NCBI GenBank assembly: GCA_017524145.1
Contig: JAFWUI010000031.1
Location: forward strand, 1 to 48,092
Length of the DNA stretch: 48,092 nt
From: Oxalobacter sp.
GTDB lineage: Bacteria; Pseudomonadota; Gammaproteobacteria; Burkholderiales; Burkholderiaceae_D
Direction of reading: 5' to 3'
Every line of letters starts with the position of its first letter. Position 1 is the first letter of the stretch. Positions 1 through 48,092 of the stretch are shown here, piece after piece. The notes under the pieces are model-generated. The model was given only the letters and a program-made list of their open reading frames with translations, made no database searches and was not told where the DNA came from. A program made the translations under genes and the position numbers.

Positions 1-223
1 CCCGTTCTTCAACAACTACCGTCCACAGTTCTACTTCCGTACAACGGACGTTACCGGTGCGATCACCCTGCCGGCAGACAAGGAAATGGTCATGCCAGGT
101 GACAACGTCACCATCAGCGTCAAGCTGATCACTCCGATTGCAATGGAAGAAGGCCTGCGTTTCGCGATCCGCGAAGGTGGCCGTACCGTTGGTGCCGGTG
201 TTGTTACCAAAATCAACGAATGA
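1..223 (+). CDS. tuf: Elongation factor Tu, C-terminal end (partial)
   Basis: This is the last 73 codons of EF-Tu, read from base 2, with the TGA at 221-223; the 5' part lies outside the window. EF-Tu is the GTPase that carries aminoacyl-tRNA to the ribosomal A site. What is visible is the end of beta-barrel domain 3, with the characteristic [13 protein letters not shown] stretch, the MVMPGDNV turn, and a C-terminus ending [12 protein letters not shown] then TKINE. It sits 78 nt upstream of rpsJ, the usual str-operon end in Betaproteobacteria. Because such genomes often carry two tuf copies, I cannot tell which copy this is. Confidence 0.97.
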
Positions 224-257
224 TCAATCCGTTGAGATAGGTTGTTTATGAAAAATG

Positions 258-280
258 CTGCGGATGAATGCCATCCGCAG
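258..280 (+). promoter_or_regulatory. Perfect 9-bp hairpin in the tuf-rpsJ spacer
   Basis: CTGCGGATG and CATCCGCAG pair perfectly around a 5-nt AATGC loop. No run of T follows, so it is not a standard terminator. It lies 21 nt before the rpsJ start and could be an mRNA processing or stability element separating the abundant tuf message from rpsJ. The role is inferred. Confidence 0.5.
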
Positions 281-301
281 CTCGTTCTTTAGAAAGATTA
301 T

Positions 302-613
302 ATGCAAAACCAGAAAATCCGCATCCGCCTCAAGGCATTCGACTATAAGCTGATTGACCAGTCTGCACAGGAAATCATTGATACTGCCAAACGTACCGGT
401 GCAGTTGTCAAGGGACCTGTCCCACTGCCAACCAGGATTGAACGTTTTGATGTCCTGCGTTCCCCTCACGTCAACAAGAAATCCCGTGACCAGTTTGAAA
501 TCAGGACCCATCAGCGTTTGATGGATATCATTGATCCAACTGACAAGACTGTTGACGCTTTGATGAAACTCGACCTGCCAGCTGGCGTTGATGTTGAAAT
601 CAAACTGCAGTAA
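302..613 (+). CDS. rpsJ: Small ribosomal subunit protein S10
   Basis: S10 is a 30S head protein that also acts as NusE in transcription antitermination complexes with NusB. The 103-residue product starts [19 protein letters not shown] and keeps the family signatures ([29 protein letters not shown]) in order at full length. It follows tuf by 78 nt and is separated from rplC by 141 nt, so it behaves as the last gene of the str group rather than the first gene of the S10 group as in E. coli. The ribosome binding site is weak (AGAAAGA). Confidence 0.98.
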
Positions 614-618
614 TCCAT

Positions 619-741
619 CTGCATAGTTGCTATGCAGCTATTGTGCAAACGGCGCATTGAAGTTATAATGCGCCGCTTGAGCGTATCAGGACGACAGTCC
701 TGATGCACATGTAAAAACAGACCTGCCCAATCGTAGGCAGG
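619..741 (+). promoter_or_regulatory. Chain of four hairpins before rplC, candidate S10-operon leader
   Basis: Four consecutive perfect inverted repeats fill the gap: 619-637 (8-bp stem, 3-nt loop), 650-675 (9-bp stem, 8-nt loop), 685-704 (8-bp stem, loop GACA) and 722-741 (6-bp stem, 8-nt loop). The last ends 3 nt before the GGAG ribosome binding site of rplC. The second overlaps the -10 box of the candidate promoter, so only the last two would be in an mRNA from that promoter. In E. coli the S10 leader upstream of rpsJ is bound by L4; here rplC is first, so a relocated autoregulatory leader is a reasonable inference. Confidence 0.55.
641..669 (+). promoter_or_regulatory. Candidate sigma70 promoter of the rplC (S10) operon
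   Basis: TTGTGC at 641-646 and a consensus TATAAT at 664-669 are separated by 17 nt. Transcription would begin near 676, giving a leader of roughly 78 nt that contains the two hairpins at 685-704 and 722-741. The -10 box lies in the loop and 3' arm of the 650-675 inverted repeat. Confidence 0.6.
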
Positions 742-754
742 AACGGAGATAAAA

Positions 755-1405
755 ATGAGCCTAGGCCTTATCGGGCGTAAGGTTGGTATGATGCGTGTCT
801 TCACGGATGAGGGGGCGACAGTTCCTGTAACCGTGTTGGATGTATCCAACAACCGTATTACGCAAGTCAAAACAGCCGAAACAGACGGTTATACCGCTGT
901 CCAGGTTGCCTTCGGCAAACGCCGCCCTTCACGTGTCAATAAAGCTGCCGCTGGACACTTTGCAAAAGCAGGTGTTGAAGCAGGCACCATCCTGCGTGAA
1001 TTCCGCGTTGACGCCGCTGAAATTTCTGAACTGAAAGCCGGTGATGTCATCCCTGCCACACTTTTCGAAGTCGGTCAGAAGATTGATGTCCAGGGTGTTT
1101 CCATCGGTAAAGGTTATGCTGGCGGCATCAAGCGCCACAATTTCAGTTCCAACCGTGCTTCCCACGGTAATTCCCTGTCCCACAATGTTCCAGGTTCCAT
1201 CGGTATGAACCAGGATCCAGGTCGGGTTTTCAAGGGCAAGAAAATGACCGGTCATCTCGGTGATGTACTGAAGACAGTCCAGAATCTCGAAGTTGTCCGT
1301 GTTGATGTTGAACGCAACCTGCTGCTGGTCAAGGGAAGTGTTCCTGGTGCAGAAAATGCACAGGTCATTGTCCGTCCTGCGGCTAAAGCTAAAAAGGGGG
1401 CATAA
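755..1405 (+). CDS. rplC: Large ribosomal subunit protein L3
   Basis: L3 is an early-assembly 50S protein near the peptidyl transferase centre. The 216-residue product begins [20 protein letters not shown] and contains the long loop with [14 protein letters not shown] and [18 protein letters not shown] at about 127-168. The Gln near 153 sits in the motif that PrmB methylates in E. coli. Its ATG has a good GGAG site 6 nt upstream. It is the first gene after the promoter and hairpin region, and rplD starts 3 nt after its stop. Confidence 0.98.
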
Positions 1406-1408
1406 CAG

Positions 1409-2029
1409 ATGGAATTGAAGCTCCTTGGTGCCAATGATCAGGCTGCGGGTAAAGTCGAAGCGTCTGATAAAGTATTTGGCCGTGAATACAATGAAGCACT
1501 GATTCATCAGATCGTCGTTGCATTCCAGGCAAACGCCAGGACTGCTGACCGCCAGCAGAAAAACCGTGAAACCGTCAAGCACAGTACCAAGAAACCATGG
1601 CGTCAGAAAGGTACCGGCCGTGCCCGTAGCGGTATGAGTTCTTCCCCGCTGTGGCGTGGAGGTGGCCGTGCATTCCCGAATACACCTGATGAAAACTTCT
1701 CTCAGAAGGTCAACAAGAAGATGTACCGTGTGGGTCTGTGCTCCATCCTTTCCCAGCTCGTCCGCGAAGGCCGGCTGTCTGTAGTGGAAGACCTGACGAT
1801 TGATGCGCCAAAAACCAAGATTCTGGTTCAGAAACTGAAAGGCTATGGTCTGGACTCCGTACTGGTCATTACAGATAACTTTGATGAAAATCTGTATCTG
1901 GCATCCCGTAATCTGGGCAATGTATTGGTACTGGAACCTCATCAGGCTGATCCAGTCTCTCTCGTATATTTCAAGAATGTGCTGATCACCAAAGGCGCAC
2001 TCGCAAAGGTTGAGGAGATGCTGGCATGA
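1409..2029 (+). CDS. rplD: Large ribosomal subunit protein L4
   Basis: L4 lines the peptide exit tunnel and in E. coli also represses the S10 operon at transcription and translation. The 206-residue product has the family's extended loop ([19 protein letters not shown] followed by LWRGGGRAF) at about 54-84. Its ATG lies 3 nt after the rplC stop with a purine-rich AAGGGGG site. The last codons overlap rplW by 4 nt (ATGA), implying coupled translation. It would be the obvious ligand for the leader upstream of rplC. Confidence 0.98.
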
Positions 2030-2343
2030 ACGCTGCTGTGAAATTTAGTGAAGAACGTCTGATGAAGGTCTTGCTGGCTCCTGTTGTTTCAGAAAAGGCA
2101 ACCTTTATCGCTGATAAGTATGAGCAGGTCATCTTCCGTGTGGTGAAAGATGCAACCAAGCCTGAAATCAAGGCGGCTGTAGAAAGCCTGTTCAAGGTTG
2201 AAGTTGAATCTGTCAAGGTCCTGAACCGTCAGGGTAAGGTGAAACGTGCCCGTCATGGTTTTGGCCGTAAGAACAGCCAGAAACTGGCTTACGTATGCCT
2301 CAAGCCTGGTCAGGAAATCAACTTTGTTGAGGAGGCTAAATAA
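2026..2343 (+). CDS. rplW: Large ribosomal subunit protein L23
   Basis: L23 sits at the tunnel exit and is the docking site for trigger factor and SRP. The 105-residue product has the family core ([15 protein letters not shown], then VNRQGKVKR-like and [13 protein letters not shown] segments). The start overlaps the rplD stop in an ATGA, and its own TAA overlaps the rplB ATG by one base (TAATG). A short N-terminal stretch before the [10 protein letters not shown] core makes it slightly longer than the E. coli protein. Confidence 0.97.
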
Positions 2344-3170
2344 TGGCAATCGTTAAAACCAAACCAACTTCTCCTGGACGCAGGGGTGTTGTCAAGGTGG
2401 TTCATCCTGAGCTCTATAAAGGACGTCCACTGGCTTCCCTGGTTGAAAAGAAAAGCAAGAGTGCAGGCCGTAACAACTACGGTCATATCACAACCCGTCA
2501 TCTGGGAGGTGGCCATAAGCACCATTACCGTATCGTGGATTTCCGCCGGAACAAGGATGGTATCCCAGCGAAGGTTGAACGTATTGAATACGATCCAAAC
2601 CGTACAGCATTCATCGCATTGCTCTGCTATGCTGATGGCGAACGCCGCTACATCATTGCCCCTAAGGGTCTGTCAGTCGGTGACCAGGTCATGAATGGTT
2701 CTGAAGCACCGATCAAGGCTGGCAATGCATTGCCTCTGCGGAATATCCCTGTCGGTACAACCATCCACTGCATCGAAATGTTGCCAGGAAAGGGTGCACA
2801 GATGATCCGCACCGCTGGTGCATCTGCTGTCCTGCTGGCACGTGAAGGTTCTTATGCACAGATCCGGCTCCGTTCCGGTGAAGTCAGGAGGGTGCTGATT
2901 GAATGCCGCGCTGCTGTCGGTGAAGTCAGCAACTCAGACCATAACCTGGAAAAACTGGGTAAAGCGGGTGCAAAGCGCTGGCGTGGTATCCGTCCTACCG
3001 TCCGCGGTGTTGTCATGAATCCTGTTGACCATCCACATGGTGGTGGTGAAGGCAGGACTTCCGGTGGCCGTCATCCTGTAACCCCATGGGGACAGAAGAC
3101 GAAGGGTCTGAAGACGCGCAGCAACAAGCGTACGAACTCTATGATCATTTCCCGTCGGAACAAGAAATAA
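2343..3170 (+). CDS. rplB: Large ribosomal subunit protein L2
   Basis: L2 is required for subunit association and peptidyl transfer. The 275-residue length is normal. Visible are the N-terminal [12 protein letters not shown] segment, the [22 protein letters not shown] basic region and the conserved C-terminal loop [18 protein letters not shown] at about 225-242, which reaches toward the active site. It shares one base with the rplW stop; rpsS follows after 10 nt. Confidence 0.98.
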
Positions 3171-3180
3171 AGGGTAGCAA

Positions 3181-3456
3181 ATGACACGTTCATTAAAAAA
3201 AGGACCATTCTGCGATGCCCATCTGATCAGCAAGGTTGAAGCTGCGCAGGCATCCAAGGATAAACGACCAATCAAAACCTGGTCCCGTCGGTCAACAATC
3301 ATGCCGGACTTTATCGGGCTGACCATTGCTGTCCATAACGGCAGACAGCATGTGCCTGTATATATCTCCGAAAATATGGTAGGTCATAAACTGGGCGAAT
3401 TTGCTCTGACCAGAACCTTCAAAGGTCATGCCGCCGATAAAAAAGCTAAGAAATAG
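3181..3456 (+). CDS. rpsS: Small ribosomal subunit protein S19
   Basis: S19 forms a complex with S13 in the 30S head near the A-site tRNA. The 91-residue product begins [20 protein letters not shown] and carries the family motifs [15 protein letters not shown] and [15 protein letters not shown]. It sits 10 nt after rplB and 8 nt before rplV in the tightly packed S10 cluster. Confidence 0.98.
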
Positions 3457-3464
3457 GATATAAG

Positions 3465-3794
3465 ATGCAGACTAAAGCTTCTCTCCGTGGCGTACATTTA
3501 TCAGCGCAGAAAGGTCGTCTTGTCGCCGATTTGATCCGTGGCAAGAAAGTCGACCAGGCTCTGGATATTTTGACATTTACGCCTAACAAGGGTGCTGCCA
3601 TCATCAAGAAAGTGCTCGAATCCGCAATTGCGAATGCAGAACACAACGATGGTGCAGACATTGATGAACTGAAAGTATCCTCCATCTATGTGGAAAAGGG
3701 TGCTGTCATGAAACGTTACTCCGCCCGTGCAAAGGGTAGGGGTGACCGTATTACCAAACAGACATGTCACATCTATGTGACAGTCGGAGACTAA
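3465..3794 (+). CDS. rplV: Large ribosomal subunit protein L22
   Basis: L22 contacts all 23S rRNA domains, and its beta hairpin lines the exit tunnel, the site of some macrolide-resistance changes. The 109-residue product includes [16 protein letters not shown] near the start and the hairpin [20 protein letters not shown] at about 80-99, with no deletion visible in the hairpin. It is 8 nt after rpsS and 10 nt before rpsC. Confidence 0.97.
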
Positions 3795-3804
3795 GGGGGT
3801 CACG

Positions 3805-4617
3805 ATGGGACAAAAGATACATCCGACAGGTTTCCGTCTGGCAGTTGCGCGCAACTGGGCTTCACGTTGGTACGCTGGCAACAACAACTTTGCCGGTATG
3901 CTGAATGAAGACCTGCAGGCACGTAATTACCTGAGAAAGAAACTGAAGAACGCTTCTGTCGGTCAGGTCGTCATCGAACGCCCTGCCAAGAATGCACGTT
4001 TTACTATTTTCAGCTCTCGTCCAGGTGTTGTCATTGGCAAGAAAGGTGAAGACATTGAAGTTCTGAAGAACGAGCTCTCCAATATCATGGGCGTTCCTGT
4101 CCATGTCAATATTGAAGAAATCCGTAAGCCAGAAATCCATGCACAGCTGATTGCCGATTCAATCACCCAGCAGCTGGAAAAACGCATCATGTTCCGCCGC
4201 GCAATGCGCCGCGCAATGCAGAATGCGATGCGTCTGGGTGCCGTTGGTGTCAAGATCATGTCTTCCGGGCGCCTGAACGGTATTGAAATTGCACGTACTG
4301 AGTGGTACCGCGAAGGACGGGTACCTCTGCATACCCTCCGTGCTGATATCGATTATGGTTTCTCTGAAGCGCAGACCACTTACGGCATCATTGGTGTCAA
4401 GGTCTGGGTTTACAAGGGTGACCGTCTGGCAAATGGCCAGGCACCAAAACTGGATGCGCCAGAAGATGACAAGAAACGCCGTGGCCCAAGACGTGATGAC
4501 CGTCCTGGCAGACAGCGTGTAAGAAGAGCTGAAGCAGGTGACAATGCTAAACGCGTACGTACCCGTCGTGCAGAACCAGCTGCAGCACCTTCCCAGGCTG
4601 AAACAGCAGGAGAATAA
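3805..4617 (+). CDS. rpsC: Small ribosomal subunit protein S3, with long C-terminal tail
   Basis: S3 lies at the mRNA entry channel and takes part in mRNA unwinding. The 270-residue product starts [20 protein letters not shown] and has a type II KH domain with the GxxG-type loop [16 protein letters not shown] at about 75-90. It is longer than E. coli S3 (233 residues) because of a charged, low-complexity tail rich in Lys, Arg, Asp, Glu and Ala from about residue 212. Such tails are common in betaproteobacterial S3. rplP starts 2 nt after the stop. Confidence 0.98.
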
Positions 4618-4619
4618 TT

Positions 4620-5039
4620 ATGTTGCAACCATCCCGTAGAAAATATAGGAAAGAGCAGAAGGGCCGCAATACTGGGATTTCCCATGAAAAAGGCACCAGT
4701 GTCTCTTTCGGTGATTTTGGTTTGAAAGCCGTTGGCCGTGGCCGTCTGACTGCCCGTCAGATTGAAGCAGCACGCCGTGCGATGACCCGTCACATCAAGA
4801 GAGGTGGGCGCATCTGGATCCGTGTTTTCCCTGACAAGCCGATTTCTTCCAAACCTGCTGAAGTCCGTATGGGTAGCGGTAAGGGTAATCCAGAATACTG
4901 GGTTGCAGAAATCCGCCCAGGCAAGGTCCTGTATGAAATGGACGGTGTTGATGAAGCTCTGGCAAGGGAGGCATTCAGGCTTGCGGCTGCAAAACTGCCA
5001 TTGCCGACTACATTTGTCGTCCGTCAGATTGGACAGTGA
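4620..5039 (+). CDS. rplP: Large ribosomal subunit protein L16
   Basis: L16 positions the CCA end of A-site tRNA at the peptidyl transferase centre. The 139-residue product begins [16 protein letters not shown] and holds the conserved [20 protein letters not shown] segment and the loop [19 protein letters not shown]. Its ATG is 2 nt after the rpsC stop; a start this close to the preceding stop suggests coupling. rpmC follows after 12 nt. Confidence 0.98.
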
Positions 5040-5051
5040 TAAGGAGGAAAC

Positions 5052-5243
5052 ATGAAAGCATCTGATTTGCGCTCCAAGACTGAAGCAGAACTGAAGACAG
5101 AGCTGAATGGTCTCCTGAAAGCTCAATTTGGCCTGCGTATGCAGCTTGCAACCCAGCAGCTGACCAATACTTCCCAGCTGAAGAAGGTCAAGAGGGATAT
5201 TGCTCGGGTTAAAACCGTTCTGACTGAAAAAGGTAAAGCATAA
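5052..5243 (+). CDS. rpmC: Large ribosomal subunit protein L29
   Basis: L29 sits beside L23 at the tunnel exit and forms an antiparallel helical hairpin. The 63-residue product ([20 protein letters not shown], later [20 protein letters not shown]) is of family length and helical throughout. An AAGGAGG site lies just upstream of the ATG. Its TAA shares a base with the rpsQ start (TAATG). Confidence 0.97.
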
Positions 5244-5515
5244 TGAACGATCAGGTAAAAACTGCGCTTAAGCGTACTCTGATGGGCAAGGTTGTCTCAG
5301 ACAAGATGGACAAGACCGTCTCTGTCTTGGTAGAACGCCGCGTCAAGCATCCGCTGTATGGGAAGATTGTCCGCCGTTCCAAGAAATATCTTGCACACGA
5401 CGAAGCCAACCAGGCCAAGGTAGGCGATATTGTTGAGATTCAGGAAAGCCGTCCTATTTCCAAGAACAAGTCCTGGGTACTCAGTAAAGTGGTTGAAGTT
5501 GCACAGGTTATCTAA
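5243..5515 (+). CDS. rpsQ: Small ribosomal subunit protein S17
   Basis: S17 is a primary 16S rRNA-binding protein with an OB fold. The 90-residue product has the core motifs [20 protein letters not shown], then [14 protein letters not shown] and [18 protein letters not shown]. It overlaps the rpmC stop by one base. It is the last gene before the intrinsic terminator at 5551-5588, so it closes the S10 transcription unit here. Confidence 0.97.
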
Positions 5516-5550
5516 TAACGCTTGCAATTCATTCTACTTGATGTAATAAT

Positions 5551-5588
5551 AAAGGACTCTGCCCGCTTTTCGGGTGGAGTCCTTTTTT
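5551..5588 (+). terminator. Strong intrinsic terminator between rpsQ and rplN
   Basis: AAAGGACTC pairs with GAGTCCTTT, continued inward by two G-U pairs and CCCG with CGGG, around a 5-nt CTTTT loop. The stem is about 15 bp and runs directly into a T tract ending at 5588. It separates the S10 genes from the spc genes, which in many bacteria form a single transcript. Confidence 0.85.
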
Positions 5589-5599
5589 CACGACACCCA

Positions 5600-5636
5600 A
5601 TCAGTCCTTCTCTGGACTGGCGGGACCAAGACTGAT
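5600..5636 (+). promoter_or_regulatory. Two mutually exclusive stems upstream of rplN
   Basis: CAGTCC at 5602-5607 can pair with GGACTG at 5614-5619 (6-nt loop). Alternatively ATCAGTC at 5600-5606 can pair with GACTGAT at 5630-5636. The two structures share the same 5' arm, the layout of a two-state RNA switch or autoregulatory leader. It lies between the terminator and the rplN start, about 40 nt before the ATG. No convincing promoter is visible between 5589 and 5676, so whether this is transcribed by read-through or from its own promoter is open. Confidence 0.4.
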
Positions 5637-5676
5637 CATCAGGGAACTGGTGAATTAAGTTGGGAAAGAAATAATT

Positions 5677-6045
5677 ATGATTCAGACAGAAAGCCGTTTA
5701 AAAGTGGCCGACAATACGGGTGCCCGCGAAGTGCTCTGTATTAAGATCCTGGGCGGTTCACACCGCCGTTATGCTCAGGTCGGCGATGTTATCAAGGTAA
5801 CAGTAAAAAGCGCTGCCCCACGTGGCAGGGTAAAAAAAGGTGAAATCTACAATGCCGTTGTTGTACGTACTGCAAAGGGCGTACGCCGTGCTGATGGTTC
5901 ACTGATTAAATTCGATGAGGGGGCGGCTGTTCTGCTGAACGCCAAGCTCGAACCTATCGGAACTCGTATTTTTGGACCGGTTACCCGTGAGCTGCGTACC
6001 GAAAAATTCATGAAAATCGTTTCACTTGCGCCGGAAGTGCTGTAA
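5677..6045 (+). CDS. rplN: Large ribosomal subunit protein L14
   Basis: L14 lies at the subunit interface, contacts 16S rRNA and is the binding site for the silencing factor RsfS. The 122-residue product begins [19 protein letters not shown] and includes [20 protein letters not shown] and the C-terminal [16 protein letters not shown]. It is the first gene after the rpsQ terminator, with a 161-nt gap, so it heads the spc group here. Confidence 0.98.
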
Positions 6046-6054
6046 GGGGGAGAT

Positions 6055-6369
6055 ATGAAGAAAATTCGCAAAGGCGATGAAGTGATCGTTCTGACCGGAA
6101 AAGACAAGGGGAAACGTGGCAAGGTTGAACGCGTTATCGATGACCGTGTTGTCGTTGCCGGTGTCAATGTTGCAAAGAAGACTATCAAGCCAAATCCTAT
6201 GACGGGTGCAACTGGTGGTATTGAAGACAAGCTCATGCCAATCCATGTTTCCAATGTTGCCCTTTTCAATGAAAAGGCTGGCAAGGCAGATCGTGTTGGC
6301 TTTAAAGAAGTGGATGGCAAGAAAGTCCGTGTCTTTAAATCAAATGGTGAAGTGGTCGAGGCTAAATAA
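6055..6369 (+). CDS. rplX: Large ribosomal subunit protein L24
   Basis: L24 is one of the two assembly-initiator proteins of the 50S subunit. The 104-residue product starts with the KOW motif ([20 protein letters not shown]) at residues 2-21, followed by [19 protein letters not shown] and a basic C-terminus. It begins 9 nt after rplN behind an AGGGGGAG-type site, and rplE starts 2 nt after its stop. Confidence 0.98.
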
Positions 6370-6371
6370 CT

Positions 6372-6911
6372 ATGGCACGTTTACAGGATATATATAAAGA
6401 GAAAATTGTTGCCGACCTGATGGCAAAATTTTCCTACAAATCTTCGATGGAAGTCCCTCGGATTACCAAAATCACGTTGAACATGGGGCTGTCCGAAGCT
6501 GTTGCAGACAAGAAGGTAATCGAGCATGCAACTGAAGACCTGGCGAAGATTGCCGGTCAGAAGCCAGTTGTGACAAAGGCCCGCAAATCTATTGCAGGGT
6601 TCAAGATCCGTGAAGGCTACCCAATCGGCTGTATGGTTACCCTGCGTGGAGCAAGAATGTATGAATTCCTCGACAGGCTGGTAACCATTGCGCTGCCGCG
6701 GGTACGCGATTTCCGTGGTGTCAATGGCCGTTCTTTCGATGGGCGCGGCAACTACAACCTCGGCATCAAGGAACAGATTATTTTCCCTGAAATCGAATAC
6801 GATAAGATTGATGCCCTGCGCGGTCTGAATATCAGCATCACCACGACTGCCAAAACCGATGAAGAGGCTAAGGCGCTTCTTTCCGCATTTAAATTCCCAT
6901 TTAGGAACTGA
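6372..6911 (+). CDS. rplE: Large ribosomal subunit protein L5
   Basis: L5 binds 5S rRNA and forms part of the central protuberance, contacting P-site tRNA. The 179-residue length is typical. Visible motifs are [38 protein letters not shown] and the C-terminal [20 protein letters not shown]. It lies 2 nt after rplX and 6 nt before rpsN. Confidence 0.98.
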
Positions 6912-6917
6912 TAAGCC

Positions 6918-7223
6918 ATGGCAAAGTTGTCATTAATCAACCGTGAATTGAAACGTGCTGCACTCGTGAAGAAATATGCAGCAAAACGCGCTGAACTCAA
7001 AGCTATCATCGACGACCAGAGTAAGTCTGAAGAAGAACGTTACGAAGCTCGTCTGAAACTGCAGGCGTTGCCACGCAATGCGAACCCTACCCGCCAGCGT
7101 AACCGCTGTGCTTTGACCGGTCGCCCCCGTGGTACTTTCCGTAAATTTGGCCTGGGACGCACCAAGTTGCGTGAATACGCAATGAACGGTGAAATCCCCG
7201 GCATTACTAAAGCTAGCTGGTAA
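6918..7223 (+). CDS. rpsN: Small ribosomal subunit protein S14, zinc-free type
   Basis: S14 is a late-assembly protein of the 30S head next to S3 and S10. The 101-residue product has the C-terminal signature [25 protein letters not shown] then ITKASW (split here for length) and only one Cys, so it is the long form without the CxxC zinc ribbon. It follows rplE by 6 nt and precedes rpsH by 15 nt. Confidence 0.97.
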
Positions 7224-7238
7224 GCAGGAGGAATTGTT

Positions 7239-7634
7239 ATGAGTATGAGCGATCCTATCGCAGATATGCTGACTCGCATCCGTAATGCGCAGCAGGTCAA
7301 GAAAAATTCTGTGGCAATGCCGTCCTCCAAGGTCAAGGTGGCAATTGCGACTGTCTTGAAAGATGAAGGCTATATTGATTCTTTCAGTGTTACAGAAGAA
7401 GCCGGCAAGGCTGAATTGAACATTGGCCTGAAATATTATGTTGGCCGTCCTGTTATTGAACGTCTGGAACGGGTTTCCCGTCCAGGTCTCCGTATCTATA
7501 AGGGACGCGATGAGTTGCCTAGCGTCATGAATGGTCTGGGCGTTGCAATCATCTCTACTTCCAAAGGTGTCATGACTGACCGTAAGGCCAGGGCAACCGG
7601 TGTAGGTGGTGAAGTTCTCTGCTATGTTGCCTAA
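7239..7634 (+). CDS. rpsH: Small ribosomal subunit protein S8
   Basis: S8 binds helix 21 of 16S rRNA and in E. coli represses the spc operon by binding its mRNA. The 131-residue product begins [18 protein letters not shown] and ends with the family motif [20 protein letters not shown] then VLCYVA. A strong AGGAGGA site precedes it. I see no obvious imitation of the S8 target at the 2-nt rplX-rplE junction, where the E. coli site lies. Confidence 0.98.
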
Positions 7635-7644
7635 GGAGTGAAGT

Positions 7645-8178
7645 ATGTCTAGAGTTGGAAAAATGCAGATTGCAATTCCTAGTGGAACGACAGCATCTAT
7701 CGAAGGGAACAAAGTCACCGTCAAAGGTGCGCAGGGTTCCATGACCCGGGTCTTCAGTGATCTGGTGACCATCAAGGAAGACGGCGGAATGTTGAAGGTT
7801 GAGGCCGTCAACAATACCCGTGAAGCTTCTGCCATGTGGGGTACAAGCCGTGCACTGCTGAACAACATGGTTGTTGGTGTCAGCAAGGGGTTTGAAAAGC
7901 GCTTGGCTTTGGTTGGTGTTGGCTACCGTGCACAGGCACAGGGCAGCAAGCTGAACCTGTCGCTGGGTTATTCCCATCCTATCATCCATGAAATGCCGGA
8001 AGGCATCAAATGCGAAACCCCTTCCCCAACGGAAATCGTTGTCAAGGGCGTTGACAAGCATCTGGTTGGGCAGGTGGCAGCAGACATCCGTGCATACCGT
8101 AAACCTGAACCTTATAAGGGCAAGGGGGTCCGCTATGCTGATGAATATGTCAAGATCAAAGAAACTAAGAAGAAGTAA
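7645..8178 (+). CDS. rplF: Large ribosomal subunit protein L6
   Basis: L6 lies at the base of the L7/L12 stalk next to the sarcin-ricin loop. The 177-residue product contains two tandem L6 folds, ending in the C-terminal signature [20 protein letters not shown] then [13 protein letters not shown]. Spacing to rpsH is 10 nt with an AAGGAG site. Confidence 0.98.
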
Positions 8179-8190
8179 TAGGGGCAATTG

Positions 8191-8547
8191 ATGAACAAGA
8201 AAGAATCTCGTTTGCGCCGTGGACGTCAGGCACGAATCAAGATTGCTGTCCTGAAAGCAACACGTTTATCGGTACACCGTACCAATCAGCACATTTATGC
8301 AAATATTATTGGCCCTGACGCAAAGGTCTTGGCTGCTTCTTCTACCCTGCAGGCAGATGTCCGCGAAGAATTGGGTGGCAAGAGCGGTGGCAATGTCGCA
8401 GCAGCACAGATTGTTGGCAGGAAGATTGCTGAGAAGGCTATCAAGGCTGGAATTACTGAAGTCGCTTTTGATCGCTCTGGTTTCAGATACCACGGTCGTG
8501 TAAAAGCATTGGCTGAAGCTGCCCGCGAGGCAGGTTTGAAGTTCTAA
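8191..8547 (+). CDS. rplR: Large ribosomal subunit protein L18
   Basis: L18 binds 5S rRNA and delivers it to the 50S subunit with L5. The 118-residue product starts [18 protein letters not shown] and includes [16 protein letters not shown] and the C-terminal [24 protein letters not shown] codon lies directly before the ATG, but the ATG at 8191, 6 nt after an AGGGG site, gives the normal N-terminus and is preferred. Confidence 0.97.
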
Positions 8548-8557
8548 GGAAATAACC

Positions 8558-9076
8558 ATGGCAAAAATGCAACAGAAAGCACAAGGCGATCGCAATGACG
8601 ATGGATTGCGCGAAAAGATGATCTCCATCAATCGCGTTACCAAGGTTGTCAAGGGTGGACGTATCATGGGTTTTGCTGCCCTGACCGTCGTCGGTGATGG
8701 CGATGGTGGTATCGGTATGGGTAAAGGCAAGGCAAAGGAAGTCCCGCTGGCAGTCCAGAAGGCGATGGAAGAAGCCCGCCGCAATATGTTCAAGGTCACA
8801 TTGAAAGATGGCACCCTTCAGCACACCATCATTGGTAAGCACGGTGCGTCAAAAGTCATGCTGAATCCTGCAAAACAGGGTACCGGTGTGATTGCTGGCG
8901 GTGCAATGCGTGCGATTTTTGATGTGATGGGCGTCAGCAACGTTGTCGCAAAATCTTTTGGTTCCAGCAATCCATACAACATGGTCCGTGCGACCCTGAA
9001 TGCGCTGGCATCCATGAACACACCTGCTGATGTGGCTGCGAAACGTGGCAAAAGCGTTGAAGAAATTATTGGGTGA
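8558..9076 (+). CDS. rpsE: Small ribosomal subunit protein S5
   Basis: S5 lies at the mRNA entry channel with S3 and S4 and affects decoding accuracy. The 172-residue product has the N-terminal double-stranded-RNA-binding-like fold with [20 protein letters not shown] and [20 protein letters not shown], and the C-terminal domain with IGKHGASKV-like and [18 protein letters not shown] segments. It is spaced 10 nt from rplR and 11 nt from rpmD. Confidence 0.97.
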
Positions 9077-9087
9077 GGTAACCGATT

Positions 9088-9264
9088 ATGTCTAACCAGA
9101 TTACAGTTAAATTGGTCAGGAGCCTTATTGGCACCCAGAAATCCCACCGCGATACTGTGCGTGGTCTTGGTCTGCGTAAGCTGAATTCTGTTTCCACTTT
9201 GGAAGACACACCAGCTGTACGCGGCATGATCCGTAAAGTGCAGTATCTCGTTCAGGTTCTTTGA
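9088..9264 (+). CDS. rpmD: Large ribosomal subunit protein L30
   Basis: L30 is a small two-helix, three-strand protein of the 50S subunit. The 58-residue product reads [20 protein letters not shown] at its start and [15 protein letters not shown] at its end, with the family's RGLGLRKLN motif at about 25-33. It sits between rpsE (11 nt upstream) and rplO (20 nt downstream), its normal place in the spc order. Confidence 0.96.
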
Positions 9265-9284
9265 TTTAGGAAACAGGATAAATT

Positions 9285-9716
9285 ATGGAATTGAATAATT
9301 TAAAACCTGCAGAAGGTTCTAAGAAGAATGCACGCCGTGTAGGCCGTGGGATTGGTTCTGGGCTTGGTAAGACTGCCGGCCGTGGCCACAAAGGTCAGAA
9401 ATCCCGTGCAGGTGGTTTCCACAAGGTTGGTTTTGAAGGCGGTCAGATGCCATTGCAGCGCCGTCTGCCAAAACGAGGGTTCAAATCCTTGGCAGCACAG
9501 ACCCGCGCAGAAGTCCGTCTTTCTGACTTGGACCGCTTGGGCGTAGATGTCATCGATATCCTTGTCCTGAAACAGGCAGGGTTGGTTTCTGGATTGGTCA
9601 AGACCGTCAAGGTCATCCTTTCTGGGGAAATCAATAAAAGCATTACCCTGAATGGACTTGTTGTTACTAAAGGAGCCAAAGCCGCTATTGAAGCCAAGGG
9701 CGGCAAGGTTGCTTGA
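9285..9716 (+). CDS. rplO: Large ribosomal subunit protein L15
   Basis: L15 is a late-assembly 50S protein with a long extended N-terminus that threads into rRNA. The 143-residue product has the Gly- and Arg-rich N-terminus ([20 protein letters not shown] at about 19-38, then KSRAGG) and a globular C-terminal half ending [16 protein letters not shown]. It is the last ribosomal gene before secY, the standard spc order. Confidence 0.98.
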
Positions 9717-9740
9717 TAACAGAAAAGCAGAGGTATTCAG

Positions 9741-11075
9741 TTGGCTACGTCATCAAATACAGCAAATAAGTCAATGGCAGGTTTCCCATGGAAGCGGCTG
9801 TTGTTCCTTATCATTGCAATGATTGTGTTCCGTTTGGGCGCACATATTCCGGTACCGGGGATTGATTCTGACCAGCTTTCCCAGCTGTTCAACCAGAATT
9901 CAAGCGGTATCCTGGGCATGTTCAACATGTTCTCCGGTGGTGCGCTTTCACGTTTCACGGTTTTTGCACTCGGTATCATGCCTTACATCTCGGCATCTAT
10001 TATTGTGCAGATGCTTGGCATTGTTTCTCCAACCATTGATGCCTTGAAGAAAGAAGGCGAAGCTGGCAGGAGGAAGATGACGCAGTATACCCGTTACGGT
10101 ACGCTCGCCTTGGCAGTTTTCCAGGGATTGGGTATTGCGGTTGCCTTGGAGTCCCAGCCAGGGTTGGTTATTGAACCTGGCTGGACTTTCCGGTTTACAG
10201 CACTTGTCACTCTGGTGACCGGGACGATGTTCCTGATGTGGCTGGGCGAACAGATGACTGAACGCGGTCTCGGCAATGGGATTTCCATGCTGATTTTTGC
10301 CGGTATTGTTGCTGGTCTTCCAAGTGCTATTTCTGGGTTGGTTGAGTTGGTCCGTACAGGGGCAATGACAACCTTGACAGCATTGGTCATCTGCGCAATC
10401 GTTGTTGTAGTCACTTTTGTTGTTGTTTTCTTTGAAAGCGGACAACGCAGGATCCTGATCAATTATGCAAAACGCCAGGTTGGCAATAAGCTTTATGGTG
10501 GTCAGAGCAGTTTCCTGCCCATGAAGGTCAACATGGCTGGGGTTATTCCGCCGATCTTTGCATCTTCCATCATCCTGTTCCCGGCAACTATTGCTGGTTG
10601 GTTTGCAACGGGCGGTGAAGATGACAATATATTTGTCCGTTTCCTGAAGGATCTGTCTGCTTCCTTGGCTCCAGGGGAACCTGTCCATGCAATCCTGTAT
10701 GCAGCAGCAATCATCTTCTTCTGTTTCTTTTACACCGCTTTGGTGTTCAACAGCAAGGAGACGGCAGATAACTTGAAGAAGAGCCAGGCTTTTATCCCTG
10801 GTATCCGTCCAGGTGAACAGACAGGGCGTCATGTTGACAAGATTCTGATGAGATTGACCCTTGCAGGCGCGATTTATGTTACACTAATCTGCTTACTGCC
10901 AGAATTTTTGGTTGCCCGTTGGCAGGTACCGTTCTATTTTGGTGGTACGTCACTGCTCATTATTGTCGTTGTGACAATGGACTTTATGTCCCAGGTTCAG
11001 AACCACATCATGTCGCAGCAGTATGATTCTCTGCTGAGGAAAGCTAATTTCAAAAACGGCAAAGGCCGGGAATAA
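9741..11075 (+). CDS. secY: Protein translocase subunit SecY
   Basis: SecY is the channel subunit of the SecYEG translocon in the inner membrane. The 444-residue product has about ten hydrophobic segments and the conserved [13 protein letters not shown] entry, the [20 protein letters not shown] plug-region segment and cytosolic loops with [15 protein letters not shown] chose the TTG at 9741 because an AGAGGT site lies 7 nt upstream and the resulting N-terminus resembles the length of relatives; an in-frame ATG at 9774 is the alternative. It is co-transcribed with the ribosomal genes. Confidence 0.96.
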
Positions 11076-11092
11076 CGTAAAGACAAAGGTAT

Positions 11093-11311
11093 ATGGCTAA
11101 AGACGACGTTATCCAGATGCAGGGTGAGATTGTGGACAATCTCCCCAACGCGACATTCCGCGTCAGGCTGGAAAATGGACATATGGTATTGGGGCATATC
11201 TCAGGAAAAATGCGGATGAACTATATCCGGATCCTTCCTGGTGACAAGGTAACTGTCGAACTGACTCCTTACGATTTAAGTCGTGCCCGTATTGTTTTTA
11301 GGACAAAATAA
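11093..11311 (+). CDS. infA: Translation initiation factor IF-1
   Basis: IF-1 occupies the A site during initiation and enhances IF-2 and IF-3. The 72-residue product is a single OB fold and begins [20 protein letters not shown], then [20 protein letters not shown] and the [11 protein letters not shown] end. It sits between secY (17 nt) and rpmJ (30 nt), the usual betaproteobacterial position. Burkholderiales often carry a second infA elsewhere; that cannot be judged here. Confidence 0.97.
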
Positions 11312-11341
11312 CTGAATTCAACTTATCAGGATGAGGAAGAA

Positions 11342-11455
11342 ATGAAAGTTCAGGCATCAGTAAAGCGGATTTGCCGCAATTGTAAGATCATTAAAAGAAA
11401 AGGTGTTGTACGTGTAATCTGTACAGAAGCACGTCACAAACAGAGACAAGGTTAA
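11342..11455 (+). CDS. rpmJ: Large ribosomal subunit protein L36
   Basis: L36 is the smallest 50S protein. The 37-residue product begins [20 protein letters not shown] and ends [11 protein letters not shown]. It keeps the zinc-ribbon ligands (Cys11, Cys14, Cys27, His32), so it is the zinc-binding form. A GAGGAAG site precedes the ATG. It ends 25 nt before rpsM. Confidence 0.96.
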
Positions 11456-11480
11456 TCAACGTCAATTTAGGACTTATCGA

Positions 11481-11846
11481 ATGGCACGTATTGCAGGGGT
11501 AAACATTCCCAATCAACAGCACATTGTCATCGGCCTTACCGCTATCTATGGTATCGGTCGTCCACGCGCACAGGTCATCTGTGAAGCAACTGGTGTGGAT
11601 CCTGCCAAGAAAGTGAAGGACCTGGATGACTCCGAACTTGAAAAACTTCGTATTGAAATCGATAAATTTGTGATTGAAGGCGACCTGCGCCGCGAAGTTT
11701 CCATGAGCATCAAGCGACTGATGGATTTAGGTTGCTATCGCGGTCTGCGCCATCGTCGTGGCCTGCCTGTCAGAGGTCAGCGTACCCGCACAAATGCCCG
11801 TACCAGAAAGGGACCACGTAAGGCAGCTCAATCATTGAAGAAATAA
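11481..11846 (+). CDS. rpsM: Small ribosomal subunit protein S13
   Basis: S13 sits in the 30S head, forms bridges to the 50S subunit and contacts P-site tRNA. The 121-residue product starts [20 protein letters not shown] and carries the helix-two-turn-helix region with [20 protein letters not shown] then TRKGPRK near the C-terminus. It opens the alpha-operon portion (rpsM-rpsK-rpsD-rpoA-rplQ). Confidence 0.98.
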
Positions 11847-11890
11847 ACAGGTATTATCTGTTTGGATAAAAGACGGATCGAGGAAAACAT

Positions 11891-12292
11891 ATGGCAAAAG
11901 CATCTAATAGTGCAGCAGCTCGCATGCGCAAGAAGGTGAAGAGAAACATTGCAGAAGGTGTTGCACATGTGCATGCTTCTTTCAACAATACAATCATTAC
12001 CATCAGTGACCGTCAGGGCAATGCCTTGACTTGGGCAACTTCCGGTGGTGCAGGCTTCAAGGGTTCCCGTAAATCCACGCCGTTTGCAGCACAGGTAGCC
12101 GCAGAAGCAGCGGGTAAGGTTGCGATGGAATATGGTATCAAGAGTCTTGAAGTTAAGATCAAGGGACCAGGGCCTGGCCGCGAATCTGCAGTCCGTGCGT
12201 TGAATGCACTGGGTATCCGTATCACCCAGATTCAGGACATCACCCCAATCCCTCACAATGGTTGCCGTCCTCCGAAACGCCGGCGCATCTAA
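11891..12292 (+). CDS. rpsK: Small ribosomal subunit protein S11
   Basis: S11 lies on the 30S platform near the mRNA exit and the Shine-Dalgarno helix. The 133-residue product contains [20 protein letters not shown], the [19 protein letters not shown]-like core and the conserved end [15 protein letters not shown]. It follows rpsM by 44 nt, and rpsD comes 93 nt later. Confidence 0.98.
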
Positions 12293-12385
12293 TCTGAAAA
12301 TTATGAAGACCACAGTTATGTCACTGCATTGATATAACTTGCGCCTGCATTGGGGCGTTAATCAAAACATTTAAAAGGAAATATT

Positions 12386-13009
12386 GTGGCACGCTACATT
12401 GGACCAAAAGCAAAGCTTTCACGTCGTGAAGGTACCGATTTATTCCTGAAGAGCGCCCGTCGCTCTCTTGATTCTAAATGCAAACTGGACACCAAGCCTG
12501 GACAGCATGGTGTGAAATCCGGTGCACGGATGTCTGATTACGGCAATCAGCTCCGTGAAAAGCAGAAAGTGAAACGTATGTACGGCATCCTGGAAAAACA
12601 GTTCCGCCGTTATTTCGCTGAAGCAGAACGCCGTAAAGGCAATACCGGTGACAACCTCATGCAGTTGCTGGAATCCCGTCTGGATACCGTTGCATACCGT
12701 ATGGGGTTTGGATCAACCCGTGCAGAAAGCCGGCAGATTGTCAGCCATCAGGCATTGATGGTCAATGGCAAGGTTGTCAATATCCCTTCTTATCAGGTCA
12801 AACCAAACGATGTCATTTCTGTCCGCGAAAAAGCCCAGAAACAGACCCGTATCATTGAATCCCTGAATCTGGCAGAGCAGTTGGGCTTTGCGGATTGGGT
12901 TTCTGTTGATGTCAAGAAAATGGAAGGCACTTTCAAACGTCTGCCGGACCGCAGCGAATTTGCCCAGGATGTCAACGAATCCCTGATTATTGAATTGTAC
13001 TCACGTTGA
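12386..13009 (+). CDS. rpsD: Small ribosomal subunit protein S4
   Basis: S4 is a primary 16S rRNA-binding protein and in E. coli the translational repressor of the alpha operon. The 207-residue product starts [20 protein letters not shown] and contains the S4 RNA-binding fold at about 97-155 ([20 protein letters not shown]). It uses a GTG start with an AAAAGGAA site upstream; the GTG gives exactly the conserved N-terminus. Only one Cys is present near the N-terminus, so it is the zinc-free form. Confidence 0.97.
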
Positions 13010-13076
13010 TTCGTGCATTAACCGTACCATCAGCCTTATCGGTGTAACGAGCCGAGGGTATTGAAAAGGACAAAAC

Positions 13077-14057
13077 ATGCAAAATACTTTTCTGAAACCA
13101 CGTATCGTCAATGTTGAACCGCTTGGTGAAGGACGTACCGTTGTCGAAATGGAACCGTTCGAACGTGGTTATGGACATACTTTGGGCAATGCGCTCCGCC
13201 GCGTACTGCTGTCTTCCATGGTGGGCTATGCTCCGACCGAAGTGACGATTGCTGGCGTTGTGCATGAATATTCCATCCTTGATGGTGTTCAGGAAGATGT
13301 TGTTGATATCCTCCTGAACCTCAAGGGAGTCGTATTCAAGTTGCATAACCGGGATTCTGTCATCCTGACCCTGAGCAAATCAGGTCCTGGGGTTGTCACG
13401 GCTGCTGATATCGATCCATCCCACGATGTCGAGATTGTCAATCCTGACCATGTCTTGGCAAACCTTGCAGAGAATGGCAAGCTTGACATGACCATCAAGG
13501 TTGAAAAGGGACGTGGTTATGTTCCAGGCAACGTACGCCGCCTGAGGGAAGATGCCAACAAGACGATTGGCCGGATTGTCCTTGATGCTTCGTTCTCTCC
13601 AGTCCGCCGGGTTTCCTATGCAGTTGAATCAGCTCGTGTTGAACAGCGTACCGACTTGGATAAACTGATCATCACGATTGAAACCAATGGTGTCATCAGT
13701 GCTGAAGAAGCAATCCGCCAATCTGCCCGCATTCTGGTTGACCAGCTGAATGTCTTTGCTGCACTTGAAGATACGGGTGGTGACAATCCTGACAAGCCTG
13801 AAGAGCCAGAAATCGATCCTATCTTGCTGAGACCGGTCGATGACCTGGAACTGACAGTCCGTTCTGCAAACTGCCTGAAAGCTGAAAACATCAACTATAT
13901 TGGTGATTTGATCCAGCGTACGGAAAATGAATTGCTCAAGACTCCGAACCTGGGTCGTAAATCCCTGAATGAAATCAAGGAAGTACTGGCATCAAGAGGC
14001 CTTACCTTAGGTATGCAGCTTGATTACTGGCCACCAGCTGGTCTGCCTGAAAGATAA
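13077..14057 (+). CDS. rpoA: DNA-directed RNA polymerase subunit alpha
   Basis: The alpha dimer nucleates RNA polymerase assembly, and its C-terminal domain contacts UP elements and activators. The 326-residue product has the N-terminal dimerisation domain ([20 protein letters not shown] at about 29-48), an acidic linker ([12 protein letters not shown]) and the C-terminal domain with [18 protein letters not shown] and [20 protein letters not shown]. The Arg of [12 protein letters not shown] corresponds to E. coli Arg265, the UP-element contact. It lies 67 nt after rpsD and 67 nt before rplQ. Confidence 0.98.
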
Positions 14058-14124
14058 TATCAACCGACAACCGGTCCGCAGGTAAACTGATAGAAGAACC
14101 GGATTACAAGACAAAGGATTTAAA

Positions 14125-14514
14125 ATGCGTCATAAACATGGTATGAGAAAACTCAACCGGACGACTTCACACCGTCTGGCAATGTTCCGCAATATGGCGG
14201 TCTCTCTGCTCCGTCATGAAGCCATCAAGACAACACTGCCAAAGGCTAAAGAACTGCGCCGTGTTGTTGAACCACTGATTACCTTGGGCAAGAAGGATTC
14301 CCTTGCCAATAAACGTCTGGCATTCAACAGGTTGCGTGACCGTGAAATGGTTGTCAAGCTGTTTGGTGAACTGGGTGCCCGTTATGCCAACCGTAACGGT
14401 GGTTACCTGCGTATCCTGAAAATGGGTTTCCGCGTAGGTGACAATGCGCCTATGGCATATGTTGAACTGGTTGACCGTCCAGAACAGCCTCAGGCTGCTG
14501 AGGAAGCAGAATAA
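14125..14514 (+). CDS. rplQ: Large ribosomal subunit protein L17
   Basis: L17 lies near the tunnel exit of the 50S subunit. The 129-residue product begins [20 protein letters not shown] and contains [20 protein letters not shown]-like and [20 protein letters not shown] segments, with an acidic C-terminal tail. It is the last gene of the ribosomal super-operon and is followed 21 nt later by a strong terminator. Confidence 0.98.
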
Positions 14515-14535
14515 CAGGTTATTTCCTCAAAACGG

Positions 14536-14571
14536 AAAAGACCGGATATTTTGGTATCCGGTCTTTTTTTT
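14536..14571 (+). terminator. Intrinsic terminator closing the ribosomal super-operon
   Basis: AAAAGACCGGATA pairs with TATCCGGTCTTTT around a 6-nt loop, followed by an unbroken T run to 14571. The convergent reductase gene ends at 14592, so the hairpin may also stop transcription coming from the minus strand, although the T run on that side is short. Confidence 0.9.
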
Positions 14572-14591
14572 GCTGAATCAGAAAGTACTTC

Positions 14592-15629
14592 TTATCGATG
14601 GCCTGTAACGTAATGTGGCCGGTATGGTGCTTCCAATGCTGCAATTTCCTCAGCAGAAAGGCTGATATCAGCTGCGGCGATGGCCTGTTCAAGGTGATGC
14701 GGTTTTGATGCACCGACAATCGGTGCTGTCACACCTTTATGCAGCAGCCAGGAATATGCAACCTGGGCATTTGACAGACCACGTGCATTGGCAACTTTTG
14801 ACAGGGCTTCAACGACCGCAAAGTCAGCGTCACGGTAAAAATAACGCATTGCCTGCTCATCAGACTTGGCACGGGCGGTCGCCGAGTTGTTTTTGGAGGC
14901 ATCCTTGTCATCCATTTTACGGTTGCCAGCAAGGAAACCACGTCCCAAAGGGCTCCACGGAATCAGACCAATACCCTGGTCACGGCAAAGCGGAATCATT
15001 TCACGTTCTTCTTCGCGGTAAGCCAGGTTGTAATGGTTTTGCATGGAAATGAATTGGGACCAATTATGTTCCTTGGCAATCTGTTGGGCTTTGGCAAACT
15101 GCCATGCCCACATGCTGGAAGCACCGATGTACCGGACTTTGCCTGCCCTGACCAGGTCATTCAAGGCTTCCATCGTTTCTTCAATGGGAGTGTCATAATC
15201 CCAGCGATGGATCTGGTAGAGGTCAATGTAGTCCGTGTTCAACCGTTTCAAGGAAGCATCACATGCCGCAAAGATATGTTTGCGCGAAAGGCCACTGGTA
15301 TTTGGCGGGATACCTGTTGATTTCAAGGATGCGGCATCAGCCCCGATGCTGTCAGAAACATGGAAATAGACCTTGGTTGCAATGATGACTTCATCGCGTT
15401 TCGTATATTCCTTCAATAGCTTGCCAGTCAGGATTTCAGACAGACCGTTTGAATACAGGTTGGCGGTATCAAAAAAATTGATGCCTGCTTCGACAGCACG
15501 TTTGACGAATGGCCGGGATGCTTCTTCATCCAATACCCACGGACGCCATTTTGGGGAACCATAAGTCATCATTCCCAAGCAGATCCTGGAGACCTTCAAG
15601 CCGCTTTTGCCTAATTTCACATAGTCCAT
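14592..15629 (-). CDS. Aldo/keto reductase, YajO-like
   Basis: This 345-residue protein is a member of the aldo/keto reductase superfamily, NADPH-dependent TIM-barrel oxidoreductases. The catalytic tetrad is complete: Asp54 and Tyr59 (FFDTANLYS), Lys86 (IIATKVYF) and His141 (LYQIHRWD). The N-terminus MDYVKLGKSGLKVSRICLGM is typical of the YajO/YghZ-like branch; the physiological substrate cannot be read from sequence. The ATG has a GAGGAA site. It begins 11 nt after the NtrX-like regulator gene and so is probably the last gene of that transcript. Confidence 0.9.
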   Translation of the reverse strand: MDYVKLGKSGLKVSRICLGMMTYGSPKWRPWVLDEEASRPFVKRAVEAGINFFDTANLYSNGLSEILTGKLLKEYTKRDEVIIATKVYFHVSDSIGADAASLKSTGIPPNTSGLSRKHIFAACDASLKRLNTDYIDLYQIHRWDYDTPIEETMEALNDLVRAGKVRYIGASSMWAWQFAKAQQIAKEHNWSQFISMQNHYNLAYREEEREMIPLCRDQGIGLIPWSPLGRGFLAGNRKMDDKDASKNNSATARAKSDEQAMRYFYRDADFAVVEALSKVANARGLSNAQVAYSWLLHKGVTAPIVGASKPHHLEQAIAAADISLSAEEIAALEAPYRPHYVTGHR

Positions 15630-15640
15630 CTGTAGTTCCT

Positions 15641-16348
15641 CTAACTGTGTTTCCTGGATGCTTTGACAGGTTCAACCCCCAGTTGTTTCAGCTTACGGTA
15701 AAGATGGGTACGTTCCAAACCTGTTTTTTCTGCAACACGGGTCATGCTGCCGCCTTCTTGGGCAAGATGGTATTCAAAATAGATGCGTTCAAACATATCC
15801 CTTGCTTCACGTAATGGGAGGTCAAATGCCAGCAGGGAAGTATTGATGGCAGGAGGGGCGTTGTTTGGGACAGGCGGTGGCGCAGGTGTGTTGGTGGCAG
15901 GCTGTGTGTTGCTACGGGTATCCGGTGCAGGCTGGATGGAGGTGGCGACCCGGGGAATAGCAGCAGTGAGTTTTGTTTTTTCCTGGGAACGGGTCAATCC
16001 TTGTCTGACAGCCTGAAGCAGTTTCTGCAGGGCAATCGGTTTTTCCAGAAAGTTGATGGCGCCAATACGGGTTGCTTCAACTGCGGTATCGATGGTTGCA
16101 TGTCCAGACATCATAATGACAGGCATTGTCAGATAGCCATCACGTTGCCATTCTTTCAACAGGGTTACACCATCCGTATCTGGCATCCAGATATCCAGAA
16201 GCACCAGGTCGGGTGTTCCTGCCGCCCGCGCCTTGCGTGCTTGTTGGGCGTTTTCTGCTGTCTGTACGACATGCCCTTCATCTGAAAGAATTTCCGAGAG
16301 TAGTTCCCGGATGCCCATCTCATCGTCAACTACTAGAATATTCGCCAT
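15641..16348 (-). CDS. NtrX-like response regulator without an AAA+ domain
   Basis: The 235-residue protein joins a receiver domain (1-120) to a Fis-type helix-turn-helix at about 190-228. The receiver is intact: acidic pocket Asp8/Asp9, phospho-acceptor Asp52 (LVLLDIWMPD), Ser81 and Lys103. Between them is only a Pro/Ala/Thr-rich linker of about 65 residues, where a canonical NtrX has its sigma54-interacting ATPase. It is therefore not expected to activate sigma54 promoters and may bind DNA as an ordinary activator or repressor. It lies directly downstream of its probable partner kinase. Confidence 0.88.
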   Translation of the reverse strand: MANILVVDDEMGIRELLSEILSDEGHVVQTAENAQQARKARAAGTPDLVLLDIWMPDTDGVTLLKEWQRDGYLTMPVIMMSGHATIDTAVEATRIGAINFLEKPIALQKLLQAVRQGLTRSQEKTKLTAAIPRVATSIQPAPDTRSNTQPATNTPAPPPVPNNAPPAINTSLLAFDLPLREARDMFERIYFEYHLAQEGGSMTRVAEKTGLERTHLYRKLKQLGVEPVKASRKHS

Positions 16349-16379
16349 AAATTAAATCTTCAATAAGGGTTGTCTTATC

Positions 16380-18641
16380 TCAGCTCTGCTGGGAGCCTGC
16401 TCCATCGTTTTCAGGGGCAAGCTGCATGAAAAGTATGGAAACATCCGCTCCTTGGATATCTGTCCGGTTATGGAGGTCAATCTTGCCACCATGCTCTTCA
16501 ATGATTTTTTTCACGACTGCCATGCCGAGCCCTGTACCACGTTCTTTGGTTGTGACATAGGGTTCAAAGATACGGGACATGATTTCCTGCGAAAAACCAA
16601 GACCATTATCCATGACAGAAAGCCGCACTGCAATGCAGATTTTACCTGATGCATCTGCATAATGGACCTTTTCTGTAATAATTTCTATGTTTGGTTGCCA
16701 GTCAGGGCGGTCGGTGACTTCATTGCAGGCATCCAAGGCATTCTGAAGGAGATTATGGATGACCTGACGCAGACGGGTTGCATCTCCCATAATCCTAGGG
16801 AGGTTTTCAGCGAGTTTTGGATGGACGGCATTCCTTGTGTCATCGTTGGCGTATAGATGTGAAATTTCTTCAACAAGGGCATTCAGGTCCAGGGAAACCA
16901 GGGTGGCAGGCGGTGCTTTGGCATAATTCCTGAAATCATCCACCATCTGCTTCATGGCGGTTACCTGGTTCACAATCGTATCAGTGCTCCTTTTCAGGAT
17001 GCCAGCTTCCTGGTTTTCAAGTTTGCTATGCAATTTCATCTGAAGCCGTTCCGCTGCCAGTTGGATGGGTGTCAGAGGATTCTTGATTTCATGTGCTAGG
17101 CGGCGGGCAACTTCTCCCCATGCAATGGAACGCTGGGCGGAAATCAGCTCAGTAATATCGTCGAATACGACAATGTAATGGTCTTCTCCGTTGACTTCAT
17201 GGGAAGATCCGCGGGCAAGCAGCGTCTGATAGGATTCTTTCTGTTGTGGGGAAGACGGTAAAGGGATTTCAATCTGTTGTTGCAGTTGGAATTCTTCATC
17301 GGTGTTCCCAGCAGCATGCTGGGCAGAAAGTTGTGTGAAAGCCTGGATGAGTTCAGAAGCGAAATGTTCAATACCTTTGATGTCTGCCAGTTCAGTACCG
17401 ATAAAAGGTTTCAGGTCCAGTTTAAGGATCCGTGAAGCAGGGTCATTGCAATCGGTCAGCCTGAAATGGCCGTCGAATCCAATCACCCCAGCTGACATAT
17501 TCGTCATGACTGATTCAAGGTAGGCTTTGGCAGCTTCCAGTTCAACACGGCTTTTTTCAGCAGAAGACCTTGCTTCTGCCAATTGGAGGGTCATTGCATT
17601 GAATGATTTGGTCAATGTCCCCAGTTCATCGGTGCTTGCCACAATAGGACGGGGAGAGAGGTTGCCCTCAGCGACAGCTTTGGTGCCTTGTGCCAGCAGC
17701 AGGAGGGGTCTTGCCAGGTTGGCAGCAAGCTGGAATGCTGCTGCTGTGGCGCCGAAAACAGCAAGCAGCAGTGTCAGGGACAGTGTGACGATATACATTT
17801 TCTGAAGTCCCGAACGGGAAACAGAACGGATCTGGTATTCACTGTATGCTGCCCTGAGGGACTCGGCATTGGTGGCAATGTTCTCAGGGATTGGTTGGTA
17901 CAGTTGCAGGTAAACGTGTTCTTGGCCATTGAGAGGGACAATCACCCGGATGGACAGTTTTGTCTGTTCATTTTCCGGAGTGTCTGGATTATCCATTGCC
18001 CCTTCAATCGTCGAATAGGGTTCTTCAAGTTGTTCAAGGATTGTTGTGGGGGGCAGGTTCTGCTCAATGGCAGCGCGGCTTGTCTCGGAAGACGCTAGTA
18101 CACGGCCATTGTCGTTGATGACAATGGCTTGGATGTCCCCGTCTGTATTCTTGAAGCGGGAAGCCAGTAAGGCGTTCTGTTCCTGTGAGGACATGCCAGA
18201 CAGCTCAGAAGACAGGCGGGTCGCCCGGACAGTGAGGTTTTCACGGGAGCTTTCCAGCATTGACTGGGCCAGTTTGACCCCGGAATCCAAAGCGGTTTCC
18301 ACCCTTACATCGAACCAGGATTCAATGGAACGGGAGACAAACTGCACTGAGACGACATAAATCACAGCACCAGGCAGGATTCCCATCAATGCAAAAAGCA
18401 GAACCAGTTTTGACGTAAGCTTTACACCGAATTTCCCCCGTTTATACCGGAAATACAGGCGGTAAAGCATTAGGGAAACCAATAGCAGCAGGGAAGCAGA
18501 AACCAGGATGCAGATACCGACAAGCAAGGGATAATGCTTGTCAAAGAAAGCCGTGTTCTCAGATGCCGATGCCAGCAGGAAGAGCAGGATGCTCATGACA
18601 GCACCGCCAACAATCCATAGGTATCTTAAGGTTCTGGTCAC
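16380..18641 (-). CDS. ntrY: NtrY-like membrane sensor histidine kinase
   Basis: The 753-residue kinase has three N-terminal transmembrane segments (about 12-30, 38-60 and 79-103), an extracytoplasmic sensor region, a fourth segment near 280-305, a HAMP domain, a PAS-like domain, and a HisKA/HATPase core. The phospho-acceptor is His517 in RRLAHEIKNPLTPIQLAAER; the N box (HNLLQNALDACN), G1 (DNGLGFS) and G2 (ERGTGLGMAVVKKI) boxes are all present. It starts at a GTG with no strong Shine-Dalgarno site. Its neighbour is the NtrX-like regulator 31 nt downstream, so the two form a two-component pair; the signal is unknown, with nitrogen or redox status suggested only by family. Confidence 0.92.
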   Translation of the reverse strand: MTRTLRYLWIVGGAVMSILLFLLASASENTAFFDKHYPLLVGICILVSASLLLLVSLMLYRLYFRYKRGKFGVKLTSKLVLLFALMGILPGAVIYVVSVQFVSRSIESWFDVRVETALDSGVKLAQSMLESSRENLTVRATRLSSELSGMSSQEQNALLASRFKNTDGDIQAIVINDNGRVLASSETSRAAIEQNLPPTTILEQLEEPYSTIEGAMDNPDTPENEQTKLSIRVIVPLNGQEHVYLQLYQPIPENIATNAESLRAAYSEYQIRSVSRSGLQKMYIVTLSLTLLLAVFGATAAAFQLAANLARPLLLLAQGTKAVAEGNLSPRPIVASTDELGTLTKSFNAMTLQLAEARSSAEKSRVELEAAKAYLESVMTNMSAGVIGFDGHFRLTDCNDPASRILKLDLKPFIGTELADIKGIEHFASELIQAFTQLSAQHAAGNTDEEFQLQQQIEIPLPSSPQQKESYQTLLARGSSHEVNGEDHYIVVFDDITELISAQRSIAWGEVARRLAHEIKNPLTPIQLAAERLQMKLHSKLENQEAGILKRSTDTIVNQVTAMKQMVDDFRNYAKAPPATLVSLDLNALVEEISHLYANDDTRNAVHPKLAENLPRIMGDATRLRQVIHNLLQNALDACNEVTDRPDWQPNIEIITEKVHYADASGKICIAVRLSVMDNGLGFSQEIMSRIFEPYVTTKERGTGLGMAVVKKIIEEHGGKIDLHNRTDIQGADVSILFMQLAPENDGAGSQQS

Positions 18642-18664
18642 GGTCGAATCTGGCTGCTATCAGG

Positions 18665-19237
18665 CTATGGCGTAAATGAGAAACGCCGCCAGTCGGAGGT
18701 CAGCCCCCAGTCGCGGCTGTTCAGGACATTGATTTGGAACGGCTTGGGCAATTGCGAAACATCCAGGGATGTCCTGACAGCGACATCATAGGTTTCATCA
18801 TCGCTCAGTTCAGAGGTATAGGCGAAAGCCCAGCTTGGCTGGTACCGGATGGCAGACATCGCACTGTCAAAGGAACGGTAAGTACGTTGCAGCGATCCTG
18901 GGATATACACACTGTATTGCCTTGTCAGGACATTGTAGGAAAGCTTGACGGTCCTGGTTTTTGACAGGGCAGTCATATCGAACCAGAGAAGCTGGCGGCT
19001 GGTCATCTCAAGTTCTGTCTTGAAATAAAGCGGGACCCCCCGCTGTAAGGTATCCAAGAGGCTGTTGCTGAAACTGATGGATTGTGTTGTTGTCAGCCTG
19101 TAATAGTTTCCTGAACGGTCGATTTTTGCTGAATTGATGTAAATGCTGCTGTCTGCAAAAGAGACGGCAGGGCATAACATCATCACAGCCAAGACGATTG
19201 TTGCAAGGAATTTTGAAAGCTTTCGTAACACGGTCAT
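18665..19237 (-). CDS. Exported DUF4390 protein
   Basis: This is a 190-residue protein with a clear signal peptide (Lys- and Arg-containing start, hydrophobic core to about 26, cleavage after AVSFA). The mature part is beta-rich, with motifs such as YRLTTTQSISFSN and WFDMTALSKTRTVKLSYNVL and many aromatic residues, matching my memory of the DUF4390 family; function is unknown. It lies between rsmB and the ntrY-like kinase, a conserved betaproteobacterial neighbourhood, and may work with that sensor in the periplasm. A GTG one codon upstream is an alternative start. Confidence 0.8.
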   Translation of the reverse strand: MTVLRKLSKFLATIVLAVMMLCPAVSFADSSIYINSAKIDRSGNYYRLTTTQSISFSNSLLDTLQRGVPLYFKTELEMTSRQLLWFDMTALSKTRTVKLSYNVLTRQYSVYIPGSLQRTYRSFDSAMSAIRYQPSWAFAYTSELSDDETYDVAVRTSLDVSQLPKPFQINVLNSRDWGLTSDWRRFSFTP

Positions 19238-19270
19238 CACCTATTGTGGAACCAGTAATCCTGGATGACA

Positions 19271-20599
19271 TCAGGTTTTCTGGAATAACCCATAGAATAG
19301 ACCATCATGGTCATTCAATCCATCGAAAGTTGGCAGTAGTTGCCCGAAAGCATCAAGTCTTTTGGCATCTGCCCGAAAAGCAAAAAAATCAGCCTGTTCC
19401 TTGGATTCTTCAGGCCAGATTGAGCAGGTTGCAATCAGGAGTTTCCCGCCTTTCCTGAGTTTTCCCCAAAGGTTCTCGAGGATTGCTGCAGATAATGTTG
19501 CCAGGTTATGGCTATCTTCGGGTTGCCTCAGCCAACGGATGTCAGGATGGCGCCGGATAATGCCGGAAGCAGAGCAGGGAACATCTGCAAGGATACAGTC
19601 AAACAACGTACCATCCCACCAGTCAGACAGTGTTGCATCCCCGTGCCTGACTTCAGCGGAAAGCCCCAGCCTGTGCAGGTTCTCATGGATCATCTTTAAA
19701 CGTTTTTTCTCACAGTCCAAGGCGGTCAGCCTGATGTCTGCGAGTTCCAGCATATGTGCAGATTTGCCACCGGGAGCCGCACAGGCATCCAGTACCCGCA
19801 TCCCATCTTTCAGGTCAAGCAGGGGTGCAGCCATCTGTGCTGCGTAATCCTGTACAGAAACCAGTCCCTCCATGAAACCTGGAATCTGATTGACTGGTAA
19901 AGGGCGGCTCAAGCGGATGGCAGAGGGACCGATAATATCCGCTTTTAAGCCTTTCTTATGAAGATTTTCCAGATAGCCTTCTGGTGTTGTCCGCCTCTGG
20001 TTGACCCGGAGTGTCAGGGGAGGCGGTTGGTTACCGACAGTCAGGATGGATTGCCACTGGTTGGGATAATGTTTCCTGACCCGGGCAATCCACCATGCAG
20101 GATAATTCCATTGGGCAACCTCATCCTGGTTCACCATTTGCTCGAATTGATCCTGTTCACGCAGGAAATGCCGTAAAACGGCATTGACCAAGCCTTTGGC
20201 TTTTGCAGTTCCCCGTATTGCTGAAGCTGCCTGTACGGCTTGGTTCACTGTTGTAAAAGGTTCATACCGTAAGGGAAGGTTGTCATGACGGACCAATAGG
20301 GCAAACGCACAGGCCAGAAGATGCTGCAGCATCTCTGGTGCTGGCGGATATTTTGTCAGTTTGCCAATCAGGAAACGGGCTGAGCCCAGTTTCCGCATCG
20401 CATTGTAGGCAATGTCTTGGATGGCACCGCGCGAAGCGGCATCGACATTCAGGGCAGTAAAGGTGGCTTGTAGGGCATCGGGCAATGAACGCCCTGCACT
20501 GACCTGCCGGACAGCATCAGCTGCACCTGCCAGCCTGAAAGCCAGCGAATCCATTGCTGGAGCCTGTCCAGAAAAAAGGGAGGTTCGCTGTTTGGCCAT
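19271..20599 (-). CDS. rsmB: 16S rRNA (cytosine967-C5)-methyltransferase
   Basis: RsmB (Sun/Fmu) methylates C967 of 16S rRNA. The 442-residue protein has an N-terminal NusB-like helical domain (to about 150) and a Rossmann methyltransferase domain with the SAM motif VLDACAAPGGKSAHML, the PCSASG motif IV Cys and the TCSIWPEES motif VI Cys, the pair used by m5C methyltransferases. The frame stays open to 20752, which would run into trpE; I chose ATG 20599, 9 nt after an AGGA site, while ATG 20605 is almost equally possible. It starts 34 nt after the trpE stop. Confidence 0.92.
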   Translation of the reverse strand: MAKQRTSLFSGQAPAMDSLAFRLAGAADAVRQVSAGRSLPDALQATFTALNVDAASRGAIQDIAYNAMRKLGSARFLIGKLTKYPPAPEMLQHLLACAFALLVRHDNLPLRYEPFTTVNQAVQAASAIRGTAKAKGLVNAVLRHFLREQDQFEQMVNQDEVAQWNYPAWWIARVRKHYPNQWQSILTVGNQPPPLTLRVNQRRTTPEGYLENLHKKGLKADIIGPSAIRLSRPLPVNQIPGFMEGLVSVQDYAAQMAAPLLDLKDGMRVLDACAAPGGKSAHMLELADIRLTALDCEKKRLKMIHENLHRLGLSAEVRHGDATLSDWWDGTLFDCILADVPCSASGIIRRHPDIRWLRQPEDSHNLATLSAAILENLWGKLRKGGKLLIATCSIWPEESKEQADFFAFRADAKRLDAFGQLLPTFDGLNDHDGLFYGLFQKT

Positions 20600-20633
20600 A
20601 AGCATTTTTCCTGTTCTGGAAAGGCTGGTTCCA

Positions 20634-22136
20634 TCAGGGACTGCGGGGTTGCCGGTAAGAGCCGTCTTGGACCATTTCAGCTGCGCGGATAACGGCACGG
20701 GCTTTGTTTTCAGTTTCCTGGTATTCTGATTCAGGGTTAGAATCTGCCACAATGCCTGCTCCAGCCCCGATATACAGCATGTCTTTGTAAATCAGCCCTG
20801 TACGGATGGCTATGGCCAAATCCATTTCGCCACTGAATGAGAGATAACCGCAGGCTCCCCCATAAATTCCCCGCTTGACAGGTTCCATCTCATCAATGAT
20901 TTCCATGGCTCGGACTTTGGGGGCACCGGATAAGGTTCCTGCAGGGAAGGTCGCTTTCAGGACATCAAGGTTGGTCAGTCCGGGTTTCAGGATGCCTTCC
21001 ACATTCGAAACAATATGCTGGACATGGGAATATTTCTCAATCGCCATTTTTTCGGTCAGTTTGACAGATCCGGTTTCAGCAATACGTCCAATATCATTGC
21101 GGGCAAGGTCAATCAGCATGACGTGTTCGGCAATTTCTTTGGTGTCTGCCAACAGTTCTTTTGCCAGCAGCTCATCTTCCTCAGGCGTTGCTCCACGTTT
21201 ACGGGTACCTGCCAAAGGACGGATGACAATCTTCCTGCCTTCAGGTGAACTTTCTTGACGGACCAGGATTTCCGGCGATGATCCAACGATATACAGGTCA
21301 TCAAAATGGTAGTAATACAGGTAAGGTGAAGGATTCAGTGAACGCAGGGAGCGGTAAAGTGACAAAGGGGAATCTTTATAAGGTTTACGCATGCGGCGGG
21401 CAAGGACCACCTGCATGCAGTCACCATTGGAGATGTATTCCTTGGTCTTGACAACGGCCTGTTTGAAATCGTCTGGTGGAAAATCAGAGGTGATGGCAGT
21501 CACCCCGCTGCCGACCATCGATGGGGAAACAGGGGGTTTATCCAGCATGGCAATCAGTTCATTCAGCCGGGAAGTCCCGTTGGCATAGGCATCAGGCTGT
21601 GTTGGATCGGCATAGATAATCAGATAGATTTTTCCGGCAACGTTGTCGATGACAGCCAATTCTTCCGTCAGCAGCAATTGGATATCCGGGAAACCCAAGT
21701 CGTCATCAGGTGCTGAGTTTTTCAGCCGGTCTTCAATGTAACGGATGGTGTCATAGCCGAAATAGCCTGCCAGTCCACCGCAGAAGCGGGGCAGTTCCGG
21801 TTTGATGAAGACTTTGAACCGGGATTGGTATTTTGCAATGAAGTCCAACGGGTTGCCATGATGGGATTCGATGACTTTGCCCTGTTGGACGATTTCTGTC
21901 CTCATGTTGTTGACACGCAGGACAGTATTGGCTGGCAAGCCAATGATGGAATAGCGTCCAAAACGTTCACCGCCAACAACAGATTCTAAAAGGAAAGAAT
22001 TGCGGCCATCATTGTTGTCCTGGGTCAGCTTCAGATACAGGGAAAGCGGGGTATCCAGGTCTGCGATGGTTTCAATGATAAGGGGAATCCGGTTATAGCC
22101 TTGATCGGCCAGGGCTTGGAATTCCAATTCAGTCAT
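20634..22136 (-). CDS. trpE: Anthranilate synthase component I
   Basis: TrpE converts chorismate and ammonia, supplied by TrpG, to anthranilate, the first step of tryptophan synthesis. The 500-residue protein keeps the Trp feedback site (LLES at 49-52 with Ser63) and the chorismate-binding core ([16 protein letters not shown], then [35 protein letters not shown] and [20 protein letters not shown]). An AAGGAG site lies 7 nt before the ATG. Upstream is a Trp-codon leader peptide with an attenuator, so control by tryptophan supply is likely. The usual partners trpG, trpD and trpC do not follow; rsmB does. Confidence 0.97.
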
Positions 22137-22148
22137 GGGAGTTCTCCT

Positions 22149-22163
22149 TTCCGTATTACGGAA
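22149..22163 (-). repeat. Palindrome just upstream of the trpE ribosome binding site
   Basis: TTCCGTATTACGGAA is a 7+1+7 palindrome directly preceding the AAGGAG site of trpE, between the attenuator T run and the start codon. As RNA it can form a 5-bp hairpin with a 5-nt loop; as DNA it could be an operator half-site pair. The function is not shown by the sequence. Confidence 0.4.
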
Positions 22164-22168
22164 ATTAT

Positions 22169-22235
22169 AAAAAACGGGTGCAGCAACGCTGCAGAATCAA
22201 TCAGCTGTCAGTTTTGCCAGCGTCGCCACAACCCG
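22169..22235 (-). terminator. trp attenuator terminator
   Basis: On the minus strand a 5' arm (22235 down to 22218) pairs with a 3' arm (22191 down to 22175): CGGGT with ACCCG, then GTGGCG with TGCTGC (including G-U pairs, one bulged U), then ACGCTG with CAGCGT. That is about 17 bp, followed immediately by TTTTTT at 22174-22169. Both Trp codons of the leader peptide fall in or at the edge of the 5' arm, so a stalled ribosome would block the stem. A shorter hairpin (TGCAGC-GTT-GCTGCA, 22193-22179) competes for the 3' arm. Confidence 0.75.
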
Positions 22236-22297
22236 CCTGAAATCAGCTTGGATTGTGCATAAACCGTCTTTTTAGGGAGAAACATAAGTACTTTCAT
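22208..22297 (-). CDS. trpL: trp leader peptide
   Basis: This is a 29-codon open frame whose ATG overlaps the gph stop as ATGA and whose C-terminus reads GLWRRWQN before TGA. Two Trp codons separated by two Arg codons, positioned inside the terminator's 5' arm, are what an attenuation leader needs. Translation would be coupled to gph termination; a second in-frame ATG lies 4 codons on (22285). The trpE ATG is 71 nt downstream of the leader stop. The assignment rests on architecture, since leader peptides are not conserved in sequence. Confidence 0.75.
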   Translation of the reverse strand: MKVLMFLPKKTVYAQSKLISGGLWRRWQN

Positions 22298-22968
22298 GAA
22301 ATCAGGCCTGCTGCTTGGGACAGGTCAGGGACTACTGCATCAGGTCGCAGGTTTTCCACAGGAATGCCGTAATTATAACCATATGGCACTATAAATAGGA
22401 CACATCCTGCAGCACGTGCAGCTTTTGCATCATTTTCTGAATCGCCGATAGCAACAACCTGGTTGGGGAGAAGGCCGAATTTCCGGCAAGCCATCATCAT
22501 GGGGAAAGGGTCCGGTTTCTTCTTGGGAAAGGTATCAGCGCAGTAGATTACATCGAAAAAAGGATAGATGCCATTCTTTGCCAGCAGGGGTTCGGTAAAG
22601 ACAGAAGGTTTGTTCGTTACACAGGCAATCTTCAGTTTTTTGGCTGCCATCTGTTCCAAGCCTTCCCGTACGTAAGGATACATATGGCTACGTTCGCCAT
22701 TGACGGTACGGTAATGTTTGTAGAAAAGTGTCAAGGCTTCATCCAGCACCTTTGCGGTATCCTTTTCATCCAGATAGGCAGAAACGGTGCTTTTTACCAG
22801 GTGCGGGGTTCCCTTGCCGACAAACATCCGGATAGATGCTTCATCAATGGCAGGAAGCCCCATTTCCTGCAGCATCCCATTCAGTGCTGCATCAAGGTCT
22901 GGGACAGAGTCAATCAGGGTACCGTCAAGGTCAAGGATTACAGCATGGATGTCTTTCAGGGGAAACAT
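22294..22968 (-). CDS. gph: Phosphoglycolate phosphatase
   Basis: Gph is a HAD-superfamily phosphatase that removes 2-phosphoglycolate formed during DNA repair or oxygenation. The 224-residue protein carries motif I (LDLDGTLIDS; nucleophile Asp13, acid Asp15), motif II (CVTNKP) and motif IV (VAIGDSENDAKAARAAGC) with the helical cap between them. It lies 31 nt downstream of rpe, the common rpe-gph-trpE order. Its stop codon overlaps the start of the trp leader peptide. HAD substrate specificity cannot be proven from sequence, but the context supports gph. Confidence 0.9.
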   Translation of the reverse strand: MFPLKDIHAVILDLDGTLIDSVPDLDAALNGMLQEMGLPAIDEASIRMFVGKGTPHLVKSTVSAYLDEKDTAKVLDEALTLFYKHYRTVNGERSHMYPYVREGLEQMAAKKLKIACVTNKPSVFTEPLLAKNGIYPFFDVIYCADTFPKKKPDPFPMMMACRKFGLLPNQVVAIGDSENDAKAARAAGCVLFIVPYGYNYGIPVENLRPDAVVPDLSQAAGLIS

Positions 22969-22999
22969 GGTATCAATCCGGAATCTGTGGGCATAAAAA

Positions 23000-23668
23000 T
23001 CAGCTGACTGTCTTCAACTGTGCACGCATTGCTTGGATGGTGGCTGTATAGTCAGGGCTGTTGAAGATAGCAGAACCTGAAACAAAGGTGTCAGCACCGG
23101 CTTGGGCAACAAGGGCGATATTGTCTGTTTTGATGCCGCCATCCACTTCCAGCAGGATATCCCTGCCTGATGCGTCAATCATTTTCCGGACTGTTGCAAT
23201 CTTTTCCAAGGCGTGTGGAATGAATGACTGACCGCCAAAGCCAGGGTTTACCGACATAATCAGGATCAGGTCCAGTTTATCGATGACATGTTCAATGTAT
23301 CCCAACGGGGTTGCAGGGTTGAAAGCCAGTCCTGCTTTGCAGCCATTGTCATGGATCAGTTGCAATGTCCGGTCAATATGTTCAGAAGCTTCTGCATGAA
23401 AGGAAATGATGTCTGCACCGGCTTTTGCAAAGGCTGTAACCATACTGTCAACAGGTTTCACCATCAGGTGTACATCAATGGGAACCTTGACCATCGGGCG
23501 GATGGCGGAACATACCATCGGACCAACGGTCAGGTTTGGGACATAATGGTTATCCATTACATCAAAATGGATGATGTCTGCACCTGCAGTGATGACATGG
23601 CTTACTTCGTTGCCCAACTGGGCAAAATCAGCAGAAAGGATGCTGGGGGCAATCAGGTATCTGGTCAT
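23000..23668 (-). CDS. rpe: Ribulose-phosphate 3-epimerase
   Basis: Rpe interconverts ribulose 5-phosphate and xylulose 5-phosphate in the pentose phosphate pathway. The 222-residue TIM barrel has the family motifs [30 protein letters not shown] (metal ligands His34 and Asp36), [13 protein letters not shown] and LLEVDGGIK. There is no recognisable Shine-Dalgarno sequence before the ATG, and the predicted 5' leader is only about 26 nt. It heads the rpe-gph-trpL-trpE transcript. Confidence 0.96.
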
Positions 23669-23700
23669 GGTTAAGGGAACAGAAAAACAGGATGCCCCAT

Positions 23701-23729
23701 TTTATACCGAGATGGATGGCTTGTTTCAT
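23701..23729 (-). promoter_or_regulatory. Candidate promoter of rpe-gph-trpE
   Basis: On the minus strand ATGAAA (23729-23724) and TATAAA (23706-23701) are 17 nt apart. Transcription would begin near 23694, shortly before the rpe ATG at 23668. It lies in the 226-nt divergent gap between rpe and mltA. Confidence 0.5.
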
Positions 23730-23894
23730 TGGGACGGGGCTTTTCTTGGCAGTAAAGGCTTATCAGTTGGTGTTTAACTTTATGGAAAACGTTGGATATT
23801 ACAGAAGGATGTCTGAATGCATTATGATAACGGTGGATTTGCCTTAGACTATGCAACGGATCCATATCCGGTTCATAAGATTGGGGAAAAAAGC

Positions 23895-25244
23895 ATGCAA
23901 TACCGCCGTTATCTTGTTCTCGCCGCCTTTTCTTGTGCGGCATTGTTGAGTGGCTGTTCAACCGTTTCTATCCGGCCGGGACAGACGACTGATGTGAAAT
24001 TGCCTGATTCCCAGGTGGTACGTCATCAGCGGCTGGTCAGTTTTTCTGAATTGCCGGGATGGAAAGATGACAATATCAAGGAAGTCTGGCCGGCGTTCAA
24101 GCGGTCATGCAACGCCAATGCCACAATGCCTGAATGGCAACAGGTCTGTATCAGGGCTGCTGATGTAGATGGTAGGGATTCTGGCTCAGTCAGGGACTTT
24201 TTTGAAAAGTGGTTCACCCCTTACAGCATTACAACCGATACAGGGTCAGATACTGGCTTGGCAACTGGCTATTATGAGCCTGTGCTCAGGGGAAGTTACA
24301 GGAAGCAGGGAGGGTTCCAGACAGCTTTGTACCGGGAACCCCGTGATTTGCTGGAGATTGATTTCACAGGCATTTATCCACAGTTGAAAGGCATGCGCCT
24401 GAGGGGGCATCTTGAAGATATCAAGGCTGGTGCCAGTGGGGATGCCAAAGGGTTGAAACGGGTTGATGACCTGTTGATGTTGGATTTGACCAGTGCTTAT
24501 CCAAAGCTGGTGGGCTTGCCGTTATGGGGAAAGCTTGATGGAAGGACCGTGGTTCCTTATGCGGCACCAGGAACGGTGGATTATACCGGGCTGCAGGCTG
24601 CGAAAAAGGTGGTGCCTTATGAAACCAGGGGGCAGTTGGAACGTTCTGGCAAACTGAAAGGGCAGGAAATCCTTTGGGTGGATGATGTCATTGATGCTTT
24701 CTTCCTGGAAATCCAAGGGTCTGGCCGTATCTATCTGCCAGAATCCAAATCCACAGTCAGATTGGCATATGCCAACCAGAACGGCCGTCCTTACCGTTCA
24801 ATTGGACGGTATCTGTTGGATAAAGGGGAATTGAAGCCAGGACAGGCGTCAGCCCAGCAGATTAAACAATGGGTAAGGAAGCATCCAAGCCGTTTGCGGG
24901 AGGTATTGGATGCCAATCCTAGTTATGTTTTCTTCCGTGAGGAAAAGCTGACGGATCCGGATGAAGGTCCAAAAGGCTCACAAGGTGTGCCATTGACGCC
25001 AGGGCGTTCGATTGCGGTTGACCGGAAATATATTCCGATGGGAACGCCGGTTTTCTTGGATACTACGATGCCGAATTCAAAGAAACCATTGAGAAGGTTG
25101 GTGATGGCCCAGGATACAGGAGGTGCTATCGCAGGACCAGTCCGGGCAGATTTTTTCTGGGGATGGGGCAATGAAGCCGGTTCGATGGCTGGCAAGATGA
25201 AGCAGAAGTTGAAAGTCTGGTTGTTGTTGCCCAAGCAGATGTAG
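23895..25244 (+). CDS. mltA: Membrane-bound lytic murein transglycosylase A
   Basis: MltA cleaves the glycan strands of peptidoglycan, forming 1,6-anhydromuramic acid ends. The 449-residue product starts with a lipoprotein signal ending in the lipobox LLSGC (Cys21), followed by the MltA barrel (ATGYYEPVLRGSYRKQG) and the C-terminal 3D domain with the Asp motif MAQDTGGAIAGPVRADFFWG. The frame is open from 23817, but the ATG at 23895 gives the signal peptide directly and has a GGGG site 8 nt upstream. It is divergent from rpe. Confidence 0.95.
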   Translation: MQYRRYLVLAAFSCAALLSGCSTVSIRPGQTTDVKLPDSQVVRHQRLVSFSELPGWKDDNIKEVWPAFKRSCNANATMPEWQQVCIRAADVDGRDSGSVRDFFEKWFTPYSITTDTGSDTGLATGYYEPVLRGSYRKQGGFQTALYREPRDLLEIDFTGIYPQLKGMRLRGHLEDIKAGASGDAKGLKRVDDLLMLDLTSAYPKLVGLPLWGKLDGRTVVPYAAPGTVDYTGLQAAKKVVPYETRGQLERSGKLKGQEILWVDDVIDAFFLEIQGSGRIYLPESKSTVRLAYANQNGRPYRSIGRYLLDKGELKPGQASAQQIKQWVRKHPSRLREVLDANPSYVFFREEKLTDPDEGPKGSQGVPLTPGRSIAVDRKYIPMGTPVFLDTTMPNSKKPLRRLVMAQDTGGAIAGPVRADFFWGWGNEAGSMAGKMKQKLKVWLLLPKQM

Positions 25245-25269
25245 GTCTTGCCAGGGGGATAGGAAAAGG

Positions 25270-25310
25270 CAGGGAAAACTTGTTCCATGGGGAAAAAGTC
25301 TGGTTCCCTG
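25270..25310 (+). terminator. Inverted repeat after mltA, possible weak terminator
   Basis: CAGGGAA (25270-25276) and TTCCCTG (25304-25310) are perfect complements around a 27-nt loop that itself can fold (TTCC-ATGG-GGAA). Only a short, interrupted TTAAAAATA follows, so the terminator reading is tentative. Confidence 0.3.
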
Positions 25311-25349
25311 TTAAAAATACCCAACAGCTTTGGCATCAAAAACTGCTCT

Positions 25350-25518
25350 GGCATAAATATTTTTTGGAAAAGAAAGCTTATTGTTTAAGTTGTTGATTAT
25401 TAATATATAATTTTTCTGCTTTTTTAATAGGCAATCTGTTGGAAGCCGCATTGTTGCTATGTTTCAGCCGTGTCTGCCCCAGTTTTTCCACACAGTTATC
25501 CACAAAACTGGTGGATAG
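25350..25518 (+). promoter_or_regulatory. AT-rich tract and DnaA-box cluster upstream of priA
   Basis: The 333-nt gap between mltA and priA holds no gene. Bases 25350-25430 are very AT-rich and include a TATAAT-type sequence. Immediately downstream is a perfect DnaA box TTATCCACA (25496-25504), a one-mismatch copy TTTTCCACA (25484-25492) and a weaker inverse copy at 25510-25518. The combination resembles a DnaA-controlled promoter or a small DnaA-binding origin-like region. It is not next to dnaA, so I do not call it oriC. Confidence 0.45.
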
Positions 25519-25577
25519 GTTAAAAGCATTATAAAAATCAATATCTAACAAAAGGTTTTGGAAATAATTCTAGGTTG

Positions 25578-27608
25578 ATGTCATTGCATATTGTTAGGGT
25601 TGTACTGGACGCACCCATTGACAGATCTTTTGATTACCGTTACCAGCCTTCCGATGGTGATGAAGGAATGCCACAGGTCGGGCAGCTTGTGGCAGTACCC
25701 TTTGGCAGACGGTCAGTAGTTGGCCTGGTGGTCAGTACAGGGAGTTCCACCGATGTGCCACCAGAAAAGCTGAAAGACATTGCACATTGCTACCATAACA
25801 TCCCGTCATTTGATAAAGCGTGGCTTGACCTCTGCCGTTTTGCGGCGTCCTATTATCATCGGGCTTTGGGGGAAGTGGCATTGAATGTCCTGCCGAAAAT
25901 AATCCGGCAGAACAAGCAGAAATCCATTGAGAAGGCATTGGGTGCCCTTGACAGGATGCCGAAAGGGAAAACTGCCATTTCAGTAGGAAAGCCTGTGCTT
26001 AATGCCAGTCAGCAACAGGCTGCCAATACCATCATCAATGCAACGGGTTTTTCGGCTTTCCTGCTTTATGGTGTCACAGGCAGTGGCAAGACCGAAGTCT
26101 ATCTCAGGGCAGTAGCAGAGAAACTCAGTCGGTCGCCGGATGCCCAGGTTTTGTTGATGGTACCTGAAATCAACCTGACACCGCAGCTTGAGGAAAGGGT
26201 CCATTCCCGTTTCCCGGAAGAAAACATTGCATTGCTGCATAGTGGTCTTTCAGAAGGGCAGCGTTTGCGGAATTGGTTGGCAGCGATGACAGGAACCGCG
26301 CGTATTATCCTTGGGACACGTCTTTCCGTCATGGTTCCTGCTCCGAATCTCTCATTGATTGTGGTCGATGAAGAGCATGATCCTTCCTATAAACAGCAGG
26401 AAGGGCTCCGTTATTCAGCACGTGACTTGGCTGTCTGGCGTGCGAATTATTTGAAAATTCCCATTGTATTGGGGTCTGCAACGCCTTCACTTGAAAGCTG
26501 GCGACATGTGCAGATGGGCAGGTATCAGCAGATGGAACTGCCGGAAAGGGCGATGGAAAATGTATCGCATCCAGAAGTTTCCTTGATCGATACATCTTCT
26601 GAACCGGTGGTTGATGGATTGACCCAGCCATTGGTTGCCGCAATCCAGAAAAGGCTTGGGAAAAATGAAATATCCCTGCTTTTCCTGAACCGGCGTGGTT
26701 TTGCTCCGGTCATTTCCTGCAATGCCTGTGGTTGGATGAGTACCTGCCACCGATGTTCTGCTTATATGGTCTATCACAAAACCGGTAGGTTGCTCCGTTG
26801 CCATCATTGTGGCTTGGCCCGGATAATCCCAAAATGCTGTCCGGACTGTGGCAACCTCGATCTGCAGGCGTTGGGACAGGGAACCCAGCGGATTGAAGAA
26901 AACATCCGTCACCTGTTTCCTGAAGCACGCGTCCAGCGGATAGATGCTGATTCAACAAGCCGTAAAGGGGCGCTCCAGCAAGCATTTGACAGCATATACC
27001 GGGGAGAAACCGATATTGTCATTGGCACGCAGATGATTGCCAAAGGTCATGATTTCCAGAACCTGACGCTTGTTGGTGTATTGGATCCTGATACAGCGCT
27101 TTTTTCCCATGATTACCGGGCGGGGGAAAGGCTGTTTGCCCAGTTGATGCAGGTTGCAGGGCGGGCTGGACGTAATGCCATGAAGGCAGATGCCAATCCT
27201 GCGCAGGTGATGATTCAGACTCGTTATCCAAAACATCCGCTGTATCAGGCGATGTGCCAACGCCGTTATGATGCTTATATCCATGAATTGATGGAGGAAC
27301 GGAAAATGGCTGGTTTTCCACCTTTTGGATATCAGGCATTGCTGATGGCAGAAGCCAAGGACATCAATAAGGCGATGGCATTCCTGCAGGTGGCAAAATC
27401 ACTGCTTGCCAAGCATCATGGCATCACGGTCAGTGATGCCATTCCGATGGCAGTGATGCGGGTTGCCAATGTCGAGAGGGCACAGCTGCTGGTTGAATCT
27501 GTTTCGAGACCGTTGCTGCAATCTGCGCTTTCAGATTGGTTGCCTCAGCTGAAAGCGCAGAAGACGCAGGTAAGATGGTCGATTGAAATCGACCCATTGA
27601 GTATCTGA
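25578..27608 (+). CDS. priA: Primosomal replication restart helicase PriA
   Basis: PriA recognises stalled forks and reloads the replisome. The 676-residue protein has the N-terminal 3'-end-binding domain, a superfamily 2 helicase core with Walker A GVTGSGKT at 165-172 and Walker B DEEHD at 264-268, and the Cys-rich zinc module beginning CNACGWMSTCHRC at 381 and ending near 421. It is shorter than E. coli PriA (732 residues), without an obvious missing motif. I use ATG 25578; a TTG directly before it is the alternative. Upstream lie DnaA boxes, downstream a terminator. Confidence 0.95.
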   Translation: MSLHIVRVVLDAPIDRSFDYRYQPSDGDEGMPQVGQLVAVPFGRRSVVGLVVSTGSSTDVPPEKLKDIAHCYHNIPSFDKAWLDLCRFAASYYHRALGEVALNVLPKIIRQNKQKSIEKALGALDRMPKGKTAISVGKPVLNASQQQAANTIINATGFSAFLLYGVTGSGKTEVYLRAVAEKLSRSPDAQVLLMVPEINLTPQLEERVHSRFPEENIALLHSGLSEGQRLRNWLAAMTGTARIILGTRLSVMVPAPNLSLIVVDEEHDPSYKQQEGLRYSARDLAVWRANYLKIPIVLGSATPSLESWRHVQMGRYQQMELPERAMENVSHPEVSLIDTSSEPVVDGLTQPLVAAIQKRLGKNEISLLFLNRRGFAPVISCNACGWMSTCHRCSAYMVYHKTGRLLRCHHCGLARIIPKCCPDCGNLDLQALGQGTQRIEENIRHLFPEARVQRIDADSTSRKGALQQAFDSIYRGETDIVIGTQMIAKGHDFQNLTLVGVLDPDTALFSHDYRAGERLFAQLMQVAGRAGRNAMKADANPAQVMIQTRYPKHPLYQAMCQRRYDAYIHELMEERKMAGFPPFGYQALLMAEAKDINKAMAFLQVAKSLLAKHHGITVSDAIPMAVMRVANVERAQLLVESVSRPLLQSALSDWLPQLKAQKTQVRWSIEIDPLSI

Positions 27609-27635
27609 TCAGGCAATCAGCCCTGTTCAGTTTTT
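27605..27635 (+). terminator. Intrinsic terminator after priA
   Basis: CTGATCAGG pairs with CCTGTTCAG (one T-T mismatch) around an 8-nt loop and runs into TTTTT at 27631-27635. It overlaps the priA stop codon and the end of the convergent transglycosylase gene. Confidence 0.7.
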
Positions 27636-28375
27636 CAAGATGCTTTTGCCGGTTTTGCCAAAGAGGAAGCAGAACCACCGGTAGCAACAGACTTCATCTT
27701 ACGGTACTGGACCATGACCTTGGAATTGTAACCGCCGTTTCCACCTGCATAAGCACGGACACCGCCTTCAACAGACCCTTTCATCTTGATTAGGTCTTTC
27801 AGGAGCTGGGCACCTACCTTGATATTGACGACTGGATCCATGGCCATCTTTACACCGCCGTATGGCTGGAAGCGGCGTGTATGGATATGCGTGACGACCT
27901 GCATCAAGCCATTCGCACCACCGGCACCACGTGCATTGGGCTGGAAACGGGATTCAACAGCCATCACGGCAAGAATCAGGTGTGGATCCAATCCCAGGTC
28001 AAAAGCAGCTTTATAGGCGGTTGTCACAAACAGGTCGGAATTGCTGCTGGGGATACGGTAATGGCTTGCAATCCATTCAATCAGCCGTTTTTTCTGCCTG
28101 ACTTCTGCAAGGGAGAATGAAGCGTCTTCTTCATTCATTGGATCGATTTGAGTGGGGGACACAGATGTTGCAGGCGCTTCAATGGATTGTGGGAGAGCTT
28201 CAGCAGCCTGAGCTTGGGGAATGACAGAGACACTTCCTTGATTGATGTCATTATTGGTTGATGCTGAAACCAGAACAGCTGTAGCAGAAACTAAAGCAGC
28301 AATTGCCCAAGCAACTTTTGAACGACGTACAGTCTGTGTGCGGGATGTAATATCCTTGAAAAAACGGTTAAACAC
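27635..28375 (-). CDS. SLT-type lytic transglycosylase
   Basis: The 246-residue exported protein has a basic start, a hydrophobic segment at about 21-38 and a possible cleavage site at AQAAE (54-59), then an acidic linker and a C-terminal soluble-lytic-transglycosylase domain. The catalytic Glu141 lies in AVMAVESRFQPNARGAGGAN followed by GLMQV, the classic ES...GLMQ signature; the AYAGGNGGYNSKVMVQYRKM end fits the fold. It starts at a GTG 5 nt after GGAG. Together with MltA it is the second peptidoglycan-cleaving enzyme near priA. The exact Mlt class is not assigned. Confidence 0.9.
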   Translation of the reverse strand: MFNRFFKDITSRTQTVRRSKVAWAIAALVSATAVLVSASTNNDINQGSVSVIPQAQAAEALPQSIEAPATSVSPTQIDPMNEEDASFSLAEVRQKKRLIEWIASHYRIPSSNSDLFVTTAYKAAFDLGLDPHLILAVMAVESRFQPNARGAGGANGLMQVVTHIHTRRFQPYGGVKMAMDPVVNIKVGAQLLKDLIKMKGSVEGGVRAYAGGNGGYNSKVMVQYRKMKSVATGGSASSLAKPAKAS

Positions 28376-28803
28376 AAAATCTCCAGAAAATCTTGACTAA
28401 TGGTTATCGCTGGGAATAGCAGTGTTGTTTCTTTATAATCCATCCAGAAACCATCCTTGACGGGATGCTTGTCTTTGGGAGCAGGAAGAAACCTGATTGG
28501 CAGCGGCAGTGTGTCCGCAATCCCAACAGTGAAAATAAATGGCTATTCAGCGGTAATGTCCCAACAGAAAAGCGCCAGATGAAAATCCGTGCCAACGATG
28601 GAACAGAAAAGATAGGCATATTCCCTATCAGCTATGGAAGCCATTTTAGGAATTGATTGATATCCAGTCAAATGAAAGGCTCCGTTGTTTATGGTCATCA
28701 GGCGTGGCAAATAGCGGTGGTGCAAAGATTAAGCAATTAGAATCAATCATTTGTAAGGTTTCAGAACTTGAGATAGAAGTGTATCAAAAAAGAGACAAAA
28801 AGC
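28376..28803 (+). other. 428-nt gap with no supported gene
   Basis: Between the divergent transglycosylase gene and ubiD I find no gene I can defend. Small open frames on both strands (for example 28465-28656 plus, 28404-28619 minus) lack good start sites and show no recognisable family. There is an isolated TATAAT at 28434 without a matching -35, a small CATCC/GGATG hairpin at 28452-28467 and an AT-rich run before ubiD. It should hold the two divergent promoters and might hold a small RNA or decayed coding sequence. Confidence 0.5.
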
Positions 28804-30288
28804 ATGACATATCTAGATTTGAGGGACTTTGCTGACAAACTTAAAAAGGCGGGTGAATTTCAGGAAGTCCACTCGCCGGTTTCCCCTGACCTTGAGATAA
28901 CAGAAATTTCCCGTCGTGTGCTTGGAAAAGGAGGGCCGGCCTTGCTTTTCACCAATCCGGTTGGTTATAAGGTGCCTGTCATGACCAACCTGTTTGGCAG
29001 TATCCAGCGGATTGCCTTGGCGATAGGCGGAAGTGGATTGTCTGACCTCCGTCAGATGGGAGAATTCCTTGCATCCCTCCGGGAACCCAAGCAGCCAGAG
29101 AAGCTGTCAGGTTTTTTCGATATGATGCCGTTGCTGAAATCCTTATGGCATATGAAACCCAAAGTCGAAGGAAAGGGACTTTGCCAGCAGATTGTTATGG
29201 AAAGCAGTGATGTTGATTTGTCCAGGCTGCCTGTCCAGAAGTGCTGGCCAGGCGATGCTGGTCCGTTGATTACCTGGGGTATGACTGTCACACGGGGGCC
29301 AGTGAAGCAACGCCAGAACCTGGGGATATACCGTCAGCAGGTTATCGGACGCAATAAAGTCATCATGCGCTGGCTGCCGCATCGTGGCGGCGCCCAGGAT
29401 TTCAGGGACCATCGGCTCGCCAATCCTGGGAAGCCGTTTCCTGTCGCTGTGGTGATCGGGGCAGATCCGGCGACATTGCTGGCGGCTGTCATCCCGATAC
29501 CCGATGAAATCTCGGAATACCAGTTTGCAGGGTTGTTGCGTGGTGCACGTACTGAACTGGTCAATACACTGTCAGGCAACCTGTCAGTGCCAGCCCGTGC
29601 AGAGATTGTCCTGGAAGGAACTATCCAACCTGATGAACGTCATCCATCCGGGTATGAACATGCATTGGAAGGTCCTTTTGGGGACCATACTGGCTATTAC
29701 AATGAACAGGAATGGTTCCCTGTCCTGACTGTTGAGAATATAACCATGCGCCAGGAGCCTATCTATCTTTCCACTTATACGGGGCGTCCACCGGATGAAC
29801 CTTCGATGTTGGCGTTGGCGTTGAATGAAATGTTTGTGCCATTGCTGCAGAAACAGTTTCCAGAAATCCTGGACTTCTACCTGCCAGCAGAGGCATGCAG
29901 TTACCGGATGGCTGTCATCAAGTTGCGTAAAGCCTATCCTGGTCATGCTAAACGGGTCATGTTCGGTGTCTGGGGTTTCCTGCGTCAGTTCCTCTATACC
30001 AAAATGATTGTGGTGGTTGATTCTGATATTGATATCCGCAGACATGAGGATGTCCTCTGGGCAGTTTCAACCCGGGTTGATCCCGCAAGGGATACCATCA
30101 TCATTGAGAATACCCCGATGGACTATCTTGATTTTGCTTCACCGGTTAGTGGATTGGGTAGCAAGATGGGCATTGATGCAACCAACAAATGGCCTGAAGA
30201 AACTTCCCGTCAATGGGGACGGGAAATCATGATGGATCCAGACGTATCCTTGAAAGTTGACCGGATTTGGGAATCCTTGGGGCTTTGA
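28804..30288 (+). CDS. ubiD: UbiD-family 3-octaprenyl-4-hydroxybenzoate decarboxylase
   Basis: UbiD decarboxylates the polyprenyl-hydroxybenzoate intermediate of ubiquinone synthesis using prenylated FMN made by UbiX. The 494-residue length is the family norm. Clear UbiD motifs are [20 protein letters not shown] then [29 protein letters not shown] and the C-terminal DATNKWPEE. The start [20 protein letters not shown] is full length, with only a weak purine-rich site upstream. It stands alone, followed by ffs. Confidence 0.95.
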
Positions 30289-30307
30289 AAGAAAACGGAC
30301 TGCCTGT

Positions 30308-30335
30308 TTGCGAAAATCAGGCGTTGCGGTAAAAT
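30308..30335 (+). promoter_or_regulatory. Candidate promoter of ffs
   Basis: TTGCGA (30308-30313) and TAAAAT (30330-30335) are 16 nt apart, and the -10 box ends 7 nt before the predicted RNA start at 30343. It begins 20 nt after the ubiD stop. Confidence 0.6.
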
Positions 30336-30342
30336 GCGCGTC

Positions 30343-30443
30343 AGCGGGCCCCTGCGCATTGTGGAATGGTGAAACTGGTCAGGTCGGGAACGAAGCAGCC
30401 ACAGCCAATCTCCACGAGTGCCGCAGTCAAGGCTCGCTTTTTT
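30343..30443 (+). ncRNA. ffs: Signal recognition particle RNA (4.5S RNA), with terminator tail
   Basis: The RNA is about 96 nt (30343-30438), the small bacterial type that binds Ffh. The diagnostic domain IV core GGTCAGGTCGGGAACGAAGC, with a GGAA tetraloop and followed by AGCC, is present. The arms pair as expected: AGCGGGCC with GGCTCGCT at the ends, CTGCG with CGCAG, and GTGGA with TCCAC. The terminal stem runs into TTTTTT (30438-30443), which serves as terminator. It lies upstream of dnaX, the same ffs-dnaX-ybaB-recR order known from Pseudomonas. Confidence 0.93.
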
Positions 30444-30535
30444 ATCTGCGTGTCTGCTTGACTGCTTGAGGGGATATTTCTTCCGCTGTTGTATTTGTTT
30501 GTCCCCTATCCATGGCAATAAGGTAAAATCTCCCA

Positions 30536-32239
30536 ATGACTTATCTCGTCCTTGCCAGAAAGTACCGTCCCAAGCGTTTCCAAGACCTTGTAGGACAGGA
30601 GCATGTTGTCCGTGCGTTGACCAATGCGCTTGAGACCGGACGGATTCATCATGCTTATCTTTTTACGGGTACCCGGGGTGTCGGCAAGACGACGCTGTCA
30701 AGGATTCTTGCAAAATGCCTGAATTGTGAAAAAGGCGTATCTGCGGCTCCCTGTGGGGAATGTGAGGCCTGCCGGGCGATTGATGCAGACCGTTTCGTTG
30801 ACTATATCGAATTGGATGCGGCATCCAACCGCAGTGTCAACGATATGCAACAGCTTCTTGAACAGGCGGTCTATGCGCCAACAGCAGCCCGTTACAAAGT
30901 CTATATGGTTGATGAAGTGCATATGCTGACAGGCCATGCCTTCAATGCGATGCTCAAGACACTGGAAGAACCGCCTGAATATGTCAAGTTCATCCTTGCG
31001 ACAACAGATCCCCAGAAGATTCCAGTCACGGTACTTTCCCGGTGTTTGCAGTTCAACCTGAAGCAGATGCCAGAGGATGCCATCGTATCCCATCTTTCCC
31101 ATATCTTGGACATGGAATCCATCGGTTATGAATTGCCTGCCCTGCGCCAGTTGGCACATGGTGCACAGGGTTCTATGCGCGATGCCTTGTCATTGACTGA
31201 CCAGGCAATTGCTTATGCAGCAGGCAATATCACATCGGAAGCTGTCCAGGATATGCTGGGGTCTTTGGACCAGGCTTATCTGGTGCGCCTGCTGGAGTGC
31301 CTGGCATCCCACAATGGAGCAGGCATGCTGGATGTGGCTGATGAAATGGCATCCCGTGGGCTGTCATATCCTGCTGCATTGCAGGAGCTTTCAACATGGT
31401 TCAACCGTATTGCCATTGCCCAGAGCGTGCCGGCATATCTGTCTGATGATATGGCTCAGGCAGAATCCCTCCGGCAGTTTGCACAGCAGTTTACGCCAGA
31501 AGAAGTACAGCTTTACTATGACATCACCATTCATGGATTACAGGACATCGAACTGGCACCAGATGGATATGCTGGTTTTACCATGACGCTCCTGCGGATG
31601 CTGGCATTTTCACCGTCAGCGGGGCAAGACAATCCACAATTGCCAAAGCCAAAGGCAGTCAGGCAACAGGTTCTGCCTGAAGGGGAAAGGGGGATTCAGT
31701 CAGAAAGCAGGAAGGTCATGACCTCTGGTAATAGCCGGCCGTTCCAGAAACGGCCAGTCAGCCGGGTAGATGCTGATGTCCCTTCAGCATCAGTTCCTAT
31801 GCCGGATCCAAAACCAGTTTCTGCAACAGGAACGCATCATGTTGTTGCACAATGGGATGGAGACTGGCCTGCACTGGTAAAGGATATCCCTGTAAGGGGC
31901 CTGGCGCGTCAACTCGCCCAACAGACAGAATTGGTCAGATACACTGTTGAAAATGGCGAAATGTTGTTCCTGTTGCGTTCACCAACGTCTGCCATCTGTA
32001 CGGTTTCTGCCATTTCGAGGCTCAGTGAATGGCTGGCGGGGCATTTTGGTTGTCCAGTCAGAATCCGTACTGAAATCGGCAAGGCAGAGAACACTGCCAG
32101 CCGTGATGTCCGTGAAGCGGAGGTTGCCCGACAACAACAGGCGGAGACGGCGATGCGCAATGATTCCTATATCCAGCAGCTTGCTTCCGGGTTCGGGGCA
32201 AAGATTGTCGAAGGATCCATTAAACCAAACCTAAACTGA
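30536..32239 (+). CDS. dnaX: DNA polymerase III subunit tau (gamma/tau)
   Basis: DnaX forms the clamp-loader motor, and its tau C-terminus ties together the polymerase cores. The 567-residue protein has the AAA+ core with Walker A GTRGVGKT at 45-52, a zinc-binding Cys set (Cys64, Cys73, Cys76, Cys79), DEVHML and the sensor [17 protein letters not shown], then the helical collar, a Pro/Ser-rich linker and a C-terminal tau domain. I see no A-rich slippery site like that which makes gamma in E. coli. ybaB and recR follow closely. Confidence 0.96.
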
Positions 32240-32253
32240 AACAGGAATATAGA

Positions 32254-32577
32254 ATGAAAAACCAATTGGCAGGCCTGATGAAACAGGCTCAGGCGATGCA
32301 GCGCAATATGGAGAAAATGCAGGAAGAACTTGGCAAGACCTTTGTTGAAGGCGAAGCGGGAGCTGGCATTGTCAAAATCCGTATGAACTGCAAGCACGCG
32401 GTTTCCATGGTTTCCATTGATCCATCCCTGATGGAAGATGACAAGGAAATGCTTGAAGACCTGCTGACAGCAGCATTCAATGATGGTCTGCGCAAGGCAG
32501 AAACTGCTGCACAGGAAAAAATGGCAAGCATTACTGGGGGGTTCCAAATGCCTCCAGGCATGAAAATGCCATTTTGA
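32254..32577 (+). CDS. YbaB/EbfC family nucleoid-associated protein
   Basis: YbaB proteins are small dimeric DNA-binding proteins almost always found between dnaX and recR. The 107-residue product starts [20 protein letters not shown] and contains the family helix-strand pattern [20 protein letters not shown] and a Met/Pro-rich end ([13 protein letters not shown]). The start lies 14 nt after dnaX with an AGGAA site. The cellular role is still poorly defined; fork repair with RecR is inferred from context. Confidence 0.93.
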
Positions 32578-32588
32578 CAGGAAAGGCT

Positions 32589-33185
32589 GTGAAACCGCTT
32601 TCTTCCCTCCAGCAACTGGTTCAAGCACTCCGGCATTTACCGGGAGTCGGTCCCAAGTCAGCACAGCGGATTGCTTGGCATCTGCTCCAGCATGACCGTG
32701 AAGGAGCCATACAGTTGAGCGAGGCACTGTCCAATGCGGTTTCACGGGTCAGGCATTGTCTTTGCTGCAATACCTTTACGGAAGACGAAATCTGCGATAC
32801 CTGCCGTGACAGGACCAGGGATGCTTCACTGCTCTGTGTGACGGAAACACCAGCGGATCAAGTTGTCATTGAACAGACCATGACCTTTAAAGGTTATTAT
32901 TTTGTCTTGATGGGCAGCCTTTCCCCGTTGGATGGAGTTGGACCGAAAGAAATCGCGTTTGACCGGCTGATTAAAAGGGCAACTGATGGCTTGGTGAAGG
33001 AAGTGGTGTTGGCAACTGGATTCAGCAATGAGGGGGAAGCGACAGCCCATTACATCGCTGAAATGCTCAAGCCGCGCGGAATTACTGTCACCCGCTTGGC
33101 GAGGGGGGTTCCTGTCGGGGCAGAACTGGAATATGTGGATGTCGGTACGGTTGCACGGGCATTCCTTGACCGGCGCAAAAGCTGA
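32589..33185 (+). CDS. recR: Recombination protein RecR
   Basis: RecR acts with RecF and RecO to load RecA at gaps. The 198-residue protein has the helix-hairpin-helix [20 protein letters not shown] near the N-terminus, a C4 zinc finger ([16 protein letters not shown]) and a Toprim domain ([15 protein letters not shown], then [20 protein letters not shown]). The frame is open from a TTG at 32574, but the GTG at 32589 gives the [10 protein letters not shown] start seen in relatives, with AGGA 6 nt upstream. It is the last gene of dnaX-ybaB-recR. Confidence 0.94.
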
Positions 33186-33253
33186 TATTCCGTTGTAAAC
33201 ATGCCAAAAACAGTTGGAAGTGCCCTTTTGCTAAAACACTTTAGGGATAAACA

Positions 33254-33282
33254 TTGTCAGATTAACAGACATCCCTTAGAAT
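33254..33282 (+). promoter_or_regulatory. Promoter of rpsT
   Basis: TTGTCA (33254-33259) and TAGAAT (33277-33282) are separated by exactly 17 nt, close to the sigma70 consensus. Transcription would begin near 33289, giving a leader of about 73 nt before the rpsT ATG. Confidence 0.7.
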
Positions 33283-33304
33283 AAAAAGCTAAACGAATTT
33301 TTTA

Positions 33305-33328
33305 TGTTGCGGAATTTTTCCGGCAGCA
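33305..33328 (+). promoter_or_regulatory. Hairpin in the rpsT 5' leader
   Basis: TGTTGCGGAA pairs with TTCCGGCAGCA with a single bulged G and a 3-nt T loop, about 10 bp. It lies in the predicted rpsT leader, 33 nt before the ATG, with an AGGAAA site downstream. S20 represses its own translation in E. coli, so an autoregulatory role is possible but not shown. Confidence 0.4.
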
Positions 33329-33361
33329 TGCAGTCAACAGATTATCTATTTAGGAAATTAT

Positions 33362-33628
33362 ATGGCAAACTCCGCACAGGCACGTAAACGTGCTCGTCAG
33401 GCAGCAAAACGGAATGCTCATAATGCCAGCCAGCGTTCCGCATTGCGTACCGCAATCAAATCCGCTAGGAAGGCGATTGCTGCCGGTGATAAAGAAACCG
33501 CTACTACCGTATTCCGGAAAACTGTTTCCGTTATTGATAGGATTGCGGACAAGAAGCGTATCCATAAAAACAAGGCTGCCCGTCATAAAAGCCGTCTGGC
33601 TGCAGCCTTGAAAGCAATGGCAGCATAA
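33362..33628 (+). CDS. rpsT: Small ribosomal subunit protein S20
   Basis: S20 is a primary 16S rRNA-binding protein of the 30S body. The 88-residue product is a highly basic three-helix bundle starting [20 protein letters not shown] and ending [20 protein letters not shown]. It is monocistronic, with its own promoter and a hairpin terminator on either side, convergent with the PfkB kinase gene. Confidence 0.97.
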
Positions 33629-33653
33629 GTTTGGGAAACGTTGTTTCCAGTTG

Positions 33654-33682
33654 AAGAAAGCGCACCATAGGTGTGCTTTCTT
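33654..33682 (+). terminator. Hairpin terminator after rpsT
   Basis: AAGAAAGCGCACC pairs with GGTGTGCTTTCTT (one G-U pair) around a 3-nt ATA loop, a 13-bp stem. The tail GCTTTCTG has few Ts, so termination may rely on the stem and its A/T-rich base. Being nearly symmetric it may also act on the opposite strand. Confidence 0.6.
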
Positions 33683-33753
33683 GCTTTCTGTGTGATGGAA
33701 ACGGCAAATCTAAGGATATGCCGTACTACCGTATTTCCCAATGTGTAAACCGG

Positions 33754-34701
33754 TCAACGGAAGCGGTAGCCAAAGGCTTTCTCAAAGCGGTCTTCAATTT
33801 CCGGAAAGGTAGGGCGGTGGTTCTGTGCCCCCATCTGTTCAATCTTGATGCCACCCATCAGGCATCCAAGGCGACCAGAAGTCTTCCAGTCAAATCCATG
33901 CGTCAGACCGTGGATCAATCCTGCCCGGAAAGCATCACCACAGCCGGTTGGGTCAACTGCGCGTGAGACAGGAATGCTTGGGATATCAATGGATTCCCCG
34001 TTGTTCAGGTATATCTTGGCGCCTTTTCCTCCAAGGGTAGTGATATAGGCATCGACCTTTGCGGCAATTTCTGACGTTGATAAGCCGCTGTTCTTAGACA
34101 AGACTTCAGATTCGTAATCATTGACAATGACATAAGTGGCAAGGTCAATGAAACGGTGCAGTTCATCTTGGCTGAACATCATCAGTCCTTGGCCTGGGTC
34201 AAAGATGAATGGAATGCCGTATCTTGCACAGTCTTCTGCATGCTGGATCATGCCTTCCCTGCCATCTGGCGAAACGATTGCCAGCTGGATGTTCTCCTGT
34301 TTTATATTGTTGGTAATGCGGTTTTCGTGGGAAAAGCCCATGGCACCAGGATGGAAAGACATAATCTGGTTGTTGTTGCGGTCGCTGGTCGCAAAGCATT
34401 GGGCAGTGTAGACATGGTCTATGGTTTTGATGTGCCGGGTGGAAATCCCCAATTTCGAGAAATGCTCGAGATAAGGCCATCCATCCAAGCCGATGGTTGC
34501 CATCACAACAGGGTCATTTCCCAGCAGTTTCAGGTTGTAGGCGATATTGCCGCCAGTACCGCCAAATTCACGTTTCATCTCCGGAACCAGGAAGCAGACA
34601 TTGATTTTATCCAGTTGGTCAGGAAGGATAGCGTTGGAAAAACTGTCAGGGTTGGACATCAGTGTGTCATAAGCAATGGAGCCACAGATAAGTGCAGTCA
34701 T
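33754..34701 (-). CDS. PfkB-family carbohydrate (adenosine-type) kinase
   Basis: This 315-residue protein is a ribokinase-superfamily sugar or nucleoside kinase. It has the N-terminal GG motif (REFGGTGGNIAYNLKLLG) and the C-terminal anion-hole/catalytic motif DPTGCGDAFRAG with base Asp256. Betaproteobacterial members in this position are usually annotated as adenosine kinase-like, but the substrate is not determined by what I can see. It lies 10 nt downstream of the DUF3426 gene at the end of the aroQ-accBC-prmA cluster. Confidence 0.88.
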   Translation of the reverse strand: MTALICGSIAYDTLMSNPDSFSNAILPDQLDKINVCFLVPEMKREFGGTGGNIAYNLKLLGNDPVVMATIGLDGWPYLEHFSKLGISTRHIKTIDHVYTAQCFATSDRNNNQIMSFHPGAMGFSHENRITNNIKQENIQLAIVSPDGREGMIQHAEDCARYGIPFIFDPGQGLMMFSQDELHRFIDLATYVIVNDYESEVLSKNSGLSTSEIAAKVDAYITTLGGKGAKIYLNNGESIDIPSIPVSRAVDPTGCGDAFRAGLIHGLTHGFDWKTSGRLGCLMGGIKIEQMGAQNHRPTFPEIEDRFEKAFGYRFR

Positions 34702-34710
34702 AATTCAGGT

Positions 34711-35883
34711 TCAATGGGTGGAAGAGTTGGTGATTATGATCCGGCTATTGACCTTTGGGGCGTATTTGAATTCAAAATGCAGCTGAAGGTCATGCTTTGT
34801 TGCCGGTTCAATGCCATCGGTTTTTGACAGAGTGTCAGGCAGGTAATCCTTGGGCTTCAGTAACCGTACGGTAAGGGGATTGCCTTTAATATCCATGATT
34901 TCCAGCGTCAGTTCTGGCCAAGGCAGTTTCTGTCTGCTGGTATTGGCAAGGGACAGTTTCTGGTTGAAGGCTTTTGGGATGACAGTATCTTTGACAGGTG
35001 CTTCATAGGACAGGGTCAGATCTGATTCCACGGTAACCGGCGGCGTGGCAGGTGGTGCTTCGATAGGGCATGACAGCTGTTCGCAGACTGTGTCGACAGT
35101 CTCTTCCAAGGCAGGCACTTCCTCAACGATTTCTTTACCATAGTAATAAATGGCTGCCAGACTGCCCGCCAGCAGCAGGATAATGACAATGAGGAACCAG
35201 AGCACTATCCCGAAGAAAGAAGCTTTCTTTTTTGAAGGCAGGTGAGGAGTGACAGTTGGATGCGTAAGGGGCATCCCATCTGTCAGGACTGGTTCTGCCT
35301 TTTCAGGGACTTCCGTATCAATAGCCGATGATGTTTCCTGGCCTTTCTCAATGACTGGCTCTTTCTGGGAATCAATCTCTAAGCTGAAAGACTGCAGTTG
35401 CTGGTCAAATGCTTCCTGAAGGGATTTCTCAGCATCAGTCATCAGTGCTGGTTCACTGGAATCTTCCGGTTCGATGTCCTTTTCTGATATTGAAATGGAA
35501 GCCGTTTCTGCAGGAACAGAAGGCACAGGTAAAGGAGACTGTGGAACAGGGAGAGCATTACCAACCGGTTCAATATTGTCTTCTGCTATAGGTGTTGTGA
35601 CCGTTCCTGAAATGGAATGCGGCGTTGATAAAGCGTCTTCTGCAATAACCTGTTGCCCAGCAATGGGTTGGCTATCGAAGGGGGCTGCCGGTCGAGTGGC
35701 AGCAACTGCGTTCCTGTCAACAGGCTGTCCTTGCCCGGGGACAATACGCCCTAGCAGATGCTCAATACCATTGAAAGGGGTCTGGCAGACACTGCAACGG
35801 ACCATGCCGGCGCATTGTGCAAGTTGTGTGCCGGTGACTTGGAAGACGGTATTGCACTTTGGGCAACGTGTTGCAAAAGCCAT
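34711..35883 (-). CDS. DUF3426 membrane protein with N-terminal zinc ribbon
   Basis: The 390-residue protein begins with an MJ0042-type zinc ribbon (Cys7, Cys10, Cys30, Cys33; ATRCPKCNTVFQVTGTQLAQ). A long Pro/Glu/Ser-rich cytoplasmic linker (to about 220) follows, then one transmembrane segment (FFGIVLWFLIVIILLLAGSL at about 225-245) and a C-terminal extracytoplasmic DUF3426 domain. The function is unknown; the layout, zinc ribbon inside and beta domain outside, suggests a signal or scaffold role across the inner membrane. It is 8 nt after prmA. Confidence 0.85.
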   Translation of the reverse strand: MAFATRCPKCNTVFQVTGTQLAQCAGMVRCSVCQTPFNGIEHLLGRIVPGQGQPVDRNAVAATRPAAPFDSQPIAGQQVIAEDALSTPHSISGTVTTPIAEDNIEPVGNALPVPQSPLPVPSVPAETASISISEKDIEPEDSSEPALMTDAEKSLQEAFDQQLQSFSLEIDSQKEPVIEKGQETSSAIDTEVPEKAEPVLTDGMPLTHPTVTPHLPSKKKASFFGIVLWFLIVIILLLAGSLAAIYYYGKEIVEEVPALEETVDTVCEQLSCPIEAPPATPPVTVESDLTLSYEAPVKDTVIPKAFNQKLSLANTSRQKLPWPELTLEIMDIKGNPLTVRLLKPKDYLPDTLSKTDGIEPATKHDLQLHFEFKYAPKVNSRIIITNSSTH

Positions 35884-35891
35884 ATCTGTAT

Positions 35892-36803
35892 TTATAGGGG
35901 ATTAGCCTGTCCCATCAAAGCAACCCAGCCATCACGTTTTCTCCAGACAGACAACCGGATGTAAGGTGCATATGCTGCAATGACATCATCTGCTTGGCTT
36001 TCCAGGATACCAGACAGTACCAGGTAGCCGTTTGGCTTGACACGGGGTACCAGGACTGGCACAAGGGTCTGCAAAGGACCAGCCAGGATGTTGGCGATGA
36101 CAATATCATACCTGATACCTTTCTGGGCGGTTTCAAAGGTGTCAGGCAACCAACAATGCAATGGGGTTGCATTGCGTTCAGCATTTTCCTGCGTGGCAAT
36201 GATGGATTGCGGATCGATATCCACACCGACGGCATCCGGAATACCCAATTTCACAGCAGCGATGGCAAGGATGCCGGAACCACAACCATAATCAAGGATT
36301 GATTTCCCTTTGGCAGCATATTGTTCCAGCCATTCCAGACAGAGGCTTGTCGTTGGATGGCTGCCTGTGCCAAATGCAAGCCCTGGATCCAATTCGAGGA
36401 TAACCCCGTTTTTGTCTTGGCTGTCATGCCAGCTTGGGACAATCCAGATGTTTTTCCCGATATGGATTGGGTCAAATTGGGATTGTGTCAGCCTGACCCA
36501 GTCTTCATCCGGGACATCGCGGGTCGTATAGGCTGGTACTTCCTTCATACCACAGGCATCTGCTGCCCTGCGGGTCAGGGCAGGGATATCTGTATCTGGT
36601 TCCACCAATGCAATGATTCGGCTGTTTTCCCAGGCATAATCATTGGCATCAGCGCCAGGTTCATCAAACATCGGTTTTTCCTGGGGCGTTCCTTCATCCC
36701 TGTCCTCGACGGTCACAGACAGTGCTCCGGCATCCATCAATGCATCAGCATAGGAAACCGTATCATCAAATCCGATTTCAATGACAATTTCAGTCCAGCT
36801 CAC
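35892..36803 (-). CDS. prmA: Ribosomal protein L11 methyltransferase
   Basis: PrmA trimethylates several amino groups of L11. The 303-residue protein has the N-terminal L11-recognition domain (SWTEIVIEIGFDDTVSYADA) and a Rossmann methyltransferase domain with motif I LDYGCGSGILAIAAVKLG, preceded by LDPGLAFGTGSHPTTSLCLE. Length is close to the E. coli protein (293). It sits between accC and the DUF3426 gene, the conserved order in this group. Confidence 0.95.
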   Translation of the reverse strand: MSWTEIVIEIGFDDTVSYADALMDAGALSVTVEDRDEGTPQEKPMFDEPGADANDYAWENSRIIALVEPDTDIPALTRRAADACGMKEVPAYTTRDVPDEDWVRLTQSQFDPIHIGKNIWIVPSWHDSQDKNGVILELDPGLAFGTGSHPTTSLCLEWLEQYAAKGKSILDYGCGSGILAIAAVKLGIPDAVGVDIDPQSIIATQENAERNATPLHCWLPDTFETAQKGIRYDIVIANILAGPLQTLVPVLVPRVKPNGYLVLSGILESQADDVIAAYAPYIRLSVWRKRDGWVALMGQANPL

Positions 36804-36824
36804 AGCACAACCCCTGACGTTTGG

Positions 36825-38186
36825 TTATTTATCAGATTCTGGGAACATTTCAGCCAGTTTCTGTTCCAGGTAATGGATGTTGGTACCGCCTTGGATGAAC
36901 CCTGGGTCATGCATCAATGTACGGTGCAGGTCCAGGTTGGTCTTGATGCCTTCCACCACCATTTCAGACAGTGCCACCTGCATCCGGTGGATTGCCTGTT
37001 CACGGGTTGATCCATATGCAATGATCTTGCCAATCATCGAATCATAGAAAGGAGGGACAACATAATTGGTATAGACATGGGAATCCACACGGATACCAGG
37101 CCCTCCTGGTGCATGCCAGGTTGTTATCTTGCCAGGGGAAGGGACGAATGTGAAAGGGTCTTCTGCATTGATCCGGCATTCCAATGCGTGGCCGATAAGG
37201 CGGATATCTCGCTGCTTGTAGCGGAGTTTTTCTCCAGCTGCGACACGGATCTGCTCTTGGATCAGGTCAAGGCCGGTAATCAGCTCGGAAACAGGATGTT
37301 CAACCTGGATACGGGTATTCATTTCAATGAAATAGAATTCACCGTTTTCATACAGGAATTCAAAAGTGCCGGCACCAGCATAACCAATCTTGCTGCAGGC
37401 TTCAGCACAGCGGTCACCGATACGGTCCACCAAGCGGCGGGGGATATTTGGTGCAGGGGCTTCTTCAAGCACTTTCTGGTGACGACGCTGCATGGAACAG
37501 TCACGTTCACCGAGCCAGATGGCATTGCCATAAGTATCCGACAGGACCTGGATTTCAATATGACGGGGATTTTCCAGGAATTTTTCCATATAGACTTCTG
37601 GATTCCCGAAAGCCTTGCCAGCTTCCAGTTTTGTCATGGAAACGGCATTGAGGAGGGATTCTTCATTCCTGACAACACGCATCCCACGGCCGCCTCCGCC
37701 ACCGGCAGCCTTGACAATGACGGGATATCCGATTTTTCGTGCTGTGGAAAGGATTTCTTCTTCATCGTCATCCAAAGCACCGTTGGATCCAGGAACGCAG
37801 GGGATGCCTGCTTTGATCATTGCCTGTTTTGCAGTAACTTTGTCCCCCATCTGACGGATGGAAGCAGGGGTTGGTCCGATAAACGTAAACCCGGATTTCT
37901 CAACACGTTCTGCAAAGTCCGCATTCTCAGCGAGGAACCCATAACCTGGATGGATGGCTTGGGCGTCGGTGACTTCTGCGGCACTGATGATGGCAGGCAT
38001 GTTCAGGTAACTTTGTGCAGAAGAGGCAGGTCCGATGCAGACAGATTCATCTGCCAGTTTGACATATTTGGCATCACGGTCTGCTTCAGAGTGGACAACA
38101 ACAGTTTTAATGCCCATTTCACGGCATGCCCGTTGGATACGCATGGCAATTTCACCGCGGTTGGCAATAAGGATTTTTTCAAACAT
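36825..38186 (-). CDS. accC: Acetyl-CoA carboxylase, biotin carboxylase subunit
   Basis: AccC carboxylates the biotin on AccB using ATP and bicarbonate, the first step of fatty acid synthesis. The 453-residue protein has the biotin carboxylase N-domain ([20 protein letters not shown]), the ATP-grasp Gly-rich loop ([14 protein letters not shown]), the [20 protein letters not shown] segment and the [16 protein letters not shown] active-site region. It begins 64 nt after accB in the same transcript. Confidence 0.97.
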
Positions 38187-38250
38187 AGTGCATCAGGTTG
38201 TTCAGGAAGCTGAAAATATGGCAGGGGCACTGTCTGGTGCCCAGTTGCCT

Positions 38251-38724
38251 TTATCCAATAATGAACAGGGGCTGACCGAATTCAACAGGAGAACCGTTTT
38301 CAACCAGGATTTTCTTGATGGTACCGGCAGTTTCTGCTTCGATTTCATTCAGCAGTTTCATGGCTTCAATGATACACAGCGTATCACCGGCCTTGACTGA
38401 GGAACCGACTTGGACATAAGGCGGATTCCCTGGTGCGGAAGCGCTGTAGAAAGTGCCGACCATCGGTGATTTGACAACGGTTCCTTCTGGTTCTGCCGGT
38501 GCCGCTGGGGCTGCAGCTTCAGCAGCGGGGGCGGCTGGGGCAGCAGGAGCTGGTGCTGCGATGGCGGCGGCAATGGCAGGAGGCTGTACCATCAAGGTGG
38601 GCTGACCCTGGGGAGAAGTGTTCTTGGCGATACGGACCTTGCTGTCACCTTCGGTGACTTCCAGTTCAGCAATACCGGATTCGGCAACCAGGTCAATCAG
38701 GGTCTTTAATTTACGTAAGTCCAT
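38251..38724 (-). CDS. accB: Acetyl-CoA carboxylase, biotin carboxyl carrier protein
   Basis: AccB carries the biotin that shuttles carboxylate between AccC and AccAD. The 157-residue protein has an N-terminal helical segment, an Ala/Pro-rich flexible linker at about 45-80 and the biotinyl domain with EAMKLLNEIEAE; biotin attaches to Lys123. Order accB-accC is standard; aroQ lies 36 nt upstream. Confidence 0.97.
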   Translation of the reverse strand: MDLRKLKTLIDLVAESGIAELEVTEGDSKVRIAKNTSPQGQPTLMVQPPAIAAAIAAPAPAAPAAPAAEAAAPAAPAEPEGTVVKSPMVGTFYSASAPGNPPYVQVGSSVKAGDTLCIIEAMKLLNEIEAETAGTIKKILVENGSPVEFGQPLFIIG

Positions 38725-38760
38725 AGGAATCCTGAGAAATAACAGTTGAATAATTAAAAA

Positions 38761-39195
38761 TCAGTTTTTGAGGGCATGCTCTACAGCCATACGGTAACCA
38801 TCAATGCCAAAGCCACAGATGACGCCTTCCGCAATGGATGAGAGGAAAGAATGGTGACGGAACGGTTCCCGTTTGTGGATGTTTGAGATATGCACTTCAT
38901 AAAAAGGGATATCGACTCCAGACAGGGCATCCCTTAGGGAAACGCTGGTATGTGTCAAACCACCTGGGTTGATGATGATGGCATCGACCTTTTCAAGGCG
39001 TGCCTGATGGATCCTGTCAATCAATGCACCTTCATGGTTGCTCTGGAAACTGGCAAACCGGGCACCGGCCTGTTCAACAAGAGCACGTACCATGGAGACA
39101 ACATCATCAAGGGTCTCTTTTCCATAGATATCCGGTTCCCGCGTACCCAACAGGTTCAGGTTAGGTCCGTTGAGTAGAAGAATATTTTTAGCCAT
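38761..39195 (-). CDS. aroQ: Type II 3-dehydroquinate dehydratase
   Basis: AroQ dehydrates 3-dehydroquinate to 3-dehydroshikimate in the shikimate pathway. The 144-residue protein shows [20 protein letters not shown] (Arg19, catalytic Tyr24), [32 protein letters not shown] and [17 protein letters not shown] with the catalytic His. It heads the aroQ-accB-accC run. aroE, two steps later in the same pathway, is elsewhere in this window. Confidence 0.96.
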
Positions 39196-39278
39196 GGTGG
39201 AGAGGAAGTCGTTTTTCTATCCGATAAGTTGCATTTTGCCGTTAAAGTACCTAAAAATGCAAGGAAAAATGCCAATTT

Positions 39279-39911
39279 TTACGTTTCAGCCTCTCTTTTT
39301 GCAAGGTTGTCACCATTGATGATGTCAATAAGACGTGCCAGGTCAGCCCTTTGGGCATGTTCTCCGAAAAAACGGTCTGGACGGCGGAGGTCATTGGGTT
39401 CATAAACAATCAGATGGACAGTCTCATTCCGCCAAATGAATTCAATTGTTTCGATTATGCGGTTATTTTTCTTGAATTTTGCCAGTTCACCAACATCAAA
39501 ACGGATGTTTTCATTCAGCAGGAACAGTTCAACATCTTTAGCATTGTCTGTAAAAAGCTGGATATGGATGCTGCTGTATTCGCCTGCTGTTCCGTTCAGG
39601 ACAGCACCTGTGATATAGGGGCAGAAAGGTTGGAGTTTCTTCAACAGCTGGAGGGCAAGCAACCGGAGATGCTGGAGTCTTGCCGGCTGTTTTTTTGACA
39701 GGAAAAGCCGGTTATACCGCCTGAGTTCATTCTCGATGGCTTCATTGTTGGGTAGAATCTCACTATTGATACGGGCGTTTCCCAAGATGGTGCGGGCAGC
39801 ATTCCGTTTAGCGGTTTCATAGGAAGCCCCTTCTTCAGCGATGAGCCGGGCAGCAGCAACGGCAATCTGCCGTTGGAACGTTGCAGAATCAGTAGAGGAT
39901 CGGGTAGCCAT
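39279..39911 (-). CDS. Nucleotidyltransferase-like protein of unknown function
   Basis: The 210-residue protein has a helical N-terminus (SATFQRQIAVAAARLIAEEG, ARINSEILPNNEAIENELRR) and a central block GAVLNGTAGEYSSIHIQLFT that sits where nucleotidyltransferase-fold proteins have their G-S...D-x-D motif. Here the Asp pair is not visible (SIHIQLF), so catalytic activity is doubtful. The C-terminal WRNETVHLIVYEPNDLRRPD and RFFGEHAQRADLARLIDI are reminiscent of Burkholderiales hypotheticals I recall at this locus. It is divergent from mpl. Confidence 0.65.
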   Translation of the reverse strand: MATRSSTDSATFQRQIAVAAARLIAEEGASYETAKRNAARTILGNARINSEILPNNEAIENELRRYNRLFLSKKQPARLQHLRLLALQLLKKLQPFCPYITGAVLNGTAGEYSSIHIQLFTDNAKDVELFLLNENIRFDVGELAKFKKNNRIIETIEFIWRNETVHLIVYEPNDLRRPDRFFGEHAQRADLARLIDIINGDNLAKREAET

Positions 39912-39968
39912 AGTGATTGGAATCAGCAGTTTGACATATTTTAGGCATATTTATCAGGACAGACCATT

Positions 39969-41354
39969 ATGCACATCCATATTCTCGGTATCTGTGGCAC
40001 ATTCATGGGGGGCGTTGCCGTCTTGGCCAAAGCGGCAGGGCACAAAGTGACAGGTTGCGATGCGGGGGTGTATCCACCAATGAGTACCCAGTTGCAGGAA
40101 CAGGGAATCGAGCTGATTCAAGGATATGATGCGGATCAGGTTTCATTGCAGCCAGACCTGTATGTCATTGGCAATGTGGTTTCACGGGGCAATCCATTGA
40201 TGGAAGCAATCCTCAATCAAGGATTGCCTTATGTTTCTGGACCTCAATGGATTGGGGAACACATCTTGAACAACCGCTGGGTCTTGGCGGTTGCAGGTAC
40301 CCATGGCAAAACGACAACGACCGCCATGCTGGCATGGATTCTTGAAGATGCCGGGCTTTCACCGGGCTTCCTGATTGGAGGTGTTCCGGTGAATTTCGGG
40401 ATTTCCGCCCGTCTGGATGGTGGAAAGGATTCTCCGTTTTTTGTCATTGAAGCTGATGAATACGATACAGCATTCTTCGATAAACGCAGCAAATTCGTCC
40501 ATTACCGGCCAAGGACAGCTATCTTGAACAACTTGGAGTTTGACCATGCCGATATCTTCCAGGATGTTGTTGCCATCGAAACACAGTTCCACCATCTGGT
40601 CAGGACGATTGCTGGGAACGGTAGGGTGATTGTCAACCGGAACAGTCCTTCACTTGCCAAGGTCATGGAACGTGGCTGTTGGAGCGAGCAGGAATGGTTT
40701 GGTGGTGAAATGGGAGATGATTGGACGTTGGCGGATGCTGGAGAAGACAGTTTCCATATCTATTTCAGAGGGGCATTGCAGGGAACGGTCAAATGGGATC
40801 TGACTGGTGAACACAACCGTCTGAACGCATTGGCGGCGATTGCCGCTGCCCGCCATGCGGGGGTTGCACCGGCAGTTGCCATTGATGCATTGTCCCGTTT
40901 CCAGAATGTCAAGCGCCGGATGGAATGCCGGGGCGTCGTGCGGGGTATCCATGTCTATGATGATTTCGCCCATCATCCAACAGCCATCACCACTACAATC
41001 GCTGGACTGCGCCGGAAAATACAGCAGACAGGTGGAAGGATCCTGGCGGTCCTTGAACCTCGGTCAAACACGATGAAACTGGGTGTGATGAAACAGGCTT
41101 TGCCACAAAGCCTTGACGGGGCAGACTTGGTTTTTGGTTATGGCGAAAAATCCGGCAAAAATGCACTTGGATGGAATCTGGCCGAAACGCTGGCACCATT
41201 GGGGGGCAAGGCTTCAGCTTATGATGACCTTGGTCAACTGGCAGATGCCGTTGTTGCCGCAGCCCGTGATGGCGACCATATCCTGATTATGAGCAATGGC
41301 GGTTTTGGTGGCATCCATCAGAAAATATTGGACAAGCTGTCGACGGATGCATAA
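39969..41354 (+). CDS. mpl: UDP-MurNAc:L-alanyl-gamma-D-glutamyl-meso-DAP ligase
   Basis: Mpl recycles peptidoglycan by joining recovered tripeptide to UDP-MurNAc. The 461-residue protein has the Mur-ligase N-domain (HIHILGICGTFMGGVAVLAK), the ATP P-loop GTHGKTTT at 110-117, the central-domain motif VIEADEYDTAFFDKRSKFVH and the C-terminal domain with YDDFAHHPTAITTTIAGLR. The HIHILGICGTFMGG start and EADEYDTAFFDKRSKF favour Mpl over MurC. Its stop overlaps the yqiA start (TAATG). Confidence 0.95.
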   Translation: MHIHILGICGTFMGGVAVLAKAAGHKVTGCDAGVYPPMSTQLQEQGIELIQGYDADQVSLQPDLYVIGNVVSRGNPLMEAILNQGLPYVSGPQWIGEHILNNRWVLAVAGTHGKTTTTAMLAWILEDAGLSPGFLIGGVPVNFGISARLDGGKDSPFFVIEADEYDTAFFDKRSKFVHYRPRTAILNNLEFDHADIFQDVVAIETQFHHLVRTIAGNGRVIVNRNSPSLAKVMERGCWSEQEWFGGEMGDDWTLADAGEDSFHIYFRGALQGTVKWDLTGEHNRLNALAAIAAARHAGVAPAVAIDALSRFQNVKRRMECRGVVRGIHVYDDFAHHPTAITTTIAGLRRKIQQTGGRILAVLEPRSNTMKLGVMKQALPQSLDGADLVFGYGEKSGKNALGWNLAETLAPLGGKASAYDDLGQLADAVVAAARDGDHILIMSNGGFGGIHQKILDKLSTDA

Positions 41355-41935
41355 TGGCGAAAACAGTCCTTTACCTGCATGGTTTTATGTCTGCCCCTGC
41401 ATCGTTCAAAGCACAGTTGCTGAAGACAGCCTTGGCGGAAAAGGCGGATGGTTGCCGCTATTGCTGTCCCCAGTTGCCAATTCCACCTAATGAAGCGATA
41501 GGAACTGCTATGGAAGCCATCAGGGATGTTCCTGCCCATGAATTGGTTGTCATTGGATCATCATTAGGTGGATATTATGCCAACTGGATTGCAGAACAGC
41601 GCCATTGTAAGGCAGTGCTGCTGAATCCCGTCATTGACCCATGGCGGATTAAAATCCTCGAAGACAGCCCTGACAGGAGTGACCTCCAGGTCAAGGCATG
41701 GTTGGACTTCCGTGAAACGTATGCTGAAGAACTGGAAGCCATCTGTGTCAGGACTGTTACTGTGCCAGACCGGTATCTGCTGGTTGCAGCAACCGGGGAC
41801 GAATTGCTGGACTGGCACTTGATGCAGAATCACTACCGGGACGCCCACCAGGTCATCATTGAAGGCAGTAATCATGGCATATCCGACTTTGAACGCTATA
41901 TGCCCCAAGTCTTGGCATTCTGTGGACTTTCCTGA
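41354..41935 (+). CDS. yqiA: YqiA-type alpha/beta hydrolase (esterase)
   Basis: The 193-residue protein is a small serine hydrolase of the YqiA/UPF0227 family. The nucleophile Ser70 is in VVIGSSLGGYYANWIAEQ; the acid (ATGDELLDW) and the His (EGSNHGISDFERY) follow in the usual order. Substrate unknown, E. coli YqiA being a broad esterase. It overlaps mpl by one base, implying coupled translation, and ends within the terminator hairpin. Confidence 0.9.
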   Translation: MAKTVLYLHGFMSAPASFKAQLLKTALAEKADGCRYCCPQLPIPPNEAIGTAMEAIRDVPAHELVVIGSSLGGYYANWIAEQRHCKAVLLNPVIDPWRIKILEDSPDRSDLQVKAWLDFRETYAEELEAICVRTVTVPDRYLLVAATGDELLDWHLMQNHYRDAHQVIIEGSNHGISDFERYMPQVLAFCGLS

Positions 41936-41964
41936 ACGGCATGATATTGGCCGTTCAGTTTTTT
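41932..41964 (+). terminator. Intrinsic terminator between yqiA and the RNB nuclease gene
   Basis: CTGAACGGC pairs perfectly with GCCGTTCAG around a 9-nt loop and is followed by TTTTTT (41959-41964). The yqiA TGA lies inside the 5' arm. Only 12 nt separate the T run from the next ATG at 41977, leaving no room for a separate promoter, so read-through or a promoter inside yqiA must serve the next gene. Confidence 0.8.
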
Positions 41965-41976
41965 AGATGTTGAAGC

Positions 41977-43932
41977 ATGAATCTTTTTTTTGAAGAATCC
42001 GGGGAGTTCAAGGCTGGCCAGATTATGAGTCAGGCAGGGGAATCCTTCCAGGTTGAACTGTCGACCGGCAAACGGGTCAAGGTGCGAGGGAAGGATGTCC
42101 TGTTCCAGTTTGATGGCAGGGAACCTGCTGAGCTGATGGAAACCGCTCATCAGATGGCAGAAGGCATGGACTTGGATTTCCTCTGGGAAGTTGCGGGAGA
42201 AGGGGAATTCGACTATCTCTCCTTGGGACAGGAATATTTCGGACATGAGCCGCTACCGGAAGAATCTGCCGCGTTGCTGGTCCGTCTGCATTCAGCACCG
42301 ATGTATTTTTATCGGAAAGGTAAGGGGCATTACAGGGGGGCGCCTGAAAAAGCCCTGAAAGCGGCTTTGGCAGGTATTGAAAAGAAAAGGCTCCAGGCAA
42401 TGGTCCAGCAACAGTATGTGGATCAGATGTCTCAAGGTATTTTACCGGAGTCCATCAGGGACAATGCTGTCCGGTTGCTGTGCAGGCCAGACAAGAACAG
42501 TATTGAATACAAGGCGTTGGTTGCTGCCTGTGAAGAACAGCATCTTTCTGCTGAAAAACTGTTGTTGCGTCTAGGTGGATTGCCAGATGCAAAGACACTG
42601 CATTTCTCGCGTTTCGTCTATGACTGTTTCCCACAGGGAATAGGTTTTCCTGAGATGGCGGAAAGGAAAGTTGAGCTGGAACTGCCGGTTTCCGAAGTCA
42701 ATGCCTTTTCCATCGACGACATCACCACTACTGAAATCGATGATGCCTTGTCAGTGACGGCGTTGCCGGATGGACAGTACCGGATTGGGATACATATCGC
42801 CGTTCCTGCTTTGGGGATTGCTCCGGGTGATGCACTGGATGCCATTGCCCGTAAGCGTCTTTCTACCGTTTATATGCCCGGAGACAAAATCACCATGTTG
42901 CCGGACAGTGAGGTGGACAGGTTTACCTTGAGTGCAGGCGGATATCGCCCGGCATTGAGCCTCTATGCCACTATTGACCCGACGGATTGGTCTGTTGTGG
43001 CAACTGAAAGCCGGGCGGAAAAAATCTGTGTGGAAGACAACCTCCGCCATAACGATTTGGACAGCCTTGTGACCGAGCAAAACCTTGCTTCCGGGGAAGG
43101 GGAGTATCCACATAAGGAAGCCGTCCAGGTTTTATGGCGGTGTGCACAGGCTTTTGAGAAACAGCGGATGCAGAAGCGGGAATCTTTCGGTTTACGGCCA
43201 GAACAGGTCAACCGGGTGGATTTCAACTTCTATGTATCGGAAGATGGTATCGTCACCATCGAACGGCGTCAGCGTTCTGCACCTTTGGACAGGATTGTGG
43301 CGGAAATGATGATTTTCGCCAACAGTACCTGGGGTAAACTGATGGCAGACTGCGGAGTCCCTGGTATTTACCGTTCACAGGTCAGCAGCGGTTGGGGAAA
43401 CCGTCTGCTGGTCAAGATGGTGACCCATGCAGCTCCTCATCAGGGCTTGGGGGTTGACCAGTATGCTTGGTGTACATCCCCGTTGCGCCGGTATACCGAC
43501 TTGGTCAACCAGTGGCAGGTCTTGGCCTGTATCAAGCATGGCAAAACCGCGCCATTGACAGCACCTTTCCGCCCCAAGGATGCCGATTTATTTGCCATTG
43601 TCAGTGCATTCGATGCCGCATACACTGCCTATGGAGAGTTCCAGGGCAGGATGGAACGTTATTGGTGCCTGAAATGGCTGGAGCAGCATCAGGTGCATCA
43701 GGCAGATGCTGTGGTTATCCGTGATGAAGTGGTGCGTCTGGTTGATATCCCATTGGTGATTCCGATGCCAGGAATGCAGGCGTTTGCCCGGGGCACCCAG
43801 GTCAGGCTGGAATTGATTGATTGGGATGAAGTTGAATTGACCGTCCAAGCCCGTTTCTTGGAAGGATCGGCAGAAAGCCCGGCTATGGAGACTGCTGGAG
43901 AGGTTGATGGGGAGGAAGAGGCTGCAGAATAA
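41977..43932 (+). CDS. RNB-family (RNase II/R-like) 3'-5' exoribonuclease
   Basis: The 651-residue protein has an N-terminal cold-shock-like segment (GEFKAGQIMSQAGESFQVEL), a helical region, the RNB catalytic domain with Asp247, Asp255 and Asp256 (SIDDITTTEIDDALSV) and a short C-terminal part without the long Lys-rich tail of RNase R. The position matching E. coli RNase II Asp207 is Glu253. The motifs RFTLSAGGYRPALSLYATID and CTSPLRRYTDLVNQWQ also fit RNB. A terminator lies directly before it and the ribosome binding site is weak. Confidence 0.9.
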   Translation: MNLFFEESGEFKAGQIMSQAGESFQVELSTGKRVKVRGKDVLFQFDGREPAELMETAHQMAEGMDLDFLWEVAGEGEFDYLSLGQEYFGHEPLPEESAALLVRLHSAPMYFYRKGKGHYRGAPEKALKAALAGIEKKRLQAMVQQQYVDQMSQGILPESIRDNAVRLLCRPDKNSIEYKALVAACEEQHLSAEKLLLRLGGLPDAKTLHFSRFVYDCFPQGIGFPEMAERKVELELPVSEVNAFSIDDITTTEIDDALSVTALPDGQYRIGIHIAVPALGIAPGDALDAIARKRLSTVYMPGDKITMLPDSEVDRFTLSAGGYRPALSLYATIDPTDWSVVATESRAEKICVEDNLRHNDLDSLVTEQNLASGEGEYPHKEAVQVLWRCAQAFEKQRMQKRESFGLRPEQVNRVDFNFYVSEDGIVTIERRQRSAPLDRIVAEMMIFANSTWGKLMADCGVPGIYRSQVSSGWGNRLLVKMVTHAAPHQGLGVDQYAWCTSPLRRYTDLVNQWQVLACIKHGKTAPLTAPFRPKDADLFAIVSAFDAAYTAYGEFQGRMERYWCLKWLEQHQVHQADAVVIRDEVVRLVDIPLVIPMPGMQAFARGTQVRLELIDWDEVELTVQARFLEGSAESPAMETAGEVDGEEEAAE

Positions 43933-43979
43933 AGGCTTTTTCACCAGGATGTTCTGGATAAATAATCGTCGACAGGAAA

Positions 43980-44822
43980 ATGAAACCATTGTGGCATAAC
44001 AACCGTATCCTGATGCTGGGGTTGGCAGCGTCCATCCTTTTGCATGGACTGTTGTTGCTGCTCTTGCCGGAATCGGCTTTCCTGACAGGCAAGACGCAGG
44101 AAATCACGACAGGCATGGAGCTTCGGTTTGTCCTCCGTGACCATTTTCCAAAGGTATCAACCAGCCCGGAGACATCGGTGGCAATCGAAGGGGCAGTGAT
44201 GGAAAACAGTGAGGGTGCCGTTTCCTCAGGAGGAGCCATGTCATCAGAAAGCCCAGAAGGGATAGACCGTTCTCGAGTGACATCTTCGGCAACAGGTAAA
44301 CCAGTCATGGCGGAGGAAATGCCTTCATCCAGGCAGGAAAGCGGGTATCAGGCACCCGCTTACCAGACTGCACCTGATGAAGGAGAAGACAGCCGTTCCA
44401 TAGTTTTCAGGCGGGGAGCGGGCAGGCAGGTTTTCCAGACAGGAACTCCTGTCATTACAGCATCCACCCGTGACCCGGTCTATGCGATGTATTATCGGGC
44501 ATTGCGGAGCCGGATTGAACATCTCGGCAACATTAACTTCCCACAGCGCAATGGCGTCAGGTTGTATGGGGAACTGACCGTCCGGATTCCGGTCAACCGG
44601 AACGGTACCATTGATAACCGGGACGGTGGTGTTGCGGTTGAACGTTCCTCAGGCAATCATGATTTGGATAATGCTGCTTTGGGCATCGTCCGCCGTGCTG
44701 CACCGTTTGGCCCTTTCCCAAGAAGTGCACAGACGTCAACGGATGTTTGGGTTATCATAACCCGACTGAAATTCACCCGGGACCAAGGGTATCGTCCACA
44801 GATACAGTCAACTGTCCGATGA
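43980..44822 (+). CDS. TonB-family energy transducer
   Basis: The 280-residue protein has a short cytoplasmic N-terminus, one transmembrane anchor (MLGLAASILLHGLLLLLLPE at about 14-33), a long Ser/Glu/Gly-rich periplasmic linker and a C-terminal TonB domain (NINFPQRNGVRLYGELTVRI, then PVNRNGTIDN, SSGNHDLDNAALGIVRRAAP). TonB passes proton-motive energy from ExbBD to outer membrane transporters. No exbB or exbD is nearby, and the linker lacks the usual Pro-Lys/Pro-Glu repeats. It follows the nuclease gene by 47 nt and precedes aroE by 39 nt. Confidence 0.85.
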   Translation: MKPLWHNNRILMLGLAASILLHGLLLLLLPESAFLTGKTQEITTGMELRFVLRDHFPKVSTSPETSVAIEGAVMENSEGAVSSGGAMSSESPEGIDRSRVTSSATGKPVMAEEMPSSRQESGYQAPAYQTAPDEGEDSRSIVFRRGAGRQVFQTGTPVITASTRDPVYAMYYRALRSRIEHLGNINFPQRNGVRLYGELTVRIPVNRNGTIDNRDGGVAVERSSGNHDLDNAALGIVRRAAPFGPFPRSAQTSTDVWVIITRLKFTRDQGYRPQIQSTVR

Positions 44823-44861
44823 TACCGCTGATGGGACCAAAGACCTGCCAGGAGCCAGATA

Positions 44862-45668
44862 ATGCATGACCGTTATGCTGTTGTGGGTAATCCTATTGCC
44901 CATAGCAAATCACCGGAAATCCACACCCTGTTTGCCCGTCAGACAGGAGAACCCATTGAATATACTAAATTGTTGTCGCCATTGGATGGTTTTGCTGGTA
45001 CCGTCCGGCAGTTTGCCGCCGATGGTGGGAAAGGTCTGAATGTCACGGTTCCTTTCAAGTTTGAGGCGTTCCGGTTGGCAACTGAAAACACACCCCGTGC
45101 AGAAACCGCTGGTGCCGTCAATACCCTGCGTTTTGACGGGAACAGGATTTTGGGCGATAACACGGATGGTGCAGGCCTGGTGGCAGACATCACCCGGAAT
45201 CTTGGCATATCGTTGAGGGATGCGCGGATCCTGATGCTGGGGGCTGGTGGGGCAGCTTATGGTGTCATGTTGCCTTTGCTCGACCAGAAACCAAAGGTGC
45301 TTCATATCGCTAACCGGACTCCGGCAAAAGCAGCCGTATTGGCAGAGGCTTTTGCCCGTTATGGCAGGACGGACTCATCTGGTTATGATGCCTTGGAAGG
45401 GCAGTATGATGTCATCATCAATGCCACTTCGGCTGGGTTGCAGGACACCATGCCGGCTGTGCCGGCGGGGATTTTCGGAGAGGGGACATTGGCATTGGAT
45501 ATGGTCTATGCTGACCGGCCGACCGTTTTCATGGCGTTTGCTGCTGAACAGGGGGCCTGTATCCGGGATGGATTCGGTATGTTGGTGGAACAGGCAGCGG
45601 AATCCTTTTTTGTCTGGCGGGGTGTCCGTCCGGATACGGCTTCTGTCTTTGCCCATTTTGGACGGTAA
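44862..45668 (+). CDS. aroE: Shikimate dehydrogenase (NADP+)
   Basis: AroE reduces 3-dehydroshikimate to shikimate. The 268-residue protein has the substrate domain motifs VVGNPIAHSKSPEIHTLFAR and GLNVTVPFKFEAF (catalytic Lys) with NTDGAGLVADI (catalytic Asp), and the NADP-binding GAGGAAYGV loop with NRTPAKA. It follows the tonB-like gene by 39 nt and precedes mtgA by 6 nt, so these three are probably co-transcribed. Confidence 0.96.
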   Translation: MHDRYAVVGNPIAHSKSPEIHTLFARQTGEPIEYTKLLSPLDGFAGTVRQFAADGGKGLNVTVPFKFEAFRLATENTPRAETAGAVNTLRFDGNRILGDNTDGAGLVADITRNLGISLRDARILMLGAGGAAYGVMLPLLDQKPKVLHIANRTPAKAAVLAEAFARYGRTDSSGYDALEGQYDVIINATSAGLQDTMPAVPAGIFGEGTLALDMVYADRPTVFMAFAAEQGACIRDGFGMLVEQAAESFFVWRGVRPDTASVFAHFGR

Positions 45669-45674
45669 GGGAAG

Positions 45675-46433
45675 ATGAAATCCCTGATTCCCCTGATTGT
45701 GAAGTACCGATGGTGGTTGGTTGCTGCACCGTTTGCACTGCTGATTGCCTTGCAGCTCTATTATTTCATCCAGATTGCTTGGTGGGTCAATTTCAATCCT
45801 TCTTCCACCAGTTTCATGCGGGAGCAGCTGTCGGTTTTGCGGGAAAAGAATCCCAATGCTGAAATCCAGCATCAATGGATTCCTTACAAGAAGATATCCA
45901 ACAATCTCAAACGGGCCATCATCGCTTCTGAAGATAGCAACTTTGCCACACATGAAGGGGTTGAATGGAGCGGTATCCTGCGTGCCTACAAGACCAACAG
46001 CCGCAAGGGTAAGATTGTCTCAGGGGGATCCACCATTACCCAGCAACTGGCGAAAAACCTTTTCCTGTCAAGCAGCCGCAGTTATTTCCGGAAACTGCAG
46101 GAACTTGCCATTACCTATATGCTTGAATTCTGGATGGATAAAGAACGCATCTATGAGCTTTATCTGAACCTGGTTGAATTTGGTGTCGGGGTCTTCGGCT
46201 GTGAAGCGGCATCCCGGCATTATTATGGTATTTCTGCGGCCAACCTGAATCCTGCCCAAGCAGCGAAGCTGGCGGCACTGCTGCCCAAACCCCGTTATTT
46301 TGATACGCACCGCAATTCAGCCTATCTGGCACATAAGACTTCACTGATCCTACAGCGGATGCGGGGAGCCAAAACTCCAGAATCCATCAAACCGGCTTCT
46401 CAACAGCCCATCAGGCGGCGGATACGGCGTTGA
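45675..46433 (+). CDS. mtgA: Monofunctional biosynthetic peptidoglycan transglycosylase
   Basis: MtgA polymerises lipid II into glycan strands as a GT51 enzyme without a transpeptidase domain. The 252-residue protein has one membrane anchor (about 14-36) and the GT51 motifs IIASEDSNFATHEGVEW (catalytic Glu86), GGSTITQQLAKNLFLS, RKLQELAITYMLEFWMDKER and the YLNLVEFGVGVFGCEAASRH motif. It is 6 nt after aroE. The basic C-terminus (PIRRRIRR) is unremarkable. Confidence 0.95.
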   Translation: MKSLIPLIVKYRWWLVAAPFALLIALQLYYFIQIAWWVNFNPSSTSFMREQLSVLREKNPNAEIQHQWIPYKKISNNLKRAIIASEDSNFATHEGVEWSGILRAYKTNSRKGKIVSGGSTITQQLAKNLFLSSSRSYFRKLQELAITYMLEFWMDKERIYELYLNLVEFGVGVFGCEAASRHYYGISAANLNPAQAAKLAALLPKPRYFDTHRNSAYLAHKTSLILQRMRGAKTPESIKPASQQPIRRRIRR

Positions 46434-46542
46434 AAGCCCTTTCATCGGGGCAGGATGCAGAATCTGGATAAAGTCGGCTTGCCTGACAGGAAAGATGCCA
46501 GTAAACTGCCTCTATAGGGGGATATATTCCCTAGGAGTCAGG

Positions 46543-46569
46543 CTGTCATGCCAGGCAGTCAGGTATAAT
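46543..46569 (+). promoter_or_regulatory. Candidate promoter of corA
   Basis: A consensus TATAAT lies at 46564-46569 with CTGTCA at 46543-46548 (15-nt spacing, short of ideal). Inverted copies of GCCTGAC occur at 46481-46487 and 46537-46543, the second touching the -35 region. Confidence 0.4.
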
Positions 46570-46605
46570 CGGCGCCCTGTCACAAGAAGCAGGGAAGGAG
46601 GGCTT

Positions 46606-47571
46606 ATGATCAATGTCTTTATCCTACAGAATGGTCGTCTGAACCAGGTGCCGATTGATTCCCAGGAAGACCTTCAGAACGTCTCTCCAATCTGGGTTGA
46701 CATGACTGATCCTACCGATGAAGAACGTGGTTGGGTCAGGCATACCTATAATGTCACGATGCCGGATGAAGATGATGTCCAGGACATTGAGGCATCTGCC
46801 CGTTACTATGAAGCGGAAAACGGTGATATCCATCTGCGCACTGACTTCCGGATTGACGATGATGAGGAACCCTCACAGACGGTGACTGTGGCGTTCATCC
46901 TGTCAGGTAATATGCTGTTTTCTGTGCATGCAGAAGACCTGCCGGTTTTCCGCCTGGTCCGGATGCGTGCCCGTTCCCGTCCAGGATCCATCACCGATTA
47001 CAAAGATGTCCTGTTGGACCTTTATTCCACCGATGCGGAATATTCCGCAGATGCGTTGGAAGGCATCTACCGCAACCTGGAAGAAGTCAGTGCCCGTGTC
47101 CTGCAGGAAGAATTCACCGACCAGGATGCAGCGGCGACCCTGAGCACCATTGCAAAGGAAGAAGACTTGAATGGCCGTATCCGGCGGACCATGATGGATA
47201 CCCGACGGGCAGTCAGTTTCCTGATGCGAGGACGTTTGCTGGATGCTGAACAGTTTGAAGAAGCCCGGCAGATCCTGCGGGACATTGAGTCATTGGATGG
47301 CCATACCTCCTTCCTGTTTGAGAAAATCAACTTCCTGATGGATGCCACCGTCGGTTTCATCAACATCAACCAGAACAAAATCATCAAGATTTTCTCGGTT
47401 GCCAGTGTCGCATTCCTGCCGCCGACCCTGATTGCCAGCCTTTACGGCATGAACTTCCGGATGATGCCGGAACTCAACTGGGATTTCGGCTATCCTTTTG
47501 CAATTGTCTTGATGCTGGTCAGTGCGCTGTTCCCGCTCTGGTACTTCAACCGCAGGGGTTGGCTGAAATAA
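46606..47571 (+). CDS. corA: Magnesium/cobalt transporter CorA family protein
   Basis: CorA is a pentameric inner membrane channel for Mg2+ and Co2+. The 321-residue protein has a long acidic cytoplasmic funnel domain, then two C-terminal transmembrane helices (about 259-279 and 295-315) with the selectivity motif YGMNF (GMN at 281-283) between them. The frame is open from 46495, but the ATG at 46606 follows a perfect AAGGAGG by 4 nt and gives the normal N-terminus. It has its own promoter region and no operon partner. Confidence 0.95.
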   Translation: MINVFILQNGRLNQVPIDSQEDLQNVSPIWVDMTDPTDEERGWVRHTYNVTMPDEDDVQDIEASARYYEAENGDIHLRTDFRIDDDEEPSQTVTVAFILSGNMLFSVHAEDLPVFRLVRMRARSRPGSITDYKDVLLDLYSTDAEYSADALEGIYRNLEEVSARVLQEEFTDQDAAATLSTIAKEEDLNGRIRRTMMDTRRAVSFLMRGRLLDAEQFEEARQILRDIESLDGHTSFLFEKINFLMDATVGFININQNKIIKIFSVASVAFLPPTLIASLYGMNFRMMPELNWDFGYPFAIVLMLVSALFPLWYFNRRGWLK

Positions 47572-47574
47572 CGG

Positions 47575-47611
47575 AAAAACCAAAAGGCTGGCACCTTGCG
47601 GATACCAGCCT
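47575..47611 (-). terminator. Intrinsic terminator of the autotransporter gene
   Basis: On the minus strand AGGCTGG (47611-47605) pairs with CCAGCCT (47591-47585), extended inward by U-G, A-U, U-G and C-G pairs to a small CGCAA-type loop, and is followed by TTTTGGTTTTT. The corA stop lies at the other edge, so it may also affect transcription leaving corA. Confidence 0.7.
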
Positions 47612-47677
47612 CCTGATGTTTGGGGATACTTCAGCAGCCTGTCATGCCTGCTTCAGCATTTCCCCGGTTCCGGTCTG

Positions 47678-48092
47678 TCAGAACGAATACCCGATGGTCA
47701 CAGAACCCCCAACTCCACGGTGCTTGCCGGTGTAGCCGTAAACGCCGATGTCAGCCTTCCATGGGCAGGTATCCGTGGAATCCATCTTCAGGCCGAATTC
47801 TCCCCGCAGGCTGCTGCCCTGGATGTCAGCGGACTTGACGGAATCGCCGTTGACCTTGCCCCTGGCTTCTCCGTCGAATTCATATTCGTAAGCGAGGCCG
47901 CCGTACCAGTTCCAGGTCTTGTCGGTCGAGGCAAACCGCAGTCCTGTCCTGACGACGCTGCTGGTGACGTCATCGAGTTTGTAGCGGTCGTCTCCGGCAT
48001 GGAAGTTCATGCCGTCATAGTTGGTGTAGAAGTATTTGCCATAGACGTCAAGGCTCCTGCCCTTGTCCACTTCAATGACTTTGCCGATACCG
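47678..48092 (-). CDS. Autotransporter beta-barrel domain protein, C-terminal end (partial)
   Basis: The last 137 or so codons of a protein whose 5' part lies beyond the right edge. The visible part is a series of amphipathic strands typical of the type Va autotransporter barrel (SLDVYGKYFYTNYDGMNF, TGLRFASTDKTWNWYGGLAY, SLRGEFGLKMDS, GVGGSVTIGYSF) and ends in the aromatic residue Phe that the BAM complex recognises. The passenger domain and hence the function are not visible. The gene is convergent with corA and followed by a terminator. Confidence 0.85.
   Translation of the reverse strand, partial: GIGKVIEVDKGRSLDVYGKYFYTNYDGMNFHAGDDRYKLDDVTSSVVRTGLRFASTDKTWNWYGGLAYEYEFDGEARGKVNGDSVKSADIQGSSLRGEFGLKMDSTDTCPWKADIGVYGYTGKHRGVGGSVTIGYSF

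Follow-up and report, generated by a model that had tools for sequence, protein, structure and literature searches.

The trp attenuator of E. coli consists of a leader peptide with Trp codons located before the first trp gene and a terminator with a U-run, the position of the ribosome serving as the sensor (PMC1183508). For the yxjB/tlrB leader of B. subtilis (tylosin), no overlapping antiterminator is reported, and this leader is a precedent for control by ribosome occlusion (PMC6851288). In actinobacterial ilvB leaders, runs of Ile, Val and Leu codons overlap a candidate terminator hairpin; in S. coelicolor, codon substitution was without effect, and the mode of regulation is called unclear in that paper (PMC1262725).

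The DNA analyzed here, referred to as the window, is a 48,092-nt stretch of the genome of an Oxalobacter sp., whose assembly comprises 1.81 Mb in 55 contigs; the nearest named matches to its TrpE are Oxalobacter records. As shown in Table 1, a short ORF with Trp codons is present upstream of trpE, as in the leader of a classical attenuator. The longest version of this ORF (22297..22208, minus strand) has 29 codons and encodes MKVLMFLPKKTVYAQSKLISGGLWRRWQN, with the C-terminus GLWRRWQN directly before the stop codon; the ATGA at its 5′ end overlaps the gph stop. Both Trp codons fall within the 5′ arm of a long predicted stem, and trpE starts (at 22136) shortly downstream. The coordinates given in the initial annotation are exact.

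Table 1. Features of the gph–trpE region (positions in the window).
Feature	Position	Strand	Basis
gph (phosphoglycolate phosphatase), gene upstream of the leader	22294..22968	(-)	NCBIfam NF009695, 247.7 bits (cut-off 225)
trpE (anthranilate synthase component I)	20634..22136	(-)	NCBIfam TIGR00564, 541.8 bits (cut-off 517.7)
trpE leader ORF from the conserved start, MFLPKKTVYAQSKLISGGLWRRWQN-stop	22208..22285	(-)	ATG position across genus and family
In-frame MKVL extension from the ATGA of the gph stop	22286..22297	(-)	window copy alone among 10 genus leaders
W20 codon: first Trp in the window, second Trp of the family consensus	22226..22228	(-)	sequence, alignment
W23 codon: second Trp in the window	22217..22219	(-)	sequence
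Long stem, 5′ arm, within the leader ORF	22218..22235	(-)	folding
Long stem, 3′ arm	22175..22191	(-)	folding
U-run (T6)	22169..22174	(-)	run of 5–7 T in 8 aligned genus relatives
Small autonomous hairpin UGCAGC-GUU-GCUGCA	22179..22193	(-)	-7.2 kcal/mol; separated from the U-run by CCCG (four bases)
Hairpin UUUCCGU-AAU-ACGGAAA, immediately 5′ of the trpE Shine-Dalgarno sequence	22148..22164	(-)	folding, alignment
trpE Shine-Dalgarno sequence GGAG	22144..22147	(-)	sequence

The comparison of regions upstream of trpE covered 110 genomes. Apart from that of the window, they comprise 10 from the same genus, 81 from the same family (a subset of larger hit lists, spread over genera and not representing the whole family) and 18 from the same order. 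A leader with AW.WRR as its core precedes trpE in 73 of the 81 same-family genomes outside the genus, which supports the view, put forward in the initial annotation, that the element is a Trp attenuator. The residue preceding the core is E in 70 and G in 3 of these 73 leaders, and 71 have a third Trp. An ATG lies in range in 70 of them; it precedes the LW codon by 19 codons in 59 and by 18 codons in 8 of these 70, of which 65 begin with MF or MS; KK is present in most. The window has an ATG at this distance, KK near the start, an LWRRW core and trpE as the next gene. A homologous leader was found in 10 of the 11 genus regions, and the U-run is kept in the nine genus regions that were aligned. 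The exact leader core is rare beyond the family: of 250 order-level genomes, 8 matched the pattern GCYTGGCYNTGGCGACGCTGG, and 6 of these 8 belong to the same family. Taken from sequence comparison, the assignment of the window leader as a putative Trp attenuator is well supported.

The Arg codon after the LW codon is CGA in all 73 family leaders, with CGC (69 leaders) or GGC (4 leaders) as the following codon. The invariance of CGA (window 22225-22223) represents a constraint at the nucleotide level, for which antiterminator pairing does not account.

No covariance-model matches to Rfam 15, which includes the trp leader, were obtained at E values up to 5 for window positions 21900-22600, or at E values up to 1 in any of the 8 relatives submitted.

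The leader ORF had been regarded as born from the gph stop codon. This origin was rejected, since the conserved start lies 12 nt further in (22285) and, among the 10 genus leaders, only the window copy has the in-frame ATGA start at 22297; in all 10 an ATG is located 19 codons before the LW codon. The rejection covers the origin only and not the use of the upstream ATG in the window, where its anti-Shine-Dalgarno pairing is somewhat better than that of the conserved ATG (-3.4 versus -0.4). In L088, an order-level relative, the leader ATG lies in an ATGA at the gph stop.

The conserved leader start of the window is 8 nt from the gph stop. In the 61 of 79 leaders in which the gph frame could be followed, the leader ATG ranges between 14 nt upstream and 50 nt downstream of the gph stop, and in 52 it is 0–29 nt downstream. 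Anti-Shine-Dalgarno pairing of -4 kcal/mol or better was calculated for 2 of 77 leader starts (L003 and L004, both Oxalobacter), compared with 76 of 77 trpE starts. Since the leaders start near the gph stop and few have notable anti-Shine-Dalgarno pairing, it is plausible that leader translation in the family is coupled to gph by reinitiation.

A promoter-like sequence, GGTATAGT, precedes the leader in 56 of 89 regions and, wherever its location was inspected, falls inside the end of gph. In the examples seen it coincides with an ATA (Ile) codon in the gph frame. It is absent from the upstream region of the window; in the relatives it is possibly an internal promoter for the leader and trpE.

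In 69 of the 79 regions with a U-run, the small hairpin of the window counted among them, a hairpin with a folding energy of -5 kcal/mol or better was identified after the leader stop and no more than 4 nt from the U-run. Covariation in the terminator was scored for the 13 rows with AGG or GGG before the U-run: 96.6% of 89 cells were paired, and 5 cells were changed on both sides. The leader tail together with the first bases past the stop can form an alternative hairpin (e.g. GGCAAUCC with GAUUGCUGCC), which overlaps the 5′ arm of the terminator. This putative antiterminator hairpin was more stable with a leader's own spacer than with swapped spacers (-11.51 versus -9.25 kcal/mol, sd 0.24; n=66), none of 5000 swaps being as good, a result that relatedness among the species can inflate. 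The outcome was again 0 of 5000 when one row was used per distinct leader tail (48 rows). In four examples picked by us (L029, L144, L138 and L112), folded with a 13-nt ribosome footprint, the base of the terminator was paired at 0.22 with the ribosome at the first Trp codon and at 0.63–0.66 with the ribosome at the second Trp codon or later.

Other folding measures gave weaker signals. When the complete spacer was folded at equilibrium, only 8 of 66 family members switched at the first Trp codon. In folds that lacked the 3′ arm, as before its synthesis, the terminator 5′ arm was sequestered at 0.52 with the ribosome at the first Trp codon, compared with 0.46 for shuffled spacers, and at 0.28 and 0.03 with the ribosome at the second Trp codon and at the stop, respectively. 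The leader–spacer duplex was modest (mean z -0.92; 13 of 66 below -1.64). Twelve loci (eleven order-level ones plus L131, which is of the same family) were excluded from the equilibrium, co-transcriptional and swap tests, as were regions in which no U-run lay in range; the first two tests further exclude L003, L010, L011 and L145, which have a long gap. A first pairing score, taken over the last 8 bases in 79 regions, failed to tell terminator and antiterminator apart and was abandoned. Because these measures are weak, the case for an antiterminator in the relatives rests on the own-versus-swapped test and the four picked examples. With moderate confidence, the relatives may be described as classical attenuators with a kinetic antiterminator.

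Within the genus, the leader–spacer hairpin is good in L005-L008 and L010 (judged by the share of family spacers that equal a leader's own in fit: 0–14% and 0%, respectively), middling in L004 (36%) and L011 (44%), and poor in the window (89%) and in L003 (98%).

A separate complementarity was noted between leader AAAAAACG(G/T) and the terminator end CGUUUUUU (22273-22264 with 22178-22169 in the window), which within the genus is strongest in L004 (-16.9 kcal/mol). The AAAAAACG-CGUUUUUU pairing was better for own than for swapped partners (0 of 2000 swaps as good, both in 76 regions and in the 67 outside the genus). It was kept as a lead only: both partners are common to related species, and no compensation was apparent by eye in the KKH species. 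The advantage may reflect shared ancestry.

In the window, the T6 run directly adjoins the long stem, giving a predicted Rho-independent terminator between the leader and trpE. The folding energy of 22237-22175 is -27.2 kcal/mol, and the CCCG beside the U-run pairs with leader CGGG at 0.83–0.99. When the leader was kept fixed and the post-stop spacer was shuffled, 24 of 1000 shuffles matched the window's leader pairing, and 19 of 1000 did so with pairing also within 2 nt of the U-run; the corresponding counts in relatives were 29 (L005), 27 (L008) and 97 (L003) of 1000. The whole 151-nt region has a z of -1.07, with 29 of 200 shuffles equally good. The long stem by itself is marginal against shuffled spacers, and the element is counted as real because the leader and the U-run are conserved.

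Conservation in close relatives, to which the initial annotation had tied its reading, extends to the ORF and not to the stem, which is absent from the nearest sister, L003 (U-run-adjacent bases paired at 0.27 in folds without a ribosome). In L004 these bases pair elsewhere in the leader than they do in the window. Of 9 genus regions folded without a ribosome, 5 (window, L004, L005, L008 and L010) have their U-run-adjacent bases paired with the leader, at differing sites; the tendency to pair with the leader may therefore extend beyond the window copy, and the particular stem does not.

Folding of the window sequence with modeled ribosome footprints of 10, 12, 13 and 15 nt showed that the last three bases before U6, paired at 0.94 without a ribosome, are paired at no more than 0.02 when the A-site is at any codon from S16 (numbered in the conserved ORF) to the stop. 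The predicted stall site thus covers a terminator arm, as in occlusion of the tlrB type, and no antiterminator was found in the window, where 89% of family spacers equal the leader's own spacer in fit and the duplex z is only -0.80. Direct blocking of the stem by a stalled ribosome, without a separate antiterminator, had already been proposed; the folds agree with it for the window, and the relatives depart from it, the family appearing to have a separate antiterminator and L003 lacking the stem.

We propose that ribosomes, perhaps passed on from gph, translate the trpE leader. With Trp-tRNA scarce, a ribosome would stall at either Trp codon and mask the 5′ arm, leaving only the small hairpin, four bases from the U-run, and polymerase would read through into trpE. 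With Trp plentiful, the ribosome would depart, the long stem would fold and transcription would terminate. The switch would then be the presence of a ribosome, not a choice between two RNA hairpins. In the same folds, a ribosome waiting at the leader stop codon also blocks the long stem; termination would thus need fast release before polymerase passes, or a polymerase pause.

The intact ORF, the U6, the stem flush with the U-run and the precedent for occlusion all speak in favor of a working element. We give an even chance to the reading that the window carries a working, or recently working, occlusion attenuator that is a derived, simplified form of the trpE attenuator of the Oxalobacter family. 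A fuller evolutionary account can be offered only tentatively: an antiterminator switch may have evolved into pure ribosome occlusion, with the first sensor Trp codon and the antiterminator lost and the 3′ arm of the terminator then paired with the Trp codons, and the result would be a two-part Trp switch supplied with ribosomes from gph.

The window element would be either such a derived two-part variant or a case of early decay. In the second case, the antiterminator and the original terminator would be gone, the long stem would be a chance leftover, and trpE would be expressed by read-through with little control by Trp. As judged from the sequences, the trpE leader is eroding within the genus. 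The first family Trp codon (EAW) is missing from all 10 Oxalobacter leaders, which have SGG instead, a comparison made with 73 family leaders whose selection rule practically requires the EAW Trp. A single Trp codon is kept in L004, L010 and L011, the L007 leader contains an in-frame stop, and no leader was found upstream of trpE in L013. These losses, the missing stem in L003 and the shuffles that reproduce the window's pairing all fit decay; against it stand the U-run kept in the nine aligned genus regions, the intact leader ORF of the window and a stem that exactly abuts the U-run. Decay is possible, if somewhat doubtful.

It is unlikely that the window has retained a classical attenuator, with the small hairpin (22193-22179) as the terminator and an antiterminator formed by GCGACGCUGGC (22226-22216, in the leader) and GCAGCGUUGC (22192-22183). 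Such a topology would be like that of the relatives: the small hairpin stands at the homologous place with its -7.2 kcal/mol, and a 4-nt gap (AACG) before the U-run also occurs in a number of them. However, CCCG intervenes between the small hairpin and U6, a ribosome at the first Trp codon would cover the leader segment of the antiterminator, and the poor fit of the leader–spacer hairpin and the weak duplex given above tell against it.

Translational control by the hairpin before the trpE Shine-Dalgarno sequence, acting as the working element in place of a terminator, is very improbable, since this hairpin, although kept in the window and found in 78 of the 81 regions tested, which coincide only in part with the 81 family genomes (mean z -2.18 versus mononucleotide shuffles), ends just short of the Shine-Dalgarno sequence without covering it and alone offers no Trp sensor. 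The sequences of these hairpins differ between species.

Analysis of the remaining pathway genes showed that trpG, trpD and trpC are grouped on a different contig (L149) and that trpB is present in the genome. The gene next after trpE in the window is not trpGDC but rsmB (16S rRNA methyltransferase, above the NCBIfam cut-off; window 20637-19271). A second Trp-rich leader, MYKAIFSSIYLIPLRWRWRMPKA-stop, is located upstream of trpG (L149 3243..3172, minus strand; contig C48 of the window's genome) and ends in RWRWRMPKA-stop. The C-terminus WR.P.A-stop occurs upstream of trpG in 11 of 12 genus loci (set L163-L174), the twelfth, L170, being cut at a contig end. No clear U-run was seen downstream of the trpG leader in the window's genome, and no Rfam match was obtained in the 5 loci tested. 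The conserved W..P..stop ending could act as a nascent-peptide sensor.

The comparison has brought out a widely conserved trpE leader without an Rfam match in the regions tested. Among the matches listed in a search of the open-licence literature, no account of a trpE leader from the genus Oxalobacter or from the family was seen. Related leaders may be covered by the proteobacterial attenuator survey of Vitreschak and others, which is cited in PMC1262725. The class of mechanism is already known; a Trp leader that works by occlusion without an antiterminator would be a new variant. One genus and its family apparently provide a natural series from a standard three-part to a two-part attenuator, and such a series would make the minimum RNA for a ribosome-based amino acid sensor testable on sister sequences.

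The closest comparison is with the trpE leaders of the family, which have in common with the window a homologous leader peptide, its start position, the U-run and the hairpin before the Shine-Dalgarno sequence. In these relatives, unlike the window, there is an extra Trp codon (EAW), the leader tail is usually longer and the terminator hairpin is separate; an antiterminator is apparently present as well. The E. coli trp attenuator and the window share a leader with Trp codons, a terminator with a U-run and ribosome position as the (here predicted) sensor; in contrast to E. coli, no antiterminator was detected in the window, the Trp codons lie inside the terminator 5′ arm, trpGDC are elsewhere in the genome and the leader has no Rfam match. 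In the yxjB/tlrB leader, the sensor is an antibiotic and an RYR motif, not Trp codons, and translation is controlled too. The ilvB leaders resemble the window in that their Ile, Val and Leu codons overlap the candidate terminator, and the null result in S. coelicolor advises caution for the occlusion reading.
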